From a virus: a stretch of 57,340 nucleotides of DNA. The notes beneath the pieces are model-generated. The model was not told where the DNA came from and searched no databases. It saw only the letters and a program-made list of their open reading frames with translations. Position 1 is the first letter of the stretch; each line of letters begins with the position of its first letter. Shown piece by piece: positions 1 to 57,340 of this stretch. Position numbers and translations under genes: made by a program. The DNA lies in IMG/VR virus record IMGVR_UViG_3300035188_001133, positions 1 to 57,340 of that record, one strand, 5' to 3'.

Positions 1-249
1 CTACGATACGTGCTGTCTCGCGAGGGCTTGCACCACGCTACTCCCGAGGACGCATACAAGGCTTCGGGTTTTACCAACCTGTCATGGCAGGCACGTACCT
101 GGGTTCTCAAGAACCTGGGCGACATCATGGTTAGAATGTGGCATCAAGCCGCCATTGCCCGTGTCAGCGACTTCAAGCAGTACATGGACTCGCCGGTTAA
201 CAATGCTGCCGAAAACGTACTCAAGTCTTTCAACAGAGGATTGGAATGA
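1..249 (+). CDS. 3' end of a gene of unknown function (5' truncated by window)
   Basis: The reading frame is open from the first base and ends at a TGA at 247-249, so this is probably the C-terminal part of a longer protein that starts upstream. An internal GTG at position 10 could be a start but has no visible ribosome binding site in the window. The visible part is about 80 residues, rich in Trp, Ala and Asn, with no motif I recognise. The next gene starts inside its stop region with a 4-base overlap, so both belong to one operon. Confidence 0.6.
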   Translation, partial: LRYVLSREGLHHATPEDAYKASGFTNLSWQARTWVLKNLGDIMVRMWHQAAIARVSDFKQYMDSPVNNAAENVLKSFNRGLE

Positions 250-695
250 CCGCAGAAACCCACGTAGGAAAGTTTGCTGTAAATGAAAATGGCCAGCTAG
301 GCTACATCGTAGAGCAGCATACCCTGGGATCTCAGATCGCCTATACAGGCATTCCCATAAGCGATGCACCCATTTGGATTTCTCTCAATCCGCAGATCAT
401 TGCAGAGAAACCATGCCCCAGTGCCCTGATGGACATCGTCATGGAGATTGCTCCGCCAAACAAGGTGTTTGGAAAGATGACCGAGAACAAGGATTTAAAC
501 ATTCCCTCCGGCCACATCAATATCCAAGGCGCCAACTTTGGAGGACCTCCGGACTGGGTAAGCTTTAGCTTCAATCCAGAGAAGGATTTAAAGGACTTCT
601 TCAACTACTTGAAGCCAAACAATCCGATGAAACCACCGGAATCTGACGACTTCAAAATTGACACGAACGAAGCAGACGACGAAGATGTCGACTGA
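246..695 (+). CDS. Hypothetical protein, 149 aa
   Basis: The ATG overlaps the stop of the upstream gene in an ATGA arrangement, and the gene ends in the same way at the RuvC-like gene, which indicates translational coupling. The protein has no recognised domain. Its C-terminus is very acidic (a run of D/E residues in the last dozen positions), as in many phage DNA-metabolism accessory proteins. Function unknown. Confidence 0.75.
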   Translation: MTAETHVGKFAVNENGQLGYIVEQHTLGSQIAYTGIPISDAPIWISLNPQIIAEKPCPSALMDIVMEIAPPNKVFGKMTENKDLNIPSGHINIQGANFGGPPDWVSFSFNPEKDLKDFFNYLKPNNPMKPPESDDFKIDTNEADDEDVD

Positions 696-1291
696 TGACT
701 GACAAAACCCTTCCCCATATCGTTTGCCTCGACCTGGCTCTGGCTAATACCGGAGTCGCTGTTCTTGCGCTTAGTCCGGACAAAGACGACCTCCTCTGGG
801 TGGATACGATCCACACAGAGAAGTCGGACAAAGCCACTATGCGGAAAGGCAAGATGAAGGTCTCGGACGACGAATGGAGAAGAGTTACCGAACTCGTCAG
901 ATCGCTGGAGCAGGCACTCATGAGATGGTCTCCATGCCATATATTCATAGAGTGTCCAACCGGAGGATCCAAGAGCGCACAGGCAGCCAAAAGCATGGCC
1001 TTAGCCAGGGGTGCCGCTTGCGCTGTAATAGACGGGTTTAGGACTCCAGTCACGCTAGTTACTCCCTTTGAAGCCAAGAAGGCAGCTACAGGAGTTAGCG
1101 CCGCTAGTAAACAGGATGTAAAGAAAGCCATGCGTGCCAAGTTTCCAACCTTTGACGGTTGGATAGTAGGCAAGAGAGGTCAAGTCCTGGAAGGGCGCAA
1201 CGAACACGTATATGACGCGCTGTCCGTCTACATGGCAGCAACCACCACCAAATCCTACAAGGAACTTAAAAATGGCAGAGACTGTTTCTAA
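695..1291 (+). CDS. RuvC-like Holliday junction resolvase
   Basis: The protein has 198 residues and the layout of the RuvC/RNase H-fold resolvases. A first catalytic aspartate lies in CLDLALANTG (D13). A glutamate follows the second hydrophobic strand in IFIECP (E86). A C-terminal histidine/aspartate pair sits in EHVYDALSVY (H171, D174). A Lys/Arg-rich segment between these fits DNA binding. Such enzymes cut four-way junctions, which in large phages resolves branched replication intermediates before packaging. The start overlaps the previous stop codon. The exact subfamily and activity are inferred from motif order only. Confidence 0.8.
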   Translation: MTDKTLPHIVCLDLALANTGVAVLALSPDKDDLLWVDTIHTEKSDKATMRKGKMKVSDDEWRRVTELVRSLEQALMRWSPCHIFIECPTGGSKSAQAAKSMALARGAACAVIDGFRTPVTLVTPFEAKKAATGVSAASKQDVKKAMRAKFPTFDGWIVGKRGQVLEGRNEHVYDALSVYMAATTTKSYKELKNGRDCF

Positions 1292-1604
1292 GCAAGTATC
1301 GTTGCTCAACGAAAGCACCACGTTTACGCGCATTCCCAATCCAGAGGGAGAAGGTGAACTGCTGGAGGTCAAGGTGACCACCAAGGTCCGTACCCAACTG
1401 GGGATCATGCATGACACCACGCAGAGCTTTGTGCTCAGTGGCCAGGACGCATCTGATACCTTGGCTTCCCTCCGAGTCATTCACAACAACCTTCAGCTGC
1501 TGCTAATGAAGGCTCAGCAGGAGGCAGATCAGGCACCTCAGGCCTCTACTCAGGAGAAGAGCGCAGCTAGCCCTTCGCTTGAAGTAGTCGGCGCAGGCGA
1601 ATAA
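1272..1604 (+). CDS. Hypothetical protein, 110 aa
   Basis: I chose the ATG at 1272, 20 bases inside the end of the resolvase gene, because upstream in-frame starts would lie deeper inside that gene. The first ~85 residues look like a compact mixed alpha/beta domain. The last ~25 are Gln/Ala/Ser-rich and probably disordered. No known family is recognised. Confidence 0.6.
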   Translation: MAETVSKQVSLLNESTTFTRIPNPEGEGELLEVKVTTKVRTQLGIMHDTTQSFVLSGQDASDTLASLRVIHNNLQLLLMKAQQEADQAPQASTQEKSAASPSLEVVGAGE

Positions 1605-1608
1605 AAGC

Positions 1609-2256
1609 ATGTCCGACTCCTCCACCAATAGAGTGTTCACGCCGGCTGCTGCCGCATTGGCTCCAATGAGTACGGAGCTGGTGCTGGAGGATGCCGTCGC
1701 TCCAAAGGACGAGCTGCAAAGTTGGACCAAAGATTACGATCTTTTCTTTGTAAACACTTTGCACATGTACCTGCGTATTCCAGTTAGTCTTTTTGAGCTC
1801 TATGCAAAGGAGTTCAACAAGCAGCTTCGAATAATGCATTTTGTACTGCCTGAACCTCTATTGGTGGAGGACGTCATGCCGCCGGTGGGATTTGCAACCC
1901 CTGAGCCAGGTTGGAGCCGGTTTCTGCACGGCATGCCGAAGGAAGATTGGCCTCACTTCAAGCACTGGCTGACCAATTCAAAATGGTTGGCGCAGAATGC
2001 AGAAGGAGAAAAGATTCTATACGGCTGTGAACCGGAAGACATCGAGGTACGAGATCCCGTAAAACTGCAGACCATGCAGGTGGTCGGTATAAAGGAATTT
2101 GTACCCATCACATTCTTCATGCCGTCTAACCTTTCTGGCAGGCTATACCTTAACCAGAAGAACGGACCTCCGTTTAGCTGTGTCTACGTAGCTAGAAATG
2201 GCCCCGGCGCAGGAGAAGCTGCAGCCCTGTTCAAGAAGCTGAGAGAAGTAATATGA
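1609..2256 (+). CDS. Hypothetical protein, 215 aa
   Basis: The ATG lies just after the previous stop codon, and the stop overlaps the ATG of the next gene (ATGA). The first ~30 residues are Ala/Pro-rich, and the body is rich in aromatic residues and prolines with a globular appearance. No catalytic motif or membrane segment is evident. Function unknown. Confidence 0.7.
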   Translation: MSDSSTNRVFTPAAAALAPMSTELVLEDAVAPKDELQSWTKDYDLFFVNTLHMYLRIPVSLFELYAKEFNKQLRIMHFVLPEPLLVEDVMPPVGFATPEPGWSRFLHGMPKEDWPHFKHWLTNSKWLAQNAEGEKILYGCEPEDIEVRDPVKLQTMQVVGIKEFVPITFFMPSNLSGRLYLNQKNGPPFSCVYVARNGPGAGEAAALFKKLREVI

Positions 2257-2513
2257 GAATCAACTTTCACGAAACAGATCCGATGGAAGCAGAGTCCTCG
2301 TTTCCCAAGGATAGCAAGGGCATAGCGATGATCGTAGAGCCGGCGTTCTACGGCAAGTCAAAGAGTGCCATGGTATGCGTAGTCACCAGTACCAGTAATA
2401 ACGGAAAGTGGCTGCATAGGTATAGGCTCAAGGCAACCGATACCGGCAAGCTGGTACTGGAAGATCTAGGCGAACCGCGCAAGCTAGACGTGGATACTCC
2501 GGCGCTTAAATAA
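2253..2513 (+). CDS. Hypothetical protein, 86 aa
   Basis: Small soluble protein translationally coupled to the upstream gene by a 4-base overlap. It is the last gene before a clear intrinsic terminator, so it closes the first operon of the window. No domain is recognised. Confidence 0.65.
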   Translation: MRINFHETDPMEAESSFPKDSKGIAMIVEPAFYGKSKSAMVCVVTSTSNNGKWLHRYRLKATDTGKLVLEDLGEPRKLDVDTPALK

Positions 2514-2590
2514 GCCCATAAATGAGTTAAAATATCTTGGTACCGTTTCGCCATGAACCGGTCATGGTGCACGGATGCCAAAAGAACCTC

Positions 2591-2616
2591 CGCCGATCTG
2601 CAGTCGGCGGTTTTTA
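2591..2616 (+). terminator. Intrinsic terminator
   Basis: A 7-bp GC-rich stem (CCGCCGA / TCGGCGG) with a 7-nt loop is followed by a T run. It closes the operon that begins upstream of the window and lies just before the ribosome binding site of the next gene. Confidence 0.85.
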
Positions 2617-2635
2617 CTTGTAAGGGGTGTATGAA

Positions 2636-3697
2636 ATGAGGCACTGCAAGGAAGCAGTCGTCAACGAGCCTGTGGCAATAACCAAAGCCTACGGCTACAT
2701 CAACGAATGGGGACCAACTTATTCCGAGAGGTTCCGGAATAGGAATTCCCTGTTCATCGGACCAGCCGATACCACGGCATGTGCGCTAATCATGCGCATG
2801 CAGGATGGGACTGTAAGTCAGATGTTCTGCCTACTGCACCACTGGTGCGAAGGCAGCAATCGCCATCTGGATTTCAGCACCAGCGTGGAGTTCGCAGTCG
2901 ACATCGAGGACTTCGAGCCTCGGTGGATCTTCGACGGCGAAGAAGTCGATCTGGCCCAGCTGGTCCAGACCAAAAACAGCGAAGCAGCAAATGCTGCCCG
3001 CATGGTTTGTTCTGGCGTTCCAGCACTAGGTGTTCTGGCGTACAAGGTTCACCTAATCGACGAGGCCTGTTGTAACAACAGGCTTTACTGCAACGAACCC
3101 ATGTTGTGGGTTCCTCGGCAGGGGGTGGATACCGCCACCAATGCCATAGAGCCCTTCCTGAGCTTCATCTGCTCGGGTATGGGCGGAATCATGACTCCGA
3201 CTCATGTCAGAGTCAGGGATCTGATCCAGAAGGCGTACGGGCTAACTCCTTGGCAGATGTACGCCAATGCGGGATGCCGGCCTGATATCCTGATGATGGA
3301 TATCAGCAAGAAGAGCGGTATGCTTGGACAGCTAATCAAGATCATTTCCGACATGATCGAGCATCCACTCGAAATGCTGGGAATAGATCAGAAGTCCCTG
3401 CCTAAGCTGTTGTCTCGTGAGCAAGAGCGAGACTTCCGGAATTCCGTGCCCTGGTTCGTTGTCGATCAGGACAACTACTCGGTGCCAGAGCATGAGGAAT
3501 GCTTCTTGATGGCGCGTAGGATGGACACCTACCAGCTAAAGTACAAGAAGCACATTCCGGCTGAACAGCTGGGGTTCAAGATGCCTGTGTTGGATGAACT
3601 TCGGCAGCAGATGCATCCTGCCGAAACCGCACCCAGGCAAAAGCCGCCGGAGATAGTTGAGGTCAAACCCTCGACGCCGGCAGCTGTCACATCATAA
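2636..3697 (+). CDS. Hypothetical protein, 353 aa
   Basis: I prefer the ATG at 2636, which lies about 8 bases after an AAGGGG Shine-Dalgarno site. The in-frame GTG nine bases upstream overlaps that site. The protein is mixed alpha/beta and rich in Cys and Trp, with a proline-rich tail of about 25 residues. No family is recognised. The gene stands alone between two intrinsic terminators, so it is probably transcribed as a single unit. Confidence 0.7.
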   Translation: MRHCKEAVVNEPVAITKAYGYINEWGPTYSERFRNRNSLFIGPADTTACALIMRMQDGTVSQMFCLLHHWCEGSNRHLDFSTSVEFAVDIEDFEPRWIFDGEEVDLAQLVQTKNSEAANAARMVCSGVPALGVLAYKVHLIDEACCNNRLYCNEPMLWVPRQGVDTATNAIEPFLSFICSGMGGIMTPTHVRVRDLIQKAYGLTPWQMYANAGCRPDILMMDISKKSGMLGQLIKIISDMIEHPLEMLGIDQKSLPKLLSREQERDFRNSVPWFVVDQDNYSVPEHEECFLMARRMDTYQLKYKKHIPAEQLGFKMPVLDELRQQMHPAETAPRQKPPEIVEVKPSTPAAVTS

Positions 3698-3722
3698 TCC
3701 TAACACGATTATTGACACCCCA

Positions 3723-3770
3723 CCTATCCCGGGACCACCTGCTGATTACAGGTGGTCCCGGGTAGGTTTT
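3723..3770 (+). terminator. Strong intrinsic terminator
   Basis: A long near-perfect hairpin has arms CCTATCCCGGGACCACCTG and CAGGTGGTCCCGGGTAGG around a 7-nt loop, followed by TTTTGTCT. It ends the 2636-3697 transcript. Confidence 0.92.
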
Positions 3771-3818
3771 GTCTCTTAACCGCAGGTACTACCCTGCTTT
3801 TAGCAATCAAAGGACATC

Positions 3819-4268
3819 ATGCTTTCAAACTACATTGCACACGTGATCAGAGCTCTTGACAAGGCTAAGGTGATGCCGGTCGAACAGATTCAAAAGGTGA
3901 CCGGCCTGGATCCCCACACCTACGATAGAGTCATCCAGGGAACCAATGGCCAGCATATCCGCATAGAGAACGTCGACCGGCTGGTCGAGTTCTTTGGCAT
4001 GGGTATCTTCAGTTCTGGCTTTGTCAAGGAGTCATTTGTGTCCAGCAACTCGCAGTACAAAACCTGGGAGGGTCTGGATACCGACGAGCAGCTGCTGATC
4101 AACGTGGCAGGAGTGTACACCACTACCTCTAAGTCTCCGATCAGCAGCCTGAACTACACCAAAGAATGTGCTTATTTCCTGGAGACCTGCGATACGCTGA
4201 TCTCCATCATCAAGGACACAGGAGCAAATGACGATGACGGAACCGACGACGGCGAAGACCAACAGTAA
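3819..4268 (+). CDS. Hypothetical protein, 149 aa, possible DNA-binding N-terminus
   Basis: The ATG follows AAAGGA by a short spacer. Residues 15-55 could form a helix-turn-helix (helix around VEQIQKVTG, turn, helix around HTYDRVIQG), but this is a weak resemblance. The C-terminal dozen residues are almost all Asp, Glu and Gln. It is the first gene of the unit that includes the MoxR/VWA pair. Confidence 0.6.
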   Translation: MLSNYIAHVIRALDKAKVMPVEQIQKVTGLDPHTYDRVIQGTNGQHIRIENVDRLVEFFGMGIFSSGFVKESFVSSNSQYKTWEGLDTDEQLLINVAGVYTTTSKSPISSLNYTKECAYFLETCDTLISIIKDTGANDDDGTDDGEDQQ

Positions 4269-4485
4269 AAAGAGTAGCCTGTGGCTGCTGCAAATACCGT
4301 ATCACTGGGATAAAGAAAAGTCTCCTCATCTGATACTGCCGATGACCTCCAAGGAGCAGGCAAAGGAGTACGTAGATCAGTACAAAGAACAAAAGAACGA
4401 AGAGCACTACTTCCTCTTGCTAGAGGGGACGTTGATCCCCACCTCCAACTGGGTTCCGGAAGACTTCACCTACCACGTCTATTGA
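4234..4485 (+). CDS. Hypothetical protein, 83 aa
   Basis: Two in-frame ATGs (4228 and 4234) are possible. The second lies about 9 bases after an AGGAG site and is preferred. The gene overlaps the acidic tail of the previous gene by 35 bases. The product is a small soluble protein with a Lys-rich start and a central amphipathic helix. Function unknown. Confidence 0.6.
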   Translation: MTEPTTAKTNSKKSSLWLLQIPYHWDKEKSPHLILPMTSKEQAKEYVDQYKEQKNEEHYFLLLEGTLIPTSNWVPEDFTYHVY

Positions 4486-4509
4486 GTTTAAATCAAGGAA
4501 AACACGAAA

Positions 4510-5535
4510 ATGGCCGCATCAATCAACTACGTAGAAAAGCTCAAGCAGTATCGTAACGCAAATGTCCCTCTGCTCATCTTCGGTGGTCCCGGCATCGGCA
4601 AGTCCGAGATCTGCAAGGCTGCTGCCGATGGCGACGAGGTCAAGGACGTCCGACTCAGCATGCTCGAGCCTGTCGACATGCGCGGCATGCCGGTCGTCAA
4701 TCGCAAGGGAGACGGCTCCGAGTTCAGTGTCGAGTGGGCCAAGCCCGACTTCCTGCCAAAGGACGGCAAGGGCATCATTCTCTTCGACGAGCTGAACACC
4801 GCCGACCCCAGCGTCCAGAATGCGGCACTGCAGTTCATCCTGGATCGTCGCTGTGGTCCGCACAAGCTCGGTGACGGCTGGTGGATCGTGGCCTGCGGCA
4901 ACAAGTCCAGCCACAAGGCTCACGTCAATCCGCTGTCTGCTCCTCTCCGCAATCGCTTTGTAATTCTGGAGATGCAGCCGGACTTCAACCAGTGGCGCAA
5001 CTGGGCGATGAACAATCTCATCCACGAGAACGTGCTGGGCTTCATGAGCAGCACCAGCGGCCAGCACCTGTACTCCGATCCTCAGGACGAGTACGGCAAC
5101 TTCCCCACTCCTCGTGGTTGGACCATGGTTTCCCGACTCCTGCGCAACAACATCACGGAGCGTGAGGCCATCGAGGGTGCCATCGGCAAGGGTGCTGCAA
5201 ACTGGTTCATCCAGTACTGCAACGAGATCAAGGTGATGCCTGACATCGACGCCTTGCTTGACGGCAAGGCCACATACCAGGACGGGCCAAACAAGCTGTC
5301 GGTGACCTATGCGGTCGTCAGCAACATCCTCTATCGTGCCCTGCGCAATCCCAACCTGATCGACAAGGGCGCCAACGTCATGATGTCGATCCGCCCCGAG
5401 ATTAGCTCTCTGTACTTCGGCGGCTTGCTGCAGCAGAAGAACGAGAAGTTCATGCTAGCCGTGATGAAGTCTACCAACGCAAAGAACTGGCTTTCCAAGC
5501 ACCGCAGTCTCCTGGTCCCATTCGAGGTGGAATAA
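4510..5535 (+). CDS. MoxR-family AAA+ ATPase
   Basis: The protein has a Walker A motif GGPGIGKS (residues 25-32) and a Walker B motif IILFDELN (around residues 89-96). A sensor-type segment WIVACGNKS and an arginine-finger-like LRNRF follow. This order and the 341-residue length fit the MoxR/AAA_5 family. Those ATPases act as chaperones that insert cofactors into, or remodel, partner proteins with VWA domains. The next gene encodes such a VWA protein and overlaps this one by one base, which strongly suggests a functional pair. The role in infection is not known. Confidence 0.85.
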   Translation: MAASINYVEKLKQYRNANVPLLIFGGPGIGKSEICKAAADGDEVKDVRLSMLEPVDMRGMPVVNRKGDGSEFSVEWAKPDFLPKDGKGIILFDELNTADPSVQNAALQFILDRRCGPHKLGDGWWIVACGNKSSHKAHVNPLSAPLRNRFVILEMQPDFNQWRNWAMNNLIHENVLGFMSSTSGQHLYSDPQDEYGNFPTPRGWTMVSRLLRNNITEREAIEGAIGKGAANWFIQYCNEIKVMPDIDALLDGKATYQDGPNKLSVTYAVVSNILYRALRNPNLIDKGANVMMSIRPEISSLYFGGLLQQKNEKFMLAVMKSTNAKNWLSKHRSLLVPFEVE

Positions 5536-6776
5536 TGTCGCAAATTGATCCAGTTGTAATTCAGACGGCCAAGAAACGACTAGACAAGTCCATGTTTCGC
5601 ATGTTTCAGGACTTTCCGTTCTGGGCCTTTCTGATAGAGAAGTGCAATGTCCGCCTTACCGAGGATGAAAAGAAGGTGCCGACCGCCTGCATCGACAGGA
5701 ACGGCAACATCTACTTCAACCGCACTTTCTTCACGTCGTTGTCCGACACCATGATTCACTTCGTTCTTGCGCACGAGGTGATGCATATGCTGCTGGATCA
5801 TCACAATCGTCTGGGTGGTCGTCAGGCGTTCCTGTGGAATGTGGCTGGCGACGTGTTGATCAACGAGATGCTGCAGGACCACTTTACGTCCAAGGGCACT
5901 CGTCTGGATCTATCCAGCTATGTCACGTCGAGAGGCCTGAACATAGACATAGATCACAACACGATCACCACCGAGGAGGTTTACGAACTTATCCTGAAGA
6001 ACTCTCCTCCCAAGAAGCGTGGAACAAAGGGCGAGGGTGGCGGCCAGGGAGAAGGAGGCATCCAGGACGGCAACGATCTGGCCGACTTCGAGCCTGGTGA
6101 AGGTCCGGATGGTCAGGACATTCGTACGGCATCCGAGGATACTCCTCAGAATGCCAAGGAGTGGGCGGATGCCGGTCTTGAGGCTGCTACCCGCAGTCGA
6201 ATGGCTGGAAGCTGTCCTGCCTTCATGGAACGGCAGATAGATAAGCTGCTTAATCCGGAGGTCAGTTGGAACGATGTGCTGGCCTACTACCTGCGGAACA
6301 AGTTCTGCATGACCAATAGGAACCGGCACACCTTTACTCCGCCCAATCGCAGATATCTGTATCAGGACGTAATCCTGACCAGCCGCATTGGCAAGAAGAA
6401 GCCCAGCATCGCATTCTCCATCGACACCTCTGGATCCATGTCCCCACAGGACATCTCCAAGGGAGTCTCGGAATTGGATGCCATCCGCAAGCTTTACAAG
6501 GTGCCGGTGTATCTGCTGGAGGCAGACTACACTGTCCATCGGGCAAAGTGGGTTCAGCACAACGAGGAGATCCCATCGCTTAAGGGCGGCGGAGGAACTT
6601 CGTTTGTTCCGGTCATGGACCATCTTAAGCAGAACAAGCCAGACATAGACGTGCTGGTGTACTTCACCGACGGCTACGGTGAATTTGGGTCAGACCCTGG
6701 CTTTGATGTCATCTGGGTAATCAACAGTGACGTCAAGGCGCCTTACGGCAAAACCATTCGCATCAACAACCCCTGA
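5535..6776 (+). CDS. DUF2201-like protein: metallopeptidase-type domain plus VWA domain
   Basis: The N-terminal part carries a zinc-binding HExxH motif, HEVMH (residues 80-84). A Gly/Glu-rich linker lies around residues 165-200. The C-terminal part has a VWA domain with the metal-ion-dependent adhesion motif DTSGS near residue 297 and a later TDGYG loop. This matches proteins described as putative metallopeptidase domain with VWA (DUF2201). Start and stop overlap with the MoxR gene is one base, the usual arrangement of an ATPase and its VWA partner. I infer that the complex remodels or processes a phage or host protein. Confidence 0.8.
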   Translation: MSQIDPVVIQTAKKRLDKSMFRMFQDFPFWAFLIEKCNVRLTEDEKKVPTACIDRNGNIYFNRTFFTSLSDTMIHFVLAHEVMHMLLDHHNRLGGRQAFLWNVAGDVLINEMLQDHFTSKGTRLDLSSYVTSRGLNIDIDHNTITTEEVYELILKNSPPKKRGTKGEGGGQGEGGIQDGNDLADFEPGEGPDGQDIRTASEDTPQNAKEWADAGLEAATRSRMAGSCPAFMERQIDKLLNPEVSWNDVLAYYLRNKFCMTNRNRHTFTPPNRRYLYQDVILTSRIGKKKPSIAFSIDTSGSMSPQDISKGVSELDAIRKLYKVPVYLLEADYTVHRAKWVQHNEEIPSLKGGGGTSFVPVMDHLKQNKPDIDVLVYFTDGYGEFGSDPGFDVIWVINSDVKAPYGKTIRINNP

Positions 6777-6782
6777 CAGGAG

Positions 6783-6815
6783 CAGGGCGGAGGCGAGTGG
6801 TTTGCCTCCGCCCTG
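6783..6815 (+). terminator. Terminator-like hairpin after the MoxR/VWA unit
   Basis: A perfect 12-bp stem (CAGGGCGGAGGC / GCCTCCGCCCTG) with a 9-nt loop lies 7 bases before the next ATG. It has no T run of normal length, so it may be a weak terminator, an RNA processing site or a translation-control hairpin. Confidence 0.6.
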
Positions 6816-6822
6816 AATTTGC

Positions 6823-8271
6823 ATGAAGTACTACATAACTCTCGAACAGAACTTTGTAGACGTTCGCCTATTCAATCAAAATGCCTCAAACAGCGGCACA
6901 GTCATACCAAAGAACTTTTATGCGCAGCCAGAGCCTTTCTTCCTGGGCAACCTGCTGCATGTGCCTTTGGTGATGGGGCTTAATCAAGGCGGAGGCGTAC
7001 TGGGCTTCGTCAAGGCCAAGGTTGCCAATACTCTCAGTCTTGGAGACAATCAGATTCGGATTATCCTTGGCGCTGAAGATTTGAAGCAGGCAGGCGTACG
7101 GCTCTCTGCCCAAAGCCTGAAGATGCTCAAGACGCTCAGGGCCAACAACAAGGCGTTCGAGCAGGACTACAACTGGAGCTCTCGTGGCTTCAAGTGCAAG
7201 GCGGAGGAAGCCGTTAAGTGCCTGGCCTTCAAGTATTTGGAGTTTGCCGACGACCGAGCCTTCCTGGACCACCTCACAGCTCAGGAATATTCTCTACACG
7301 CCAGGGTTGTCGACAAGCGTAATCAGATGACCGCCGTGTATGCCGAAGTATTTCAGTACTTTCAGACGAGTGAAAAAAGTCATTGGGCTCAAAGAAATCT
7401 CGGCAACAGACTGAGTTACGGCATCGTCCGCACCATGCAGCCAGTGGACGAGAACTGCACGATCAAATGGCGCAAGCCCAGCAAGAACAGCAAGTGGCCG
7501 TATACTTTGGATCACCACTGGTTCTCCTGCCAGGAATCTCCTGTAGCCATGGCACACCACACCATGGCTGCGTTGATGAGCAAGGACGGAGGTAGAAACA
7601 GAGATCAGCTGATGCTCAATCTGCCTATATTCCAGAATATCCGCAGCCTGGAGACCTGCAGAAAACTACTGGAGCACTTCTTCGTCAATCTAAAGCAGAC
7701 GCTACAGCCTCATAGCTCGATGTTCGGACACTACTGCTCCATGCTTAACGACTTCGAGTGGCCGACTACTCGGTATTCTCACAAGCGCCTAAGTCCAGAA
7801 ATGTTTCCGGTAAAAGCAGCATTGGCCCTCGGAGTATTACCGACATTTGATGAATCAGGAACGTTCCAAAAATTCGTACCAGTTAATGGAACTTTGCACG
7901 CCAATGAAAAGACGATCTATATCGAGATGTCGTCTAACTTCTTGTCGGATCGTAGACCTGAGCAAGCGTTGCTGCTACTGTACAGTGTTGGGCTAATTTC
8001 TCTAGAAGACTTGGAAAAAGTCCTTGGTCCGGTGTCTCAGAATGAAGAGTCTTTGAAGGACAGCCTGGACAAGATTCAGTTGCAAATGAGCAGAAATGTC
8101 GTATGCTGCCTACCGTTGGATGCAGCTAATCAAACAGTGGGTAAGATGTTGGCTAAGTACGGCATCTCTCAGGATTCGATTAGCTCCAGCAGCAAGGACT
8201 TGGCAGCTATAGATCCGGACGATCTGGAAACTGCCATTAACGACACCGCAGAAGATTGCATAACCATCTGA
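6823..8271 (+). CDS. Hypothetical protein, 482 aa
   Basis: Long open frame with coding character throughout but no domain I recognise. The ATG lies just behind the hairpin at 6783-6815 and has no obvious Shine-Dalgarno sequence. Initiation may therefore depend on that structure, or the true start may be further in. The C-terminal ~60 residues are Ser/Asp-rich and probably flexible. Confidence 0.65.
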   Translation: MKYYITLEQNFVDVRLFNQNASNSGTVIPKNFYAQPEPFFLGNLLHVPLVMGLNQGGGVLGFVKAKVANTLSLGDNQIRIILGAEDLKQAGVRLSAQSLKMLKTLRANNKAFEQDYNWSSRGFKCKAEEAVKCLAFKYLEFADDRAFLDHLTAQEYSLHARVVDKRNQMTAVYAEVFQYFQTSEKSHWAQRNLGNRLSYGIVRTMQPVDENCTIKWRKPSKNSKWPYTLDHHWFSCQESPVAMAHHTMAALMSKDGGRNRDQLMLNLPIFQNIRSLETCRKLLEHFFVNLKQTLQPHSSMFGHYCSMLNDFEWPTTRYSHKRLSPEMFPVKAALALGVLPTFDESGTFQKFVPVNGTLHANEKTIYIEMSSNFLSDRRPEQALLLLYSVGLISLEDLEKVLGPVSQNEESLKDSLDKIQLQMSRNVVCCLPLDAANQTVGKMLAKYGISQDSISSSSKDLAAIDPDDLETAINDTAEDCITI

Positions 8272-8277
8272 CCGTCA

Positions 8278-8934
8278 ATGAGCAGCAACTCCCCCAGACC
8301 TAATACTAGTAAACCCCTAGGCCTAAAAGTGGCTAAGGGTCCAGGTGCGCCTAAGCAGGCAAACCAAGTAACTAATAATAGTGATGGCTGGGCTGCAGTT
8401 GCCAACATTCCTGTTCCTCCTTCCTCTGAAAGTCGAGACTTTAAAAAGCCTTTGGGTTTAAGCCCAGTGCTAGTAAATGGAGCGAAGGTGCCTGCTCAAA
8501 CAGACCCTGAGACGTCTATTGAGCCTGCAGTACGACAGGAGCCTGCTAAGACGGAACATCCTAAGAAGGACCTTGGGGGGCAACCTGCCCCCCAAGGCCT
8601 TTCTTTTACCCCTCAAACGGCTGCAGTAAAAGTAGTCGAGCTCGATTGGTATGGGGCTAAGCTGGTACTTAACTGTTTAAATGTTATTTATCAACCTGCA
8701 AATTTAGCCAGAGGCGGGCAGAAATGGCTAATGCTGGAAATGCCTTTAGACCCTCAAACGAGTAGACCGCCGTGGACTCCACCCGTCGCGGAACTACAAC
8801 AAGATGGTAGAATATCCGTGCCTGAGTTCAAGTGTATTGTCGAAGGCGAAGAGCTGCTATGCCAGATCCTGAACATAGAGCTCTACGATAGAGTTCAGAA
8901 AAAGTATGTGGTAGTCTTTAGAGTGCTTAATTAA
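8278..8934 (+). CDS. Hypothetical protein, 218 aa, disordered N-terminal half
   Basis: The first ~115 residues are rich in Pro, Lys, Ala and Gln and look disordered. The C-terminal ~100 residues look like a compact beta-rich domain. Codon use in the first half, with many CCT, CTA and AAT codons, differs from the previous gene. A perfect hairpin with a pyrimidine tail lies inside the linker-coding part (8571-8607). Function unknown. Confidence 0.6.
   Translation: MSSNSPRPNTSKPLGLKVAKGPGAPKQANQVTNNSDGWAAVANIPVPPSSESRDFKKPLGLSPVLVNGAKVPAQTDPETSIEPAVRQEPAKTEHPKKDLGGQPAPQGLSFTPQTAAVKVVELDWYGAKLVLNCLNVIYQPANLARGGQKWLMLEMPLDPQTSRPPWTPPVAELQQDGRISVPEFKCIVEGEELLCQILNIELYDRVQKKYVVVFRVLN
8571..8607 (+). 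terminator. Terminator-like hairpin inside a coding region
   Basis: A perfect 12-bp inverted repeat (CCTTGGGGGGCA / TGCCCCCCAAGG) with a 3-nt loop is followed by CCTTTCTTTT. This has the form of an intrinsic terminator but sits within the open frame of the 8278-8934 gene. Confidence 0.5.
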
Positions 8935-9013
8935 AACAACATTAGACGCTAAAAAATCTACCGCATAAATTAAATCGTTTGTTTAAAATCTCAAATAACT
9001 TTCTTTAAATACT

Positions 9014-9184
9014 ATGTCAGAATCCGAATTCATCAAAAAAGGCGTTGTGGAGCGCGAGACCGAAGCGCAACCAGTGAAGACTGCCTCTGACGAAGTTTTT
9101 GAAAAAGTCAGAGCATGTACTCCCACTTGTCGCTGTAATTGTAAGGCAAAGCAAAAAGGAGCTGCTAATGAAGATAGTAAATAA
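9014..9184 (+). CDS. Small Cys-rich hypothetical protein, 56 aa
   Basis: The frame ATG to TAA lies in the gap after the 218-aa gene and overlaps the next start by 17 bases. The C-terminus has four cysteines in a short stretch (CTPTCRCNC), which suggests metal binding or a disulfide. There is no clear Shine-Dalgarno site, so support is mainly the open frame and the tight overlap with the next gene. Confidence 0.4.
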   Translation: MSESEFIKKGVVERETEAQPVKTASDEVFEKVRACTPTCRCNCKAKQKGAANEDSK

Positions 9185-9506
9185 CATTCAAGAGGCAATT
9201 CCGGTATTGGTAGTATCTGTGATGAACAGCGATCTACCGATGGTCAATGCCTTGTTGGATAAGTTTCCAAAGCTAATTGAGTTGCGGGATAAGAGGGGTC
9301 GCACTCTTCTTATGATGGCTGCGTACCTTGGCGACCCCAGCATCATTAACTACCTGGTATCCTTCTTCATCATCGCCAACCCCAAACTAGATCCTAACGT
9401 AGAGGATGAAGACGGGCTAAATGCCCATGACTGGGCGGTACTGGGTGGCAATGAATTCGGCCGCAGTCTATTGATGAAGGTCATGGACTCAGAGGATGAA
9501 CAGTAA
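9168..9506 (+). CDS. Ankyrin-repeat-like small protein, 112 aa
   Basis: The ATG at 9168 follows AAGGAG by 7 bases and is preferred over an upstream in-frame ATG. Residues ~35-60 read as one ankyrin repeat (DKRGRTLLMMAAYLGD) and residues ~75-95 as a partial second (DGLNAHDWAVLGGN). A leading helix pair may be a degenerate capping repeat. Ankyrin repeats bind proteins, so a partner-binding role is likely. The stop overlaps the portal start by one base, placing it in the portal operon. Confidence 0.65.
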   Translation: MKIVNNIQEAIPVLVVSVMNSDLPMVNALLDKFPKLIELRDKRGRTLLMMAAYLGDPSIINYLVSFFIIANPKLDPNVEDEDGLNAHDWAVLGGNEFGRSLLMKVMDSEDEQ

Positions 9507-11368
9507 TGCCTGATTTTTCGTCGTCGTCCGTTCAAATGTCTGGAAGAAGGCAGCTAGCGCATGCCGAGCATGCTCCTAGCCCGTTTTTGGACTACGCATC
9601 TCTGCACCTGCCTACCAATCTAAACGAGGCATTTGAGATTGCGGAAACCATGTACTACAGCAACCGTACTTTTGCGCAAGCTGTAGAGTATGTGGTCAGC
9701 TACTTCACAGGCACGGACATAAACATTGTTTCGGATGACGAGGAAAAGGCCAATCAGTACAAGAAGTTTTTAGTTGAAAAACTGGACTTGAAGACGTTGC
9801 TGTTCATGATAGGCCGAGACGTAAAGGTCTACGGAAACAGCTGCGTATCCGTCCTGGCGCCTTTCAAGAGATTCCTTACTTGCAATAGTTGCGGTGCCAG
9901 CAGACCGATTCAAACCCTGGATTACAAGTTTACCATCAACCACGGGTTTAATTTCCAGTGCCCAAGCTGCGGCAAGAACAGCAGCTGCATGAATCCGGAC
10001 GATCGGCCTACGCTACAGGAGAACGAGATCTACATCAAGCGCTGGCCAATCAAGCAGATGCGCATTGTAGCTCACCAGTACGGCGGAAAGCCAGACTATT
10101 TCTACGAAGTGCCTCCGCAAGACGTACAGCAGATACAGGCAGGAAACAAGAAGTACCTGGAGAGCGTACCTTGGGGCCTAGTGCAATCTGTGCGTTCAGG
10201 AACGTTGTTTCAATTCAGCGATAACATGGTGCACCACTTCTCGTTGGGCAATCTCAGCGACATCAAGATGGGCAATTGGGGGCTGCCTCCTGTCATCGCA
10301 GGATTCCGTGATGCCTATCTTGCGCAGATCCTGAAGAGAAACAACGAAAGCATCGCATTGGATCACATGCTTCCAATTAGAATGGTTACGCCTGCTTCCG
10401 TAGGTGTTGGCGGGGACTTCATGAAGTCCGTCAACATAGGAAGCTTCGGCCAACAGGTAATGCGTTCAGTAGAACGAGCCAGAAAAGATCCAACTGGCTG
10501 GCAGTGGATGCCGCTCCCGGTCAACTATCAGCTGCTGGGAGGAGAGGGCAAGGCATTTGTAGTTCCAGAGCTGCTGGAACAAGCCCAGGCCGACTTCCTC
10601 AACGGGCTAGGAGTGCCGGTCGAGCTGTATAGAAAGACTCTAAGTGCTCAGGCTGCTCCGTTTGCTGCAAGACTATTCGAAGCAGGAGAAACTCACTTCC
10701 TGCACGGGCTACAGACTACGCTTACGTGGCTGGTAGATCGCATCAGCGCTATCCTCAACTGGATTCCGTGCGAAGTAGCTCTCACCAGACCTACCCATGC
10801 GGACGACATCGAGCGCCGTATGCTCATGTTGCAGATGATGATGCAGGGTGTGGCCGCAGAGCAGGATGTACTTACGCTCTTTGGTCTCGACTGGAAGGAT
10901 ACCTTCAAGAAGCGCCAGTCCGAGCAGGAATTCAAGATGCGCTCCGAGAAGGAGTACATGGACAAGATGCGCAAGGCGGAGGAGAACGAGCAGATTATGT
11001 CGGCTCCTCCAGGTGCAATGATCGCAGGTCCCGGTGCTCCTATGGGAGCAGGGGCCATACCTGGAGGTCCAAGCCTTGGAGGTGCTCCCGGAGCTCCGCC
11101 AATGCCAATCAATGGAGTTGCCGGCCCCATGGCAGCAGGTCCAAGCAAAGATCTGGACAGCTTCTTTGCCGATGCTCAGGCCAGAGTCAATGAGATCATG
11201 GCAACTGCCCCCTTGGGTTCTCCGCAACGCAGGCAGATCCTGGATCAGATCAAGGGTCAGGATCCCAATATGCATGCCGTGGTCAAGAGCATGCTGGATC
11301 AGATCACTCAGCAAGCCGAGAACCAAGGCAAAGATCAGTTGCGGCAGCCAGCGCCTCCTCCGCAATAA
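9506..11368 (+). CDS. Portal protein
   Basis: The 620-residue protein has the features of phage portal proteins. An alpha-helical N-terminus precedes a mixed core. A long helix-rich region around residues 370-430 (LNGLGVPVELYRKTL followed by an AGETHFLHGL helix) resembles portal stem/wing sequences. The tail is Gly/Ala/Pro/Met-rich with a Gln-rich end. An insertion with two CxxC pairs (CNSCG and CPSCG, about residues 131-157) looks like a zinc ribbon, which is unusual for portals. The portal is the dodecameric ring at the capsid vertex through which DNA is packaged and ejected. No terminase or capsid gene is visible nearby. Confidence 0.75.
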   Translation: MPDFSSSSVQMSGRRQLAHAEHAPSPFLDYASLHLPTNLNEAFEIAETMYYSNRTFAQAVEYVVSYFTGTDINIVSDDEEKANQYKKFLVEKLDLKTLLFMIGRDVKVYGNSCVSVLAPFKRFLTCNSCGASRPIQTLDYKFTINHGFNFQCPSCGKNSSCMNPDDRPTLQENEIYIKRWPIKQMRIVAHQYGGKPDYFYEVPPQDVQQIQAGNKKYLESVPWGLVQSVRSGTLFQFSDNMVHHFSLGNLSDIKMGNWGLPPVIAGFRDAYLAQILKRNNESIALDHMLPIRMVTPASVGVGGDFMKSVNIGSFGQQVMRSVERARKDPTGWQWMPLPVNYQLLGGEGKAFVVPELLEQAQADFLNGLGVPVELYRKTLSAQAAPFAARLFEAGETHFLHGLQTTLTWLVDRISAILNWIPCEVALTRPTHADDIERRMLMLQMMMQGVAAEQDVLTLFGLDWKDTFKKRQSEQEFKMRSEKEYMDKMRKAEENEQIMSAPPGAMIAGPGAPMGAGAIPGGPSLGGAPGAPPMPINGVAGPMAAGPSKDLDSFFADAQARVNEIMATAPLGSPQRRQILDQIKGQDPNMHAVVKSMLDQITQQAENQGKDQLRQPAPPPQ

Positions 11369-11390
11369 CCAATACAATCAAAAGAACCTT

Positions 11391-11416
11391 CAACCCGGAG
11401 CAATCCGGGTTGTTTG
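11391..11416 (+). terminator. Terminator-like hairpin after the portal gene
   Basis: A perfect 8-bp stem (CAACCCGG / CCGGGTTG) with a 6-nt loop is followed by TTTGT, 23 bases after the portal stop codon. Confidence 0.7.
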
Positions 11417-11437
11417 TCAATAGACGAGGACATAAAC

Positions 11438-11809
11438 ATGAACTGCAGGAATCGAAAGCTTCGTTCTCACTTCATAAACGGAGACGAGTATCGCTCAAAG
11501 AAAGATAATCGAGGAGTACAAGTATATACCGACTCCACTACAGGAAATACAATTATTACTGCGATGCTGCATGATAACCACATAGTGTCAAGAATAAGTA
11601 AACCGAACGGAGAGCAGGAGTTCCGTATAAACTATGCAGGCTGGAATACTATCACTACGACAATAGCCATAAATGCATGCATTCCTGGAGGATGGAGGTT
11701 AAGTAGAGGCCAGTTAATTACTCCTAAAGGCATGTCCATAAAGGTTCCCATGACTGGATGGGTCCTATTGGAGGAGCCTGCGGATAGGTACCTAAAAGAG
11801 TGGGTTTAA
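11438..11809 (+). CDS. Hypothetical protein, 123 aa
   Basis: The ATG at 11438 follows a GAGGA site by about 7 bases. An upstream in-frame TTG lies inside the terminator hairpin and is rejected. The protein is beta-rich, with many Thr, Ile and Asn residues, and has no recognised domain. A phage promoter-like element begins immediately after its stop codon. Confidence 0.65.
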   Translation: MNCRNRKLRSHFINGDEYRSKKDNRGVQVYTDSTTGNTIITAMLHDNHIVSRISKPNGEQEFRINYAGWNTITTTIAINACIPGGWRLSRGQLITPKGMSIKVPMTGWVLLEEPADRYLKEWV

Positions 11810-11851
11810 GGGCTAAAAATAGGCCTGTTTTGAGGTATATATACTTAGAGG
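11810..11851 (+). promoter_or_regulatory. Phage promoter-like element, copy 1
   Basis: First of four 42-bp elements that align without gaps. The shared parts are CTAAA followed by a TAGGCCT-like block, then TTTTG, then TATATATA near the 3' end, then AGAGG. Positions 11810-11851 match copies at 12106, 12165 and 12863. No open frame follows before a terminator at 12051, so this copy appears to drive a small RNA. I infer promoter function from repetition, strict spacing and position. Confidence 0.65.
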
Positions 11852-12081
11852 CCTTGTAGGTCTTCAACAAGCCCAGAAAGGTAAATGCATCCTGTTGATG
11901 CGTTGGGCCCTTTCCTACTACCCTAGATCTGCCTATGGGGTAGGTGACAAAAATTTTGAAGGAACACCGGAATCCCACCGGTACGGGAACGGTACCCCGT
12001 GGCAGGTATCCCGAAATGGGTAAGGGTGGCTACCCGCAAACAGCCAAAAGAAGATTGGTTATACACAACCAATCTTTTTTT
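11848..12081 (+). ncRNA. Candidate small non-coding RNA between a phage promoter and a terminator
   Basis: About 230 bases lie between promoter copy 1 and a strong terminator without a protein gene of useful length. The RNA would contain several hairpins, including one near the 5' end (GGCCTTGT with AACAAGCC) and GC-rich stems around 11980-12030. A 13-codon frame preceded by AAAGG starts at 11884 and could be a leader peptide. Its function is unknown. Confidence 0.5.
12051..12081 (+). terminator. Strong intrinsic terminator
   Basis: A perfect 10-bp stem (AAGATTGGTT / AACCAATCTT) with a 6-nt loop runs into seven Ts and then TAGCTA. It ends the candidate small RNA. Confidence 0.92.
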
Positions 12082-12105
12082 AGCTAATAAAGATCCCCTA
12101 AATAG

Positions 12106-12147
12106 GGCCTAAAAATACCCCTTTTTTGCGTTATATATACTTGCAGG
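12106..12147 (+). promoter_or_regulatory. Phage promoter-like element, copy 2
   Basis: Second 42-bp copy, with CTAAAAATA, then TTTTTTG, then TATATATAC. It lies 59 bases upstream of copy 3, making a tandem pair before the 12274 gene. Its TAGGCCT block is replaced by TACCCCT, so it is the most diverged copy. Confidence 0.55.
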
Positions 12148-12164
12148 CTGCAATTGGCCTTATA

Positions 12165-12206
12165 GGGCTAAAGGTAGGCCTGTTTTGGGGTATATATAAA
12201 TAGAGG
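12165..12206 (+). promoter_or_regulatory. Phage promoter-like element, copy 3
   Basis: Third 42-bp copy. The TATATATA block at 12191-12198 places a likely transcription start near 12203-12206. That is exactly where the leader stem of the next gene begins. Confidence 0.65.
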
Positions 12207-12257
12207 GTTTATAGGTATTCCAACTATGTTGTTGGAATGCCGTAACAATATAGACCC
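12205..12257 (+). promoter_or_regulatory. Structured 5' leader RNA, copy 1
   Basis: The predicted transcript begins with an outer stem GGGTTTATA (12205-12213) pairing with TATAGACCC (12249-12257). It encloses a hairpin ATTCCAAC-TATGTT-GTTGGAAT (12217-12238). A second copy at 12903-12955 keeps the structure with compensatory base changes. The stem ends about six bases before the AGAGGA ribosome binding site. It may protect the 5' end of the mRNA or tune translation. Confidence 0.7.
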
Positions 12258-12273
12258 CTGAAAGAGGAAACAA

Positions 12274-12765
12274 ATGAACCTTTTGAAGAACGTCGGTATG
12301 TACGTGGTCGTCCCTTTCATGCTGATCGTCGGCCTGGCCCTCGTCGGCCAGTTCGTCATCGGCACTCCGGCCCCGGTTGCTGCGATTGCGGAGACCGGCG
12401 AAACGTGGTGGAATCCGATCTCCTGGGCCCTGGACGAGTCTGCTGCGCATGCGACGCAGCAGGCCAATGCTGCGCAGGCGAATAGCATCAGCTACAGCCA
12501 GGTGCTGTTCATTCTGGGGGCAGGCGTTAGCGCCCTCGTGGCGATCGGCCTGATCGCTGGCGTCCAGCGTGGACACATCGCCAAGGCGGAGACCAAGGCG
12601 GAGACCAAGGCGAAGACCAAGGCGGAGGACAACGTTCGTACGCCCGATCCGGCACAGAAGCCCTACGTTATTACCGAGGGGAATGTCAGTGTCGAAGTTG
12701 CGACAGCGGACGAGCGAGACGCTGTTCTCGCCGGAGAGCCTGCTCGAAAGGCAGGCAAGAAGTAA
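12274..12765 (+). CDS. Membrane protein of unknown function, 163 aa
   Basis: The ATG follows AGAGGA by 6 bases. The N-terminus holds a hydrophobic segment (residues ~8-32) that reads as a membrane anchor. A second segment lies near residues 70-95 (VLFILGAGVSALVAIGLIAG). A cytoplasmic Lys/Glu/Thr-rich stretch follows, made from short tandem repeats of KAETKAET type. The gene has a dedicated phage promoter, structured leader and terminator, so it is probably expressed strongly. Function unknown. Confidence 0.75.
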   Translation: MNLLKNVGMYVVVPFMLIVGLALVGQFVIGTPAPVAAIAETGETWWNPISWALDESAAHATQQANAAQANSISYSQVLFILGAGVSALVAIGLIAGVQRGHIAKAETKAETKAKTKAEDNVRTPDPAQKPYVITEGNVSVEVATADERDAVLAGEPARKAGKK

Positions 12766-12814
12766 TTCCTCACCGGGTACCCGGTAGGCGTTACCCCTGC
12801 CCGGGTGCCAGGGC

Positions 12815-12848
12815 CCCCTGCCGTCGTATGGCGGCAGGGGTTTTCTTT
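12815..12848 (+). terminator. Strong intrinsic terminator
   Basis: A 9-bp GC stem (CCCCTGCCG / CGGCAGGGG) is followed by TTTTCTTTAGCTAT. It closes the single-gene transcript of the 12274 gene. Confidence 0.9.
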
Positions 12849-12862
12849 AGCTATAGAAGATA

Positions 12863-12904
12863 TGCCTAAAAATAGGCCTCTATTGCGGTATACATATATA
12901 GAGG
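12863..12904 (+). promoter_or_regulatory. Phage promoter-like element, copy 4
   Basis: Fourth 42-bp copy, aligned without gaps to the other three (CTAAAAATAGGCCT, TATTG, GTATACATATATAGAGG). It lies directly upstream of the second structured leader and of the 12972 gene. Confidence 0.65.
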
Positions 12905-12955
12905 ATCTATAGGTATTCCAGCAATGTCGCTGGACCACCTTAACAATATAGATCC
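12903..12955 (+). promoter_or_regulatory. Structured 5' leader RNA, copy 2
   Basis: Outer stem GGATCTATA (12903-12911) with TATAGATCC (12947-12955), enclosing the hairpin TCCAGC-AATGTC-GCTGGA (12917-12934). Compared with copy 1, stem bases differ on both strands so that pairing is kept, while loop and spacing are conserved. This is direct evidence for selection on RNA structure. Confidence 0.75.
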
Positions 12956-12971
12956 ACGAAAGAGGAAACAA

Positions 12972-13634
12972 ATGCGTAACATCAAGAACATCGTTGTCGT
13001 CGGTCTCGCCCTTGTCATCTGCACCTTCGGCCTCACCAAGAGTTGCTCGGCAACTCAGGTTGAGCAGAAGTCCGAACAGCAGATTCAGTCTGAGCTGGTC
13101 GAAAAGCTCAACAAGGACATCGCAGAGGCCAAGAAGACTCTCGCTGAGGCTGACAGCCTCAGCCAGAAGATGGCTACCGCAACGCTCATCTCGAAGTTTG
13201 AAGAGGTGAAGGCCATGCTGATTCAACAGCAGCCTCAGGCTGTCGTGGCCCAGCCCGATACTCGCTCCTACGTCCAAAAGGCTGGACAGGAATTCTCAGA
13301 TCTCGTTCCGGTGTACGCCGGAAACGAGGTGGAGCGTCCTTCCGGCTTCGGCGCCACCTATGCCAAGGCCATGACCAAGGCTGAGGCCGAAGACCCCGCT
13401 GTCGCTGCCGTGAAGGTGGCTGTGGTGGAACGCCTCCAGGAAGCACACACGAAGCAGGTCCTTGACCAGGACGCCCTGCACATCCCCGAGTACAGCCAGC
13501 TGCTGAAGCAGGCTCCTCGGAACGAGGTGGTTCTTGAAACCATCCAGCAGGAACGACTGAAGGATGAGCAGGCGGTCGAGGCCCTGGAGAACCCAGGGTT
13601 CTGGACCACTGTCAAGTGGTGGTGGAAGTCGTAA
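12972..13634 (+). CDS. Membrane-anchored or secreted helical protein, 220 aa
   Basis: The ATG at 12972 lies behind the same GAAAGAGGAAACAA ribosome binding region as the 12274 gene. The N-terminus (IVVVGLALVICTFGL) is a signal peptide or membrane anchor. It is followed by a long, charged, largely alpha-helical region with coiled-coil character (residues 35-90) and another helical segment near 150-195. The C-terminus ends in a Trp/Lys cluster that could touch a membrane. Its twin promoter and leader suggest it works together with the 12274 product. Confidence 0.7.
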   Translation: MRNIKNIVVVGLALVICTFGLTKSCSATQVEQKSEQQIQSELVEKLNKDIAEAKKTLAEADSLSQKMATATLISKFEEVKAMLIQQQPQAVVAQPDTRSYVQKAGQEFSDLVPVYAGNEVERPSGFGATYAKAMTKAEAEDPAVAAVKVAVVERLQEAHTKQVLDQDALHIPEYSQLLKQAPRNEVVLETIQQERLKDEQAVEALENPGFWTTVKWWWKS

Positions 13635-13653
13635 TACGAGCCGGGGTTCCCGG

Positions 13654-13680
13654 GGACCTGAGCAAGTCCTAAAACTGCTC
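13654..13680 (+). repeat. 27-bp intergenic repeat, copy 1 (part of a terminator)
   Basis: This unit recurs with one mismatch at 14122-14148. It contains GAGCA...TGCTC arms and here runs directly into eight Ts, forming the terminator of the 12972 gene. Confidence 0.7.
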
Positions 13681-13688
13681 TTTTTTTT
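13660..13688 (+). terminator. Intrinsic terminator
   Basis: GAGCA pairs with TGCTC across an 11-nt loop and is followed by an eight-T run, then TAGGAGG, which is already the ribosome binding site of the next gene. The short stem suggests incomplete termination and read-through into the kinase gene. Confidence 0.65.
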
Positions 13689-13697
13689 AGGAGGCGC

Positions 13698-14117
13698 ATG
13701 AAAACACTGTACATCATCCGAGGGTTGCCCGGATCTGGCAAGAGCACCCTTGCCCGCAGTTTGTGCGGGCATGACTTCCATGAAGCGGACCAATACTTTA
13801 TGGAGGGAGGGGTCTATAGGTTCGATCCCTCCAAGCTCAAGGAGGCACATGCGTGGTGCCTCGACCAAGTCCGAAAGGACTTGGAGTTTGGCCTAGAGAA
13901 GGTCGGGGTGAGCAATACATTTACCCAGGCCTGGGAACTCCGGCCGTACCAGGAGCTCGCCCTGGAGTTCGGCTATAGCGTATTTATTCTCGCATGCGAG
14001 AACAGCTTCGGGAACATTCACGGCGTTCCCGACGAGGCCATGCTGCGAATGGCGAAACGCTGGGAGCCGATGCAGCCGGACGTACGGCTGGACTGGGAGC
14101 TCAGCAAAAGACCGTGA
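13698..14117 (+). CDS. P-loop kinase, polynucleotide kinase / N4BP2-like (AAA_33)
   Basis: The 139-residue protein opens with a P-loop GLPGSGKST (residues 9-17). A segment VSNTFTQAWELRPY follows, then a late hydrophobic strand. This is the pattern of the small AAA_33 kinases related to T4 polynucleotide kinase and N4BP2. The aspartate in HEADQYF may be the catalytic base. Such enzymes phosphorylate 5' ends of nucleic acids or small substrates. Together with the nearby structured RNAs and tRNA, an RNA repair role is attractive but unproven. AGGAGG precedes the ATG by 4 bases. Confidence 0.7.
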   Translation: MKTLYIIRGLPGSGKSTLARSLCGHDFHEADQYFMEGGVYRFDPSKLKEAHAWCLDQVRKDLEFGLEKVGVSNTFTQAWELRPYQELALEFGYSVFILACENSFGNIHGVPDEAMLRMAKRWEPMQPDVRLDWELSKRP

Positions 14118-14121
14118 ACCT

Positions 14122-14148
14122 GGACCTGAGCAGGTCCTAAAACTGCTC
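14122..14148 (+). repeat. 27-bp intergenic repeat, copy 2
   Basis: Same sequence as 13654-13680 except one base, and again placed directly after a stop codon. GAGCAG pairs with CTGCTC, and TTTTTCCTTTT follows a few bases later, so it is a weaker terminator form. Confidence 0.7.
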
Positions 14149-14245
14149 AAGACGTTTTTCCTTTTGAGACTTAAAGATCTCGCTGCCAGGCTTGCTTAAT
14201 TGCATCCTGGCTGGCTTTGCCACTCAGTGGCAGAAAGGAGTTGTC

Positions 14246-14512
14246 ATGTCTGACAACAACATCGTTATCGTGCAGCCGGAAGCTGCGTCCGTCATCGCTG
14301 GTGCCTTGGCCACCCTCACGGGTGCTACGCAGTACCAGAACACGATGATCTCGGAGGAACTTCACTTGGCGGCCCAGATCGCTGAGCTGAAGAAGACCGA
14401 GACGGTGCTCCAGGCTATGGTTGCGGAGATCGTCCGCAAGCGCCAAGAAATGGAGCGGCGACAGAGCGCACTGACGGCGGCACGTTCTGGCAACGGGTAC
14501 AGGAACTACTGA
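14246..14512 (+). CDS. Hypothetical coiled-coil protein, 88 aa
   Basis: The ATG at 14246 follows AAAGGAG by 6 bases and is preferred over an upstream ATG that lies in structured leader DNA. The N-terminal third is Ala/Val-rich. The rest is one long charged helix with Lys/Arg/Glu heptads. The upstream 120 bases contain several small hairpins, for example GCCACTCAGTGGC just before the binding site. Function unknown. Confidence 0.65.
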   Translation: MSDNNIVIVQPEAASVIAGALATLTGATQYQNTMISEELHLAAQIAELKKTETVLQAMVAEIVRKRQEMERRQSALTAARSGNGYRNY

Positions 14513-14533
14513 CCCGTTGGCGGTGCCTAAGAG

Positions 14534-14562
14534 AGTCAGGGGTAAAACCCTGGCTTTCTTTT
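14534..14562 (+). terminator. Intrinsic terminator
   Basis: AGTCAGGG pairs with CCCTGGCT around a short loop and is followed by TTCTTTTAGGTATC. It ends the 14246-14512 transcript. Confidence 0.8.
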
Positions 14563-14574
14563 AGGTATCAACAG

Positions 14575-14604
14575 TTGACAAGCCTCGATGTCTATGCTTA
14601 TGCT
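14575..14604 (+). promoter_or_regulatory. Sigma-70-like promoter before the phosphoesterase gene
   Basis: A perfect -35 hexamer TTGACA (14575-14580) is followed after 18 bases by TATGCT (14599-14604). It lies directly after a terminator and 35 bases before the phosphoesterase start. Confidence 0.45.
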
Positions 14605-14638
14605 CCGTGCGCTGCACTCCGCAGCCACAGGAGAACAT

Positions 14639-15319
14639 ATGAGCAGAGTCCTGGTAATCGGTGATACGCACGCTCCGGCGATGCATAAAGGCTACATACA
14701 GTTCCTGAAGAACGTAGCCAAGAAGTGGAAGACCGACAAGGTCATACACGTAGGAGACGTGGTGGATCATCATTGCATCAGCTTTCACGACAAGCATCCG
14801 GATAGCCCGGGAGCAAGAGACGAATACACTCAGGCATACAATCAGATTCAAAAGTTGTACAAAGAATTCCCTGATGCCGTGGTTACGGTTGGAAATCACG
14901 ACATGCGAGTCTTGAGATTAAATGCCAAAATGGGTATTCCCAAGATGTATCTGAAGGGATTTAATGAACTATACGCCACCGACAACTGGAAGTGGGTTGA
15001 GCACGTAGAGTTGGATGGAGTGTACTATTACCACGGAGAAGGATGCGGAGGTCAGCATCCTGCATTCAATGCAGCCAAGATGCGCATGCAAAATACGGTC
15101 ATCGGACACTACCATAGCGCCTGCGGCATATGGTACCAGGCCGGACCTACGGCAAAGGTATGGGGAATGAACGTTGGATGCGGCGTGGATCGCAACCACT
15201 GGAGCATGCAGTACGGTGCGGCGTTCCTTAAGAAGCCAATTGTGAGCTGCGGAGTGGTCATCGATGGAGATCCGTTCATAGAGACCATGGATTTAGGCGG
15301 AAATACTCGCGCTAAATAA
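14639..15319 (+). CDS. Calcineurin-like metallophosphoesterase
   Basis: The ATG at 14639 follows AGGAGA by 6 bases. The 226-residue protein has the metal-binding blocks of the family in order: GDTHAP (residues 8-13), GDVVDHH (39-45), GNHDMR (85-90) and a late GHYHS. These residues bind two metal ions and hydrolyse phosphomonoesters or phosphodiesters. Large phages often encode such enzymes for nucleotide or nucleic-acid processing. The substrate cannot be read from sequence. Confidence 0.85.
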   Translation: MSRVLVIGDTHAPAMHKGYIQFLKNVAKKWKTDKVIHVGDVVDHHCISFHDKHPDSPGARDEYTQAYNQIQKLYKEFPDAVVTVGNHDMRVLRLNAKMGIPKMYLKGFNELYATDNWKWVEHVELDGVYYYHGEGCGGQHPAFNAAKMRMQNTVIGHYHSACGIWYQAGPTAKVWGMNVGCGVDRNHWSMQYGAAFLKKPIVSCGVVIDGDPFIETMDLGGNTRAK

Positions 15320-15338
15320 ACAAATAAAGCAGGTTAAC

Positions 15339-15386
15339 ATGATTTATAAAGAGTTCATCAGAGCTTTCAAGTTAGGTATTGCCTAA
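15339..15386 (+). CDS. Possible 15-residue coupled micro-ORF
   Basis: An ATG preceded by CAGGT opens a 15-codon frame whose TAA shares a base with the ATG of the next gene (TAATG). The next gene has no ribosome binding site of its own outside this frame, so the micro-ORF may deliver ribosomes to it. Support is positional only. Confidence 0.35.
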   Translation: MIYKEFIRAFKLGIA

Positions 15387-15580
15387 TGGGACGTCGAAAA
15401 AAAGAAACTGGCTTTTCGTATGTAGATATTGTCATATCTACCTACGTTAAAAACAACGACTACGTCAAAGCCCAACTCGCATACTCGAATAACTTGAAGG
15501 CCAACGGCACATTAGAGCCCGGCTTTAAGCAATTTGTAGAACTTGACCTGGACGAGTTTGACGAATCTGACGATGACTAG
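15386..15580 (+). CDS. Hypothetical small protein, 64 aa
   Basis: Short soluble protein with a basic N-terminus (GRRKKE) and a strongly acidic C-terminus ending in a run of Asp and Glu. The start overlaps the stop of the 15-codon frame. It is followed closely by a terminator. Function unknown. Confidence 0.6.
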   Translation: MGRRKKETGFSYVDIVISTYVKNNDYVKAQLAYSNNLKANGTLEPGFKQFVELDLDEFDESDDD

Positions 15581-15591
15581 GCTTGCAAGTT

Positions 15592-15620
15592 AGCCCTTCG
15601 ATCAAAAGAAGGGCTTTTTT
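15592..15620 (+). terminator. Strong intrinsic terminator
   Basis: A perfect 8-bp stem (AGCCCTTC / GAAGGGCT) with an 8-nt loop is followed by six Ts. Confidence 0.92.
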
Positions 15621-15901
15621 ATACCTCATTTTATACGCTAAAAATACAGCATATATGGGGTAACATGACATAGTCCTCTTCAGTAGCTTTTCAGAGGGCC
15701 GCTTACAGCCCATTTTATCTAATCGATAGTGGGTGTTGAAGCATACGACCAGCTACGGTCCGAGTAGCCTCCTACGAGAACGGAGCTTACTGCAGGTGGT
15801 ATTAGGCATCTGCGTAGGTTGAAACCCATCGATGTGGTTCGCCACGAGGCCCAGGCACACGCTTGGACCTCCTACGATCTTCATTGAAAGGAGATAAATG
15901 C
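15621..15901 (+). promoter_or_regulatory. Structured untranslated leader, about 280 nt
   Basis: No coding frame is evident between the terminator and the 15902 start. Several stems can be drawn: GACC/GGTC, GCAGGTG/CATCTGC, GTGG-TTCG-CCAC with a UUCG tetraloop, and CCAGGC/GCTTGG. A longer-range GTGGGT/ACCCAT pairing encloses some of them. The region ends at an AGGAG site. It may be a regulatory leader or part of a larger structured RNA that continues after the gene. Confidence 0.5.
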
Positions 15902-16243
15902 ATGCGAGTAGCGATAGTTGAGGGTCTGATGCGTTATGTCAAGAACGGTATTTCCCCCGGATCCGGCATTCGAGCTGTACTAGAAGGGGATCTATTCCAG
16001 GCCAAGCGCAGCCTGGACAGCTACAACTGGCAATGCCTTGAAGAGATTGTGGACCTAGTGCAGTATTGTCTGCCTATGTCTGCATTCGGCTCCAAGGAAG
16101 CTGTCAAGAAATGGCTGGAGCTGACTCCAGAAGCGCGAGAAGCGCGAGGCTCAGACATTCAGTACTCGCTGCAAATGCTGGAAACTAGGCTGCGAGACAT
16201 CCGAGATCTGGATGCCGCTGCCGCTGCAGTTTCTGCTAACTGA
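15902..16243 (+). CDS. Conserved phage protein of unknown function, 113 aa
   Basis: The ATG at 15902 lies 8 bases after AGGAG. An ATG four bases upstream is out of frame and opens only a few codons. The sequence has the pattern GISPGSGIRAVLEGDL...A...D..N...L..IV, typical of a small helical protein family common in phage genomes (PG.FL.AVL.NDL with a conserved D..N). That family has no established function that I know of. The gene sits between two blocks of structured non-coding sequence, an unusual position. Confidence 0.7.
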   Translation: MRVAIVEGLMRYVKNGISPGSGIRAVLEGDLFQAKRSLDSYNWQCLEEIVDLVQYCLPMSAFGSKEAVKKWLELTPEAREARGSDIQYSLQMLETRLRDIRDLDAAAAAVSAN

Positions 16244-16970
16244 AGAGGAACCAGGCCGTAGGACGACTACGGCCTGGCCCTCAAGCTATGCTTCTTCAGT
16301 AGGAGCATTACTTGAGGGCTAGGTGCACCTGAGCTCCTCCGTACACGTCACTCCGCTCGAGTGGCAGCCATACGAGAATGGCAACTCGCGACTTCCGGGT
16401 TAATAGGAGTCTGGGTCGGAGACGAACACATCTCCGGGATTCAGGACTACGGAACCTGAATCGTAAATTAACCGTCTTGAGCCAGTGGAGGGTTTAGGCC
16501 CGTTGAAGCTTGCTCAGGCTACCACATGAAGACAGGCTAATGTGGTTGAGTAGACGTTGGCGCAACCCGTCGGATTGCGCACTCTGTCAAGTCTGCCGAA
16601 GCCAGTTGCACCTCGGTACCAAAGGTTGGCTGATCCCCCTTGAAACGCAACAAAGTGTAGAGCCTTATTATCTAAGGTACACCTCTACAAACGCCAAGTC
16701 AGATCTGGAATCTTGGCACTAAACCACAGCAGCTGTCGCAAGCAAACCGATGCCAAGTATACTAGGCATTGGGAGAAGGGCCCCTGTGGGGCCGGGTAAC
16801 ACCGACTCTCTTCTACCTGCGGCAGTCCATGTATATAACGGACCGGAGCGATACCGGCACATGGAGCAATTGCATAGGAAACAATCGACGCTCCACTGCG
16901 GGATAGTGTGGGGTAGCGGAAGGTCTATCTGAGCAAAGCGTCCGGCCGGCGCCTAGCAACCTTCAACTTT
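16244..16970 (+). ncRNA. Candidate large structured non-coding RNA upstream of tRNA-Met
   Basis: About 730 bases lack a convincing gene but are packed with stems. Examples are CCCTCAAG/CTTGAGGG, GATTCAGG/CCTGAATC, ACCACAT/ATGTGGT, GCGCAA/TTGCGC, TGTAGAG/CTCTACA enclosing CCTTA/TAAGG, GCCAAG/CTTGGC and GGCCCC/GGGGCC. TCCATGT/ACATGGA encloses CCGG/CCGG. Longer-range GGTTAAT/ATTAACC closes a multi-branched domain near 16398-16472. Size, density and a tRNA immediately downstream recall the giant ornate phage RNAs GOLLD and ROOL, known for lying next to tRNAs. I cannot assign it to either class by eye. Confidence 0.6.
16251..16277 (+). terminator. Perfect 11-bp hairpin after the 15902 gene
   Basis: CCAGGCCGTAG pairs with CTACGGCCTGG around GACGA, 8 bases after the stop codon. 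There is no T run, so it may be the first stem of the structured RNA that follows rather than a terminator. Confidence 0.5.
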
Positions 16971-17044
16971 GGGCTGGTAGCTCAGCGGTCTAGAGCCGTC
17001 GACTCATAATCGATAAGGCGTGGGTTCGAATCCCACCCGGCCCA
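16971..17044 (+). tRNA. tRNA-Met (CAU)
   Basis: The acceptor stem GGGCTGG/CCGGCCC, a D arm, an anticodon loop CTCATAA with anticodon CAT, and a T arm GTGGGTTCGAATCCCAC all fold normally, and the discriminator base is A. CAT could also be an isoleucine tRNA with modified C34. No CCA is encoded. Confidence 0.9.
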
Positions 17045-17190
17045 TACATCTACGGCCTGCAATCCCGGTGGGGGTTGTGGGTCTTTTCAGAACCCCCAAG
17101 GCCCCCGCTGTTGAGTGTTGAACTCCAGCGGGAGGCTTATTAAACCGCATCTTTTCCCCCTCGACCCAGGCTCCGCGAGGTAAGGAGTTT

Positions 17191-17249
17191 GGGTTTTTAC
17201 CTGTCGACCGTTACGACAGGATTTTCAACAGCAACAGGAAACAAAAAAC
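17191..17249 (+). promoter_or_regulatory. Hairpin leader of a second type, copy 1
   Basis: The sequence GGGTTTTTACCTGTCG, a 7-nt loop, CGACAGG, and then CAACAGCAACAGGAAACAAA precedes the 17250 gene. A homologous leader precedes the 17558 gene. The stem is CCTGTCG/CGACAGG (17200-17220). The A-rich CAACAGGAAAC block holds the likely ribosome binding site. Confidence 0.6.
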
Positions 17250-17495
17250 ATGTATTGCGTTCAATTCAAAGACAAGGACGACGGACGAATCAATTTGCTA
17301 TTTCGCACTGGAAGGGGTGCGAAAAGGCATTTGCAGCGAGTACGGCATCTCTCTCCCCGATTAGGAGTGAGAGACGGATACCCGCTTTTGGGAGAAAGTC
17401 CCAAACTGCAGTTCTATGCGGAAGTGTTTCCGCCTGGGGATGAACAGATCCCCGACGCGGGATGGTACGTATATTCCCCAGACTACTTGAAGTAG
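17250..17495 (+). CDS. Hypothetical protein, 81 aa
   Basis: The ATG at 17250 follows the conserved hairpin leader. The product is a small, basic, beta-rich protein with no known motif. A competing frame over the same bases lacks a ribosome binding site and is rejected. It shares its leader type with the secreted muramidase-like gene, so the two are likely co-regulated. Confidence 0.6.
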   Translation: MYCVQFKDKDDGRINLLFRTGRGAKRHLQRVRHLSPRLGVRDGYPLLGESPKLQFYAEVFPPGDEQIPDAGWYVYSPDYLK

Positions 17496-17498
17496 TTC

Positions 17499-17557
17499 GG
17501 GTTTTACCTGTCGGGCGTTCCGACAGGACTTCTCATCAGCAACAGGAAACAAATGCA
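17499..17557 (+). promoter_or_regulatory. Hairpin leader of a second type, copy 2
   Basis: Homologous to 17191-17249, with stem CCTGTCGG/CCGACAGG around GCGTT (17507-17527). Relative to copy 1 the stem gains a base pair by changes on both sides, while flanking GGGTTTTAC and CAGCAACAGGAAACAAA are kept. This argues for selection on the RNA. Confidence 0.65.
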
Positions 17558-17983
17558 ATGAAGCCTGTTATTGGAATCATCGTGGCGATGATGCTGTACC
17601 TCGCCGTTCCCACCACCGCCCAGGCTCAGACCTGGGACACCTTCCTGGACGCCATCCAGAAGGTGGAGACTGGGTCCGAAAAGGACCCCAACAATGCGGT
17701 TGGCGACAAGGGCAAAGCCCTTGGAGCCTATCAGATCTGGCATAGCTACTGGCTCGACGCGGTGGAACACCGCCAGGATCTCAAGGCCAGAGGCTACCAG
17801 GCAGTCAAGGATCCTGCCTACGCGAGAGAGGTCATCAAGGCCTACATGGCCCGCTATGCTCCCAAGGGAGCCAGCTGGGAGGACATGGCCCGTATCCATA
17901 ACGGTGGCCCCAAGGGTCACCGTAAGAGCAGCACCAAGGCCTACTGGGCCAAGGTGCAGGCGAAGCTGAAGGAGGCAGAGTAA
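17558..17983 (+). CDS. Secreted transglycosylase/lysozyme-like enzyme (probable endolysin)
   Basis: I chose the ATG at 17558. The first ~23 residues form a signal peptide ending TAQA. The mature part reads AIQKVETG with a probable catalytic glutamate (E37), then GKALGAYQIW and ARIHNGGPKGH. This order is seen in small SLT/lysozyme-fold muramidases of bacteria and phages. It would cut the peptidoglycan glycan backbone after export through the host Sec system. That fits a secreted endolysin or an enzyme acting early on the wall. The stop overlaps the next ATG. Confidence 0.75.
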   Translation: MKPVIGIIVAMMLYLAVPTTAQAQTWDTFLDAIQKVETGSEKDPNNAVGDKGKALGAYQIWHSYWLDAVEHRQDLKARGYQAVKDPAYAREVIKAYMARYAPKGASWEDMARIHNGGPKGHRKSSTKAYWAKVQAKLKEAE

Positions 17984-18381
17984 TGTACATCTGCCTAACT
18001 CTCAACCATGGCGATGGACCTCGCGGATGGCGTTTAGTCCACCATACAGATCTGGCGTGCGCAATTCGAACACCAGGGCTGAAGACGCTACTGTCGAAGG
18101 ATCCTCAGGCATCTTCGGCAATCGTGGTGGATGGCGTAATTCACAGATGCTCATACGAGCAGGCCAAGAAGAGGACCGCAATGCTGATGAAGTGCTATAG
18201 GCCGATCATCTTCCAGGAGGATCTCCTGAGGCTTATGGGCCTGTTGGAACCCAATGCGGAGAACACTCCGAACACACCCACGGAGTCAACCAAGCACTTG
18301 ATGGGAGAGAACGATCCCTTCAATGGAGACGATCCGTTCTGGCACGATTACCGATCTGAAGGAGGCAGCAGTGCAGCCTAA
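17983..18381 (+). CDS. Hypothetical protein, 132 aa
   Basis: Starts within the TAATG junction of the preceding gene, so it is translationally coupled to the muramidase-like gene. The N-terminal ~85 residues look globular with a Cys and several His residues. The rest is Asn/Pro/Thr-rich and probably unstructured. No family is recognised. Confidence 0.65.
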   Translation: MYICLTLNHGDGPRGWRLVHHTDLACAIRTPGLKTLLSKDPQASSAIVVDGVIHRCSYEQAKKRTAMLMKCYRPIIFQEDLLRLMGLLEPNAENTPNTPTESTKHLMGENDPFNGDDPFWHDYRSEGGSSAA

Positions 18382-18553
18382 GCAGATAGAGGTAGAGCAG
18401 GACCTAGAACCTGTACGTCCCATAAACCCACTCCTCCGTGAGTACAGCGACGAAGTCGCTCGTTCTCGGGAGGAGATAGCCAGGCTTCGAAAGCGCATCG
18501 AACGCCTTGAGATTGAAAAAGACCTGCTGCTCAAGCTGTTGGAGCGCAGGTAA
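18371..18553 (+). CDS. Small coiled-coil protein, 60 aa
   Basis: I prefer the GTG at 18371, which follows AAGGAGG by 5 bases, over an upstream in-frame ATG at 18323 deep inside the previous gene. The last 40 residues form an uninterrupted charged helix with Leu/Ile heptads (coiled coil). Function unknown. Confidence 0.6.
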   Translation: MQPKQIEVEQDLEPVRPINPLLREYSDEVARSREEIARLRKRIERLEIEKDLLLKLLERR

Positions 18554-18570
18554 CCGGCGCATTTGTTTCC

Positions 18571-18606
18571 GAAGTCGGCAGGGCGAAAGCTCTGTCGGCT
18601 TCTTTC
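18571..18606 (+). terminator. Intrinsic terminator
   Basis: GAAGTCGGCAGGGC pairs with GCTCTGTCGGCTTC across a GAAA tetraloop, with two G-U or compensated pairs, and is followed by TTTC. It ends the 17250-18553 unit. Confidence 0.85.
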
Positions 18607-18693
18607 ATAGTCCTCCTTCTGGCAGACGAGGAGGCACGGCGTTGTAAGCAGGTGCTTACAGCGACGAAAACGTCTGCAGATAAGGAACCCGTT
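18607..18693 (+). promoter_or_regulatory. Short leader with three hairpins
   Basis: CCTCCT/AGGAGG, TGTAAGC-AGGT-GCTTACA and GACG-AAAA-CGTC occur in succession just before the AAGGA site of the next gene. The first hairpin can hide an AGGAGG sequence. No known riboswitch class is recognised. Confidence 0.4.
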
Positions 18694-19227
18694 ATGACGA
18701 CTTTTAAAGAATTGAGGTCGATCCTAAATGAGATCGAGTCTTTGTCCGCAAGATGCAAAGCCGCAGGTCTGTGCCTGCGGTCTTTGCTGAAGGACGTGGA
18801 CGACAAGCCCAAGCAGTCAACTGCCAAGGCTGCTAGTGACTTTCCAGGAAAGTTGAACACCCGACACCGGCCATACCGCTGGAGCGCCGCTCAGAAGAAC
18901 TGGGTCAAGGCTCAGTACAAGGCAGGCAAAACAGCAGTCGATATAGCCGAAGAGCTCGGCACATCTCCTCTCACCGTCGGCAACCTGCTCCGGCTGCTGG
19001 GAGTCCTCTCCAGCAATAAGAAGCGTGCAAGCGCCCGGGTCTCTGTTAGCGAGGCTGTTTTAGGTCTGATCCAAGCCCATGCGGCCAAGGGGAAGATCGC
19101 CCGGACAGATCTACGACGCCATGCTGCAAAGCAACGGCTGACCCCGTACCAAGTCGGCCAGGCCCTCCGCCTCCTGGACGATGCTAAGAAGGTCGTCGTT
19201 GACGGAGACCTGATCACTGTCCAGTAA
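18694..19227 (+). CDS. Putative DNA-binding HTH protein, 177 aa
   Basis: The ATG at 18694 follows AAGGA by 7 bases. Residues 1-35 form a helical, Cys-containing segment. Residues ~62-105 read as a homeodomain-like helix-turn-helix (WSAAQKNWVKAQY..GKTAVDIAEELGTSPLTVGNLLR) of GcrA or recombinase-linker type. Residues ~120-175 look like a second winged-helix-like unit. It could be a phage transcription regulator. The operator is not identifiable. Confidence 0.65.
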   Translation: MTTFKELRSILNEIESLSARCKAAGLCLRSLLKDVDDKPKQSTAKAASDFPGKLNTRHRPYRWSAAQKNWVKAQYKAGKTAVDIAEELGTSPLTVGNLLRLLGVLSSNKKRASARVSVSEAVLGLIQAHAAKGKIARTDLRRHAAKQRLTPYQVGQALRLLDDAKKVVVDGDLITVQ

Positions 19228-19246
19228 CAACCAACCCCGCCCCGAC

Positions 19247-19290
19247 TTAACCCCATATGTTCTTAACGGGTTTGTATGGGGTTAAAAAAG
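19247..19290. terminator. Hairpin between convergent genes
   Basis: TTAACCCCATA pairs with TATGGGGTTAA, followed by AAAAAAG on the plus strand. Read from the minus strand the A run becomes a U run placed before the stem, so its role there is uncertain. Confidence 0.6.
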
Positions 19291-19324
19291 CAGGAGGGCG
19301 CACCCGCCCTCCTGTCTTTTTTTT
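19290..19324 (+). terminator. Strong intrinsic terminator at the convergent junction
   Basis: GCAGGAGGGCG, a CACC loop and CGCCCTCCTG run into TCTTTTTTTTTTAG. It ends plus-strand transcription just before the minus-strand block. Confidence 0.92.
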
Positions 19325-19340
19325 AGATATCTAAGATTCC

Positions 19341-19730
19341 TTATTCGGGTTTTCTTAGAGATTCCAGGTCTTTTATCTTGCTGCCCCCGTCATAGGCCCA
19401 TACGTAGCCAAGTTCAAGCATCTGCTGATTGATCGAGGCTTCCTCACCTTCCATGTAGATGACGGCAAGAGGGTGCCCATACTTGTCATCTTTGAAGGTG
19501 CTTACTTTAAGTTTGCCATTCTGCATTAGCTTTCTTTCCAAAAATGCCTTGGCTTCGTAGCCCATCTTGCGCTCGGTCGCATCTTTAGTAAGTATCTCAG
19601 GAGCGTCGACTCCTTTCAACCTTACTCTTTGTTTAATGGAAATAGAGAAGCCCAGATCCAACAGCATATCGACAGTATCTCCGTCTACTACTCGCATGAC
19701 CTGAAGTACGTTGTAGTGATAAGGAGTCAT
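19341..19730 (-). CDS. Thermonuclease (SNase)-like protein
   Basis: The 129-residue protein matches the staphylococcal nuclease fold: VVDGDTVD (D16, D18), RVRLKGVDAPE (R37, D42, E45), then DKYGHPLA and a helical INQQMLELGYVWAY. In the classical enzyme the position after KYG is the second catalytic arginine (Arg87). Here it is a histidine (H86), so activity may be altered. SNases cut DNA and RNA with calcium. No signal peptide is visible. The start overlaps the stop of the cohesin-like gene by 4 bases in the same operon. Confidence 0.8.
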   Translation of the reverse strand: MTPYHYNVLQVMRVVDGDTVDMLLDLGFSISIKQRVRLKGVDAPEILTKDATERKMGYEAKAFLERKLMQNGKLKVSTFKDDKYGHPLAVIYMEGEEASINQQMLELGYVWAYDGGSKIKDLESLRKPE

Positions 19731-20977
19731 GGCTGGGCAGCTACACCGCGAATGACAGCCGAAGTCAAAGTTCCGGTAACAGACTTTCCGGCCACTACGC
19801 TACCTATGACTCCGCATTCGTCGATAATAGATACGCCTGATAGCCTAGGATCAGATCTAGACACCAGCTCAATTTTAGTGTCTGTAAAATCCTGCAGAGC
19901 CTTGAATCTTAGGGTGACAATCAAAGTATCTCCTGCTATAGGGCGTTTATCTCCAAGCTGAGCTCCAAACAAATGCTGAGCGTTTCCATCCTGAGGAACC
20001 TCGGATTCGTTTAAACCCCCAGGCATGAACTTAGAGAAGATAGACGCCTTGGCTCCCGTCTTATCCATTCCTAATAAAGCAAGTTTGGAAGAGTCCCAAA
20101 TGAAGATAGAGGACACGCTCCAAATTACTTGAGGGGCGGAATCCGGAGTAGTGATTATTTGAACTGCAAAATCATCTCCTGCCTTGACGGGAGTAGCAGG
20201 ACCCTTAAGAGTAAGATTTACTTTTGATTCAGGGCTTGGCCCAAACGCAATTTTATTGACGTCGTTTTGAATTGGCCCAATTACGTTGTTGCCTGTACTG
20301 ATACCTCCGTCGATCTTGGAGTTAACAGACGAGCCGTCTGGCAATTGCGCCTGGGCTACAGCAGTGATGTGAGTAGCCAAAGACTCGGGGTAATAGAAAT
20401 CACCCTTTACTTTAAATTTAAGTCTGCCTAATTGTCGGCTGTTCTGCTCTCTCCAGATAAAGCCTCCAAAATTCCATTGAAAGGGCTGACGTCGTAAGGC
20501 AGGAATTCTAGATTCCGGAGCCTTTAGACACTGTGCGTGAACTTGCACTAGCCCAGGAATCCATTCAGAGGCACCTGACTTAGCCACATCTATTACGGAC
20601 TTATCAGTCATAAAGTGATCAGATGACCACGATACAAACTCTAACTTTTGTGCATCGTAGGAGATCAAAATATCAGAAGATCTCCATACTTGATAAGGAG
20701 CACTACCAGTAGGAGTAGATGGCAAAGCCGCCATCTGCACTGAGACTTCTATAAAAGCATCTCTATATGCAATAATTCCGTTGCGCTTAAGTCCAGCTTG
20801 AGTCTCGTTGCTGTAATCACTACTCAGGGTAACTTTAAACTTCTTGGCAGAATCTATTACGTAGGACGTCGTACCCTGAGACAAAGTAGATGTGCCATTG
20901 GCGTTTTCAGTAAGAGTCTGTCCGTACGAAGAAAAAGAAACAGCTAAAACCAACAGTAAAGAAAACAGTCTAATCAT
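19727..20977 (-). CDS. Secreted protein with two cohesin-like domains, 416 aa
   Basis: A clear signal peptide (residues ~1-19, ending SSYGQ) is followed by two similar beta-rich segments. Each contains the strand pattern of cohesin-type beta-sandwiches. The first has SSDILISYDAQKLEFVSW (near residue 100). The second has SSIFIWDSSKLALLGMD (near residue 290), preceded by PVKAGDDFAVQI and followed by GDTLIVTLRFKAL. Cohesins are the receptors for dockerin modules. A dockerin-bearing protease is encoded upstream on the same strand, with only a holin-like gene between. I infer that this protein could display or recruit that protease. Assignment is by pattern and should be tested by profile search. 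Confidence 0.6.
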   Translation of the reverse strand: MIRLFSLLLVLAVSFSSYGQTLTENANGTSTLSQGTTSYVIDSAKKFKVTLSSDYSNETQAGLKRNGIIAYRDAFIEVSVQMAALPSTPTGSAPYQVWRSSDILISYDAQKLEFVSWSSDHFMTDKSVIDVAKSGASEWIPGLVQVHAQCLKAPESRIPALRRQPFQWNFGGFIWREQNSRQLGRLKFKVKGDFYYPESLATHITAVAQAQLPDGSSVNSKIDGGISTGNNVIGPIQNDVNKIAFGPSPESKVNLTLKGPATPVKAGDDFAVQIITTPDSAPQVIWSVSSIFIWDSSKLALLGMDKTGAKASIFSKFMPGGLNESEVPQDGNAQHLFGAQLGDKRPIAGDTLIVTLRFKALQDFTDTKIELVSRSDPRLSGVSIIDECGVIGSVVAGKSVTGTLTSAVIRGVAAQP

Positions 20978-21171
20978 TTTGACTCCGATTTATTTGAAAT
21001 ATACTTTACGACAGTGCGGCTGCATATGTATAAAGCGCCAAGTACAGTTCCGCATACCATTAGATAGCGGTTATTGACGGGGTCTCCACGTACACCCTCT
21101 ACCAGTCCAGCAAGGACCGGAGCCAAGGCCACCCAAAACTCAGTAGTTTTGGTACCTGGTTTTACTTCCAT
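20974..21171 (-). CDS. Small membrane protein, holin-like, 65 aa
   Basis: The start lies 4 bases after AGGAGG on the minus strand. The protein reads KPGTKTTEFWVALAPVLAGL, then a short loop and a second hydrophobic segment (LMVCGTVLGALYICSRTVV), ending in a basic tail. KTTEFW followed by two transmembrane segments is characteristic of a group of small phage holins. It would form the membrane lesion that times lysis. The neighbouring genes are a nuclease and secreted proteins, not an endolysin, so its role is inferred. Confidence 0.6.
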   Translation of the reverse strand: MEVKPGTKTTEFWVALAPVLAGLVEGVRGDPVNNRYLMVCGTVLGALYICSRTVVKYISNKSESK

Positions 21172-21275
21172 AAAACCTCCTATTTAATTTAAATTGCTTG
21201 AGTCTTGCTGCCTTGCCTAATGCAAGCGCGACATAAGCTAATTAGTCACTTACTTTACTCAAGGTGACTAGTAGC

Positions 21276-21303
21276 ATTGTAACAGTTCATAGAAGTCGTG
21301 CAA
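21276..21303 (-). promoter_or_regulatory. Minus-strand sigma-70-like promoter
   Basis: On the minus strand TTGCAC (21298-21303) and TACAAT (21276-21281) are separated by 16 bases. Transcription would begin near 21269 and cover the holin-like, cohesin-like and nuclease genes. Confidence 0.6.
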
Positions 21304-21353
21304 CAGCCCGGTACCTCAAAAAGTATAGGCATGTTGTGTATGTAAGCGAACGT

Positions 21354-22403
21354 TTAAGATTTAGGTTTGGTATTCGTGCTGTTGTCAGGCTGAACAGTAG
21401 TCGGAGGTTTGAAGAAATTTGTCTGCATGACGTACGCTCCCCATGACGCAAGCAACTCGGATAGGTCAGCAGAGTCTACCACTCCATCTTTATTTAAATC
21501 AGCAAGGGCAGATCCATTGCCCCAGGCGCCAATGATCTGAGCAAGATCAGAGCCATCCACTAATCCATCCTGATTTAAATCAGCAGGCTTAGCAGAAATT
21601 TTAAAATGCTCTACGGAATAACCTTGAGGCTGCAATACTGCGTTTATAGCAGCTAGCTCTACATCGTTTACCTGCATGCCGCCGTGCAATAGACCTACAA
21701 AAATAGTAGTACCGTTGTAGTCAATAAAGGTTGGCGATCCGCTGTCTCCTCCAAATATAGCAGGCCACCCGTTTGCAGTAATACCGATGTTAATCGGATC
21801 AAGGCTAGGATTGTACGTGTACTGAACTGCAGATCCGGCAGTGCTAAGTTGAGCCTGACCAAAAAGCATCTTGTAAGCTTTGCCGTTGCACTCATGAATC
21901 CAAAGAGGAGTGCCTGCTGGAATGTACTTTATATCGGCAATTTTTGAATAGCACGGGACGTCAGTAATAAACGGCTCTTGAAACTCGATGAGAGTATGGT
22001 CTGGGCCTATGTTTAAATAAGCCTTTGAGACTCTGCCTGTGTAGAAGGTACCTGAGCGTCCTAAGAAGGTGTAGTACTCCTCGGGTCTGTCATGAGTACC
22101 TCTATAGTGCTGGCATATCAAAGCATGCTTAGGGGATATCAAAACAGCTGTGGGATTGCAGGTATTCCAGAAGTTAATGTTCTCTGCTTCGTATGGGGCA
22201 GTCCAACCAGTTTGAAATACAGTGCCTATCGTTCTGCAGAATGCTCTAGGACGTATGCTTACGCCGTTCCACAGAATATGAGCAGCGTGGCATTTTGAAT
22301 TTAAGCCAAACGGACTTGCATCCAGTCTGGGATTTAAAGTAGCAGGATAGGCGTAAGTGTGAATGTCGTGTACGGTTGGAATATATGTCTTTAATATAGC
22401 CAT
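21354..22403 (-). CDS. Trypsin-like serine protease with C-terminal dockerin domain
   Basis: I chose the ATG at 22403, 7 bases after AGGGG. The in-frame TTG at 22451 lies inside a hairpin. The 349-residue protein has a chymotrypsin-fold triad: SPKHALICQHY (H99), PDHTLIEF (D135) and GGDSGSP (S221). Two dockerin repeats follow, DLNQDGLVDGSDL and DLNKDGVVDSADL (about residues 275-317), each with the D-x-N-x-D-x3-D-x2-D calcium loop and a trailing AWG/SWG helix end. A Pro/Thr/Asn-rich tail ends the protein. Dockerins bind cohesins, and a cohesin-like protein is encoded in the same block. No signal peptide is evident. Likely target: a host surface or virion protein. Confidence 0.8.
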   Translation of the reverse strand: MAILKTYIPTVHDIHTYAYPATLNPRLDASPFGLNSKCHAAHILWNGVSIRPRAFCRTIGTVFQTGWTAPYEAENINFWNTCNPTAVLISPKHALICQHYRGTHDRPEEYYTFLGRSGTFYTGRVSKAYLNIGPDHTLIEFQEPFITDVPCYSKIADIKYIPAGTPLWIHECNGKAYKMLFGQAQLSTAGSAVQYTYNPSLDPINIGITANGWPAIFGGDSGSPTFIDYNGTTIFVGLLHGGMQVNDVELAAINAVLQPQGYSVEHFKISAKPADLNQDGLVDGSDLAQIIGAWGNGSALADLNKDGVVDSADLSELLASWGAYVMQTNFFKPPTTVQPDNSTNTKPKS

Positions 22404-22424
22404 GAGTAAACCCCTATAAAGAGC

Positions 22425-22446
22425 AGCCAGCTTCAAAGAGCTGGCT
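22425..22446 (-). terminator. Hairpin between the DUF6321 and protease genes
   Basis: A perfect 8-bp stem (AGCCAGCT/AGCTGGCT) with a 6-nt loop lies after the stop of the upstream minus-strand gene and is followed by GCTCTTT on that strand. It is a weak terminator or attenuator. Confidence 0.55.
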
Positions 22447-22472
22447 GTCAAGTGCTGAAATTTTTAAAACTA

Positions 22473-23228
22473 TCAGCAGTCCCATTTCTTTCTGGCCAAG
22501 CAGATTCTCTTGTCTGGAGTCTTGGAGCAATCGATGTTGTGCATGCGACGCTGGCCGTCAGAACGGGCACAGAAGCTGCTACGACGCTTGGCCTTGGCTG
22601 GACTCTTATCGGCAGCCTCAGCGCTCACCGGAGGCTTCAGGTTGCCACCAGTAGCCTTGTTGTAGCTAGCTCTGCCCTTGGCGTTGAGACCACCCTCCGG
22701 GTTCTTACCCTCGGAACGCTGCCAGGCTGGAGAAGAGGCCGCCCACTTTAAAAGACTAGCAGTCAATAAAGAAGTATCTGCTTTTTTACTTGCATAACGC
22801 ACCAATCTAGGCTCAGATCTATTGTACGGATCGGGAAGATCTGCAACAGAATCTACTCCGTACATATCGCTGATAGATTTAGACCTCCAAACATTTTCAT
22901 CTTCATCTAAATCTATCGTGTAGTATTTTCCATCCGGGCCCTTCGCCGTAAATGGATTCACGTAAGGAGTAAACATGTGGCGTTGAATATCGGTAAAGCC
23001 TAAATTTTTAAGGGACTTCTCTACTTCAACGTCAGGATCGTCACTATCAGAAGGGTCAGGAATAGAGATTTCGTTAGGACTGGGATCGCTGCTAAATAAG
23101 CCTAGAAAGGCTTTTTTGCTGCACTCCTCGCAGTCGCAACTTTCTTCATCCATACCGCAGTCACATTCTGCAGCAAGCTTTTGCATTAGATAATAACGAA
23201 GTAGGTTGTACTGTGCGGATTTATTCAT
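22473..23228 (-). CDS. DUF6321-type protein, 251 aa
   Basis: The ATG at 23228 follows AAGGAAA by 7 bases and replaces a longer in-frame start. The C-terminal ~90 residues carry AWQRSEGKNPEGGLNAKGR and SFCARSDG...RKKWDC, the hallmark of DUF6321 proteins, which are found in many phages without known function. The N-terminus has a cysteine-rich cluster (CDCGMDEESCDCEEC) that may bind metal. The middle is acidic. It sits first or second in the minus-strand block and overlaps the glycine-zipper gene by 8 bases. Confidence 0.75.
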   Translation of the reverse strand: MNKSAQYNLLRYYLMQKLAAECDCGMDEESCDCEECSKKAFLGLFSSDPSPNEISIPDPSDSDDPDVEVEKSLKNLGFTDIQRHMFTPYVNPFTAKGPDGKYYTIDLDEDENVWRSKSISDMYGVDSVADLPDPYNRSEPRLVRYASKKADTSLLTASLLKWAASSPAWQRSEGKNPEGGLNAKGRASYNKATGGNLKPPVSAEAADKSPAKAKRRSSFCARSDGQRRMHNIDCSKTPDKRICLARKKWDC

Positions 23229-23646
23229 TAGTCGTTTCCTTTTCTTTAATCCCAAACGTAGGGGTACCTACAAGTGGACTTAGGCCTTTTACTTCAACGG
23301 CATTAAGAGCGTCAACAACATATTGCAACATTTTAGTGTTGGCTCTAGCCGCAGAATCCTCTAAAGCATTTTGTACACCCTTACCTATATTGCTTGCACC
23401 CACTCCTGCTCCAATACCCGCACCTGCCAAACCTCCAAGGCTCATACCTTGTAAAGCTCTGCGAAGATACTGAGCTTGATCTGCAGGAGTAAAGAAAGTT
23501 TCTTTAAGTAACCCTCCACCTGCACCTAAACCTGCTCCTAGTACTCCGCCAAGTCCAGCTCCAATTAATGCCCTAAGACCTTGCAGTCCGTCGGAGTTGG
23601 CTCCCTCAAATAGAGCCGCCTGTTTACAATGAGCGTATGGAATCAT
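23221..23646 (-). CDS. Glycine-zipper hydrophobic protein, 141 aa
   Basis: The ATG at 23646 gives the N-terminus MIPYAHCKQA, which matches the MTPYSHY...KQA starts of several plus-strand genes in this window. The body has glycine-rich membrane-type segments (GAGLGGVLGAGLGAGGGLL and GGLAGAGIGAGVGASNIG). No Shine-Dalgarno site is visible, and a TCGACA/TAAAAT pair lies just upstream on the minus strand. Likely a virion-internal or membrane-interacting protein. Function unknown. Confidence 0.6.
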   Translation of the reverse strand: MIPYAHCKQAALFEGANSDGLQGLRALIGAGLGGVLGAGLGAGGGLLKETFFTPADQAQYLRRALQGMSLGGLAGAGIGAGVGASNIGKGVQNALEDSAARANTKMLQYVVDALNAVEVKGLSPLVGTPTFGIKEKETTNE

Positions 23647-23698
23647 GGAACTGCATTTTAGCAAAACCTTGTTTCAAATGTCGACATAGAACCTTCAA

Positions 23699-23811
23699 AA
23701 AAAGTGCCTCCACGTTGCGAAAGTTACTAACCTCTTCACTAATAAGTATTTCCTTGTATATAGAATTAGAATACAGCAACAAGAAACATACGCAACGTGG
23801 ATACACTTTTT
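23699..23811. repeat. 21-bp inverted repeat in the divergent gap
   Basis: AAAAAGTGCCTCCACGTTGCG (23699-23719, left arm) and its complement with two mismatches (23791-23811) flank 71 AT-rich bases. The arms end in T runs on both strands, so the structure could act as a bidirectional terminator or a small RNA. The gap from 23647 to 23881 holds no convincing gene. Confidence 0.55.
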
Positions 23812-23827
23812 TAAACGGCATTTACTG

Positions 23828-23857
23828 TTGGAATCCTACTTTCTTTTTAGCTATAAT
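23828..23857 (+). promoter_or_regulatory. Sigma-70-like promoter of the glycine-rich/RNA polymerase operon
   Basis: TTGGAA (23828-23833) and a perfect TATAAT (23852-23857) are separated by 18 bases. The next gene starts 25 bases downstream with a good AGGAG site, and about 14 kb of co-directional genes follow. Confidence 0.7.
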
Positions 23858-23881
23858 TTGCAGTGATCTCAGGAGCAATCT

Positions 23882-24310
23882 GTGAACTTATTTAAAGCTT
23901 ACTTGGTCAAATACGCCTGTTGTGCCTGTGAGTCTATGTCGGCTACCGACACAGAAAGTATGTTAATAGATAAGTTGGAGTCCATGCTGGCATCAATGAA
24001 TAAGCCAGAGCTGGAGCACAGCGCTCCTGTTGCAGACAAAGTTGTCGAGATTACGGTAGTTAAGGAAAGCGCAAACTCGGACCTGATTAGAAGATTGGTT
24101 TCCTACGGTCTAAAAGTAGCTCCAAACTTAGTAACTGTATATGAGCAGCCTGTGGTGCCTGAATCGGAGTCTAAATCGCTTGTTGATAAATATGTTCCAG
24201 ATATAAACAAGTCCACGCAGGACTACAAGTCTCTTTTGCCTGACTCTGAAGTATTCCATAGCTCTTCGCAAATAGAACCTAAAGTACCTGGAAGCACTGC
24301 ATTAGCATGA
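23882..24310 (+). CDS. Hypothetical protein, 142 aa
   Basis: A GTG start follows AGGAG by 7 bases. The N-terminus is a short helix with cysteines (KYACCACESM). The remainder is acidic and Ser/Val-rich without a recognised fold. First gene of the large operon; the stop overlaps the next start by 4 bases. Confidence 0.65.
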   Translation: MNLFKAYLVKYACCACESMSATDTESMLIDKLESMLASMNKPELEHSAPVADKVVEITVVKESANSDLIRRLVSYGLKVAPNLVTVYEQPVVPESESKSLVDKYVPDINKSTQDYKSLLPDSEVFHSSSQIEPKVPGSTALA

Positions 24311-26277
24311 CTCCGTACAGTTCCTACATAAAGAAAGCTCAGGCTCCTGGGTACACCTCCGCTACGGAGACCGCAGGCAAGGCGTTTCAGCCGCCTGGTT
24401 ATTACAACCGGCCTAATATAGATCCTCAGCTTGCCGCTCAAGGTAAGGCTTTGGAGTCTGAGTATGCTCGTGCTTTTCCTTACGGGGATTACACTTACAG
24501 CACTAAAGGTTGGGGTTATAAAGGCTCTGAACGAACAGGGATGTCTCAGGAGCAGATTGATTTAAGAAATCGATTTAGACTTTACGAGGCACAAGCTAGA
24601 GGTGCTGCTCCAGTAAACCCTAACGCTGTTGCTCCAAGTCCTAGTGCAACAGGAGCCTTTATTGGAGACCTGGCTAGATCTCCTGTCATGCCTACAGCTC
24701 CGTTTATGTATGGCTACGACGTCGCTACGAAGGGATTCAACCAGGCATCTGCCGATAAGGCTAAGTCTGATGCCGTGTATGGCAGCATGCTTGCAGATGC
24801 TGGAAAGCGAGTTGCAAATCGTTGGGGTGGAAATTTTGAGCTGCAGTACAACGATCCTCTTTTGGATTATTCCAGCTACGCGCTTGAGGCTGCTCCAAGT
24901 TTTTTGATGATGGCTGGAACGGCAGGAGGAAGCGCTGCTGCTCAGGCTGGAGTACAAGGCGCTAAGAGCGTAGCGCCCAGTGCTCTTAGAGCAACTGGCC
25001 AGGCTGGAGTACAAGGCGCTAAGAGCGTAGCGCCCAGTGCTCTTAGAGCAACCGGCCAAGCTTTGAGTCAAGGATTTCAGCCGGTAATGCAGACTGCTGC
25101 AAGTCCTGTTGTTAGATTTGCAGGTAGGTCGGTTCCATCAAGTTTAAATTATGCCGTATCTGGAATAAATCCGGTTCCCTTGCTAACTGGCGCCGCTACT
25201 GCTGGATCTAGTTGGGCGTTGCCGTTTAGTCAATTAGGAGCACACCTGGCTACTCAAGGAGCAGCAAGAAACTACGCCAATGCTATAAGAGATGTGCAGT
25301 CTTTCAATCAAGTTAATCCAGAGCTAGCGGGCACTCCTGCCTCTGCTAGACGTTTTGCCGAGTCCCTTGCTGCAGGAGGCTTTTCATTTGATCCTACTTC
25401 GCTAAACCCATACGGAATAGGGGCGAGTGCCTTTATGCCCGGATTGGCTCAGCAAGGTTCTGCAGCTATAGATCAGGCTGTAGCTAATCGGGTAGCTTCT
25501 TTGTCTCCTGAGGATCAAGCTTTAGTGCAAGAGAATCCCGCGGCTTTGAATCAAATAAGAACTGAAGTTACAGATGCGTTTAACTCCGCCAATCCTTCAT
25601 ACTCTTACGTGTCTGGACTTGCGGAAGGCACTTCATTTAATCCCTTCCGAGCTTTAGGTGCTCGCAGTTACTCAGAGGACTTAAACCAGGACGAAATAGC
25701 GGCAGGAACTGCCTGGGCTCCATTTGCAGAGGCGTTTGCGACAGGCAAGGACCCGATGCAGGATCCAAACGTTCAAGAGGCTTTAGCAAAAGCTTCTCCT
25801 GAGGCTAGACAGAAAATGCAGCAGAGCCTTACGTTCCGAATGGGCAGCCTGGCCCCCGAACTGACTGGCGGAATGTTGAACCTTCCTGGGGCAGCTATGC
25901 AGGATCCTAGGCTGTACGATGCTTTGAGTGCTCTGCAGCAAGATCCTTCACAAGTAGAGTCCTCTCCACTAGGCCGTCACCTTATGCAGTCTCCAGTCGC
26001 AAGCTTGGTCGGAGGTAATCCGGAAGCGGTAGTTGGAGCTACTGCTCAGCTGGCCAACCTTAACGTGATGTTGTCTGCGATGCATGACAGCTACCGGCAA
26101 ACAGGTCAAGCTCCTAGCGGATATCAGGAGTTGCTCGAAGGGGCTCGTCGCTTGAGCGCCGCTCAGCAAAATCCGTCTTCTGGGCAGGTTCCGTTTACGG
26201 AGACGCTAGCTGAGCTACAACCAATAATGAGCGAAGTGTACAAAAACATGCAGCCTGCCGAGGAGACCTCTCCATGA
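24307..26277 (+). CDS. Large Ala/Gly-rich protein, 656 aa, probable virion component
   Basis: The N-terminus MTPYSSYIKKAQ resembles that of other proteins in the operon. The protein is rich in Ala, Gly, Ser, Gln and Pro with scattered hydrophobic segments (for example LTGAATAGSSWALPF). It contains a perfect duplication of 19 residues starting GVQGAKSVAPSALRATG. There is no catalytic motif. The composition, position and size suggest an internal virion or ejected protein, but this is inference. The stop overlaps the next ATG (ATGA). Confidence 0.6.
   Translation: MTPYSSYIKKAQAPGYTSATETAGKAFQPPGYYNRPNIDPQLAAQGKALESEYARAFPYGDYTYSTKGWGYKGSERTGMSQEQIDLRNRFRLYEAQARGAAPVNPNAVAPSPSATGAFIGDLARSPVMPTAPFMYGYDVATKGFNQASADKAKSDAVYGSMLADAGKRVANRWGGNFELQYNDPLLDYSSYALEAAPSFLMMAGTAGGSAAAQAGVQGAKSVAPSALRATGQAGVQGAKSVAPSALRATGQALSQGFQPVMQTAASPVVRFAGRSVPSSLNYAVSGINPVPLLTGAATAGSSWALPFSQLGAHLATQGAARNYANAIRDVQSFNQVNPELAGTPASARRFAESLAAGGFSFDPTSLNPYGIGASAFMPGLAQQGSAAIDQAVANRVASLSPEDQALVQENPAALNQIRTEVTDAFNSANPSYSYVSGLAEGTSFNPFRALGARSYSEDLNQDEIAAGTAWAPFAEAFATGKDPMQDPNVQEALAKASPEARQKMQQSLTFRMGSLAPELTGGMLNLPGAAMQDPRLYDALSALQQDPSQVESSPLGRHLMQSPVASLVGGNPEAVVGATAQLANLNVMLSAMHDSYRQTGQAPSGYQELLEGARRLSAAQQNPSSGQVPFTETLAELQPIMSEVYKNMQPAEETSP
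24943..25056 (+). repeat. Two tandem 57-bp repeats inside a coding region
   Basis: Two in-frame copies (24943-24999 and 25000-25056) differ by very few bases, so the duplication is recent. Each unit contains GCTAAGAGC and GCTCTTAGAGC, which can form a hairpin that may have promoted slippage. Confidence 0.9.
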
Positions 26278-27494
26278 GCGTACTTAAAGACCTTAAAAGA
26301 GCAAAGCAGTTTTCTGATGCCAAACAGTACTCTCAGAAGCATGACTTGATTCACGATTTGGTGCTCAAGGCTCCAAAAGAGTTCTACGTAGACTCTGAGA
26401 AGGATGGAATTGTAGGTTTGACGCATAGCGCCACCAACTTCAAGATTCACGTTCCTAAGAACGTAATAGGCAACTTAGAGCTAGGTCAGGCTCCTAGCAA
26501 AGAGTCTGCTGCTGCGACTAGCATTGGCGCTGGATTTGGAATGCCTAACATTTCTGGAGGTGGCGATGGCAGCTATGTCAAACTTCCCTCTTTGTTTGGC
26601 AGCATGAAGGCAGACCTTACCAAAGCAACAAAACAGGTGGGAGAAAAGAGCAAACAACAAACGCCTGTCGGCGGCACTGCTGCTGAAAAGCTGTATCCCG
26701 CCACGGCAGACTATATGCGTAAAAAGATGAGCCCAACTCCATTTGCATATAAGAATGCCGCACTGACATCGGATCTATCACGGGCATTGGGTTATAGCCC
26801 AGGGCTTTGGTACAACGAGGGCAGCTTTACTCCTGCTGCACAGACTCGATTTGGAAACCTTGTTTCAGGTGTAGGGCTTACAGGTTTAGGTTTAGCTGCA
26901 ATTCCTGTACTTAAGTACATGTTCCCGGAGCGTTTTAGAGGCAAGGAAAAGGCCATGATGGCTTTGGCTGCTTTGGGCGGTATGAGTGCACCGTGGCTTG
27001 TTAACGCTCCTTCTACCATGGCAGACATCTCCAGAATGTCTTTGCCGAAGAACGAAAACTATACCGAAGCAGACAAGCAAAATATGCAGCAAGATTCTCG
27101 CAGGCGCTCAGGTATAATTCCGACCGGGTCTAATGCTCTTGTTGCTGAAGGTAAGGGTTCCACTAAGAATGGTTCCTATATACCTATGGACATGCAGATA
27201 GCTAGGACTCACTTAGCCGACGTGGTCAGCGAACAGATGCGCTCAGGGTATGTCGACTACGGCCAGGCTGCTGGACTTATGCTTCGTGCAAGCCGGGAAT
27301 CCAACAAGCCCTGGTTTACGGTGAGGGATATCGCTCATGCTGCTATTGGAGCTGGTGCAGGCGCTGTTGCTGGAACCGCCGCAGCCAAAGGCATAGGTAT
27401 GTTTGTTAATCTTAAGCCAAATGAGCAGAAACTAATGCAAGGCACAGGAGCAGCCCTAGGTACATTGATCAATCTAGGCAAGCTGTCCTTTTGA
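26274..27494 (+). CDS. Hypothetical protein with hydrophobic C-terminal half, 406 aa
   Basis: The N-terminal ~75 residues look like a compact soluble domain (FYVDSEKDGIVGLTH, FKIHVPKNVIG). A Ser/Gly linker follows. The second half has membrane-type segments (LTGLGLAAIPVLKYMF, MMALAALGGMSAPWLV) and a glycine-zipper near the end (AAIGAGAGAVAGTAAAKGIG). Probably part of the same virion/ejection protein set. A promoter for the next gene overlaps its stop codon. Confidence 0.6.
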   Translation: MSVLKDLKRAKQFSDAKQYSQKHDLIHDLVLKAPKEFYVDSEKDGIVGLTHSATNFKIHVPKNVIGNLELGQAPSKESAAATSIGAGFGMPNISGGGDGSYVKLPSLFGSMKADLTKATKQVGEKSKQQTPVGGTAAEKLYPATADYMRKKMSPTPFAYKNAALTSDLSRALGYSPGLWYNEGSFTPAAQTRFGNLVSGVGLTGLGLAAIPVLKYMFPERFRGKEKAMMALAALGGMSAPWLVNAPSTMADISRMSLPKNENYTEADKQNMQQDSRRRSGIIPTGSNALVAEGKGSTKNGSYIPMDMQIARTHLADVVSEQMRSGYVDYGQAAGLMLRASRESNKPWFTVRDIAHAAIGAGAGAVAGTAAAKGIGMFVNLKPNEQKLMQGTGAALGTLINLGKLSF

Positions 27495-27519
27495 GCAATT
27501 TTATTAACTAAGGTAGAAT
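27491..27519 (+). promoter_or_regulatory. Internal sigma-70-like promoter
   Basis: TTGAGC (27491-27496) and TAGAAT (27514-27519) are 17 bases apart. The ATG of the next gene lies only 6 bases after the -10 box, so a transcript from here would be leaderless. Confidence 0.55.
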
Positions 27520-27525
27520 TACACT

Positions 27526-27873
27526 ATGACCAACGAAGAACTACAAGAATTTAGACAAGGCTTTTGCGAAAAGGCTGCCGAACTAGGAATCCTCCCTTCG
27601 GAACTAATGTCTTTTTCTGGCTATAAGCAATCCGGAGTAGACGATGTAGCTAAGAATACCCTGCATACTGGGCTACTCCTTGGCTCTTTGGGTCTGCTTG
27701 GAGGTACTGCAGCGGGAGCTCTTAGCAACTACCTTTACAATAAGGCTAAGTTTGAGTTGGATCCCGACGACTCTATTCTTCCTAACTATAGCGCCGTAGA
27801 AGAAGCCAAGAAGTTGCACCTATTGGCCAAATATCGCAATGCCAAGAAATTGGTACAGTCTGGACTAGCGTAA
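27526..27873 (+). CDS. Hypothetical protein with one membrane segment, 115 aa
   Basis: The N-terminus ELQEFRQGFCEKAAELGI is an amphipathic helix of a type seen at the start of many phage accessory proteins. It is followed by a Gly/Leu-rich transmembrane segment (GLLLGSLGLLGGTAAGAL) and a charged tail. There is no good ribosome binding site; translation may be leaderless or coupled. The stop overlaps the next start by one base. Confidence 0.65.
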   Translation: MTNEELQEFRQGFCEKAAELGILPSELMSFSGYKQSGVDDVAKNTLHTGLLLGSLGLLGGTAAGALSNYLYNKAKFELDPDDSILPNYSAVEEAKKLHLLAKYRNAKKLVQSGLA

Positions 27874-28172
27874 TGCAAAAGCTGTCTGCCTTGGACTCTA
27901 ACGATCTATTGTATGCTTTATTAGGTGCCGGCATTGGTGGCGCTGGCGGTTATGGTTTATACAAACTTTTAACCCCCAAAACTAAACAAACTTTAGGCTT
28001 AGGTCTAGGCTCTGGAGCTCTAGGTGCATTGGCCGGAGGAAGTCTGGGATACCTCGGCTCCAACGAATACCGGGCTACTAGAGCCGCCATGAGCGAAGCA
28101 GCAGCCGCTAAAGCAAAAGAAATAGGTAAAAAGGTACAAGAAGAGATTGATAAGGTACAGTCTCCTCCATGA
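27873..28172 (+). CDS. Glycine-zipper membrane protein, 99 aa
   Basis: Two Gly-rich hydrophobic segments (LLGAGIGGAGGYGLYKLL and LGLGSGALGALAGGSLGYL) are joined by a short basic loop, followed by an Ala/Lys/Glu coiled-coil-like tail. Overlaps both neighbours by 1-4 bases. Function unknown; it fits the operon theme of small membrane-active proteins. Confidence 0.65.
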   Translation: MQKLSALDSNDLLYALLGAGIGGAGGYGLYKLLTPKTKQTLGLGLGSGALGALAGGSLGYLGSNEYRATRAAMSEAAAAKAKEIGKKVQEEIDKVQSPP

Positions 28173-28576
28173 CTATTGGATCCCCTGCTGACGTACCGTT
28201 ATTTAACTTTAAGCACCAGAACTTGAGTGACCCGCCATTCTTTGGCTCGGTGTCGCCAATAGTTAAAGAAAACGACAGCCAAGACAAACGACCACAAGAA
28301 ACTCCATTTTTTAATTCTAGACAGTTCTGCCTCTGGAAAGATGGGGAGCTGGCTCAGTACAACCAATTAGTGGATGTTTTGGTAAAATGGAAAGACAGAG
28401 GATGGTGTGATTTTACGGAGGTTGCAGAGTGGGTTGAGTCCAAAGAAAACTGGACTTCGTGGATAAAGTACTACGCTCTATTGCAAATTCCGGCTGAAGA
28501 AATGCACCTCTATCTGTATGAAATGGATATAATGCGCATTAACACAAATGCGAACAATGTAAAGGAATCTACCTAA
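28169..28576 (+). CDS. Hypothetical protein, 135 aa
   Basis: Soluble, Trp- and Phe-rich protein, the only clearly non-hydrophobic small protein in this part of the operon. The N-terminal 45 residues look flexible; the rest is helical. Overlaps both neighbours. No family is recognised. Confidence 0.6.
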   Translation: MTIGSPADVPLFNFKHQNLSDPPFFGSVSPIVKENDSQDKRPQETPFFNSRQFCLWKDGELAQYNQLVDVLVKWKDRGWCDFTEVAEWVESKENWTSWIKYYALLQIPAEEMHLYLYEMDIMRINTNANNVKEST

Positions 28577-29106
28577 TGACCTACTCCCATTATCTGCCGA
28601 CTCTCAAGCAATCCAACATTACTGTGCAGGATGCTCTTGCTGCACTTAACCCAACAGACAGCTTGCTTAAGGACTACGCAATCTATGCAGGTGGCGGAGG
28701 TCTTGCCGGTGCTGGCGTTGGTGCTTTGATTAACGCATTGCGCGGAGAATCTAAGCTTAAGGGTGCTCTTATCGGCGGAGGAGTAGGTGCTGGATTGGGC
28801 GCTGGAGCCAAGGCCCTGGGAGATTATTCTCTAGCCGATCAGAAGGCTAATATCGAGGGTACTAAGGCTGACTTAGCAAAACTAAGAGCAGATTTCCCCA
28901 TGCGAACCGGAGAAGGATATCTTTCTCCTGCGCGTAGTCCTTACCTCTCTCAGTTTGTAGATGCTGCAGATGCTCTATCGGCCTTGAACACAAGCAACAC
29001 TCCAATGGCTTTTGAGCGTAGATACGAAAGCCGGCTAAATAAGGCTGAGCAGCAAGATCTTCTAGCTGCACTAAGAGACTCGCTTTCAAGCAAACTAGGA
29101 ATTTAA
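28576..29106 (+). CDS. Glycine-zipper protein, 176 aa
   Basis: The N-terminus MTYSHYLPTLKQS matches the MTPYSHY..FKQA start of the 36809 gene. A long glycine-zipper region (residues ~37-80) contains GGGGLAGAGVGALINALRG and GALIGGGVGAGLGAGAK. A charged helical C-terminus follows. Likely a paralogue of the 36809 and 23646 proteins. Confidence 0.65.
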   Translation: MTYSHYLPTLKQSNITVQDALAALNPTDSLLKDYAIYAGGGGLAGAGVGALINALRGESKLKGALIGGGVGAGLGAGAKALGDYSLADQKANIEGTKADLAKLRADFPMRTGEGYLSPARSPYLSQFVDAADALSALNTSNTPMAFERRYESRLNKAEQQDLLAALRDSLSSKLGI

Positions 29107-29109
29107 TTA

Positions 29110-30117
29110 ATGCCTGCTCAAAGCAAAAAGCAACAACGCTTTTTTGGCTTGGTTAAAGCCATTCAAGAAGGCAAAGCTATCGGCTCTGGAAAGGCTGAAG
29201 AGGCTGCTGCTAGTATGTCTGAACAGGACGTACGAGATTTTGCCGGAACCAAGCATGAAGACCTGCCTGAAAGCAAGAAGGAATCTATGGATCCCAACGT
29301 AAGACAACTTCTTAACTATGCTGCAATTAGCGCAGGTATTGGATTAGGCGGCGCAGGTCTTTACGGTCTTTCAAAATACCTCCACGACGAATCCATGTTT
29401 GGTTTGCCTGGCCAAGAGGGCAGAGCCAAGCGCATGGAAAAGCGTATAGCTATTCCAAAGAGCCATAAGTTGGAAGATCTGCTTTCTGAACAGCAGGCCT
29501 CCAATCCAGCAGACATGCTTCCGGAAAAGGCAGATGAGCTAACCTCAGATCTTTCTGCCGATGTGATTGAAGACATGGAGTCTCCGAAATCCTCTGCCGA
29601 CAAGTCAGCTACAACTCTCGGAGAGTATCTTACGGAACCTATGCTGTATGGTATGGCTACTCCTGCAGCCGTGCTGGCTCCAGGTATTCTTACTTTTATG
29701 CTGGGTACTCGTTTAGTGGATCAGCAGCGCAAAGCTAAGATGGATAAGAAGATTGATAAGGCTAAAAAAGAATTTGAAAAGGTTCTTTCAAAGCAGTCTT
29801 CTGATCTTCAAGCCCAGATCGACGCACTTACCAAGGTTGCATTCGATCCAATTTCTCCCGATAGAATAGTTACAGAGAAGGATCCTCACGGTCCAGGTTT
29901 CAGCATTCCAGGTGCTGCTTATGCCTTGGGTCTTGCTCCTGGTGTCGGGGCATTGCTTGGTTGGTGGATGATGAACAACAAGATGAAGGACGATCCTGAG
30001 AAGGCAAAACTGAAGACGTTGCAAAGCATGCTAAAGCGAGACATTGCCTCTGGTGCTTTGTCTTCTGGCATTGATCTCGAAGAGTCTGAAGAAGGTAAGC
30101 CAAAGTTCAAGCTTTAA
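29110..30117 (+). CDS. DUF3008-like N-terminus fused to membrane-associated domain, 335 aa
   Basis: Residues 1-55 (MPAQSKKQQRFFGLVKAI, SMSEQDVRDFAGTKHEDLP) match small stand-alone DUF3008 proteins. The rest has a Gly-rich hydrophobic segment (residues ~70-90), a long acidic/charged linker, a second membrane segment near 185-205, coiled-coil-like basic helices, and a third hydrophobic stretch near 270-290. The fusion of DUF3008 to such a body is unusual. Function unknown; neighbour to the RNA polymerase gene. Confidence 0.65.
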   Translation: MPAQSKKQQRFFGLVKAIQEGKAIGSGKAEEAAASMSEQDVRDFAGTKHEDLPESKKESMDPNVRQLLNYAAISAGIGLGGAGLYGLSKYLHDESMFGLPGQEGRAKRMEKRIAIPKSHKLEDLLSEQQASNPADMLPEKADELTSDLSADVIEDMESPKSSADKSATTLGEYLTEPMLYGMATPAAVLAPGILTFMLGTRLVDQQRKAKMDKKIDKAKKEFEKVLSKQSSDLQAQIDALTKVAFDPISPDRIVTEKDPHGPGFSIPGAAYALGLAPGVGALLGWWMMNNKMKDDPEKAKLKTLQSMLKRDIASGALSSGIDLEESEEGKPKFKL

Positions 30118-30134
30118 GCTAGAGTACAAGTTCT

Positions 30135-33100
30135 ATGCCTACGCCCGGCGCAGACGACTTAAACCAACTCGTAACCCCTCTTGCCCCGGTGCTGAGGGGT
30201 TTTAGCGATTATCGCACTACTCGTAAAAACATATTTGATGGAGTGCGTAATGCGGTGGCGAAGAAGTTCCCGCTTCAGAATGCCCGCTACACAATTGAGG
30301 CTGCGGATCTTCATTACGGCAGAGAAGAGCCGTATTCTCTAAAAGAACAGCAAGAGGCCTTGATGCAAAATCAAAGCCTCTTTGTTCCTCTTAGAGGCAG
30401 GCTTGTAATGAAGGACAATGCCACTGGTCAGGTAATGGACCAGACGGACAGATCCATAACCTTGGCTCGTGTTCCCTATCTTACGGACCGTGGTACTTTC
30501 ATAAATGCTGGCAGCGAATACACTGTTGCTAATCAGTCTCGTCTTCTTGCAGGACCATATGTCCGCAAGAGAAAGTCCGGTGAGTTTGAGGCGCACTTCA
30601 ACACCATGCCCGGCAAGGGTCGTGGTTTTCGCGTTGCATTCATGCCTGATACGGGAAAGTTTGTTGCTGAGATAGGCCAGTCCGTTGCTCCAGCTTATCC
30701 CATGTTCAAGGCTTTAGGCGTCGATGATTCGGTGCTGGAGAGAACCTGGGGCAAGGAATTGCTGGAATCTAATAAGCTCGGCTCCAGCTATGACGCAGCA
30801 CGTATATATGAGCGTCTTACTAACAATCCCTCCAAGGGACTAGATGACAATACTATCTACCAGGGAATCAAAGATGCGTTGAATTCCACGGAGCTTGATC
30901 CTGAGGTTACCCGACGCACTCTGAGCTATGCCGGAGCCCTTCGCAAAAAGGCAGATGTGCCTATTCGCGGAACGCTCAAGATAGAAGACACCGGGTACAT
31001 AACCGTACCTGCCGGTCTGGTTGACGGAGTGTTCTATGCCCTGCGAGATTCCGATAAATCTCCGGCAATTGCCCCAGTCAACGACAAGGGCCGGCTGATA
31101 GTAATCACTAGTGACGAGATTCGTCAGCTGAAGAAAGTATTCAAGAAGAGCTTTGAGGCCACCTGTGGCTCCGGCCGTAGATTCACCTATCAGATCCGTG
31201 GAGTGCTGCCTCCAAGCAACGGAGAGTACTGCATCGATATCGAGTGCCCGGAACTTGAGCAGTTGCGCAGAAGTCTCCTGTTGGAGGCCAAGCCTCGCGG
31301 TGGATTCCGGTTGGCAGTAGGTGTAAAGGTCGCCTCTGACATCAATGACCTATTAACCGAAAAGCAGGCAGCACCGCAAACTGCCGGCTTTGATGCCGCA
31401 GATTACGAACAGCTTCAGCTGAATGAAGAGGACTTCGGCCGTATTACCGGCAATACTCTGCTGCGGGCATCTCAGAAGATTCTAAATGCTCAAAAGGGTT
31501 TTGAGGATCAGGACGACCGTGACTCCTTGGCCTATCAGAAGTTCCTGAGCGCAGAGGACTTCTTCTCAGAGCGCATTGAAAAGGACGCAGGTGCAACTCT
31601 ACGCACCGCCATGTTCAAGGCTACCAACAAGGGTAATCTCAATGCCTTCAAGAACGGAGTATTCACTCCTGTACTGAATGGCGTATTGCTTGGTTCCGGA
31701 CTGGGAGCTCCCATCGAGGAAGTCAATCCGATGGAGATCCTGGACCAGAACATGAGAGTTATCCGCACCGGAGAAGGCGGCATAGGCTCCGCTGCACACG
31801 GCATTCCAGTAGATAGCCGTTCGGTGCAGCCCTCTCACTTAGGCTTCCTGGATCCGGTACGTACTCCGGAATCCGATAAAGTAGGTATCGACCTTAGACT
31901 TACCGTAGGCTCCTACAAGGGAGCTGATGGTCAGATTTACTCCAAGATGCGCAAGGTCAAGACAGGAGCCATGGAACCTGTGGCTGCCCGTACACTGACC
32001 GACTCTATAGTCGCATTTCCAGGAGAACTCGCACGCTCGGCAAAGACCGGAGATCCTGTAAGAGCCATGGTGCGTGGCCGCATTTCCTATGTCGATCCTG
32101 CAGAGGTCGAGTACGAGGTGCCTGCCTACAGCAACATGTTCAACGTCAACTCCAATCTTGTTCCAGGTATTTCTGGAATCAAGGGTGGCCGACTGCTCAT
32201 GGGCTCCAAGTACTTTACCCAAGCGTTACCTGTCCAGGAGGCCGAAGCGCCCCTGGTACAGGGATTAGATCCCAATGATCCGGAAGGCAAGTCGTTTGAG
32301 GAGCAACTGGTTCCTCACCTTGGCGCAGTACAGTCGGAGCCGGAATTCGGCAACGGTTTGGTTACTGCGGTAACTCCGGACTACGTCGAAGTAAAGCACG
32401 GCAAGGAAAAGCGTCGCTACGAGCTGTACAACAACTTTCCGTTCAATCGCAAGACCTATATCCATAACACTCCGATGGTCAAGATCGGAGACCAGATCAA
32501 GCCCGGACAGCTGTTGGCTAAGTCCAACTATTCTGACGATCAGGGCAGAATGGCCATGGGTCGCAATCTGAAGGTGGCCTATACGGTATGGGGAGATCCG
32601 GAGCTTGGAGGCTCCAACTTCGAAGACGGCGTGGTAATGTCTGAATCCGCCGCAAAGAAGATGTCCTCCGAGCACATGTACACCGTCGGCTATGACGGCA
32701 AGGACGACTACGAAGCCAACTTTAGCAAGTTTGTATCTCTATTTCCCGGCCAGTACAACAAGGATCAGCTCAAGAACCTTGACTCCGCAACAGGTGTGGT
32801 CAAGCCGGGCACCGTGCTTAATCCTGGCGATCCTATTATCCTAGGCGTAGGTGAGCGTAAGTCTGATACGTTCGGCCTGATGAAGAAGGCTCGGCCAAGC
32901 TATACCAACCGTGCTCAGACCTGGGACCACAGCCAGCCAGGAGTAGTTACCAACGTAACCAAGACTCGCAGTGGATACCAAGTAGCGGTAAAGTCCTACA
33001 AGCCGATGTCCGTTGGAGACAAGCTGGTAGGTCGATACGGAGACAAGGGTGTAATTTCCACTATTATTCCTGACGCAGACATGCCAAAGGATAAGGACGG

Positions 33101-35057
33101 TAACTCGTATGAAGTCATCTATAATCCCCTGGCTCTTGTCACTCGCGTTAACCCTGTGCAGGCCGTGGAAGCCGCAATGGGCAAGATTGCCGCTAAGAAC
33201 GGGCAGCCCGTCAAACTTCCGGCGTTCATGGACGAGAGCTTCATCGATTTCGCTCAGCGAGAGCTGAAGAAAGCCGGCATGGCGGATACCGAGACGATCT
33301 ATGATCCTCGGTTGAACCGAAATGTAGACAATGTGTTTACCGGCACTCGTTACTTCATGAACCTGCACCACCAGGCAGAGAAGAAGCTGAGCGCTCGTGA
33401 CACCGGCGGCTACAGCACCGAAGAAGCTCCAGTCAAGGGCGGAGAAGAAGGCGCCAAGCGCATCTCGATCTCTGACATGAATGCCATTCTGGCCCACGGT
33501 GCAATCGAGGTCTTGAAGGACGCCCGACTTATCCGTGGCCAGAAGAACGACGAGTACTGGAGAGCTATCAAGACCGGAACTCCAGTTCCTTCGGTCAACG
33601 TTCCATTTGTTTGGGACAAGTTCGTAGCTCAGCTCAAGGGCTCTGGAGTAAATGTCGAACGCCAAGGCGGAGCTGTAAACATCTATGGCATGAGTGGCTC
33701 CGATGTTAAGAAGATGTCTGGAGGAGAAGTAAAGGACTTCCGAGATATAGACTTCAAAACCGGTAAGGCCTATGACGGCGGCTTCTTCGACGAGAAGATC
33801 TTCGGAGTCAATCAGTCTTCATTCGGACACTTTCCTCTTGCTGCCAAGATGGTCAATCCAGTCATGGAGGACGTGGTTCGTTCCTTGACTGGTTTGACCA
33901 AGAAGGACTTTGAGTCCGTCGTTTCAGGCGAGACCGTAAAGGGCATCAAGGGCATGCAGGGCTTGGAGGCCAAGCTTGCAACTCTGGATATTCCCAACGA
34001 GATAGACCAGACTCGTCGGGAGATCACGGCATCGAAGGGCCAGAAGCGCAGCAATGCTATTTCCAAGCTTTCATATCTGGAAGGAATGCAGAAGCGCAAG
34101 CTGAAGCCTAGTGACTTCCTCTGGGAAGACATGCCTGTGCTGCCTCCTCGCTTTAGACCCATTACCGATACCGGCAACATGCAGATGGTCTCGGATATGA
34201 ACTACCTATACAAGGAGCTGTTCAGCATGAACGGCAACTTGAAGGAGCTGCAGTCTGAGCTGGGCCAGGAAGCTACAGGCAAGGAGCGCCTGGCTCTGTA
34301 TAAGATGTTAAAGGCAACCGTAGGTCTTGCCGATCCTGCCAGCGCTAAGCTGAAGCAGAAGAACGTCAACGGCCTTATTCGGCATATTCTGGGCAGCAAT
34401 CCCAAGTTCTCGATGTTCCAGCGCAAGGTACTGAGCTCCACGGTAGAAGGCGTAGGAAATGCTGTAATTACCCCTGATCCTTCGCTGGACATGGACCACG
34501 TTGGAGTACCGGAAGACATGGCTTTCTCTGTCTTCCGTCCATATGTAGTAAGGGCATTGGTGGCTTCTGGAGCCAATCCCTTGGAAGCCATGAAGCAGGT
34601 GGAGAGCCGTACTCCTACGGCCCGTCGAGCCTTGCTTTCGGAGATGGAACGCCGCCCGGTGATGATCACTCGTGCTCCGGTTCTGCACAAGTACAACTTC
34701 ATGGCAGCACGCCCCAAGCTTACCACTGGCAGTACGCTAAGGTTGTCTCCTTCCGTAGTCGTAGGCTTTAACGCAGACTTCGACGGAGACCAGATGCGAT
34801 TGCACGTACCTAGTTCTGAGAAGGCAGTAGCCGAAGCCTACGAGCGCATGCTGCCTAGCCGTAACCTAATGTCCGCTGCTACGTTCCAAGCGCAGCCGTT
34901 CATAAAGAACGAATTCCTATACGGTCTTTATTTAGCTAGCAAAAAGGCTCCCGATAAAGACAACGTCAAGGTCTTCCAAACCAAGGACGATGTCATAAAG
35001 GCGTTTAATCGCGGTGAGCTAAGCCCAACAGATACCGTAAAGATACTAGGTAAGTAA
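30135..35057 (+). CDS. Fused RNA polymerase beta / beta-prime N-terminal subunit, 1640 aa
   Basis: The beta part shows DRGTFINAGSEYTV (near residue 118), GFLDPVRTPESDKVGI (near 570), NFEDGVVMSE (near 828), and GDKLVGRYGDKGVIS (near 962). The beta-prime part follows in the same frame: VLPPRFRPI (near 1335), TRAPVLHKYNF, and the catalytic Mg-binding loop NADFDGDQM (near 1546). The protein ends about 90 residues later, so bridge helix, trigger loop and the rest of beta-prime are missing and should lie in another gene outside this window. The usual N-terminal beta-prime zinc ribbon is not visible. Its setting among hydrophobic virion-like proteins suggests a virion-carried polymerase, as in phiKZ-like phages; this is inference. 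Confidence 0.9.
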   Translation: MPTPGADDLNQLVTPLAPVLRGFSDYRTTRKNIFDGVRNAVAKKFPLQNARYTIEAADLHYGREEPYSLKEQQEALMQNQSLFVPLRGRLVMKDNATGQVMDQTDRSITLARVPYLTDRGTFINAGSEYTVANQSRLLAGPYVRKRKSGEFEAHFNTMPGKGRGFRVAFMPDTGKFVAEIGQSVAPAYPMFKALGVDDSVLERTWGKELLESNKLGSSYDAARIYERLTNNPSKGLDDNTIYQGIKDALNSTELDPEVTRRTLSYAGALRKKADVPIRGTLKIEDTGYITVPAGLVDGVFYALRDSDKSPAIAPVNDKGRLIVITSDEIRQLKKVFKKSFEATCGSGRRFTYQIRGVLPPSNGEYCIDIECPELEQLRRSLLLEAKPRGGFRLAVGVKVASDINDLLTEKQAAPQTAGFDAADYEQLQLNEEDFGRITGNTLLRASQKILNAQKGFEDQDDRDSLAYQKFLSAEDFFSERIEKDAGATLRTAMFKATNKGNLNAFKNGVFTPVLNGVLLGSGLGAPIEEVNPMEILDQNMRVIRTGEGGIGSAAHGIPVDSRSVQPSHLGFLDPVRTPESDKVGIDLRLTVGSYKGADGQIYSKMRKVKTGAMEPVAARTLTDSIVAFPGELARSAKTGDPVRAMVRGRISYVDPAEVEYEVPAYSNMFNVNSNLVPGISGIKGGRLLMGSKYFTQALPVQEAEAPLVQGLDPNDPEGKSFEEQLVPHLGAVQSEPEFGNGLVTAVTPDYVEVKHGKEKRRYELYNNFPFNRKTYIHNTPMVKIGDQIKPGQLLAKSNYSDDQGRMAMGRNLKVAYTVWGDPELGGSNFEDGVVMSESAAKKMSSEHMYTVGYDGKDDYEANFSKFVSLFPGQYNKDQLKNLDSATGVVKPGTVLNPGDPIILGVGERKSDTFGLMKKARPSYTNRAQTWDHSQPGVVTNVTKTRSGYQVAVKSYKPMSVGDKLVGRYGDKGVISTIIPDADMPKDKDGNSYEVIYNPLALVTRVNPVQAVEAAMGKIAAKNGQPVKLPAFMDESFIDFAQRELKKAGMADTETIYDPRLNRNVDNVFTGTRYFMNLHHQAEKKLSARDTGGYSTEEAPVKGGEEGAKRISISDMNAILAHGAIEVLKDARLIRGQKNDEYWRAIKTGTPVPSVNVPFVWDKFVAQLKGSGVNVERQGGAVNIYGMSGSDVKKMSGGEVKDFRDIDFKTGKAYDGGFFDEKIFGVNQSSFGHFPLAAKMVNPVMEDVVRSLTGLTKKDFESVVSGETVKGIKGMQGLEAKLATLDIPNEIDQTRREITASKGQKRSNAISKLSYLEGMQKRKLKPSDFLWEDMPVLPPRFRPITDTGNMQMVSDMNYLYKELFSMNGNLKELQSELGQEATGKERLALYKMLKATVGLADPASAKLKQKNVNGLIRHILGSNPKFSMFQRKVLSSTVEGVGNAVITPDPSLDMDHVGVPEDMAFSVFRPYVVRALVASGANPLEAMKQVESRTPTARRALLSEMERRPVMITRAPVLHKYNFMAARPKLTTGSTLRLSPSVVVGFNADFDGDQMRLHVPSSEKAVAEAYERMLPSRNLMSAATFQAQPFIKNEFLYGLYLASKKAPDKDNVKVFQTKDDVIKAFNRGELSPTDTVKILGK

Positions 35058-35059
35058 TC

Positions 35060-35704
35060 GTGGCCAAGAAGCCTAACAACATCTCCAAAGCTGTAGAACA
35101 GGTAGCTCAGTTATCTCATCTGCCAGGAGATGTACTTGAAACAGTAGCGGTACAGGATCACAGCCCCGAACAAACTCCGTTCAGAGGATACGAAGATCTT
35201 AAACAGCAGTTCTTTGGGCCTACGCTTTTAAACAAACAAAGACTGTGGGAGCTTGGAGATACCGCTCTTTATCAAGGAGCCTACGGTTTGCCTAGTGCTG
35301 CCATAGGTGGATTGACTGCAGGGCCTGCCGGCATGTTTGCAGGTTTAGGTATAGGTAAACTGTTGGGCCAACTACATCTGTTCTCCAAAGAGCGAGAACG
35401 AGTCGATGCTGCTTTAAATACTTTTAATAAAACAGAAAAGCAACTGCTAAATGATATAAATCGCTCTGGTAGAAACTGGGGGATTACTGCAGCTTTGCTT
35501 GCTGGACTAGGTGCTGGAGGCGCCGGCTATCTTGCTGGTCATGATAGATTTGGCAAGACGCTTACTCCAATTCTTGAGGGTGGAGCTGCAGCAAGCTTGG
35601 CATCGTTACTAGGCAGTCTGGCTGGCCAACATGTTGCCAAGCAGCGCGCCATGAAAAATCCTAAGTTTAAAGCTATAATAGATAAATATAACAAACTTGA
35701 ATAA
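35060..35704 (+). CDS. Hydrophobic Gly/Ala-rich protein, 214 aa
   Basis: A GTG start lies 2 bases after the RNA polymerase stop. The N-terminal 60 residues are soluble; two Gly-rich membrane-type segments follow (AIGGLTAGPAGMFAGLGIG and AALLAGLGAGGAGYLAG), then a third hydrophobic stretch and a basic tail. The stop overlaps the next start by one base. Probable virion/ejection protein by context. Confidence 0.65.
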   Translation: MAKKPNNISKAVEQVAQLSHLPGDVLETVAVQDHSPEQTPFRGYEDLKQQFFGPTLLNKQRLWELGDTALYQGAYGLPSAAIGGLTAGPAGMFAGLGIGKLLGQLHLFSKERERVDAALNTFNKTEKQLLNDINRSGRNWGITAALLAGLGAGGAGYLAGHDRFGKTLTPILEGGAAASLASLLGSLAGQHVAKQRAMKNPKFKAIIDKYNKLE

Positions 35705-36795
35705 TGATAAAGTTGGCCAACAATCTTTCTGCCTTGCACTCCTTCCGCATCAAGCGTGCGGAGGAGAATCCTTTATGGGAAGGTGTAAAGGCATTTGGTT
35801 CTCAGCTGGTAGAGCCATTTAGTGGAGCAGCACACTACTGGACCGGTGGGCGTATTGGCTCAGATTATGCTGATGATTCCCCATGGGTAGATACTGTACG
35901 TCGAGTATACAACGCGCTACCAGGTCCAAATCAGCTAGAGCTTCAATATAAAGACCCTCTGTTAGATGCAGCAGCTGCGTCTTTGGGAGTCAGCGGAGCT
36001 GCAGCTGGAGGAGCAGGATTGGCCCTTGCAGCTCCCGTAGCCCCACATGCTCTTCGCTTTGTAGCAGCGCCTACAGGGGCTGCTCGCTATGCCCTGCCTA
36101 CGGCAGCTAGGGCAGGACAAGTATTTAAAACTGTAGCACGTCCTGCTGCTGCTTTAACCGTACCTAAAGTAATTGGAGATACTATTGGTGCAGCGGCTTC
36201 AGCAGTGCAGAATATAAATAACTACCAAGTCGAGGCCATACAGTCTTTATTAGACGCTGGATACTCTCCTGAAGATGCATATAGACTGGCCTACAAGATG
36301 GGCTGGGGCGGAGTTTTGCACGCTGGAAAAGAATATCTCTCCAGCCCCTACCACTACATATATCGTCAAGGTGGCAGCAATCCCATAGATGCAAGATTCG
36401 CCAGTTCCATGGGCAGTCCTAAACCGCATAATGCCTTTACTGCCGCTACAGAAGCAGCCAAAGTTTTATCCTCTGGTCCTATAGGGGCTGTAGGCAAGAC
36501 TCTGGGCTACGGCGCCATAAACCAGTTAAAGTCCATACCTGGAGCTATACAGGGAACCGTACAGCAGGCTATGACACAATTGCCAACTGCCGCATATTCT
36601 CCTAATGCGGTGCAGTCTGCGCAAGACGCCGTCAATAACTCGCGATTCTATGCCAGTATGAGAAACTATTATGGAGATGACTTTGCTCCAATTGCTACGC
36701 ACTATGGACTAACTTCCACTCTAGGGCCTAAGCCACCAGCTGGCACATTAGCTAGAAATAACGCTAATAGCTATAATTCATCTCTAACTCAATAA
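35704..36795 (+). CDS. Ala/Gly-rich protein, 363 aa, probable virion component
   Basis: The N-terminus MIKLANNLSALHSFRIKRAEE is nearly repeated at the start of the 37333 gene (MIKLANNLQALKAH). The body is Ala/Gly/Pro-rich with a hydrophobic segment near residues 95-120 and resembles the 656-aa protein in composition (including a shared LQYKDPLLDAAA / LQYNDPLLDYSS motif). Function unknown. Confidence 0.6.
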   Translation: MIKLANNLSALHSFRIKRAEENPLWEGVKAFGSQLVEPFSGAAHYWTGGRIGSDYADDSPWVDTVRRVYNALPGPNQLELQYKDPLLDAAAASLGVSGAAAGGAGLALAAPVAPHALRFVAAPTGAARYALPTAARAGQVFKTVARPAAALTVPKVIGDTIGAAASAVQNINNYQVEAIQSLLDAGYSPEDAYRLAYKMGWGGVLHAGKEYLSSPYHYIYRQGGSNPIDARFASSMGSPKPHNAFTAATEAAKVLSSGPIGAVGKTLGYGAINQLKSIPGAIQGTVQQAMTQLPTAAYSPNAVQSAQDAVNNSRFYASMRNYYGDDFAPIATHYGLTSTLGPKPPAGTLARNNANSYNSSLTQ

Positions 36796-36808
36796 AAGGA
36801 TATTAAGC

Positions 36809-37336
36809 ATGACACCATACTCTCATTACGTTCCTTCATTTAAACAGGCTGCTCGCGAAGTAGATTATAAAAAGCGTCTTGCTAGAGGCGCCCTAGTTGG
36901 CGGTGGCGGCGGAGCTTTAGCTGGAGGCCTATATGGTGCTCTGCTTGGCGCAGCTGGTTCGTCTGGCAATGTGCCGAACGCATTGGCGACGGGCTTACTG
37001 GGTGCAGGAGCAGGCGGTTTAATTGGCGGTGTCGGCGGAGCCTTAGGTAATGCTCTGGCGGGTTACGAAAACGAAGACATCATTACTCGTTCTGATAAAC
37101 CAAACTATTTGAGAAGAGCTTTGATGGGCGCATTGAAGGGAGGCTTCACAGCAGCTCCAATAGGCGCACTGGCTGGTTTAGGCCTTGATGCTATGGAAGG
37201 TCAGGGCGGAACTCCCGGAGTAGATAAGGCCCTGATCGGTCTTGGCCTTGGAGCTCTGCTTGGAGCAGGCGGAGGCGCAGCAAGCGGATTGGAGATGCCC
37301 TACCTCAATCCGGACATGTACGCACAAGAAGAATGA
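36809..37336 (+). CDS. Glycine-zipper protein, 175 aa
   Basis: Starts MTPYSHYVPSFKQA, then two long glycine-zipper blocks (residues ~28-85 and 108-160, for example GGGGGALAGGLYGALLGAAG). An intervening charged stretch (SDKPNYLRRALMGALKGG) resembles the minus-strand 23646 product (YLRRALQGMSLGG), so these are paralogues. An AAAGGA site lies upstream of the start. Stop overlaps the next gene. Confidence 0.65.
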   Translation: MTPYSHYVPSFKQAAREVDYKKRLARGALVGGGGGALAGGLYGALLGAAGSSGNVPNALATGLLGAGAGGLIGGVGGALGNALAGYENEDIITRSDKPNYLRRALMGALKGGFTAAPIGALAGLGLDAMEGQGGTPGVDKALIGLGLGALLGAGGGAASGLEMPYLNPDMYAQEE

Positions 37337-37737
37337 TTAAACTGGCGAACAATCTTCAGGCCCTTAAGGCACACCAGACTCAAAGCGACTTTACCAAGCA
37401 GGCTTTGATAGCCACTACCATCAGTGCGTTGGCTCACGGCCTGACTGCTCCTGAGGACAAGGTTCGCATGTCCAGGATACTTAGAGGCGCTGCAAAAGGC
37501 CTAGGTGCTGACGTAGGCGCTCTTTTGGGTGCGTGGAATGGAGCAGCTCTTGGAGCAGGTACTACCAATGCGTTGTACGGACTAAGCACCGATATCAGCA
37601 ATAGAGTAAAGGATGTTGCTACTTATGGCGCTTTGGGAGGTTTGGTGGGAGCAGGCGGTGGAGGAGTAGGCGGCTACTTGCTTGTAGACAAACTACTAAG
37701 TATGATGGATAACAAGCCCACCAAAGCCAAAGACTGA
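37333..37737 (+). CDS. Glycine-rich membrane protein, 134 aa
   Basis: N-terminus MIKLANNLQALKAH, shared with the 35704 gene, is followed by DFTKQALIATT and two Gly/Ala-rich hydrophobic segments (ALLGAWNGAALGAG and ALGGLVGAGGGGVGGYLLV). Last gene of the operon, closed by a strong terminator. Confidence 0.65.
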   Translation: MIKLANNLQALKAHQTQSDFTKQALIATTISALAHGLTAPEDKVRMSRILRGAAKGLGADVGALLGAWNGAALGAGTTNALYGLSTDISNRVKDVATYGALGGLVGAGGGGVGGYLLVDKLLSMMDNKPTKAKD

Positions 37738-37759
37738 GTGTACTGAACGCATCCTTAGA

Positions 37760-37791
37760 CCCCCGTTAGCCTCAAAACTAACGGGGGTTTT
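37760..37791 (+). terminator. Strong intrinsic terminator
   Basis: CCCCCGTTAG pairs perfectly with CTAACGGGGG across an 8-nt loop and is followed by TTTTCAT. It ends the 14-kb RNA polymerase operon. Confidence 0.95.
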
Positions 37792-37863
37792 CATAACTAA
37801 ATAAAGGCCTATACCTAGTTACAATAACTAAGTACAGTCTTTCGCACTCAAAAAGGAGCATTT

Positions 37864-38310
37864 ATGGGCACGGTTGCAACCTTTGCCGTGACGCACACTG
37901 ATCCAGCCGGCAGAGAGTGGATCTATCTGGGTAGAGTCAGCTTCAACGCATTCGGCCATTACTGCGGATATCTCACTGTTCCTGCAGACCACGGGCTCTT
38001 CCAGACGATCAAGCACGATAAAGAGCAGACCTTGGAGTACATGTTCGAGGTCCACGGGGGGATCACCTACAGCGAACCAAGTCTTGTTGATGGAAATTGG
38101 GAGTTGGGGTTTGACTGCGCCCATAGCTGTGACTATCGTACAGGCATGGGTTGCTTCAGCTTCAACTACTACCCCAAGGCAGCTCTGGACATTAAGTTGT
38201 CCGGAGCACACCGTTTCAGAACTCGGACCTATGTATTGCAGCAGCTAGAGCATCTAGCGCAGCAAATACATCAGGTCCAATGCGAGTTCATAGCCTCGCA
38301 GCCTAGCTAA
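37864..38310 (+). CDS. Hypothetical protein, 148 aa
   Basis: The ATG follows AAGGAG by 6 bases. Beta-rich, Tyr/His/Gly-rich soluble protein with no known motif. It opens the tRNA-containing region; a TACAAT box at 37820-37825 upstream may be part of its promoter but no convincing -35 is seen. Confidence 0.6.
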   Translation: MGTVATFAVTHTDPAGREWIYLGRVSFNAFGHYCGYLTVPADHGLFQTIKHDKEQTLEYMFEVHGGITYSEPSLVDGNWELGFDCAHSCDYRTGMGCFSFNYYPKAALDIKLSGAHRFRTRTYVLQQLEHLAQQIHQVQCEFIASQPS

Positions 38311-38317
38311 TCTTTTA

Positions 38318-38415
38318 GCACCCGTAGCTAAATGGTTAAGCAGCCTGCCTTATAATCAGGTTAAAGCACCGGCCAGATAAGCCGGATAATGTGGGTTCGA
38401 ATCCCACCGGGTGCA
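38318..38415 (+). tRNA. Unusual class-II-like tRNA, anticodon tentatively UAU (Ile)
   Basis: Acceptor stem GCACCCG/CGGGTGC, D arm GCT...AGC, T arm GTGGG-TTCGAAT-CCCAC and discriminator A are sound. The arm CCTGC-CTTATAA-TCAGG places TAT in the anticodon position but has a C-T mismatch next to the loop. The region between anticodon and T arms is about 30 nt, with a hairpin CCGGC-CAGATAA-GCCGG, longer than in normal isoleucine tRNAs. The motif AAAGCACCGG...CCGGA recurs in the tRNA-like element at 42932. Confidence 0.6.
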
Positions 38416-38418
38416 TTC

Positions 38419-38769
38419 ATGAAGTATCAACTGAAGATGGGCGTATGGGTTTGGCCAGTGCTGTTCGATACAGAACAACAGGCTTTGGAGGAGGCCTTGT
38501 GGCAGTTCAGGCAGCTGTTCTCCGCACACAGGTACTATATATCCGAACCGTACCGGTGGAAGTGCTGGGCAGGGAAAAAGCACCTCTCCTACAAAGTGGT
38601 GGATCGGCAGGCCGAAAGCCTGGTGCCGGGATTCGCTAGAATTCAGTTCTACATAAGCGAACATCAACCTGAGGGTAATGCGTCTGGAGATGCCGAGCTC
38701 AGCTATCCAGATAGTCCGGCCGGTCTGCATGCATCTGCGGCATGCGACAAGACCGCTATAAGAGGCTAA
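38419..38769 (+). CDS. Hypothetical protein, 116 aa
   Basis: Begins 3 bases after the tRNA and has no Shine-Dalgarno site. The first ~85 residues look like a real, Trp/Tyr-rich protein (KMGVWVWPVLFDTEQQALEE). The last 30 residues are low in coding character and overlap DNA that may be structured. Probably a gene, but the end is uncertain. Confidence 0.45.
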   Translation: MKYQLKMGVWVWPVLFDTEQQALEEALWQFRQLFSAHRYYISEPYRWKCWAGKKHLSYKVVDRQAESLVPGFARIQFYISEHQPEGNASGDAELSYPDSPAGLHASAACDKTAIRG

Positions 38770-38869
38770 GGCTGCCCTGAAGATGTCTGTATGGGTTCTA
38801 GATGCCCTGCAGCGCAGCATACGACAAGGCGTACTGCCAGTGTTTGCCGAACTGGAATAATCGGCTTTT

Positions 38870-38941
38870 GCGGATGTAACTCAACGGTAGAGTGCTAGCC
38901 TTCCAAGCTAGCTGTTGCGGGTTCGAATCCCGTCGTCCGCT
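38870..38941 (+). tRNA. tRNA-Gly (UCC)
   Basis: Acceptor GCGGATG/CGTCCGC, anticodon arm GCTAGC-CTTCCAA-GCTAGC with anticodon TCC, T arm GCGGG-TTCGAAT-CCCGT, discriminator T. The preceding 100 bases (38770-38869) hold only a short GCCGA/TCGGC-TTTT hairpin. Confidence 0.92.
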
Positions 38942-38958
38942 TTCAAGAAAGGACCGTC

Positions 38959-39498
38959 ATGAAGCTGGTGATAGACACCGAGACCAACGCCATCGACTTC
39001 AATGCCTGGAACAAGGGAGACCGATCCTCTCTTACCAAGCTGCATTGCCTGTGCGCCATTGATGCAGACACCGGATACGAATACACCTTCGAAGGCGACA
39101 ATCTGTCATTCGGAATGTGGATGGTGTACACCGCAGACGAGATCATCGCCCATAATGCGGAGTTCGACGTCAACGTTCTGCAGACCTGGACACAGAAAAC
39201 TTTGAAAACTCCCCGGGTGTTCTGCACTTACCGTCGGGCTAAGTCGATGTTTCCAAATGGATTTCGGGAAAAACGAATCCGGAATCCCGATCGTAAGTTG
39301 TCTAACTCTCTGGAAGCCTGGGGCTATAGACTAGGAGTGCACAAGGACAAACCTCCTATTGACTGGAGTCGTCAATCCCCTAAGATGGCTTCCTACTGCA
39401 TGCAGGACTGCAGGGTCACCTGGGCCCTGTACAAGTTCCTGAAGCGCAGAATCAAGTGGGGCAAGCTGGCTCCAGTCCTAGAACTCTGCAGCAGCTAA
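38959..39498 (+). CDS. DnaQ-like 3'-5' exonuclease
   Basis: The ATG follows AAAGGA by 7 bases. The 179-residue protein has the three exonuclease motifs of the DEDD superfamily: DTET (D6, E8), HNAEFD (D70) and YCMQD (Y146, D150). This Y-x3-D form (DEDDy) is typical of DNA polymerase proofreading domains. As a stand-alone protein it may proofread for a separate polymerase or degrade DNA ends. It sits between tRNA genes, a common place for mobile or accessory genes. Confidence 0.85.
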   Translation: MKLVIDTETNAIDFNAWNKGDRSSLTKLHCLCAIDADTGYEYTFEGDNLSFGMWMVYTADEIIAHNAEFDVNVLQTWTQKTLKTPRVFCTYRRAKSMFPNGFREKRIRNPDRKLSNSLEAWGYRLGVHKDKPPIDWSRQSPKMASYCMQDCRVTWALYKFLKRRIKWGKLAPVLELCSS

Positions 39499-39505
39499 AC
39501 AAGGA

Positions 39506-39579
<74 letters not shown>

Positions 39580-39592
39580 TTCCTCTTTCATG

Positions 39593-39629
39593 GGGCCTGG
39601 TCACACTTCAAAAGTGGCCAGGCCCTTTT
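39593..39629 (+). terminator. Intrinsic terminator after tRNA-Arg
   Basis: GGGCCTGG pairs with CCAGGCCC, extended by TCAC/GTG, and is followed by TTTTC. Confidence 0.85.
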
Positions 39630-39632
39630 CAA

Positions 39633-39761
39633 ATGCTAAGAAAAATAGAATTCGTAATGGAGTGGTGGCTGGCCCACACTCCAAATTGGATGCAGCCCAA
39701 GCTGTTCTGGACTGCGTATTACAAGACTCTGGACACCTTCTTCGTAGGACAGCACAGATGA
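39633..39761 (+). CDS. Small Trp-rich protein, 42 aa
   Basis: Begins right after the terminator T run with no Shine-Dalgarno site and overlaps the next gene in an ATGA arrangement. Contains five aromatic-rich positions (EWWLAHTPNWMQPKLFW). Function unknown; it may serve mainly to couple translation to the next gene. Confidence 0.45.
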   Translation: MLRKIEFVMEWWLAHTPNWMQPKLFWTAYYKTLDTFFVGQHR

Positions 39762-40105
39762 AAAAGTTAGAAGTAGTCATACTTCATCCCGCCGGCAAAG
39801 ACTCGGTTCAAAAGGTGGAGAGAACCTCGATTAACACCGCAGAGATACCGTCTATTCTGGAATCCTGGCCGATGGCCATAGACCTGGGAGATGGCCTGAT
39901 GATGTTTGTGCCGGAAAAAGACGAGCCTGGAAAACACAACGAACTGGCTAGTAAGCTGATGCTGATATGCAGAGGAGTCAGCTACCAGGTTTGCGGAAAA
40001 GCGATATTTATGGGGGTCAAGAACTCCAAGGAAATCAATGCGCCTAGGTGGACCGAGATCGTCCTTAAGAAGGCAGACTATGTGACCATAGTCTTTGAAT
40101 CATGA
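39758..40105 (+). CDS. Hypothetical protein, 115 aa
   Basis: The ATG at 39758 overlaps the stop of the small upstream frame. Soluble, Lys-rich, mixed alpha/beta protein without a recognised motif. Stop and next start overlap by 4 bases. Confidence 0.6.
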   Translation: MKKLEVVILHPAGKDSVQKVERTSINTAEIPSILESWPMAIDLGDGLMMFVPEKDEPGKHNELASKLMLICRGVSYQVCGKAIFMGVKNSKEINAPRWTEIVLKKADYVTIVFES

Positions 40106-40764
40106 TTTACTTTATGACGCCATTCTGGTACGACTGTCCGAATCCCGATCGCTATGACGAACTTGGAAAGTGTTTGACAAAAAACAGCAGAAGCTGTTTT
40201 TCATCCAATCCAACCGCAGAATTAGTGCTCTTTAGCGAGTTTACTCCTGAGGCCTATGTTCGTTTTTCTGAAATTAGAAAACAAAAAGTTGGATGTGTAC
40301 GGCTCGCGGAATCAAGTGTTCGCCCGACCTATCAGGACTTCTTTGATTATTCTAATCGGGGTACGACGGAAGATTTGTACATTCTGGCAAACTCAGACAT
40401 ACTGATAGAGCCTGATGTGTTGGAAGAACTCGACCAATACGTAACTGGAGACATGTTTCTCTGTCTCACCCGATGGATACCTTCTGCCTACGAAGGCCTT
40501 TGGTCTCTAGATCCCCTGGGCAAGTACTGTCAGGACACCTGGGTGTGGCGTGGACCGTGCAGAATTAAGAACGCCAACTTTCCGTTGGGCATACCGAGAT
40601 GCGATCATATGATCGCCAAGGTGGCGGTCGATGAAAAATACGATGTTCGGAATCCATCGCTTGACATAGTTACAAAACACATGCATGATGTCGAATACCG
40701 GTCCTATACTTCAAAGGATCGAGTGGATGGCATAGGTGCATATGTACTGCCCCGGCGTAAATGA
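40102..40764 (+). CDS. Putative glycosyltransferase-like protein, 220 aa
   Basis: Residues ~90-105 contain YILANSDILIEP, a DxD-like motif in a GT-A-type context. Later CQDTWVWRGP and NFPLGIPRCDHMI match a pattern (W.GP, FPLG.P.CD) seen in small bacterial glycosyltransferase-like proteins. It may modify host or phage surface sugars or DNA. Donor and acceptor are unknown. Coupled to the upstream gene. Confidence 0.5.
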   Translation: MIYFMTPFWYDCPNPDRYDELGKCLTKNSRSCFSSNPTAELVLFSEFTPEAYVRFSEIRKQKVGCVRLAESSVRPTYQDFFDYSNRGTTEDLYILANSDILIEPDVLEELDQYVTGDMFLCLTRWIPSAYEGLWSLDPLGKYCQDTWVWRGPCRIKNANFPLGIPRCDHMIAKVAVDEKYDVRNPSLDIVTKHMHDVEYRSYTSKDRVDGIGAYVLPRRK

Positions 40765-40770
40765 CAAGTT

Positions 40771-40843
40771 GCGCTCGTAACTCAGTTGGTAGAGTAGCGG
40801 ACTTTTAATCCGTAAGTCGTGGGTTCAAGTCCCACCGAGCGCA
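40771..40843 (+). tRNA. tRNA-Lys (UUU)
   Basis: Acceptor GCGCTCG/CGAGCGC, anticodon arm CGGA-CTTTTAA-TCCG with anticodon TTT, T arm GTGGG-TTCAAGT-CCCAC, discriminator A. Confidence 0.92.
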
Positions 40844-40863
40844 TTGAGGTCGTGTTGGCCTCG

Positions 40864-40900
40864 CAGGTATTATGTGTTTAAGGACCAGCCATAATACCTG
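40864..40900 (+). other. 11-bp hairpin between tRNA-Lys and tRNA-Leu
   Basis: CAGGTATTATG pairs perfectly with CATAATACCTG around a 15-nt loop. No T run follows. It may direct processing of the tRNA transcript. Confidence 0.6.
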
Positions 40901-40904
40901 TCCC

Positions 40905-40986
40905 GCCCTGATGACGAAACTGGCAGACGTAGCAGACTTAAAATCTGCAGCCGAAAGGCGTGTGGGTTCGATTCCCACTCAGGGCA
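40905..40986 (+). tRNA. tRNA-Leu (UAA)
   Basis: Acceptor GCCCTGA/TCAGGGC, anticodon arm GCAGA-CTTAAAA-TCTGC with anticodon TAA, class-II variable arm, T arm GTGGG-TTCGATT-CCCAC, discriminator A. Confidence 0.92.
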
Positions 40987-40989
40987 TTA

Positions 40990-41074
40990 GGCTTTGTGGC
41001 GGAACTGGCAGACGCATCGGATTCAAAATCCGACGCCCTCTAAAGGCGTGTGGGTTCGATTCCCACCAAAGCCA
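40990..41074 (+). tRNA. tRNA-Leu (CAA)
   Basis: Acceptor GGCTTTG/CAAAGCC, anticodon arm TCGGA-TTCAAAA-TCCGA with anticodon CAA, variable arm CGCC..GGCG, T arm GTGGG-TTCGATT-CCCAC, discriminator A. Its T arm and D region match the neighbouring Leu tRNA, so a duplication is likely. Confidence 0.92.
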
Positions 41075-41076
41075 TT

Positions 41077-41355
41077 ATGAAACCAAAAATAAAGAAACAA
41101 AAGCCGTTTCGAATGACCGTGCTGGTCAGTAAAGCGTGCTTGAACAAAGATCAAAAGCCCAACTGGCCCAGCGTGGTCTACGTTGAGCAGCTTGAAGACG
41201 ACACATACAAACTAGTCCTGGAGAGCACAGACTGGCGTTGGTTGATAAGAGTGGTCGAGCACATGAAAATTACAATTGGAATAAAAAGTCATCCGGTAAT
41301 GGAGTATCTGGGGCCTTATGCCAATCCCAGTGCCTTATCGGATGTAGTTGTTTAA
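41077..41355 (+). CDS. Hypothetical basic protein, 92 aa
   Basis: Starts 2 bases after tRNA-Leu, without a Shine-Dalgarno site, with a very basic N-terminus (KPKIKKQKPFR). The rest is a small alpha/beta domain. Function unknown. The lack of a ribosome binding site is shared with other genes that abut tRNAs here. Confidence 0.5.
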   Translation: MKPKIKKQKPFRMTVLVSKACLNKDQKPNWPSVVYVEQLEDDTYKLVLESTDWRWLIRVVEHMKITIGIKSHPVMEYLGPYANPSALSDVVV

Positions 41356-41392
41356 GCAGAGCTTACCTGCCTGCTTTTCCCCTAGGTATCAA

Positions 41393-41668
41393 ATGCCTAA
41401 AAAGAAAGAACTTAAAGTAACTCTAGTAAAACCAGTCCCTGGATACAAAGGAGTACCTACCCCGGTGTTCGAGCAGCGCGTTGTCGAGATAAACATGCGC
41501 TCGCTGGCAGAGATAGAGCGTTTGGAGAAGCTGATAAACACCTACGAAGCGCTAGTAGTATTGTTGGAGCAAGAATGGTCACCAAAGAAAACAATGCACA
41601 AGGACACTCTAAGGCAAATTGCTGCACTAAAGACAGCTGCAAAGAAACTGCGGTCTACAGTCCTATGA
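41393..41668 (+). CDS. Hypothetical coiled-coil protein, 91 aa
   Basis: The ATG at 41393 follows the TAGGTATC motif seen after several terminators of this phage. Basic N-terminus, then a helical region of Leu/Glu/Lys heptads. Stop overlaps the next ATG. Confidence 0.55.
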   Translation: MPKKKELKVTLVKPVPGYKGVPTPVFEQRVVEINMRSLAEIERLEKLINTYEALVVLLEQEWSPKKTMHKDTLRQIAALKTAAKKLRSTVL

Positions 41669-41847
41669 GAGGCTGGCTTGCGGCGCTGCTTGCCGTTACC
41701 ATGATTGTGGGTCTACTGGCCCTTGTACTGGTCCTATTGGCCATTCCTGTGGCTTTGATGTGGCAAGGAGGTTGGTGGGCCATGCTTGGCCTGCTGATCT
41801 GGTCTCTGCTGCACACCATTTCTCGTCTACTGCAAAAGGTGCTTTAA
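41665..41847 (+). CDS. Small two-helix membrane protein, 60 aa
   Basis: The ATG at 41665 overlaps the previous stop (ATGA). Two hydrophobic segments (LAALLAVTMIVGLLALVLVL and MLGLLIWSLLHTI) with a short Trp/Gly turn and a basic C-terminus give a holin- or antiholin-like profile. There is no further evidence of function. Confidence 0.55.
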   Translation: MRGWLAALLAVTMIVGLLALVLVLLAIPVALMWQGGWWAMLGLLIWSLLHTISRLLQKVL

Positions 41848-41879
41848 CGCGTTAACATAATCTACCGCTGATTAGCACC

Positions 41880-42239
41880 ATGCAACCATTCCCAATTTAT
41901 CCCAATTATGACTTTGTAGACGTGATGAACATTCAGCTTCCAAAAGGCTGGGTAATGCTGGGAATAGATCTGCTACATGAGTTCAATACTCTTAGACAGC
42001 AGCAGCTAGTCTCCAGAGATTTCACCGTGCAAAGCATGAAGGAGTTGTACGGAACCCTGGATGTAAAGTTGGTTAATCCTACGTTGATATCTGTAAACAT
42101 TGTAAAGGGGTTCTCCCTACAGGCTTCCAGAACCTGCCAGGACTGCGGTTACTATCCCAGCGCAATGCACAAAAGAAATAAATGGTTGCGAGTGCTATGT
42201 ACAGAATGCGCTCGTAAATCACATTACGCTCTTGTTTGA
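41880..42239 (+). CDS. Hypothetical protein with C-terminal zinc ribbon, 119 aa
   Basis: Two CxxC pairs (CQDCG and CTEC) in the last 35 residues with basic residues between them read as a zinc ribbon that could bind nucleic acid. The N-terminal 80 residues are a mixed alpha/beta domain. A weak Shine-Dalgarno site makes the start slightly uncertain. A strong promoter for the next gene overlaps its stop. Confidence 0.6.
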   Translation: MQPFPIYPNYDFVDVMNIQLPKGWVMLGIDLLHEFNTLRQQQLVSRDFTVQSMKELYGTLDVKLVNPTLISVNIVKGFSLQASRTCQDCGYYPSAMHKRNKWLRVLCTECARKSHYALV

Positions 42240-42263
42240 CACTTGAAGTTTCTTTGCTAGACT
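42236..42263 (+). promoter_or_regulatory. Strong sigma-70-like promoter
   Basis: Perfect TTGACA (42236-42241) and TAGACT (42258-42263) with 16-base spacing, placed over the stop codon of the upstream gene. Confidence 0.7.
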
Positions 42264-42281
42264 GCGACCCTGTAGGGTCGC
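42264..42281 (+). promoter_or_regulatory. Hairpin at the predicted 5' end of the transcript
   Basis: GCGACCC-TGTA-GGGTCGC begins directly after the -10 box, so the mRNA would start within or next to a stable stem. It resembles the 5' stem arrangement of the leaders at 12205 and 12903. Confidence 0.5.
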
Positions 42282-42314
42282 ACTTCGCGACTGAAACCTA
42301 AGAAAAGGAATCGA

Positions 42315-42566
42315 ATGACATTTACCGAAATCGCCGTAATCGCATTTGCCTGCACCACTGCAATCATGGGCGCTCTCTACTGGCACGAGCTTTCCAAGGC
42401 TGCCCGTAAGGCACAAGAGGGGGAGTTTGAGTCCGTTCGTAGGGACCTGTGGGAAGCAGTTGAAGACCTGCGCCGAGACACGCTGCGTCGTACAGACGAA
42501 ATCGAGAGAGTAGTCGCTGATCAGGACGATCGCATCAGCCGCTGCTCCTCCACCAAGCCCCGCTGA
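42315..42566 (+). CDS. Membrane-anchored coiled-coil protein, 83 aa
   Basis: An AAAAGGA site lies 5 bases before the ATG. An N-terminal membrane segment (IAVIAFACTTAIMGALYW) is followed by a charged helix with Arg/Asp/Glu heptads. The shape recalls Rz-type inner-membrane spanins, though it is short. Function unknown. Confidence 0.6.
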   Translation: MTFTEIAVIAFACTTAIMGALYWHELSKAARKAQEGEFESVRRDLWEAVEDLRRDTLRRTDEIERVVADQDDRISRCSSTKPR

Positions 42567-42586
42567 GAGCGTGCGGGCGTGTTACC

Positions 42587-42622
42587 CAGGCCTGGAGTAT
42601 GCTCTGCGCTGCTCCAGGCCTG
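42587..42622 (+). terminator. Perfect 11-bp hairpin before tRNA-Ser
   Basis: CAGGCCTGGAG pairs with CTCCAGGCCTG across a 14-nt loop. The T run is short (CGGTTT), so it may mark a processing site as much as a terminator. Confidence 0.6.
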
Positions 42623-42628
42623 CGGTTT

Positions 42629-42715
42629 GGACAGGTGTCCGAGCGGTTGAAGGAGCAGCATTGGAAATGCTGTGTAGGAGCAATCCTACCGTGGGTTCGA
42701 ATCCCACCCTGTCCG
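42629..42715 (+). tRNA. tRNA-Ser (GGA)
   Basis: Acceptor GGACAGG/CCTGTCC, anticodon arm CAGCA-TTGGAAA-TGCTG with anticodon GGA, variable arm TAGGA/TCCTA, T arm GTGGG-TTCGAAT-CCCAC, discriminator G. Confidence 0.92.
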
Positions 42716-42721
42716 TTTCAT

Positions 42722-42927
42722 GGGGTCGCTACAGCCGGTTGCTGTCTCGATATTACGAAGTATCGAAAGATATGATTGCAAAGATCAAAGCATTGTATGA
42801 CTATTCCATATTTTATCGCGGAATATGGAAGACCAGCATTATCACCGTGCTGTCATCTATGTCAGTGTTCCTTCGGAAGAACCTTGTTCTATACAATCAT
42901 ATGCGGGTTCAACTCCCGTCGACTCCA
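42722..42927 (+). ncRNA. tRNA-like RNA with a greatly expanded body, about 206 nt
   Basis: A 7-bp acceptor-like stem (GGGGTCG/CGACTCC, then A), a D-like arm ACAG-CCGGTTG-CTGT, a hairpin TCGATA-TTACGAAG-TATCGA in anticodon position and a normal T arm CGGG-TTCAACT-CCCG are present. Between the last two lie about 125 extra bases. These are framed by ATATGATTG/CAATCATAT and hold TTCCATATT/AATATGGAA and TTCC/GGAA stems. It could be a tRNA interrupted by an insertion, a tmRNA-like molecule or a new tRNA-like RNA. Confidence 0.5.
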
Positions 42928-42931
42928 CTCT

Positions 42932-43013
42932 GTGACTTGTAGCTTAACAGACCAAAAGCACCGGAGGATAAACCGGAGAATGCAGGTACCCGCTGGAATC
43001 CTGCCAAGTCACA
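42932..43013 (+). ncRNA. Non-canonical tRNA-like element, 82 nt
   Basis: Acceptor-like stem GTGACTT/AAGTCAC with A as discriminator, a GTAGCTTAA D-like segment, a CCGG/CCGG hairpin, and a T-arm-like GCAGG/CCTGC stem with a 13-nt loop. No standard anticodon arm can be drawn. Shares AAAGCACCGG...GATAA.CCGGA with the tRNA at 38318. It starts 5 bases after the preceding tRNA-like RNA, so both are probably processed from one transcript. May be a degenerate tRNA. Confidence 0.45.
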
Positions 43014-43154
43014 GCCAGTAATAAGGCCGGAAGCACAATCCCTAGAGGATGCAGTCCCATCCCCTCGCTGAAGGTGGCAGATTAGCTGTCGAGGCTTCAA
43101 AGGACCCGTAGGGTCAAGCCAGGTCATAACGGATTCCTGGCACGAATTTAAACC
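43014..43154 (+). other. Structured non-coding spacer
   Basis: No gene is evident. Hairpins include GACCC-GTA-GGGTC and GCCAGG/CCTGGC just before the next start. This may be a further RNA or the leader of the 43155 gene. Confidence 0.4.
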
Positions 43155-43703
43155 ATGGTTACAGCAACATCAAAAATTCTAGACTTACTAGAGCCAAACA
43201 CAAAAGCCAAAAATGCTGTACGAGCCGTATGGCTTCGCGGCTCTGCTGCTTACAAATTAAAAATAGAGCGGCGCCATGTAGACCACTTGATACTCAACGA
43301 TCTAGCCCATTTCTCTAGAGGCTTTTGGATGGCTCAGAAAAACATAGGGGCTGTCACTTGCAGCAAATTCGACAAATGGCTTATAGAGGCCGGCTTAGAT
43401 TGGGAAAGCCCTAATCTTGAGATAAGTTCTGAGTTTTTGCCTCTTTTGCACATCGAAAGACCACAAATGAACAAAGTAATGGTGGGAGTCAAGTGTCCTA
43501 AATGCCAGCAGGCTTTCTTTCTGCCGGACTTGAAGTCCGTCAGCGATGCGGACAACTCCACGATGAACTGCGCTCACGAGCAGTGCCGTGAACTGATCCT
43601 GGTGCGAAAGGGAACAGCCTATCGATTTCACCAGTACATGCATGAGCAGGATCCCCGTTGGCCTGCGGATGGCTCAGGTACTGGCTACGTAACTCTTGAG
43701 TAA
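43155..43703 (+). CDS. Hypothetical protein with zinc-ribbon-like motif, 182 aa
   Basis: The N-terminal 110 residues are helical and basic. The C-terminal part has CPKCQQ and a later C....C pair (MNCAHEQCRE), a zinc-ribbon pattern. No Shine-Dalgarno site is clear. Function unknown; nucleic-acid binding is plausible. Confidence 0.6.
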   Translation: MVTATSKILDLLEPNTKAKNAVRAVWLRGSAAYKLKIERRHVDHLILNDLAHFSRGFWMAQKNIGAVTCSKFDKWLIEAGLDWESPNLEISSEFLPLLHIERPQMNKVMVGVKCPKCQQAFFLPDLKSVSDADNSTMNCAHEQCRELILVRKGTAYRFHQYMHEQDPRWPADGSGTGYVTLE

Positions 43704-43713
43704 GGATACATCA

Positions 43714-43932
43714 ATGAGATGCCTAGTTTGTGCAGATCCACTCTCAATGTCCGATTCGGACCATGGGCACAAAATATGCGAATTGTGTTCTCCTAGAGAG
43801 CACACCAAGCGCACCATGGAGCGTCTGTGGGGGCCTAGGTGCAAAAGCTGGGATTCAGATTGTGTGCTTTGCCGTGCTTGGAAATTCTTTGAAAGCAAAG
43901 GAAAGGTTCCCTCGACGGAAGACTGCCTTTGA
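43714..43932 (+). CDS. Small cysteine-rich zinc-finger-like protein, 72 aa
   Basis: The ATG at 43714 follows AAGGA by 8 bases. Three CxxC pairs (CLVC, CELC, CVLC) suggest one or two zinc sites. It lies directly upstream of the tmRNA gene. Function unknown. Confidence 0.6.
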   Translation: MRCLVCADPLSMSDSDHGHKICELCSPREHTKRTMERLWGPRCKSWDSDCVLCRAWKFFESKGKVPSTEDCL

Positions 43933-43967
43933 CTTTCGCTGGAAGCTGAGATATGCTTCCAGTCTTA

Positions 43968-44333
43968 GGGCCTGACCAGGTTTCGACTGGTGATTGTTGC
44001 GATAGAGAGCAAGCCGGAGTTGGTCGAAAGGCTCCGTAAAAAGTCGACTAAATCAAGACTGCCAACGAATGGTACGTCCCCTCTGAGTCCCCCGCTCTCG
44101 CAGCGGCCTGACTTGGAATCCTGAGCAGGACTCCTGCTAGACGCTCAGGATAAAACCCAGCAGGGTATGGCGGTGGAGGCTTCCGAGCCAACCCCGTTGA
44201 GAATCGAAGTCGGATAGGATCTGCAAACCCTGCCCATGGGGTCGAGCAAATCCGAACTGCAATTGTGGGATAAGCTTGTAGTTGCTCTTTCAATACGTCA
44301 TTCAGCACGGGGGTTCGACTCCCCCCAGGTCCA
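43968..44333 (+). ncRNA. ssrA: tmRNA (transfer-messenger RNA)
   Basis: The 5' end GGGCCTGACCAGGTTTCGAC and 3' end GGGGG-TTCGACT-CCCCC...CAGGTCCA form the tRNA-like domain. The acceptor stem is 7 bp and keeps the G3-U70 wobble needed for alanine charging. The resume codon is GCC at 44061. The tag reads ANEWYVPSESPALAAA before TGA at 44109-44111, ending in the Ala/Leu-rich degron recognised by host proteases. The length of 366 nt is normal. tmRNA rescues stalled ribosomes and marks products for degradation. Phage-borne tmRNAs are known but uncommon. Confidence 0.93.
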
Positions 44334-44406
44334 TTGTCTCAATCAGGGAGGGTTTGCGCATTCCCAGATAACGCAATTTTCACATCACTTGTATGGAAGC
44401 AAGTAC

Positions 44407-44667
44407 ATGACGAAGGCTAAGGATAGCGTTAAGTTTGGCAATCTCGCACTCAGCATCGGCTGCAAGGAAGCTGCCGTGCTCAAAGACGCGGAGGGAAACG
44501 TCATCGCTCGGATTCTGATCAACGAGCGTCACGGAGAAGACGCCATTATTCGCATTCTCATCCAGGCTCCAAAGGACATTGGCATAGTCCGAGAGCCGGT
44601 AACACGGAAAACCCGAGTGCCCGGCGTGGCGGGAACACGCAGCGTTGAAAAGACGCGGCTGGCGTAA
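44407..44667 (+). CDS. CsrA/RsmA-like translational regulator (tentative), 86 aa
   Basis: The ATG at 44407 follows GGAAG by about 9 bases. Residues ~10-62 resemble CsrA: LALSIG..EAAVL, then IIRILIQAPKDIGIVREPV, which parallels the CsrA block VRIGVNAPKEVSVHREEI, including the RNA-contacting arginine. The N-terminal extension and the basic C-terminal tail (KTRVPGVAGTRSVEKTRLA) are not typical. CsrA proteins bind GGA motifs in RNA hairpin loops and control translation. The tail overlaps a possible tRNA-like structure. Confidence 0.45.
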   Translation: MTKAKDSVKFGNLALSIGCKEAAVLKDAEGNVIARILINERHGEDAIIRILIQAPKDIGIVREPVTRKTRVPGVAGTRSVEKTRLA

Positions 44668-44744
44668 ATGCTATAAACAGACACAGGGTTCATTCCAGTT
44701 CGTCTGATAACACCAGTAATTTGGTTCAAGTCCAAAGGCACTCC
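44615..44744 (+). ncRNA. Possible tRNA-like element overlapping the CsrA-like tail
   Basis: GAGTGCC (44615-44621) can pair with GGCACTC (44737-44743). Inside are GCGTG-GCGGGAA-CACGC, GCGT-TGAAAAG-ACGC and a textbook T arm TTTGG-TTCAAGT-CCAAA that directly precedes the 3' acceptor strand. No anticodon arm is clear. It may be a remnant of a tRNA or one more expanded tRNA-like RNA. Confidence 0.3.
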
Positions 44745-44827
44745 TATGACACTACTGAAGATCTACCTGGCTCTCTACACCTATTGGGTGTCTCGAAAAC
44801 TCTGAATGCTCAGAGGATCCCTCTTTG

Positions 44828-44859
44828 GAACCTGTCTCTTAACGGAGGCAGGTTCTTTT
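44828..44859 (+). terminator. Intrinsic terminator
   Basis: GAACCTG pairs with CAGGTTC across a 14-nt loop and is followed by TTTT, directly abutting the next ATG. Confidence 0.75.
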
Positions 44860-45189
44860 ATGCACAAGACCTTAGTAAGATTGTTAAGGCACGAGCTGAA
44901 CAGTCTGCCTGCCGCCGTACAGTGGTCCAAGCTAGCGGAGCTGACGCATCAAGCGTTGGATTTAGTCCTACTGCAACAGAAGTACGTTGAGTCTCAACGT
45001 AGACTGGAATCTTCACTGTGGGAGCAGAACAACAAGATCCATAAGGACATGCGGGAGCTGGCCAGGGCTCTGAAGTACTACCTAGAAAAAGACCCGCCTG
45101 CAGACGTAACCAAACAAAGACTGGAGGAACTCATAGACAAGGCCATGAAGGACAAAGAGATAAGCTACGGAATAAAGGAAGAGTCATGA
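44860..45189 (+). CDS. Hypothetical helical protein, 109 aa
   Basis: The ATG lies immediately after the terminator T run with no Shine-Dalgarno site. An upstream in-frame start would lie inside that hairpin. The protein is almost entirely helical, with a coiled-coil-like middle (LLQQKYVESQRRLESSLWEQ). Stop overlaps the next start. Function unknown. Confidence 0.55.
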   Translation: MHKTLVRLLRHELNSLPAAVQWSKLAELTHQALDLVLLQQKYVESQRRLESSLWEQNNKIHKDMRELARALKYYLEKDPPADVTKQRLEELIDKAMKDKEISYGIKEES

Positions 45190-45833
45190 ACATTTTTGCC
45201 ACCCACTGCGATCCTGAGATTGCCGCACATACTCTGTGCGACAAGCACATACCGAAGATGATCGTCGAGACCACGCAGCTGCTATGCACCGCACACAGAC
45301 TGATCGACGGCGTTCAGGGCCAGGGTCTCACCCTGACCAACAGAAACGTAAAGCGCTGGACTCTGCCGGATCCCGTACTGGAGACACAGCTGTATCTGGC
45401 CAGCTACGTAAATCATCCATGCTCCGTCTGGGCCAGGAGCACCCATGAGAACTACCTATGGCTGCATCGGCATGGTGCTGCCATGTGCCGGGAGTACACT
45501 CGTCGGTACGGCAAGGTGCATCGGTCCGAACCGGTAATGTCTCTGTTGCGATATCCTCCTGGCAAGATTCAGACCGGAGCTCTGGAGGCATTCGCAGTAG
45601 CGATGCCAGACGAGTACAAGCTGACAGGGCAGGTGGAGAGTTACAGAAACTACTACATTCGGGCAAAGTCTCGGTTTGCGTATTGGAAGGACGTCAATAC
45701 GCTGCCGCACTGGTTCTGGAGAGGATGCAAGGATCTGGGAATAGCATTTAAAAATGATTCTCCGGATCTAGATGCAATGATGCTCATCGATCAATTGGCT
45801 GCCAAGTCCATACATGTAGCAGGAAGACTATGA
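45186..45833 (+). CDS. Conserved phage protein of unknown function, 215 aa
   Basis: The sequence has a pattern widespread in phages: CDKHIPKMIVETTQLLCTAHRL, then NHPCSVWAR....NYLWL, CREYTRRYGKVH, AMPDEYK and YRNYY. The conserved His, Glu, Arg and Trp residues suggest an enzyme, but no function is established that I know of. Coupled to both neighbours by 4-base overlaps. Confidence 0.75.
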   Translation: MNIFATHCDPEIAAHTLCDKHIPKMIVETTQLLCTAHRLIDGVQGQGLTLTNRNVKRWTLPDPVLETQLYLASYVNHPCSVWARSTHENYLWLHRHGAAMCREYTRRYGKVHRSEPVMSLLRYPPGKIQTGALEAFAVAMPDEYKLTGQVESYRNYYIRAKSRFAYWKDVNTLPHWFWRGCKDLGIAFKNDSPDLDAMMLIDQLAAKSIHVAGRL

Positions 45834-46204
45834 GCACAAAGGAAGAAGAAATAAGATCATTGATGTGGGCCAGAAAGTTTTTCATGGACCTACTAGACAC
45901 AAGACTCTTTCCCAAGGTTCCAAGAGCTGTTAGGAATACGGCCTATACCGTCTATCAGATGGTGGATAGGCTGGAAACAGAGCCGGCATGCAGCCATGCT
46001 GACAAGGTTGCCGGTTTGAATGCCGGTAGAGATTTTCTGCTTAATCTTTTGGATCCCGTAAAGACTCCTAGAGTTCCTGGAGACGTACGAGATCTGGCGT
46101 TCCGTATATCTAAGCATTATCCAATGCAATATACGCACGACCTAAAGGTCAAAGGACGCACCTTACCCGAGCCCCTATACAAGGGAGGTTCCATATGGGC
46201 CTAG
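45830..46204 (+). CDS. Protein with two BPSL0761-like repeats, 124 aa
   Basis: Two halves share one pattern: ARKFFMDLLDTRLFPKVPRAVR...A (residues ~14-41) and GRDFLLNLLDPVKTPRVPGDVR..A....KHYP (residues ~66-98). This A..FL..L.....P..VR..A...L.HYP pattern is that of small BPSL0761-type proteins found in bacteria and phages. Here a tandem duplication is fused in one chain. Function unknown. Confidence 0.55.
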   Translation: MSTKEEEIRSLMWARKFFMDLLDTRLFPKVPRAVRNTAYTVYQMVDRLETEPACSHADKVAGLNAGRDFLLNLLDPVKTPRVPGDVRDLAFRISKHYPMQYTHDLKVKGRTLPEPLYKGGSIWA

Positions 46205-46605
46205 ACACCTATGCCATGAGACACAATCCGAAGTTCGATCCAACCGTTCCAGAGGACACTCCTGATCGGGAATACCAGTACATTCCGATGGAGGATGAGC
46301 TGTTCAAGGATGTTCCCAACTGCCTGTGTGGCGGAATGTTCTCCGGCAACGGAGCAGGCCACAGCTTCAGAGGCAAGGTGTACGACGACGTGGTTCAAAG
46401 TATTGCCAACGAAACGTTGTACCAAGAGGAGATACCAAACGAGATAGTGCGAGAGATAGCGGATGCCTTTGCTTCCGCTACTGCTAGAGGATTTAACAAC
46501 AAAAAATGCCGACTACACGACATCAGTCCTGCCGAACTAGAAGCTCTGACCGCATGGTTCAGAGTAGTGGCGGACAATGGTGGCGTAGTAGTTGGCTGGT
46601 GGTGA
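46195..46605 (+). CDS. Hypothetical protein, 136 aa
   Basis: AAGGGAGG precedes the ATG by 6 bases, inside the end of the previous gene. Begins MGLDTYAMR, a start shared by many uncharacterised bacterial and phage proteins. Gly- and acid-rich N-terminal half, helical middle, and a Gly/Val/Trp C-terminus. Function unknown. Confidence 0.65.
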   Translation: MGLDTYAMRHNPKFDPTVPEDTPDREYQYIPMEDELFKDVPNCLCGGMFSGNGAGHSFRGKVYDDVVQSIANETLYQEEIPNEIVREIADAFASATARGFNNKKCRLHDISPAELEALTAWFRVVADNGGVVVGWW

Positions 46606-46639
46606 TCAGCAAGGGTACGCCTGTGCGTTCCATTTAGCA

Positions 46640-46668
46640 TTCAAATACATAAGTAATGTTGTTAAAAT
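46640..46668 (+). promoter_or_regulatory. Sigma-70-like promoter of the small-gene operon
   Basis: TTCAAA (46640-46645) and TAAAAT (46663-46668) are 17 bases apart, 15 bases before the start of the next gene, which begins a run of more than twenty co-directional genes. Confidence 0.5.
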
Positions 46669-46683
46669 AGTCTAAGAGGATTT

Positions 46684-46971
46684 ATGGATCCGACTCTCAA
46701 AGCAGATGGGTTTGAGTCAGCGTTTCTAGGCACCATAGATCGTTGTGGACAGCCTACGATCTTTGTGTATGACTACTCTCTGGCGGTTCGGCTGCTCATG
46801 ACCAGAGACAAAATGTCTATGGATGAGGCAATGGAATACCTGGAGTTCAATGTAGTGGGCGCCTGGGTAGGTGCCGGCACTCCTGCATTTCTAAAGAGAT
46901 GTCGTCTTTCAGACGCAGAAAAGCAGTTTTACGGAGAAGACTTTGAGGAAGAAGACGTTCACGATGAGTGA
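46684..46971 (+). CDS. Conserved hypothetical protein, 95 aa
   Basis: AAGAGGA lies 5 bases before the ATG. The central sequence MDEAMEYLEFNVVGAWVGAGTPAF belongs to a pattern seen in many phages and bacteria (EA.EY.EFN..GAWVG..TP.F) with no assigned function. The C-terminus is very acidic. It overlaps the next gene. Confidence 0.65.
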   Translation: MDPTLKADGFESAFLGTIDRCGQPTIFVYDYSLAVRLLMTRDKMSMDEAMEYLEFNVVGAWVGAGTPAFLKRCRLSDAEKQFYGEDFEEEDVHDE

Positions 46972-47077
46972 CTGGTTGTTAAACGCTTTTAGCGCTTTAA
47001 TCGTAATTGCCTTAGCTGTAGCCGTAGGCGTGATAGTAGTCGTATGCTACGTGATAGATTCAATCACCAAGAGATGA
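46964..47077 (+). CDS. Single-pass membrane mini-protein, 37 aa
   Basis: The ATG overlaps the end of the previous gene by 8 bases and the stop overlaps the next ATG (ATGA). Residues ~8-31 form one continuous hydrophobic segment of Ala, Val and Ile. Too short for most gene callers. It could be a lysis modulator or a coupling peptide. Confidence 0.5.
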   Translation: MSDWLLNAFSALIVIALAVAVGVIVVVCYVIDSITKR

Positions 47078-47454
47078 CCATGACAGATCCCACTCGTACC
47101 TATACCAAGCTCGCCCCGGACACCGTGTTTCCCTTTGACCAGATAGAGCAGTTCAAGGCTTGGCACGATGCTGCCATGACTGCTCTACGAATCAAGGATC
47201 AGAAGATAGAGCAACTTGAATCTGTGGTCAGGCATATGGAGCAGGATAACCAGGACACCTGGACTAAGCTTCCATATCTTATACAGGACCTCCAGGCGGC
47301 CCGGCAACAGATTGAAAGTCTGACCAAGGAACTGGCAGAACTGCAGCGTCAAAGTGCCGAGCTGCAGCGTGATCTCCTACGGCCGTATCCCACTGCTCCA
47401 TTTCCATGGCCTCAACCTTGGATATCCCATAACACTGGGCCTGGACATCAATGA
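47074..47454 (+). CDS. Coiled-coil protein, 126 aa
   Basis: ATG at 47074 in an ATGA overlap; an alternative ATG lies 6 bases downstream. Residues ~45-108 form a long Gln/Leu/Glu-rich coiled coil. The C-terminus is Pro/Trp-rich. Structural or adaptor role likely; function unknown. Confidence 0.6.
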   Translation: MTMTDPTRTYTKLAPDTVFPFDQIEQFKAWHDAAMTALRIKDQKIEQLESVVRHMEQDNQDTWTKLPYLIQDLQAARQQIESLTKELAELQRQSAELQRDLLRPYPTAPFPWPQPWISHNTGPGHQ

Positions 47455-48011
47455 CCTACGAATACAACGATAAAGCACTTAGTACTTTATCCAAAGTAGT
47501 GAGTAGGTACCTAAACTTCAAATACAAGAAGTGGGTACTTCCTGGCCACGGTTTAGACGATATAAGACAAATCGTCTTGCTGGAGATGAGTTCTAAGAAG
47601 ATTCATCCCAAGATGTTTAAGCAAGTTGCAGACAAAAGACTCATAGACGTCTTAAGAACCGAGACAGGCTACCGCACTCGTGGAAGCGAGGAATACGTAA
47701 GAAAAGTTAAGAACGCAAAAAACCCAGTCAACATGGGTCCGGAGATCCCGTACTTTCAACGCCTCCTGGTAAGTCCTGCCTACTCCGGATACTGCCAAAC
47801 TAAATACACAGAGGAGGCCATCAAAAATTTGCAGGCCTCTCCAAAGGTAAAACAGATGCTTCTGCTGTATGTATTTAAAGGCATGACTCTAACTCAAATA
47901 GGTCGCATGTACGGAATTCAGAGTTCGTGCGTACACACGACGTTTAGGAATCTCGCCAAGAGCAGCGGTGTAGAGTTGTACTTCGATATCCCTAATCTAA
48001 AGAGGCAGTAG
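47451..48011 (+). CDS. Sigma-70-family-like factor
   Basis: Residues ~34-78 resemble sigma region 2: LDDIRQIVLLEM, followed by KRLIDVLRTETGYRTRG, which parallels the DNA-melting and -10 recognition helices. Residues ~122-170 resemble region 4: LLLYVFKGMTLTQIGRMYGI followed by a recognition-type helix. The 186-residue length fits ECF-type sigma factors. It would direct host or phage RNA polymerase to specific promoters. The 42-bp elements at 11.8-12.9 kb are possible targets. Divergence is strong, so this is a moderate-confidence call. Confidence 0.65.
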   Translation: MTYEYNDKALSTLSKVVSRYLNFKYKKWVLPGHGLDDIRQIVLLEMSSKKIHPKMFKQVADKRLIDVLRTETGYRTRGSEEYVRKVKNAKNPVNMGPEIPYFQRLLVSPAYSGYCQTKYTEEAIKNLQASPKVKQMLLLYVFKGMTLTQIGRMYGIQSSCVHTTFRNLAKSSGVELYFDIPNLKRQ

Positions 48012-48015
48012 TAGC

Positions 48016-48636
48016 ATGGCATACAAGCGTGAACCTAAGTCCATTGAGCAGCTCTTTTCCCAGACTGTACTTACCACTGGAGATGTAGCTCAACTATGCA
48101 GAGTATCGTCTCGCACAGTCACCGGCTGGCTGGAACACGGAAAACTGAAGGGACATGTAATTCCTTCTGGGGCCAAGAATCCGCATAGACGTGTTGATCT
48201 TGCGGAGCTACTGCGGTTTATGGAATTACATAGGTTCCCTATTCCAGAAGCTGCAAAAATCTGCGACGTTGCCAGCAAAATAAAAGATGCTAATTATGAG
48301 CGTCTTGAACAACTCATTAAAATTGCCTGGGATGCCCTTGGAATCGGTAACTGCACTGTGTCCCTGCAGGACAAATCCGTAAAAATTGACCACGCTCGCA
48401 GAGAGCAATTCTTGCAAGCTTACGAGGACTGGAAAGTAGCAACCGGAGAAATAAATGCCATTAAACGAGACAAACTTAGAGCTCTTATTAGACGAACTAC
48501 AGCATCTAGAGGAAGTCGAACGGTACCTGGGAGAGGGGCGGAATGCCAGAGCATTTCGGAAAGCCATCGACACTTTGACCGCAATGAATCAGGAGCTGAT
48601 TCGCCTTCGCAATCGCAAGAAAGAGGAGACAAATGA
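48016..48636 (+). CDS. HTH (MerR/excisionase-type) DNA-binding protein, 206 aa
   Basis: Residues ~18-70 read LTTGDVAQLCRVSSRTVTGWLEHGKLKGH...PHRRVDLAELLRFM, the winged-HTH layout of BldC/MerR or excisionase-like proteins. Residues 75-145 are helical. The last ~60 residues are Arg/Ser/Thr-rich and lie over another gene in a different frame, so the natural protein may be shorter by selection or the overlap may be real. Likely a regulator acting with the adjacent sigma-like factor. Confidence 0.65.
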   Translation: MAYKREPKSIEQLFSQTVLTTGDVAQLCRVSSRTVTGWLEHGKLKGHVIPSGAKNPHRRVDLAELLRFMELHRFPIPEAAKICDVASKIKDANYERLEQLIKIAWDALGIGNCTVSLQDKSVKIDHARREQFLQAYEDWKVATGEINAIKRDKLRALIRRTTASRGSRTVPGRGAECQSISESHRHFDRNESGADSPSQSQERGDK

Positions 48637-48655
48637 CAAGAGCGGAGCTGATTGA
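48455..48655 (+). CDS. Small coiled-coil protein, 66 aa, overlapping the HTH gene
   Basis: Starts at ATG 48455 after CCGGAGA and reads through 180 bases of the HTH gene in another frame. It has clean helical coding character (NLELLLDELQHLEEVERYL) while the HTH frame looks random here, so this frame is probably the main one under selection. Overlaps the next gene by 23 bases. Confidence 0.55.
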   Translation: MPLNETNLELLLDELQHLEEVERYLGEGRNARAFRKAIDTLTAMNQELIRLRNRKKEETNDKSGAD

Positions 48656-49076
48656 AAAGCTGAGAGAGTCCCGGACGTGGACTCCGGATAACTGGGCTCA
48701 GATGTCTTTGGAGTCGGCCCATCTCATGATGGACGCCGCTCAGATGTTGTCCCGGTCGGACTACAGCAGTAACTCCACTATACAGCAGCTGGAACAGGAG
48801 GCAGTCAATCTGCCTAAATTCTTAAAAGACTTACTGCTGCGGGCTGTGGACGAGCTGCGGGTATCGCATGCTGCCTGGCGTGAAGCAGAGGGGGAAATTG
48901 TCTCCTTGGAAAGAACAGTGATGCGAGTAGAGCACCAATACGACGTAATCCTGGCCCAGCGGGACCTGGCACGGCGCGAGGTCTGCGCTCATCGAGCAGC
49001 CTGCATACAGGACAAGAAACCAGAGGATATTGCAGATGCGCTGCAATGGGATTGCTTCAAACAGGAGACGAGATGA
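48633..49076 (+). CDS. Helical protein with C-terminal WDCF motif, 147 aa
   Basis: AAGAGGAG lies before the ATG. Mostly helical protein with a coiled-coil-like second half. The last residues (LQWDCFKQETR) share a W-D/N-C-F block with the ends of the next two gene products. Function unknown. Confidence 0.6.
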   Translation: MTRAELIEKLRESRTWTPDNWAQMSLESAHLMMDAAQMLSRSDYSSNSTIQQLEQEAVNLPKFLKDLLLRAVDELRVSHAAWREAEGEIVSLERTVMRVEHQYDVILAQRDLARREVCAHRAACIQDKKPEDIADALQWDCFKQETR

Positions 49077-49285
49077 GTAACGACATTGACATCGTAGATC
49101 GTCTACGTATATCGTGGACGTCCATGACTGACAAGCAGAACGACGAACGAGCTGAAGCGGCCAATGAGATTGAACGCCTTCGCTGGGAAGTCTGTGAGCT
49201 TTCTGGCAATGGCTCGATAGACTCAGCTACGCGAGAAGCAGTAGAGAGAGGCTGGAATTGCTTCCAACAGGAGGACACCAAGTGA
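49073..49285 (+). CDS. Small helical protein ending in WNCF motif, 70 aa
   Basis: ATG at 49073 overlaps the previous stop. Charged helices; the C-terminus GWNCFQQEDTK matches the end of its neighbours. The stop is overlapped by a GTG start of the next gene. Confidence 0.6.
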   Translation: MSNDIDIVDRLRISWTSMTDKQNDERAEAANEIERLRWEVCELSGNGSIDSATREAVERGWNCFQQEDTK

Positions 49286-49599
49286 TCCGGGTACCATACA
49301 TGAAACTGAATCCGCATCTGCCGAAGATCATCGAAACGCTGCGGGAGAACGAAGATCATTTGCACCCAAAAGCTATCCGAGGAGCCGTGGATGAACTGGA
49401 GTACATGGCAAGACGTATCGATGCACTTGAACAGTTGGCGGAACGCCTCACCACCGAACGTGACGATGCGCGGCGTCAGTATTGCCGTGGATTTACCGAC
49501 TTTTGCCCTAATCCCAAGCATGACCATCTGAGTCTTGAACAGGCAGCAAGGCGGGTGGCAAAGGACTTCGGTTGGGACTGCTTCAAGGAGAATTCTTGA
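49282..49599 (+). CDS. Helical protein ending in GWDCF motif, 105 aa
   Basis: The GTG at 49282 lies 7 bases after AGGAGG and overlaps the upstream TGA. The protein is helical with a Cys/His/Asp-containing turn (FCPNPKHDH). It ends FGWDCFKENS, like the two preceding products. Function unknown. Confidence 0.6.
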   Translation: MIRVPYMKLNPHLPKIIETLRENEDHLHPKAIRGAVDELEYMARRIDALEQLAERLTTERDDARRQYCRGFTDFCPNPKHDHLSLEQAARRVAKDFGWDCFKENS

Positions 49600-49817
49600 G
49601 TCCTAAGAAAAAGAAGGTTGCTAAGCCTCATCCTTTACGCACTGAGCATATATTTGCCAGAGCTGTGGAGGAGTTTGATGGCAGGCGTACAATCAGGCTT
49701 ACTGATTGCGGTAGGATCTACGACTCGGGGTGTAGTATTCCCAGCATCTCTGAAATGGAGCGACTATGTCTATGGATGAGCAAGGCCAGAGCCTGGAGAA
49801 ACAGTCGGCGTACATAA
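49596..49817 (+). CDS. Hypothetical basic protein, 73 aa, TTG start
   Basis: The likely start is TTG at 49596, 5 bases after GGAG and overlapping the upstream TGA. The N-terminus is very basic (SPKKKKVAKPH). The end overlaps the next gene by 52 bases. Function unknown. Confidence 0.5.
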   Translation: MSPKKKKVAKPHPLRTEHIFARAVEEFDGRRTIRLTDCGRIYDSGCSIPSISEMERLCLWMSKARAWRNSRRT

Positions 49818-50008
49818 AGGATCTGGAGACGCGGATACGATATGCCTCTATGCTCTTGGCTGACTGGGACGGTTACTACAATCCCGATACCAAAACCGGC
49901 AACACAGAAAAACTAGCAGAGCTTGTTGAGGAAGCATTCCGATACCTGCAGGGTAGAAGCTGGCGAGATCCGCCAAAGGACACACCGTGCCAAAACACTG
50001 GGACGTAA
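49766..50008 (+). CDS. Hypothetical protein, 80 aa
   Basis: ATG follows GGAG by 5 bases within the end of the previous gene. Helical, acidic protein (LETRIRYASMLLADWDGYYN). The last residues overlap the next start. Function unknown. Confidence 0.55.
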   Translation: MSMDEQGQSLEKQSAYIKDLETRIRYASMLLADWDGYYNPDTKTGNTEKLAELVEEAFRYLQGRSWRDPPKDTPCQNTGT

Positions 50009-50184
50009 TCCTGGAGGTCCGCTACGCCACCAAACGTGACGACCTACCTCCGGAGATAATCGAACTTCTGTCCGCAACCTATGCGGAAATGTCTCGCATG
50101 GAGGCAGAAATTCGTAAGCTAAATGCTCAGATAAGGAGTAAAGAGGAGGAGCATGCAATCCGAACCCAAGAAGATAAGAGCTAG
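49987..50184 (+). CDS. Hypothetical protein, 65 aa, GTG start
   Basis: GTG at 49987 follows AAAGGA by 6 bases. An N-terminal strand is followed by a long charged helix with Glu/Lys/Arg heptads. Overlaps both neighbours by about 20-30 bases. Confidence 0.5.
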   Translation: MPKHWDVILEVRYATKRDDLPPEIIELLSATYAEMSRMEAEIRKLNAQIRSKEEEHAIRTQEDKS

Positions 50185-50620
50185 GGACATTAAACCCTAT
50201 TACTGGGGTATGAACTGCTTCCTAGGAGAATCAAAGACTCCGACGCTTATCCAGATAGTAAACATGAAGTGGGACGATCTGGACTACAACAAGCTTTGGA
50301 TAATGCTGGAAACTCACAACTACGTCTCGGTCGATGCGGACGAAGAACTAGAAGTGTACCCAATGGAGGTCAACGAGTTCTATCTGTACGAAGGTGACTC
50401 TCGCCGCACGTTCCAACTTCCACCTCCTCCGTCTAACGAGGAGACGCTGCTTAACCGGCTGACCAAAGAGACCAACAGACTTAAGAAAACAGATCCCAAG
50501 CTGTCTGCTCTATTGGTTGAGCTCCGAAAGGTGCTCTACCAAAAAGAAAAAGCAATAGTAGATATGGGCATTTTGCTCAACGACCTCATTCACGGAAAAG
50601 TAGATGTCAAACGATCCTAG
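50153..50620 (+). CDS. Hypothetical protein, 155 aa
   Basis: GAGGAG precedes the ATG by one to four bases, which is tight. The N-terminal half is Tyr/Trp-rich and mixed alpha/beta. A Pro-rich hinge (LPPPPS) separates it from a helical C-terminal half. Function unknown. Confidence 0.6.
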   Translation: MQSEPKKIRARDIKPYYWGMNCFLGESKTPTLIQIVNMKWDDLDYNKLWIMLETHNYVSVDADEELEVYPMEVNEFYLYEGDSRRTFQLPPPPSNEETLLNRLTKETNRLKKTDPKLSALLVELRKVLYQKEKAIVDMGILLNDLIHGKVDVKRS

Positions 50621-50885
50621 AACTTGGAACTACCGTCTGGTCAAGTCCAACACGGGCATTATTGGAATCTTCGAGGTCTACTACGACAGCGAAGGCAATC
50701 CTCGTGCATGTACTACGCACCCTGCTCAAGTCATGGGTGAGACCGTAGAAGAAATACTTAGAATTGTAAGAAACATGGAGCAGGCGGCCGACAAGCCCGT
50801 ACTGCCCATGGCGCTGTTCGAAGCCGACCGAGAGTCCGCTATTGCCAGAATCATGCAGCTGGACGAAGAGCTTGAGGGAAGCTGA
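50604..50885 (+). CDS. Hypothetical protein, 93 aa
   Basis: Overlaps the previous gene by 17 bases. The pattern WNYRLVKSNTGIIGIFEVYYDSEG...A is typical of a small beta-sheet family found in many bacteria and phages (W.YR......G...I.EVYYD..G). Function is not known. Confidence 0.6.
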   Translation: MSNDPRTWNYRLVKSNTGIIGIFEVYYDSEGNPRACTTHPAQVMGETVEEILRIVRNMEQAADKPVLPMALFEADRESAIARIMQLDEELEGS

Positions 50886-51148
50886 TGTCAAACCCGTTCG
50901 AAACTGAAGACATCTCTAAAGTCATGAAGCGCCTTGCTGACTTAGAGGATCGAATTCACGGAACTCCTTTTAAGGCAAACATTTACAGGCGAGCTCATGA
51001 CAAGATTGAGCAGCTTAAAAGATATATAGAGGAGCTGGAGGGCGAAAAAATAGGATATAAAAGGTGCGGTCTTTGTGGCTGCATGGATGTTCCCGTAAAT
51101 AGCCACAATGATTGTTCGATATGCGCCAAGCAGCAATATGCAGACTGA
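50885..51148 (+). CDS. Hypothetical protein with zinc-finger-like C-terminus, 87 aa
   Basis: One-base overlap with the upstream gene. Helical N-terminal two thirds, then CGLCGC and CSIC pairs near the end that could bind zinc. Function unknown. Confidence 0.55.
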   Translation: MSNPFETEDISKVMKRLADLEDRIHGTPFKANIYRRAHDKIEQLKRYIEELEGEKIGYKRCGLCGCMDVPVNSHNDCSICAKQQYAD

Positions 51149-51199
51149 CAGTCTACAGAATAAATACTTACAAGTTAAAATCAAAACATAGGAGCCACT

Positions 51200-51490
51200 A
51201 TGTCCAGATTCTTGTTAGTTCTTGTTCTAGGCCTGTCTGCGTGCTGTAGTCCCAAGCTGTCGGAGCTCAGCGCTCCAACTCCAATTATTGTCTCTAGTGA
51301 GCCAACAGCGGAGCCGGAGACAGTGGTTACTTCGGAGCAGAACTCGGCAGAGCTCATGCCTGCAGTAGTCGAACCAATCGAGACAACTCCAGTAAACTGG
51401 TTGGCTACCATGTATCCGATAGCCATCCTGGTCTTTGCTGGATCTCTGATTCTGTTTTACTTTCAACGCAAGATCAGGGTAAAACCCTGA
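51200..51490 (+). CDS. Lipoprotein with C-terminal membrane helix, u-spanin candidate, 96 aa
   Basis: Begins with a lipoprotein signal peptide and lipobox LSAC (C15), then a Ser/Pro/Glu/Val-rich periplasmic linker. A C-terminal membrane segment (residues ~70-89, MYPIAILVFAGSLILFYF) and basic tail follow. An N-terminal lipid anchor plus C-terminal inner-membrane anchor is the layout of unimolecular spanins such as T1 gp11, which fuse inner and outer membranes at lysis. This implies a Gram-negative-type host envelope. GGAG lies 5 bases before the ATG. Confidence 0.65.
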   Translation: MSRFLLVLVLGLSACCSPKLSELSAPTPIIVSSEPTAEPETVVTSEQNSAELMPAVVEPIETTPVNWLATMYPIAILVFAGSLILFYFQRKIRVKP

Positions 51491-51499
51491 GGACTACCC

Positions 51500-51799
51500 A
51501 TGAAACCCTTCAGCTCGTTCTGGGTATATCTAGGCAATCTTCGCTGGAGGTTTCGGTTTGTACGCAGCAGCGAGATACCAAACGACCGCTGGGCTGACTG
51601 CAGCCCTCCGGACGACCCCAAGAGAGGCATCAGAGTCAGACAAGTATTGCGGGGCAAGGCCCGACTGGAGACCATACTCCATGAGGCTTTGCACGCACAG
51701 TGGCCCGAGGACTCAGAGGAAACAATCAGCCGTCACGGCAAGGAGCTGGCGCAGCTCCTGTGGAAGTGCGGCTACAGACAAATAGAGGACGACGAATGA
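51500..51799 (+). CDS. HExxH-motif protein, putative metallopeptidase-like, 99 aa
   Basis: Residues 59-66 read ILHEALHA, a zinc-type HExxH (H61, E62, H65), followed by a Glu-rich helix that may give the third ligand. Small SprT-like or phage HEALH proteins share this pattern. Substrate unknown. Coupled to the next gene by ATGA overlap. Confidence 0.6.
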   Translation: MKPFSSFWVYLGNLRWRFRFVRSSEIPNDRWADCSPPDDPKRGIRVRQVLRGKARLETILHEALHAQWPEDSEETISRHGKELAQLLWKCGYRQIEDDE

Positions 51800-52173
51800 G
51801 CAGCAAGGCAACAATCTGTATGTTTGAAAGCCAGATTCCAGGAGGAGTGCGGTTGCACATGTACAGCCAGTGCTTCAGCGACATGGTTTCTCTGGACGTG
51901 AATTTTGGCCTGGATCTGCAGATGAGCGTATCCCTGCCATTGCCATTTGTTCTGGAGATGGCTCGTCGACTACAGGACCACGTGAGGCCTATTGAAGATT
52001 TGCTGGAAGCGTCGGAGCCCGAACTCGAGGTTCGTGCAAAGCTTGCAGCAATGCGGATGAGGAGCTCCAAGATGTTCGACCTTTCTCACATGTCCTTGGA
52101 GGAGCTCGAGCATGACGAGCTGCAGCGACTCAAGGATCTTCGAGAGGAATACAGAAGGGCGCTGAATGGATGA
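51796..52173 (+). CDS. Hypothetical protein, 125 aa
   Basis: ATG at 51796 overlaps the upstream stop. The N-terminal half is beta-rich with two Met/Cys-containing strands, the C-terminal half helical and acidic (SLEELEHDELQRLKDLREEY). Function unknown. Confidence 0.6.
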   Translation: MSSKATICMFESQIPGGVRLHMYSQCFSDMVSLDVNFGLDLQMSVSLPLPFVLEMARRLQDHVRPIEDLLEASEPELEVRAKLAAMRMRSSKMFDLSHMSLEELEHDELQRLKDLREEYRRALNG

Positions 52174-52516
52174 GCATGTTTCGCATCGGATATGCAAAGA
52201 GATGTCTAGATACGGCCGGCCCAGATACGAAACCTACTTGGGAGTAGGTAAATACCTGTTGGAAGGCCACAGCACATTCAGTAGATTCAGCGGACCTGCT
52301 CCATCCGATGTGATAGAGCTAGGCCTAAGCCCAGACTGTATAGCCATGGTGGATTTCGAAGGAGGCCCAGACCTCCACGTTACCTCCTACTACTATCCGG
52401 GCCTTCCTGGTAAAAGGACCAGAGGACGTTTTAAAATCATTGAGTTGGAAATGCCACAAGAGCTACAGAAGGAAAATTGGCTCGCCGTGGTAATTCACAC
52501 GAAAGAACAAAGATGA
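52166..52516 (+). CDS. Hypothetical protein, 116 aa
   Basis: Starts 8 bases inside the previous gene. Beta-rich, Gly/Tyr/Pro-containing soluble protein with no motif recognised. Stop overlaps the next start. Confidence 0.55.
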   Translation: MDEHVSHRICKEMSRYGRPRYETYLGVGKYLLEGHSTFSRFSGPAPSDVIELGLSPDCIAMVDFEGGPDLHVTSYYYPGLPGKRTRGRFKIIELEMPQELQKENWLAVVIHTKEQR

Positions 52517-52836
52517 GAAGCACGTTATTAGTCGAACTGAAGGAAGTCTGCAAGAAGTACTCCCTGTCCCCAGAGGACCAGGAGTTACTGGCCAAGGAGG
52601 CTGTTCAGGCAGTACAGCACAATCTGCACTTCTCGGATCCAGAGTCGCTGCAGGAGGAGATCAAGGCCTTGACCGAGGTCATTGATCTGCTTCAGCAGGA
52701 TGTCGAGAAGCTCATGCACCGAATGGAACAGGATCGCGAAAAGCTGAACGAGAGCGAGGCTCGTCTCAAGCACATCAAGGAAACTGTCGAAGCTTTTTTC
52801 ACAGCACAACTTGACCGCCGTCCGGTCATCGATTAA
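52513..52836 (+). CDS. Coiled-coil protein, 107 aa
   Basis: ATG at 52513 in an ATGA overlap. Residues 35-100 form a long Glu/Lys/Leu coiled coil. Function unknown. Confidence 0.55.
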   Translation: MRSTLLVELKEVCKKYSLSPEDQELLAKEAVQAVQHNLHFSDPESLQEEIKALTEVIDLLQQDVEKLMHRMEQDREKLNESEARLKHIKETVEAFFTAQLDRRPVID

Positions 52837-52846
52837 GCTCCCGCAC

Positions 52847-53188
52847 ATGGCTCAAGCAGATAACTTCGATTCCAAAGCTGTATACGACCCCCGAGATCCT
52901 CACATCTACCGGAGGCTATACGCTCAAGTCCTGACTCAGACCATCGCCGCTAAGCTGCATCAGCAGTGGTGCGAATGGGCCATGAGCATGATTGACCAAG
53001 GCTACATCGTTTCTACCGAGGTAGAAAATCTGATGAAGTTGTTTGTACCATTTCAGAATCTAAATCCCGAGGATCAGCACAACCACATGGTTCGTGCGGA
53101 TCAGATAGTCTCGGAATTTATAAACTGGAAGATGGTAGATCAGGCCCTCAAGAAGGGCGGCCCCAAGAGAGGTGTTCACAATGCCTGA
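52847..53188 (+). CDS. Hypothetical protein, 113 aa
   Basis: ATG at 52847. Helical, His/Gln/Trp-rich protein (AKLHQQWCEWAMSMI). Basic C-terminus. Overlaps the next gene by 8 bases. Function unknown. Confidence 0.55.
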   Translation: MAQADNFDSKAVYDPRDPHIYRRLYAQVLTQTIAAKLHQQWCEWAMSMIDQGYIVSTEVENLMKLFVPFQNLNPEDQHNHMVRADQIVSEFINWKMVDQALKKGGPKRGVHNA

Positions 53189-53522
53189 AGTGCCGATCAA
53201 TCAAAGTACTCCACTAAGCGCCTTTGGCGCAAAGCTGTACTTTTACGATAACCAGGGCGTAGATCTCAGCCCCTACAAGAACCTGTCCAAGGCTCCTGTA
53301 GACAAGGCTGAGATCTACGGTCAGACACTGGAAGACCTGCTTACTCAGTATTCCATTGTGAACCAGTTGTTCGGATCGGTGGACTTACTTCGAGTGGCTT
53401 TGGAGCGAGACGATAACTCCAAGGTCTCCGGCGAGGATCAGGAAGTTCTTTCCAATATCCAGCGCACGATCGACATTCTGCACGAAGTGATTGTCGAGAA
53501 GTTTGCACCCAGACCCAGATGA
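53181..53522 (+). CDS. Hypothetical protein, 113 aa
   Basis: ATG at 53181 is 8 bases after GAGAGG and preferred to an in-frame GTG at 53172. Helical C-terminal two thirds. Stop overlaps the next ATG. Function unknown. Confidence 0.55.
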   Translation: MPEVPINQSTPLSAFGAKLYFYDNQGVDLSPYKNLSKAPVDKAEIYGQTLEDLLTQYSIVNQLFGSVDLLRVALERDDNSKVSGEDQEVLSNIQRTIDILHEVIVEKFAPRPR

Positions 53523-53992
53523 CCGCCATATTCAGAGACATGGAGCTGGATCTTGTTTGCAAGGATCCCAGAATACATAGGTTTATAGAGCAGGCCTTGC
53601 CGGCGTGCTTGGATATCCCTAGAACTAAAAAACATGTATCTCTGATTATCAGAAAAGGTCGGTTGCTGGCTATGGGTACAAATGCTTTTAAAGGGCATCC
53701 CATAGCCAGTAAGATCGGCTACCGCTTCGGAGAGCAGCACAGTGAATTAAATGCATTTCTTAAATGCTCGCACAAAGATAAACTTACGCTGATTAATATT
53801 CGTTTTAATAAAAACGAACAAATGCGTATGGCTAGACCTTGTGCATTGTGCTTGCCCTGGTGTTCAGCTCTTTTTGATGAAATATACTATACTTGTCCGG
53901 ACGGCTATGTGCGTCAGCTTGACAGCAATGTCCAGTTAGCGCATAATTCTGCCGTAGGACTGGTGTTACCCGGTCATGCAGGCTCCGCCTAG
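53519..53992 (+). CDS. Cytidine/dCMP deaminase-superfamily protein
   Basis: The zinc site of the deaminase fold is visible: HSE (H74, E76) on the first helix and PCALC (C108, C111) on the second, spaced 34 residues as expected. Length 157 fits a single deaminase domain. It could act on dCMP, free nucleosides or nucleic acid; the surroundings do not decide this. An N-terminal strand SLIIRKGRLLAMGTN is typical of the fold. Last gene of the small-gene operon; a terminator overlaps its stop. Confidence 0.75.
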   Translation: MTAIFRDMELDLVCKDPRIHRFIEQALPACLDIPRTKKHVSLIIRKGRLLAMGTNAFKGHPIASKIGYRFGEQHSELNAFLKCSHKDKLTLINIRFNKNEQMRMARPCALCLPWCSALFDEIYYTCPDGYVRQLDSNVQLAHNSAVGLVLPGHAGSA

Positions 53993-54002
53993 GAGCTTTT
54001 TT
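53982..54002 (+). terminator. Intrinsic terminator overlapping a stop codon
   Basis: GCTCC-GCCTA-GGAGC followed by six Ts and AGCTATC. The TAG stop of the deaminase gene lies in the loop/arm. Confidence 0.85.
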
Positions 54003-54011
54003 AGCTATCAG

Positions 54012-54040
54012 TTGTTACTCCACTGTCCTTTTGGTACAAT
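54012..54040 (+). promoter_or_regulatory. Sigma-70-like promoter of a virion gene
   Basis: TTGTTA (54012-54017) and TACAAT (54035-54040) are exactly 17 bases apart, 34 bases before the next ATG and just after a terminator. Confidence 0.75.
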
Positions 54041-54074
54041 CCGCTTTTCAAGATCACTCTAGGAGACCTTACTT

Positions 54075-54776
54075 ATGGGTTCATTTACTTCAAACGTAGC
54101 GCTTCAAATCATGCGAGCAGTGTTTCCCAGCTCTACTACAGCACTAGCTCCAATAACAGCTACTACTACTACTGCAGCAAACTTTAGAATCTACAATAGC
54201 CATGTTGCTGCAGGAAGCCAATGGGGTATTTTTTCTGCAGGGGCTAACGTAGTTCACACGTGCCATCTTGTATTTGGAAGTGTTGCAGCAACCGGTGCTA
54301 ACATTGCTGCTAATAATCTTAACGATTCAAACTTTCAAGGAACTCCTTCGTTAGGCACTATTTCTGGCTCTTTTGCTAACGTTGGCGGAACCCCCTCTTT
54401 TGGAACAGGTGCTGCTGGTAACTACTTTGGATACACTGGAAAGGCAATGGTTGCTAGCGGCGGCACTACTCACACTTGGCAAGGTTGGTCACTATCGGAA
54501 ACTAGTAGTAAAGGCCAGGCGCAAAGCAATCTTCAAATTGGATTCCCTGCATTGGGAGCTACTTCAGGAGCTATGAGTGTTTATGGCTTTGTAATTACTG
54601 CTCAGGGAACTGATGCTGCTCCTAGCGCCACTAATCCTGCCAGTCAGCTTGTGGCCAGTAATAACGGCGGAGCTCCATTAATTATTGCTTATGGAGATTT
54701 GTCTGCCTCTAGATTGTTGAACGAAGGCGACACTCCCGTATTTGCAACGCAAGCAATCACCATTACGCTTGAGTAA
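54075..54776 (+). CDS. Probable virion structural protein, 233 aa
   Basis: AGGAGA precedes the ATG by 9 bases. Beta-rich, Gly/Ala/Ser/Thr-rich, almost free of Lys and Cys, with short GTPSLG-type turns repeated (GTPSLGTISGSFANVGGTPS). The C-terminus (LIIAYGDLSASRLLNEGDTP) is typical of small phage tail or capsid-surface proteins. Own promoter and terminator on the upstream side suggest high late expression. Confidence 0.6.
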   Translation: MGSFTSNVALQIMRAVFPSSTTALAPITATTTTAANFRIYNSHVAAGSQWGIFSAGANVVHTCHLVFGSVAATGANIAANNLNDSNFQGTPSLGTISGSFANVGGTPSFGTGAAGNYFGYTGKAMVASGGTTHTWQGWSLSETSSKGQAQSNLQIGFPALGATSGAMSVYGFVITAQGTDAAPSATNPASQLVASNNGGAPLIIAYGDLSASRLLNEGDTPVFATQAITITLE

Positions 54777-54781
54777 TACCA

Positions 54782-55189
54782 ATGTCTTTAGACCTGTCCA
54801 AGGTGCTGGAATTGCTTACGGCCTTGGCGGCTGGAGGAATCCTCACCATGGTGGTCAAAGCGCTGGTAGACAAGAATAAGACCAAGGCTGAGGCAAAGAA
54901 GATTGCCGTCGAAGGAGAAATATCTCTCGTTGAGATGGCAATGAAAATGACGGATAAGCTTCAGAACTCTCTTAAGAGCCTAGAGGATAAGACTGAAGAT
55001 CTTGCTCGTAAAAACTTGAAATTGGAACACGAACTGTCTGAACTACGTCTCTCTAATATAAATCTTTTGCGTGAAATAGAAGCCCTTAAAAGACAAAACG
55101 ACGATCTTGAAAGAACCTGTAGTGTCTTAATTAAGGAAAACAATCACCTAAGAGTTGAGTTAGAGAACTGCATCAAAAAGGAAGTATAA
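54782..55189 (+). CDS. Membrane-anchored coiled-coil protein, 135 aa
   Basis: An N-terminal hydrophobic helix (residues ~8-26) is followed by one continuous coiled coil (residues 40-130) of Leu/Glu/Lys heptads. The shape matches inner-membrane spanins or structural fibres. Function unknown. Confidence 0.6.
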   Translation: MSLDLSKVLELLTALAAGGILTMVVKALVDKNKTKAEAKKIAVEGEISLVEMAMKMTDKLQNSLKSLEDKTEDLARKNLKLEHELSELRLSNINLLREIEALKRQNDDLERTCSVLIKENNHLRVELENCIKKEV

Positions 55190-55191
55190 AT

Positions 55192-55320
55192 ATGGAACTA
55201 TTTTTCTCTTCGTTTCTCGGCACCGTTTTCTACACCGCAATGGTTTTCGTAGCCGGCGCACTGATCGGCAAGCCTCTTTGGGACTGGGTTGCACCCAAGC
55301 TTCCCTGGAATAAGAAGTAA
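55192..55320 (+). CDS. Small membrane protein, 42 aa
   Basis: ATG two bases after the previous stop; AAGGAAG lies before it. One hydrophobic segment (FLGTVFYTAMVFVAGALIG) then a Trp/Pro/Lys-rich tail. Function unknown; may act with the preceding membrane-anchored protein. Confidence 0.55.
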   Translation: MELFFSSFLGTVFYTAMVFVAGALIGKPLWDWVAPKLPWNKK

Positions 55321-55348
55321 CTAGAGAGTTCTGGAAATTCCAGCTATA

Positions 55349-55380
55349 ATAGGGCCGTCTGAAGAGACGGCCCTATACTT
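55349..55380 (+). terminator. Perfect 12-bp hairpin with partial T run
   Basis: ATAGGGCCGTCT, a GAAG loop, and AGACGGCCCTAT are followed by ACTTTTAG. A TATAAT box (55345-55350) overlaps the left arm, so terminator and promoter may be superimposed; no good -35 is visible. Confidence 0.8.
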
Positions 55381-55394
55381 TTAGAAAGCCCTAT

Positions 55395-55604
55395 ATGGCT
55401 AAGAAAAAGAGAAACAACATGAATGAAGATACAGCTCCAGAGCCTACTCCTGAGCACGTTGTAGAAGTTGTTGAGTCTGCCTCAGTTGAGCCTGAGGCTG
55501 CTCATCTACCTGAACCTGCTGTAGAAGCCCCTATTGTTGTTGAGGAGCCTGCTGCTCAACCTCTCGATAAAAACGCTGGTAAGACAGTACCTACCGCATT
55601 CTAA
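55395..55604 (+). CDS. Pro/Glu/Ala/Val-rich disordered protein, 69 aa
   Basis: Basic start (AKKKRNN) followed by about 50 residues of Pro, Glu, Val and Ala with irregular short repeats. Almost certainly unstructured. Directly upstream of the large virion protein gene; may be a linker or scaffold-type protein. Confidence 0.55.
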   Translation: MAKKKRNNMNEDTAPEPTPEHVVEVVESASVEPEAAHLPEPAVEAPIVVEEPAAQPLDKNAGKTVPTAF

Positions 55605-55615
55605 GGTGTGTTTAA

Positions 55616-57340
55616 ATGCCTACGGTCTATCTAGGCGTAAACCGAGACTACTCTTCGTCCGGCATAACATCTCAGGGATCTATTGATTCTACCTCAGGAG
55701 GACCTCTTGGGCAGATTCAGCCCTGTCCTGGAGTTTTTCCATGCCTCATCGCAGCGAAGAGTTCTGTGAGAGGAAACTCCGCAGTCACTGTAGATTCTGT
55801 ATATGCCGGACCAAACCATCTGGTCATAAGAGAGTTTCTACACGACAGTATTCCTAGTGCTGGCAACAGAGTACGCGTTGAGGCCAGAAATAGAAACGTA
55901 AAGGTTGTAGGCGGTACGTATATAGAGGGCTTTGCAACACCTAACCCCATCTTAAAACCATATTATGTAGACGGCGTTGTTCTTAATAGTATCTCTTTAA
56001 ATGGCTTGCCTGCAGAGCTCTCGACCTCAAACGTATCGCCTGTGTTTGCCCTCAATATTGGCGGGACTGCCAATAATCCAAACGATCCTTTAAATTACGT
56101 TTTTAAAAAGGACGGATTTACTTATAACTTTGGTTCTGCGCAACTGTCCGAACGCCTAAATGCCCTTTGGACATCTTCTGTAGTTGGGAGTGTGCCTGTA
56201 AGTTTCAGCGCCTCTGGGATCAGTATACCAAGCGCAGGCAGCGGCTATGCGTACTTATTGGCTGATGTTAGTTCAAGCAAACTCCCATACTATACACCCG
56301 TTGTAGTCAAGTATCCGACAATAGTCGGTAATCAGGTATCTGATCTTGATGAGTTTGGGGGTAACTACCTTGAGAGACACAGAAGATCTTTGGCCATGTT
56401 GCAGGCCTCTACCAACGCTCCAACTTTAGGTGGATTTAATGCCACTACCGGAGCTATGTCTGCTTCTGCATTTGGCACTCAGACAACGCCTAATTACGTT
56501 AGATCGTTTGCAGCTCTATCTACTCAGACGGACAGCTATGGCGAGTTTTCTTTTGTAGGTACTAAAGGTAACTACACGGCCTTCATAGGTATGTTTGGAA
56601 GCGCAGCCAATGTAGCTCCCGGTACAGACTGGCCGACATATTTCTTTCACTCGTATCTTGCCTATGGCTCCCCCCTTAAAGATAATGCGGCATGTAAGCC
56701 GTCTTTGTTTTTTAATAGCAACTGGACTAGCGTAAAGACTGACCAATCTGTAGTTACGGCAAGTAATGCTTTTTGGAGCGCAGCATATCCACAGGGATTA
56801 AGATCCAGCCGATACGAAGACGTAAAGGCAATGCAGTACGGCTATGTGTTTTTAAATAAAGACACAAAGCATCTCGAGTTTATGTTCACAGCCCACGCAG
56901 ATCCGACAATACAATCGGGCGAATCTCAGGTCATAAACAAGATAATGCATGCTCCTCCCAGGAGTGCAGACTTTATTCCTGCCTCTAACATGTTGCTGGG
57001 AGTAGACCCTCGTACTTCCACTACTTCGTCATCGCTATACAATACCTCTACCGCCAGTGTAAAAACTGCCTTTGTAAGCGATCAGATTTTACATGGAGGT
57101 GGAGGGCACGTTATGGCCCTAGGTACTTTCAACGGCGCCATAGTTACTGGAGGAAAGGTTGTAGTCTGGGGCAGCAATAGATGGGGTCAGTTGATACTGC
57201 CTGACCCAATGCGCGATGTAAACGTAACAATTTCAGACGTGGCGGTATCTAACTCGCCGCCAGTATTACCGCAGTCCGGTTGGAGCTATATACACCACGG
57301 TGTGTACTCGGATGAAGTAGCTGAACTCCAGGCTAGAAGG
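55616..57340 (+). CDS. Large virion protein, 3' truncated by window, with RCC1-like motif
   Basis: The frame is open from ATG 55616 to the end of the window (575 codons, no stop), following an AAGG-like site. The protein is beta-rich, Ser/Thr/Asn-rich and low in charge, as tail fibres and adhesins are. Near the visible end it contains GGKVVVWGSNRWGQL, which matches the core of RCC1 repeats (G.V..WG.N..GQL), the blades of seven-bladed propellers. I infer a tail or receptor-binding protein with an RCC1-like propeller continuing downstream. Confidence 0.7.
   Translation, partial: MPTVYLGVNRDYSSSGITSQGSIDSTSGGPLGQIQPCPGVFPCLIAAKSSVRGNSAVTVDSVYAGPNHLVIREFLHDSIPSAGNRVRVEARNRNVKVVGGTYIEGFATPNPILKPYYVDGVVLNSISLNGLPAELSTSNVSPVFALNIGGTANNPNDPLNYVFKKDGFTYNFGSAQLSERLNALWTSSVVGSVPVSFSASGISIPSAGSGYAYLLADVSSSKLPYYTPVVVKYPTIVGNQVSDLDEFGGNYLERHRRSLAMLQASTNAPTLGGFNATTGAMSASAFGTQTTPNYVRSFAALSTQTDSYGEFSFVGTKGNYTAFIGMFGSAANVAPGTDWPTYFFHSYLAYGSPLKDNAACKPSLFFNSNWTSVKTDQSVVTASNAFWSAAYPQGLRSSRYEDVKAMQYGYVFLNKDTKHLEFMFTAHADPTIQSGESQVINKIMHAPPRSADFIPASNMLLGVDPRTSTTSSSLYNTSTASVKTAFVSDQILHGGGGHVMALGTFNGAIVTGGKVVVWGSNRWGQLILPDPMRDVNVTISDVAVSNSPPVLPQSGWSYIHHGVYSDEVAELQARR

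Follow-up and report, generated by a model that had tools for sequence, protein, structure and literature searches.

The window, that is, the whole stretch of 57,340 nucleotides of viral DNA analysed here (positions 1 to 57,340 of the IMG/VR record IMGVR_UViG_3300035188_001133), contains a run of minus-strand genes in which a likely serine protease with a C-terminal dockerin and a two-cohesin protein are encoded close together. The first, P0001, has 349 residues (21354..22403, minus strand); its reading frame was listed from a TTG at 22451, and the ATG at 22403 is favoured by the aligned relatives. The second, P0002, has 416 residues (19727..20977, minus strand) and is the second gene downstream of the protease on the same strand, as the preliminary description of this DNA had placed it with correct coordinates and reading frames. 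The sole dockerin match and the sole cohesin-domain matches in the 174,569-base record of the window virus lie about 1.2 kb apart.

Between the two genes lies P0003 (20974..21171, minus strand), a 65-residue membrane protein with one hydrophobic segment, which by its position is a holin candidate; a lysozyme gene is close by. A 47-residue stretch 60% identical to P0003 occurs near a lysozyme in another contig (L167). On the downstream side, the P0002 gene overlaps by four bases a staphylococcal-nuclease-like gene (19341..19730, minus strand; PF00565, 2.3e-14), and such adjacency of a nuclease gene and a cohesin gene is seen in 5 of 30 loci. On the other side, P0001 is adjoined by a DUF6321 gene (22473..23255, minus strand; PF19846, 1.9e-22). 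Its cluster (cluster 1) is present in 6 of 14 protease-dockerin loci, two of which are the window virus, and adjoins or is near the protease-dockerin gene in other loci as well (9.4e-25 for the copy in L181).

The dockerin-tagged protease

The protease part of P0001 (21591..22403, minus strand) carries triad motifs in the order His-Asp-Ser, namely H99 (22107-22109), D135 (21999-22001) and S221 (21741-21743); across nine distinct sequences, one of them the window's, these residues do not vary. The triad had been described as chymotrypsin-type. The motifs themselves stand, but the protease part matches no Pfam protease family, and a sequence search of the PDB returned three trypsins with weak scores (E 0.57-0.98) around the Ser region, the best at 0.57. 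P0001 is a likely serine protease, and the term chymotrypsin-type reflects the triad motifs. A search of 397 genomes from the likely host class turned up no credible relative of the protease domain, just two weak and partial matches, which give no evidence that the domain was captured from a host of this kind. No signal peptide is visible in P0001.

The dockerin (21432..21587, minus strand) scores above both curated cut-offs, with 28.9 bits (E 1.4e-6) against Pfam PF00404 (cut-off 22.9 bits) and 30.8 bits (E 2.8e-7) against NCBIfam NF041540 (cut-off 29 bits). Its two 12-residue calcium loops, DLNQDGLVDGSD (21546-21581) and DLNKDGVVDSAD (21465-21500), are both complete, in agreement with what had been read from the C-terminus before. 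All ten calcium-ligand positions are invariant in the nine distinct sequences, compared with 108 of 349 positions over the whole of P0001, and this invariance is significant within the dockerin (hypergeometric p 1.2e-5); in the 25-residue tail behind it, 0 of 25 positions are invariant. The loss of ligands in related phages, which the preliminary description had named as speaking against its reading, did not occur. The sequence therefore supports a real dockerin in P0001, for which binding to a cohesin is predicted.

The two-cohesin protein

P0002 looks secreted and appears to be made up of one cohesin-family domain, present twice. Its signal peptide (20918-20977, minus strand), claimed earlier, was found by inspection and hydropathy, and comparison of the protein with Pfam, PHROGs and NCBIfam gave no meaningful match. 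For the C-terminal domain (19742..20242, minus strand), an AlphaFold (AF2) model with pLDDT 83.7 and pTM 0.81 was obtained, and the 50 Foldseek matches listed for it were cohesins, scaffoldin complexes and 2o4e. Solved cohesins were matched over the whole domain (VIA Z 14.9, rmsd 2.5, 135 aligned), the match at rank 50 being an adhesin CLIPPER domain (Z 10.3), and identity to the listed solved structures was 7-18%. In profile comparison, the family of the domain matched bona fide cohesins with hhalign 93.4% (P 2.5e-7) and planctomycete cohesins with 82.0%, while all 12 decoys stayed at or below 0.7%. PF00963 gave no match for P0002 and matched one of the 21 members of a family alignment (A1) at E 0.014; the scores of two relatives, 21.1 bits (L208) and 18.9 bits (L137), lie below the gathering score of 24.1 bits. 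Because the gathering score is missed, we call it a divergent cohesin-fold domain. By its model the C-terminal domain is a cohesin fold, not an unrelated one, and dockerin binding is predicted for it.

The N-terminal copy (20270..20854, minus strand) is degenerate and is assigned by profile comparison. With two full-length relatives (L207 and L208) added, it matched the 43-sequence family of the C-terminal domain with hhalign 98.1% (P 8e-14; eight decoys, all at or below 0.4%), and it was strong against its own family only after this addition, the single sequence giving 2.2%, 4.3% and 15.8%. Against two sets of bona fide cohesins it reached 61.5% (A2) and 7.6% (A3). The earlier observation of two cohesin-like segments was therefore right, the C-terminal one being the better supported. 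AlphaFold on P0002 alone gave an unusable model (pLDDT 33.2), PDB sequence searches with P0002 or its domain profile returned nothing relevant, and seven models of the BFVD were matched at E <= 0.001, none of them named cohesin and four without a name. The tblastn hits of P0002 to phage records, 72 in all (70 from Pseudomonas and 2 from Photobacterium phages), were dismissed as chance (best E 0.07).

Relatives in other virus records

Both parts recur in several phage lineages. The protease-dockerin was found in 12 further IMG/VR contigs and the cohesin domain in 29, in 24 of which it is fused to a dockerin; cohesin and dockerin in one chain do not necessarily bind each other. The cohesin domain was not found in any of the 12 other protease-dockerin records, nor the P0001-type protease in any of the 32 other virus records searched, 25 of which are cohesin records; many of the records in both sets are fragments. 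Among the records searched, the window virus is the only one with both. Phages related by their RNA polymerase are represented by seven records, of which none has the cohesin and six have no dockerin, which indicates that the parts are accessory. Host contamination was considered as a source and is made unlikely, for several of the loci, by the presence of sheath, portal, capsid, connector, terminase, RNA polymerase and replication genes.

Weaker dockerins are also carried by a second type of protease. One contig (L192) encodes a cohesin-dockerin protein together with a subtilase whose C-terminal dockerin reached 1.7e-13 with a profile built here and 13.6 bits against the Pfam cut-off of 22.9 bits. 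Another (L184) combines a P0001-type protease-dockerin with a similar subtilase (profile 2.6e-12; no Pfam dockerin match). The gene sets also have neighbours in common. Homologous beta-barrel-like proteins are encoded near cohesin genes and adjoining protease-dockerin genes, and a protein of about 470 residues adjoins the protease-dockerin in L189 and is encoded in L207 and L141 not far from cohesin genes. Cluster 16, which adjoins cohesin-dockerin genes, was considered as a member of the beta-barrel family and proved unrelated (at most 0.2%); we take its C-terminal end to be PEP-CTERM. The notion of an inserted, inverted cassette was rejected as stated, since the strand of the DUF6321 gene differs among related records: it is that of the RNA polymerase in L162 and L166, and the opposite, window-like one in L168 and L169.

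Probable hosts

The C-terminal domain of P0002 was matched in 43 of the 397 genomes of the class to which genome G003 belongs. In planctomycete genomes the cohesin domain is fused to the same type of dockerin or to PEP-CTERM, and in many of the matches listed, what comes after the domain is a dockerin or an end resembling PEP-CTERM. Since the same fusions occur there, the hosts of the window virus and of the related phages are probably Planctomycetota. For one planctomycete subset (alignment A4), no viral relative was found. Within the probable host class, the cohesin domain and dockerins are both present and some genomes also have Pfam cohesins, but 14 of the 18 genomes with the closest dockerins, G003 included, show no Pfam cohesin.

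Possible role of the module

The cohesin-dockerin pairing is calcium-dependent and is known from cellulosomes, which it builds in bacteria; in planctomycetes it is so far only a proposal. The explanation we prefer, at about even odds, is that the phage module equips a planctomycete host's envelope with proteases and is a viral counterpart of the hypothetical 'planctosome'. P0002 would be exported by means of its signal peptide and would display two cohesin-family domains, and the protease, lacking a signal peptide, would be held in the cytoplasm until a late breach of the membrane. The calcium-bound dockerin would then tether it to the scaffold made by the phage, to cohesins of the host surface, or to both, concentrating proteolysis on the envelope or its surface proteins. 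This may aid the release of progeny or block re-adsorption, perhaps around lysis. Against this explanation stand the co-occurrence of P0001-type protease and cohesin in the window virus only, the lack of a Pfam cohesin in most genomes with the closest dockerins, and a protease without a visible signal peptide.

Of the interpretation offered in the preliminary description, the identities are supported: P0001 as a likely serine protease bearing a real dockerin, and P0002, with its signal peptide, as the carrier of a divergent cohesin fold. Better supported than a dedicated pair are mix-and-match cohesin and dockerin parts, common to phages with probable hosts that draw on these parts themselves. 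A common module is suggested by the shared neighbours and by L192, in which a cohesin-dockerin is paired with a tagged subtilase. It is conceivable, with slightly less than an even chance, that unrelated lineages of planctomycete phages use a modular, calcium-dependent proteolytic surface scaffold made of exported cohesins, interchangeable dockerin-tagged proteases (S1-like or subtilisin) and phage anchors (an outer-membrane beta-barrel or PEP-CTERM protein), of which the window virus would have the minimal form with a two-cohesin scaffold. If true, this would to our knowledge be the first viral cohesin-dockerin assembly system.

Three other accounts were weighed. P0001 and P0002 may not pair at all: the dockerin would anchor the protease on the cohesins of the host, and P0002 would separately occupy dockerin-bearing host proteins, for example as a superinfection block or as mimicry of host surface proteins. 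The separate occurrence of each part, in all 12 other protease-dockerin records and all 25 other cohesin records, and the presence of both kinds of domain in the probable host class agree with such a division, which we consider unlikely given that the only copies in the window virus are 1.2 kb apart, that L192 combines the cohesin with a tagged subtilase, and that a Pfam cohesin is missing from 14 of the 18 genomes in which the closest dockerins lie. Less probable still is an account without any contact between the two, in which the dockerin, interchangeable with PEP-CTERM, serves as a tag for surface sorting or anchoring and the cohesin-like domain is of a general surface type. The planctomycete domain does precede either type of end, and NCBIfam names the NF041540 family 'dockerin domain-anchored', but in P0001 no signal peptide is seen and the dockerin is followed by a variable tail of 25 residues, and its relatives keep both calcium loops complete. 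A place for the protease in the virion or at the head, with its dockerin bound to a structural partner, is very improbable, for although P0001 has no signal peptide, its gene is the third after a T4-type capsid gene in L178 and lies about 6 kb from a terminase gene in L189, and DUF6321 adjoins it in several loci, the only cohesin found in the window virus has a signal peptide, the window gene is near holin-like and lysozyme genes, and the neighbours vary from locus to locus.

To return to the proposed placing of proteases on the envelope, a bacterial virus here carries both halves of a calcium-dependent cohesin-dockerin clip, with related parts in other phage sequences. Both halves in several phage lineages, with proteases as cargo, would let the planctomycete proposal be tested on small phage proteins. 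They would suggest that phages attack or remodel envelopes through tethered proteolysis; the finding would also point to the hosts of otherwise anonymous phages, and the pairs could extend the set of specific protein clips for laboratory use.

Comparison with known systems

With cellulosomal pairs the window virus shares the cohesin fold (6kgc_A, Z 14.8) and the double F-hand dockerin, but a likely protease carries the sole dockerin found in the 174-kb record. Dockerin-tagged glycoside hydrolases and a scaffoldin with a cellulose-binding module were not seen, P0002 having no Pfam domain, and a role in cellulose breakdown was rejected since the tagged enzymes seen are likely proteases. Non-cellulosomal cohesin modules of Clostridium perfringens glycoside hydrolases, 2vo8 and 2jh2, rank with the best structural matches (Z 14.9 and 14.4); there, according to the entry title, the cohesin lies within the glycoside hydrolase, whereas here scaffold and likely protease are separate genes. 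P0001 passes the cut-off for GC-type dockerin proteins (NF041540) and differs from them in being phage-encoded, in showing no signal peptide and in its 25-residue tail after the dockerin.

In the papers listed by searches of an open-licence library, we recognised no account of cohesins in phages or of phage proteases tagged with a dockerin. Among the phage proteins in the passages cited here, the word dockerin is used only for Gp02 of the E. coli phage HSE2, a structural-protein segment modelled on 2wz8 and named a carbohydrate-binding module, for which no calcium-loop pair is described in the cited passages (PMC5967307).

The nearest likeness is with the planctosome of freshwater Nemodlikiaceae (class Phycisphaerae), a hypothetical, cellular system in which, as outlined in the cited passages, dockerin-tagged peptidases sit on cohesin-bearing secreted proteins with no role in cellulose use; its class is also that of the closest dockerins found here (PMC6461901). 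Its M12B and M14 metallopeptidases and its large lamin-tail anchor with P-domains, as given there (PMC6461901), did not appear in a Pfam scan of ten window proteins. The window virus differs in that its parts are phage-encoded, its likely protease is serine-type and its 416-residue protein has two cohesin-family domains; it shares with the planctosome a dockerin-tagged predicted peptidase and a cohesin-bearing secreted protein, here in one virus.

The Protease-Dockerin and Its Relatives

The protease-dockerin P0001, a likely serine protease (349 residues; 21354-22403, minus strand), carries near its C-terminus what, by profile score, is a real dockerin, as the preliminary description held, with 28.9 bits in Pfam (cut-off 22.9) and 30.8 bits against the NCBIfam GC-type model (cut-off 29). 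With P0001 and a relative as queries, 14 viral loci were found, two belonging to the window virus and 12 lying on other contigs, where the proteins are 51-55% identical. Nine sequences are distinct: the window's own and eight from the other contigs, the last four duplicating one of these. H93, H99, D135 and S221 are invariant in all nine, and so are all ten calcium-ligand positions, whose loss in related phages would have spoken against the dockerin; overall, 108 of the 349 positions are invariant, and none of the 25 in the tail. The label chymotrypsin-type stands for H99, D135 and S221 and not for an established fold: none of the nine proteins matched a Pfam protease family, and the best PDB trypsin matched weakly, around the serine (E 0.57). 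Inspection revealed no signal peptide in any of the nine (hydropathy was applied to P0001 alone), and P0001 had no match at E <= 1 in 50,697 phage records.

The protease-dockerin crosses phage lineages. Its neighbors are varied phage genes, including sheath, portal, scaffold and T4-type capsid genes in contig L178, a head-tail adaptor gene in L185 and a terminase gene in L189. Contig L184 also encodes, shortly before the protease-dockerin, a protein with a prokaryotic N-terminal methylation (prepilin) motif (8296-9438, plus strand).

The Cohesin-Fold Protein

Pfam, PHROGs and NCBIfam gave no usable match to the 416-residue protein P0002 (19727-20977, minus strand). Among the 397 genomes searched in the class to which G003 (locus L013, titled Phycisphaerae bacterium) belongs, 43 held matches (E <= 0.01), nearly all to the C-terminal domain. 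Profile A1, built from this domain and 20 of these bacterial matches, was compared with 19 bona fide cohesins that PF00963 retrieved from genomes of Ruminococcus, Clostridia and Bacteroidales (93.4%, P 2.5e-7) and with six planctomycete cohesins (82.0%); 12 reversed, shuffled or unrelated decoys gave at most 0.7%. For residues 240-416 AlphaFold, given 21 viral relatives, produced a model with a pLDDT of 83.7 and a pTM of 0.81. The best 50 of the model's 68 Foldseek rows at E <= 0.001, led by one at 1.7e-7, were cohesins, scaffoldin complexes and 2o4e, an entry titled protein-protein interaction module. In VIA-align the model matched the cohesin 2vo8 with Z 14.9 over 135 residues, and rank 50 was an adhesin domain (Z 10.3); the structure prediction proposed as a check thus bears out the cohesin reading of this domain. 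Because neither P0002 nor its relatives L137 and L208 reach the Pfam cohesin cut-off, it is termed, on model and profile, a predicted divergent cohesin-fold domain.

The N-terminal half as a lone sequence gave weak matches in profile comparison. The last viral scan added two full-length relatives, L207 and L208 (38% and 41% identical), both without a dockerin in the stretches examined. Taken with these, the N-terminal half matched the profile of the 43-sequence family at 98.1% (P 8e-14), where none of eight decoys exceeded 0.4%, and two bona fide cohesin sets at 61.5% and 7.6%. P0002 therefore appears to be a tandem of one domain family with a degenerate first copy, so that the two cohesin-like segments of the preliminary description belong together, the first being the weaker.

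The Gene Cluster in the Window

On its own strand the protease gene is adjoined by one that encodes a DUF6321 domain (22473-23255, minus strand). Downstream of the protease gene, also on the minus strand, lie the genes of a 65-residue membrane protein (20974-21171), of P0002 and of a staphylococcal-nuclease-like protein (19341-19730). Each of these three overlaps the next by four bases, which suggests coupled translation. The GC content of 19341-22403 is 44.9%, lower than the 52.3% before 19341 and the 49.3% after 23664. Besides the window, itself an IMG/VR record of 57,340 bases, P0001 and P0002 recur together at 100% identity in two others, one of 174,569 and one of 59,837 bases.

The phages nearest to this one in RNA polymerase (L162-L164 and L166-L169; 73-90% in the best segment) have flanking genes in common with the window; their examined stretches gave no match to P0001, P0002 or the nuclease at E <= 1e-3. 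The cohesin is absent from all seven whole records, and a dockerin occurs in one (G450), on a 51%-identical protease. The protease-dockerin and cohesin genes are accessory in this phage group. Since the strand of the DUF6321 gene differs among these relatives, no claim is made on the origin of the present gene order.

The RNA polymerase itself is a single 1640-residue ORF (30135-35057, plus strand) with beta (Rpb2) and beta-prime (Rpb1) parts. Its match is unbroken in L162-L164, whereas in L167 and L168 some 1.1-1.2 kb, perhaps an intein or intron, split it near residue 780. The window also holds a tmRNA gene with a tag peptide (43968-44333, plus strand) and seven tRNA genes.

The Cohesin Domain in Other Phages

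The cohesin domain was found in 29 further viral contigs, 25 from the first scans and four more; some are near-identical, and the first 25 hold 21 distinct domain sequences. A dockerin is fused to it in 24 of the 29, by a profile built partly from these sequences, the exceptions being L147, L159, L160, L207 and L208. Pfam Dockerin_1 matched 20 of 24 cohesin records tested (E <= 0.01), 17 over the cut-off. Judged by hydropathy and inspection, 14 of the first 25 proteins have a signal peptide and ten have none, one being truncated. UvsX, DnaB helicase, primase, ribonucleotide reductase and baseplate wedge genes neighbor the domain in L151 and L154, and those of a phage RNA polymerase, head-tail adaptor and major head protein in L147; these differing neighbors show that the carriers are of at least two kinds. 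Neither a cohesin-dockerin protein nor that of L207 had a match at E <= 0.01 in the 50,697 phage records.

Several further genes were observed at such loci. A tubulin/FtsZ-family gene (PF00091, 6.7e-12) directly follows the cohesin-dockerin gene in L153 (6380-7567, plus strand). Genes of secreted-looking proteins with what we take to be a PEP-CTERM-like end adjoin cohesin-dockerin genes in L142 (7112-7822), L143 (6884-7558) and L148 (3202-3876), with relatives in L146 and L192. Two other viral contigs encode short proteins that begin with a hydrophobic stretch and carry a dockerin-like pair of EF-hands (L011 7914-8240; L012 1572-1904).

Possible Association of Protease-Dockerin and Cohesin

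In the 174-kb record, the sole dockerin match and the sole cohesin-domain match are about 1.2 kb apart. Contig L192 encodes a cohesin-dockerin protein and, 4 kb off, a subtilase (14672-16129, minus strand; PF00082, 2.3e-41) with a C-terminal dockerin-like calcium-loop pair, scoring 1.7e-13 by the profile built here and 13.6 of 22.9 bits in Pfam. A similar subtilase (PF00082; L184 18410-19837, minus strand) accompanies a P0001-type protease; its C-terminal calcium-loop pair scores 2.6e-12 by the same profile and has no Pfam match at E <= 0.01.

Two families bridge both neighborhoods. Beta-barrel-like proteins with signal peptides adjoin the cohesin gene or lie one gene from it in L145 (3050-3844), L149 (6810-7565) and L207 (5510-6283; PF13557, 1.9e-6), are some 5 kb away in L144, and come immediately after the protease-dockerin in the near-identical contigs L179-L182 (L181 11326-12081). 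The second family, of about 470-630 residues, had no Pfam match in three members scanned; a protein of about 470 residues directly precedes the protease-dockerin in L189 (8555-9973), in L207 (9152-10558) a 55%-identical one lies one gene from that of the cohesin, and a relative is two genes from the cohesin-dockerin gene in L141 (3678-5573). In five of 30 loci a nuclease gene directly adjoins that of the cohesin; a profile built from three of the five found no other nuclease at these loci.

Beside these shared neighborhoods stand separate occurrences: searches found the cohesin domain in none of the 12 other protease-dockerin records and this protease in none of 32 other records, 25 being cohesin records. 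For L192, L201, L207 and L208 the analysis covered part of the contig. That the protease and P0002 have separate host partners is the foremost alternative, possible but rather unlikely.

Proposed Role and Comparison with Planctomycetes

The domain identities, conservation, recurrence and shared neighborhoods are established. On the reading preferred here, exported P0002 would present cohesins at the envelope, the protease would be released once the membrane is breached, and calcium-dependent docking onto phage or host cohesins would concentrate proteolysis there. We give this picture as a whole an even chance. A link to lysis is drawn from the holin-like 65-residue gene, which has a relative (60% over 47 residues) near lysozyme in L167, and from a destabilase-type lysozyme gene near the cluster (17462-17983, plus strand; PF05497, 8e-11) with a hydrophobic N-terminal segment.

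The same parts occur in bacteria. The domain is followed by a dockerin in the bacterial relatives L086, L088 and L089, and in L084 and L091 by an end presumably of the PEP-CTERM kind. That the dockerin is a sorting tag is improbable, and that the protease is a virion protein more so, for all the capsid and terminase genes near some of its relatives. Among the matches listed (genome_contigs), the dockerin closest to that of P0001 is from a Phycisphaerae metagenome genome (61% identity), and 26 of 61 titles name Planctomycetota lineages, the others naming Bacteroidales, Ruminococcus, Poribacteria and more; Pfam cohesin matched four of 18 of these dockerin genomes (E <= 0.01), two over the cut-off. 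We infer that the phage hosts are planctomycetes. A comparable assembly, the hypothetical planctosome, is outlined for Nemodlikiaceae, of the class Phycisphaerae, as dockerin-tagged peptidases held on cohesin proteins (PMC6461901).
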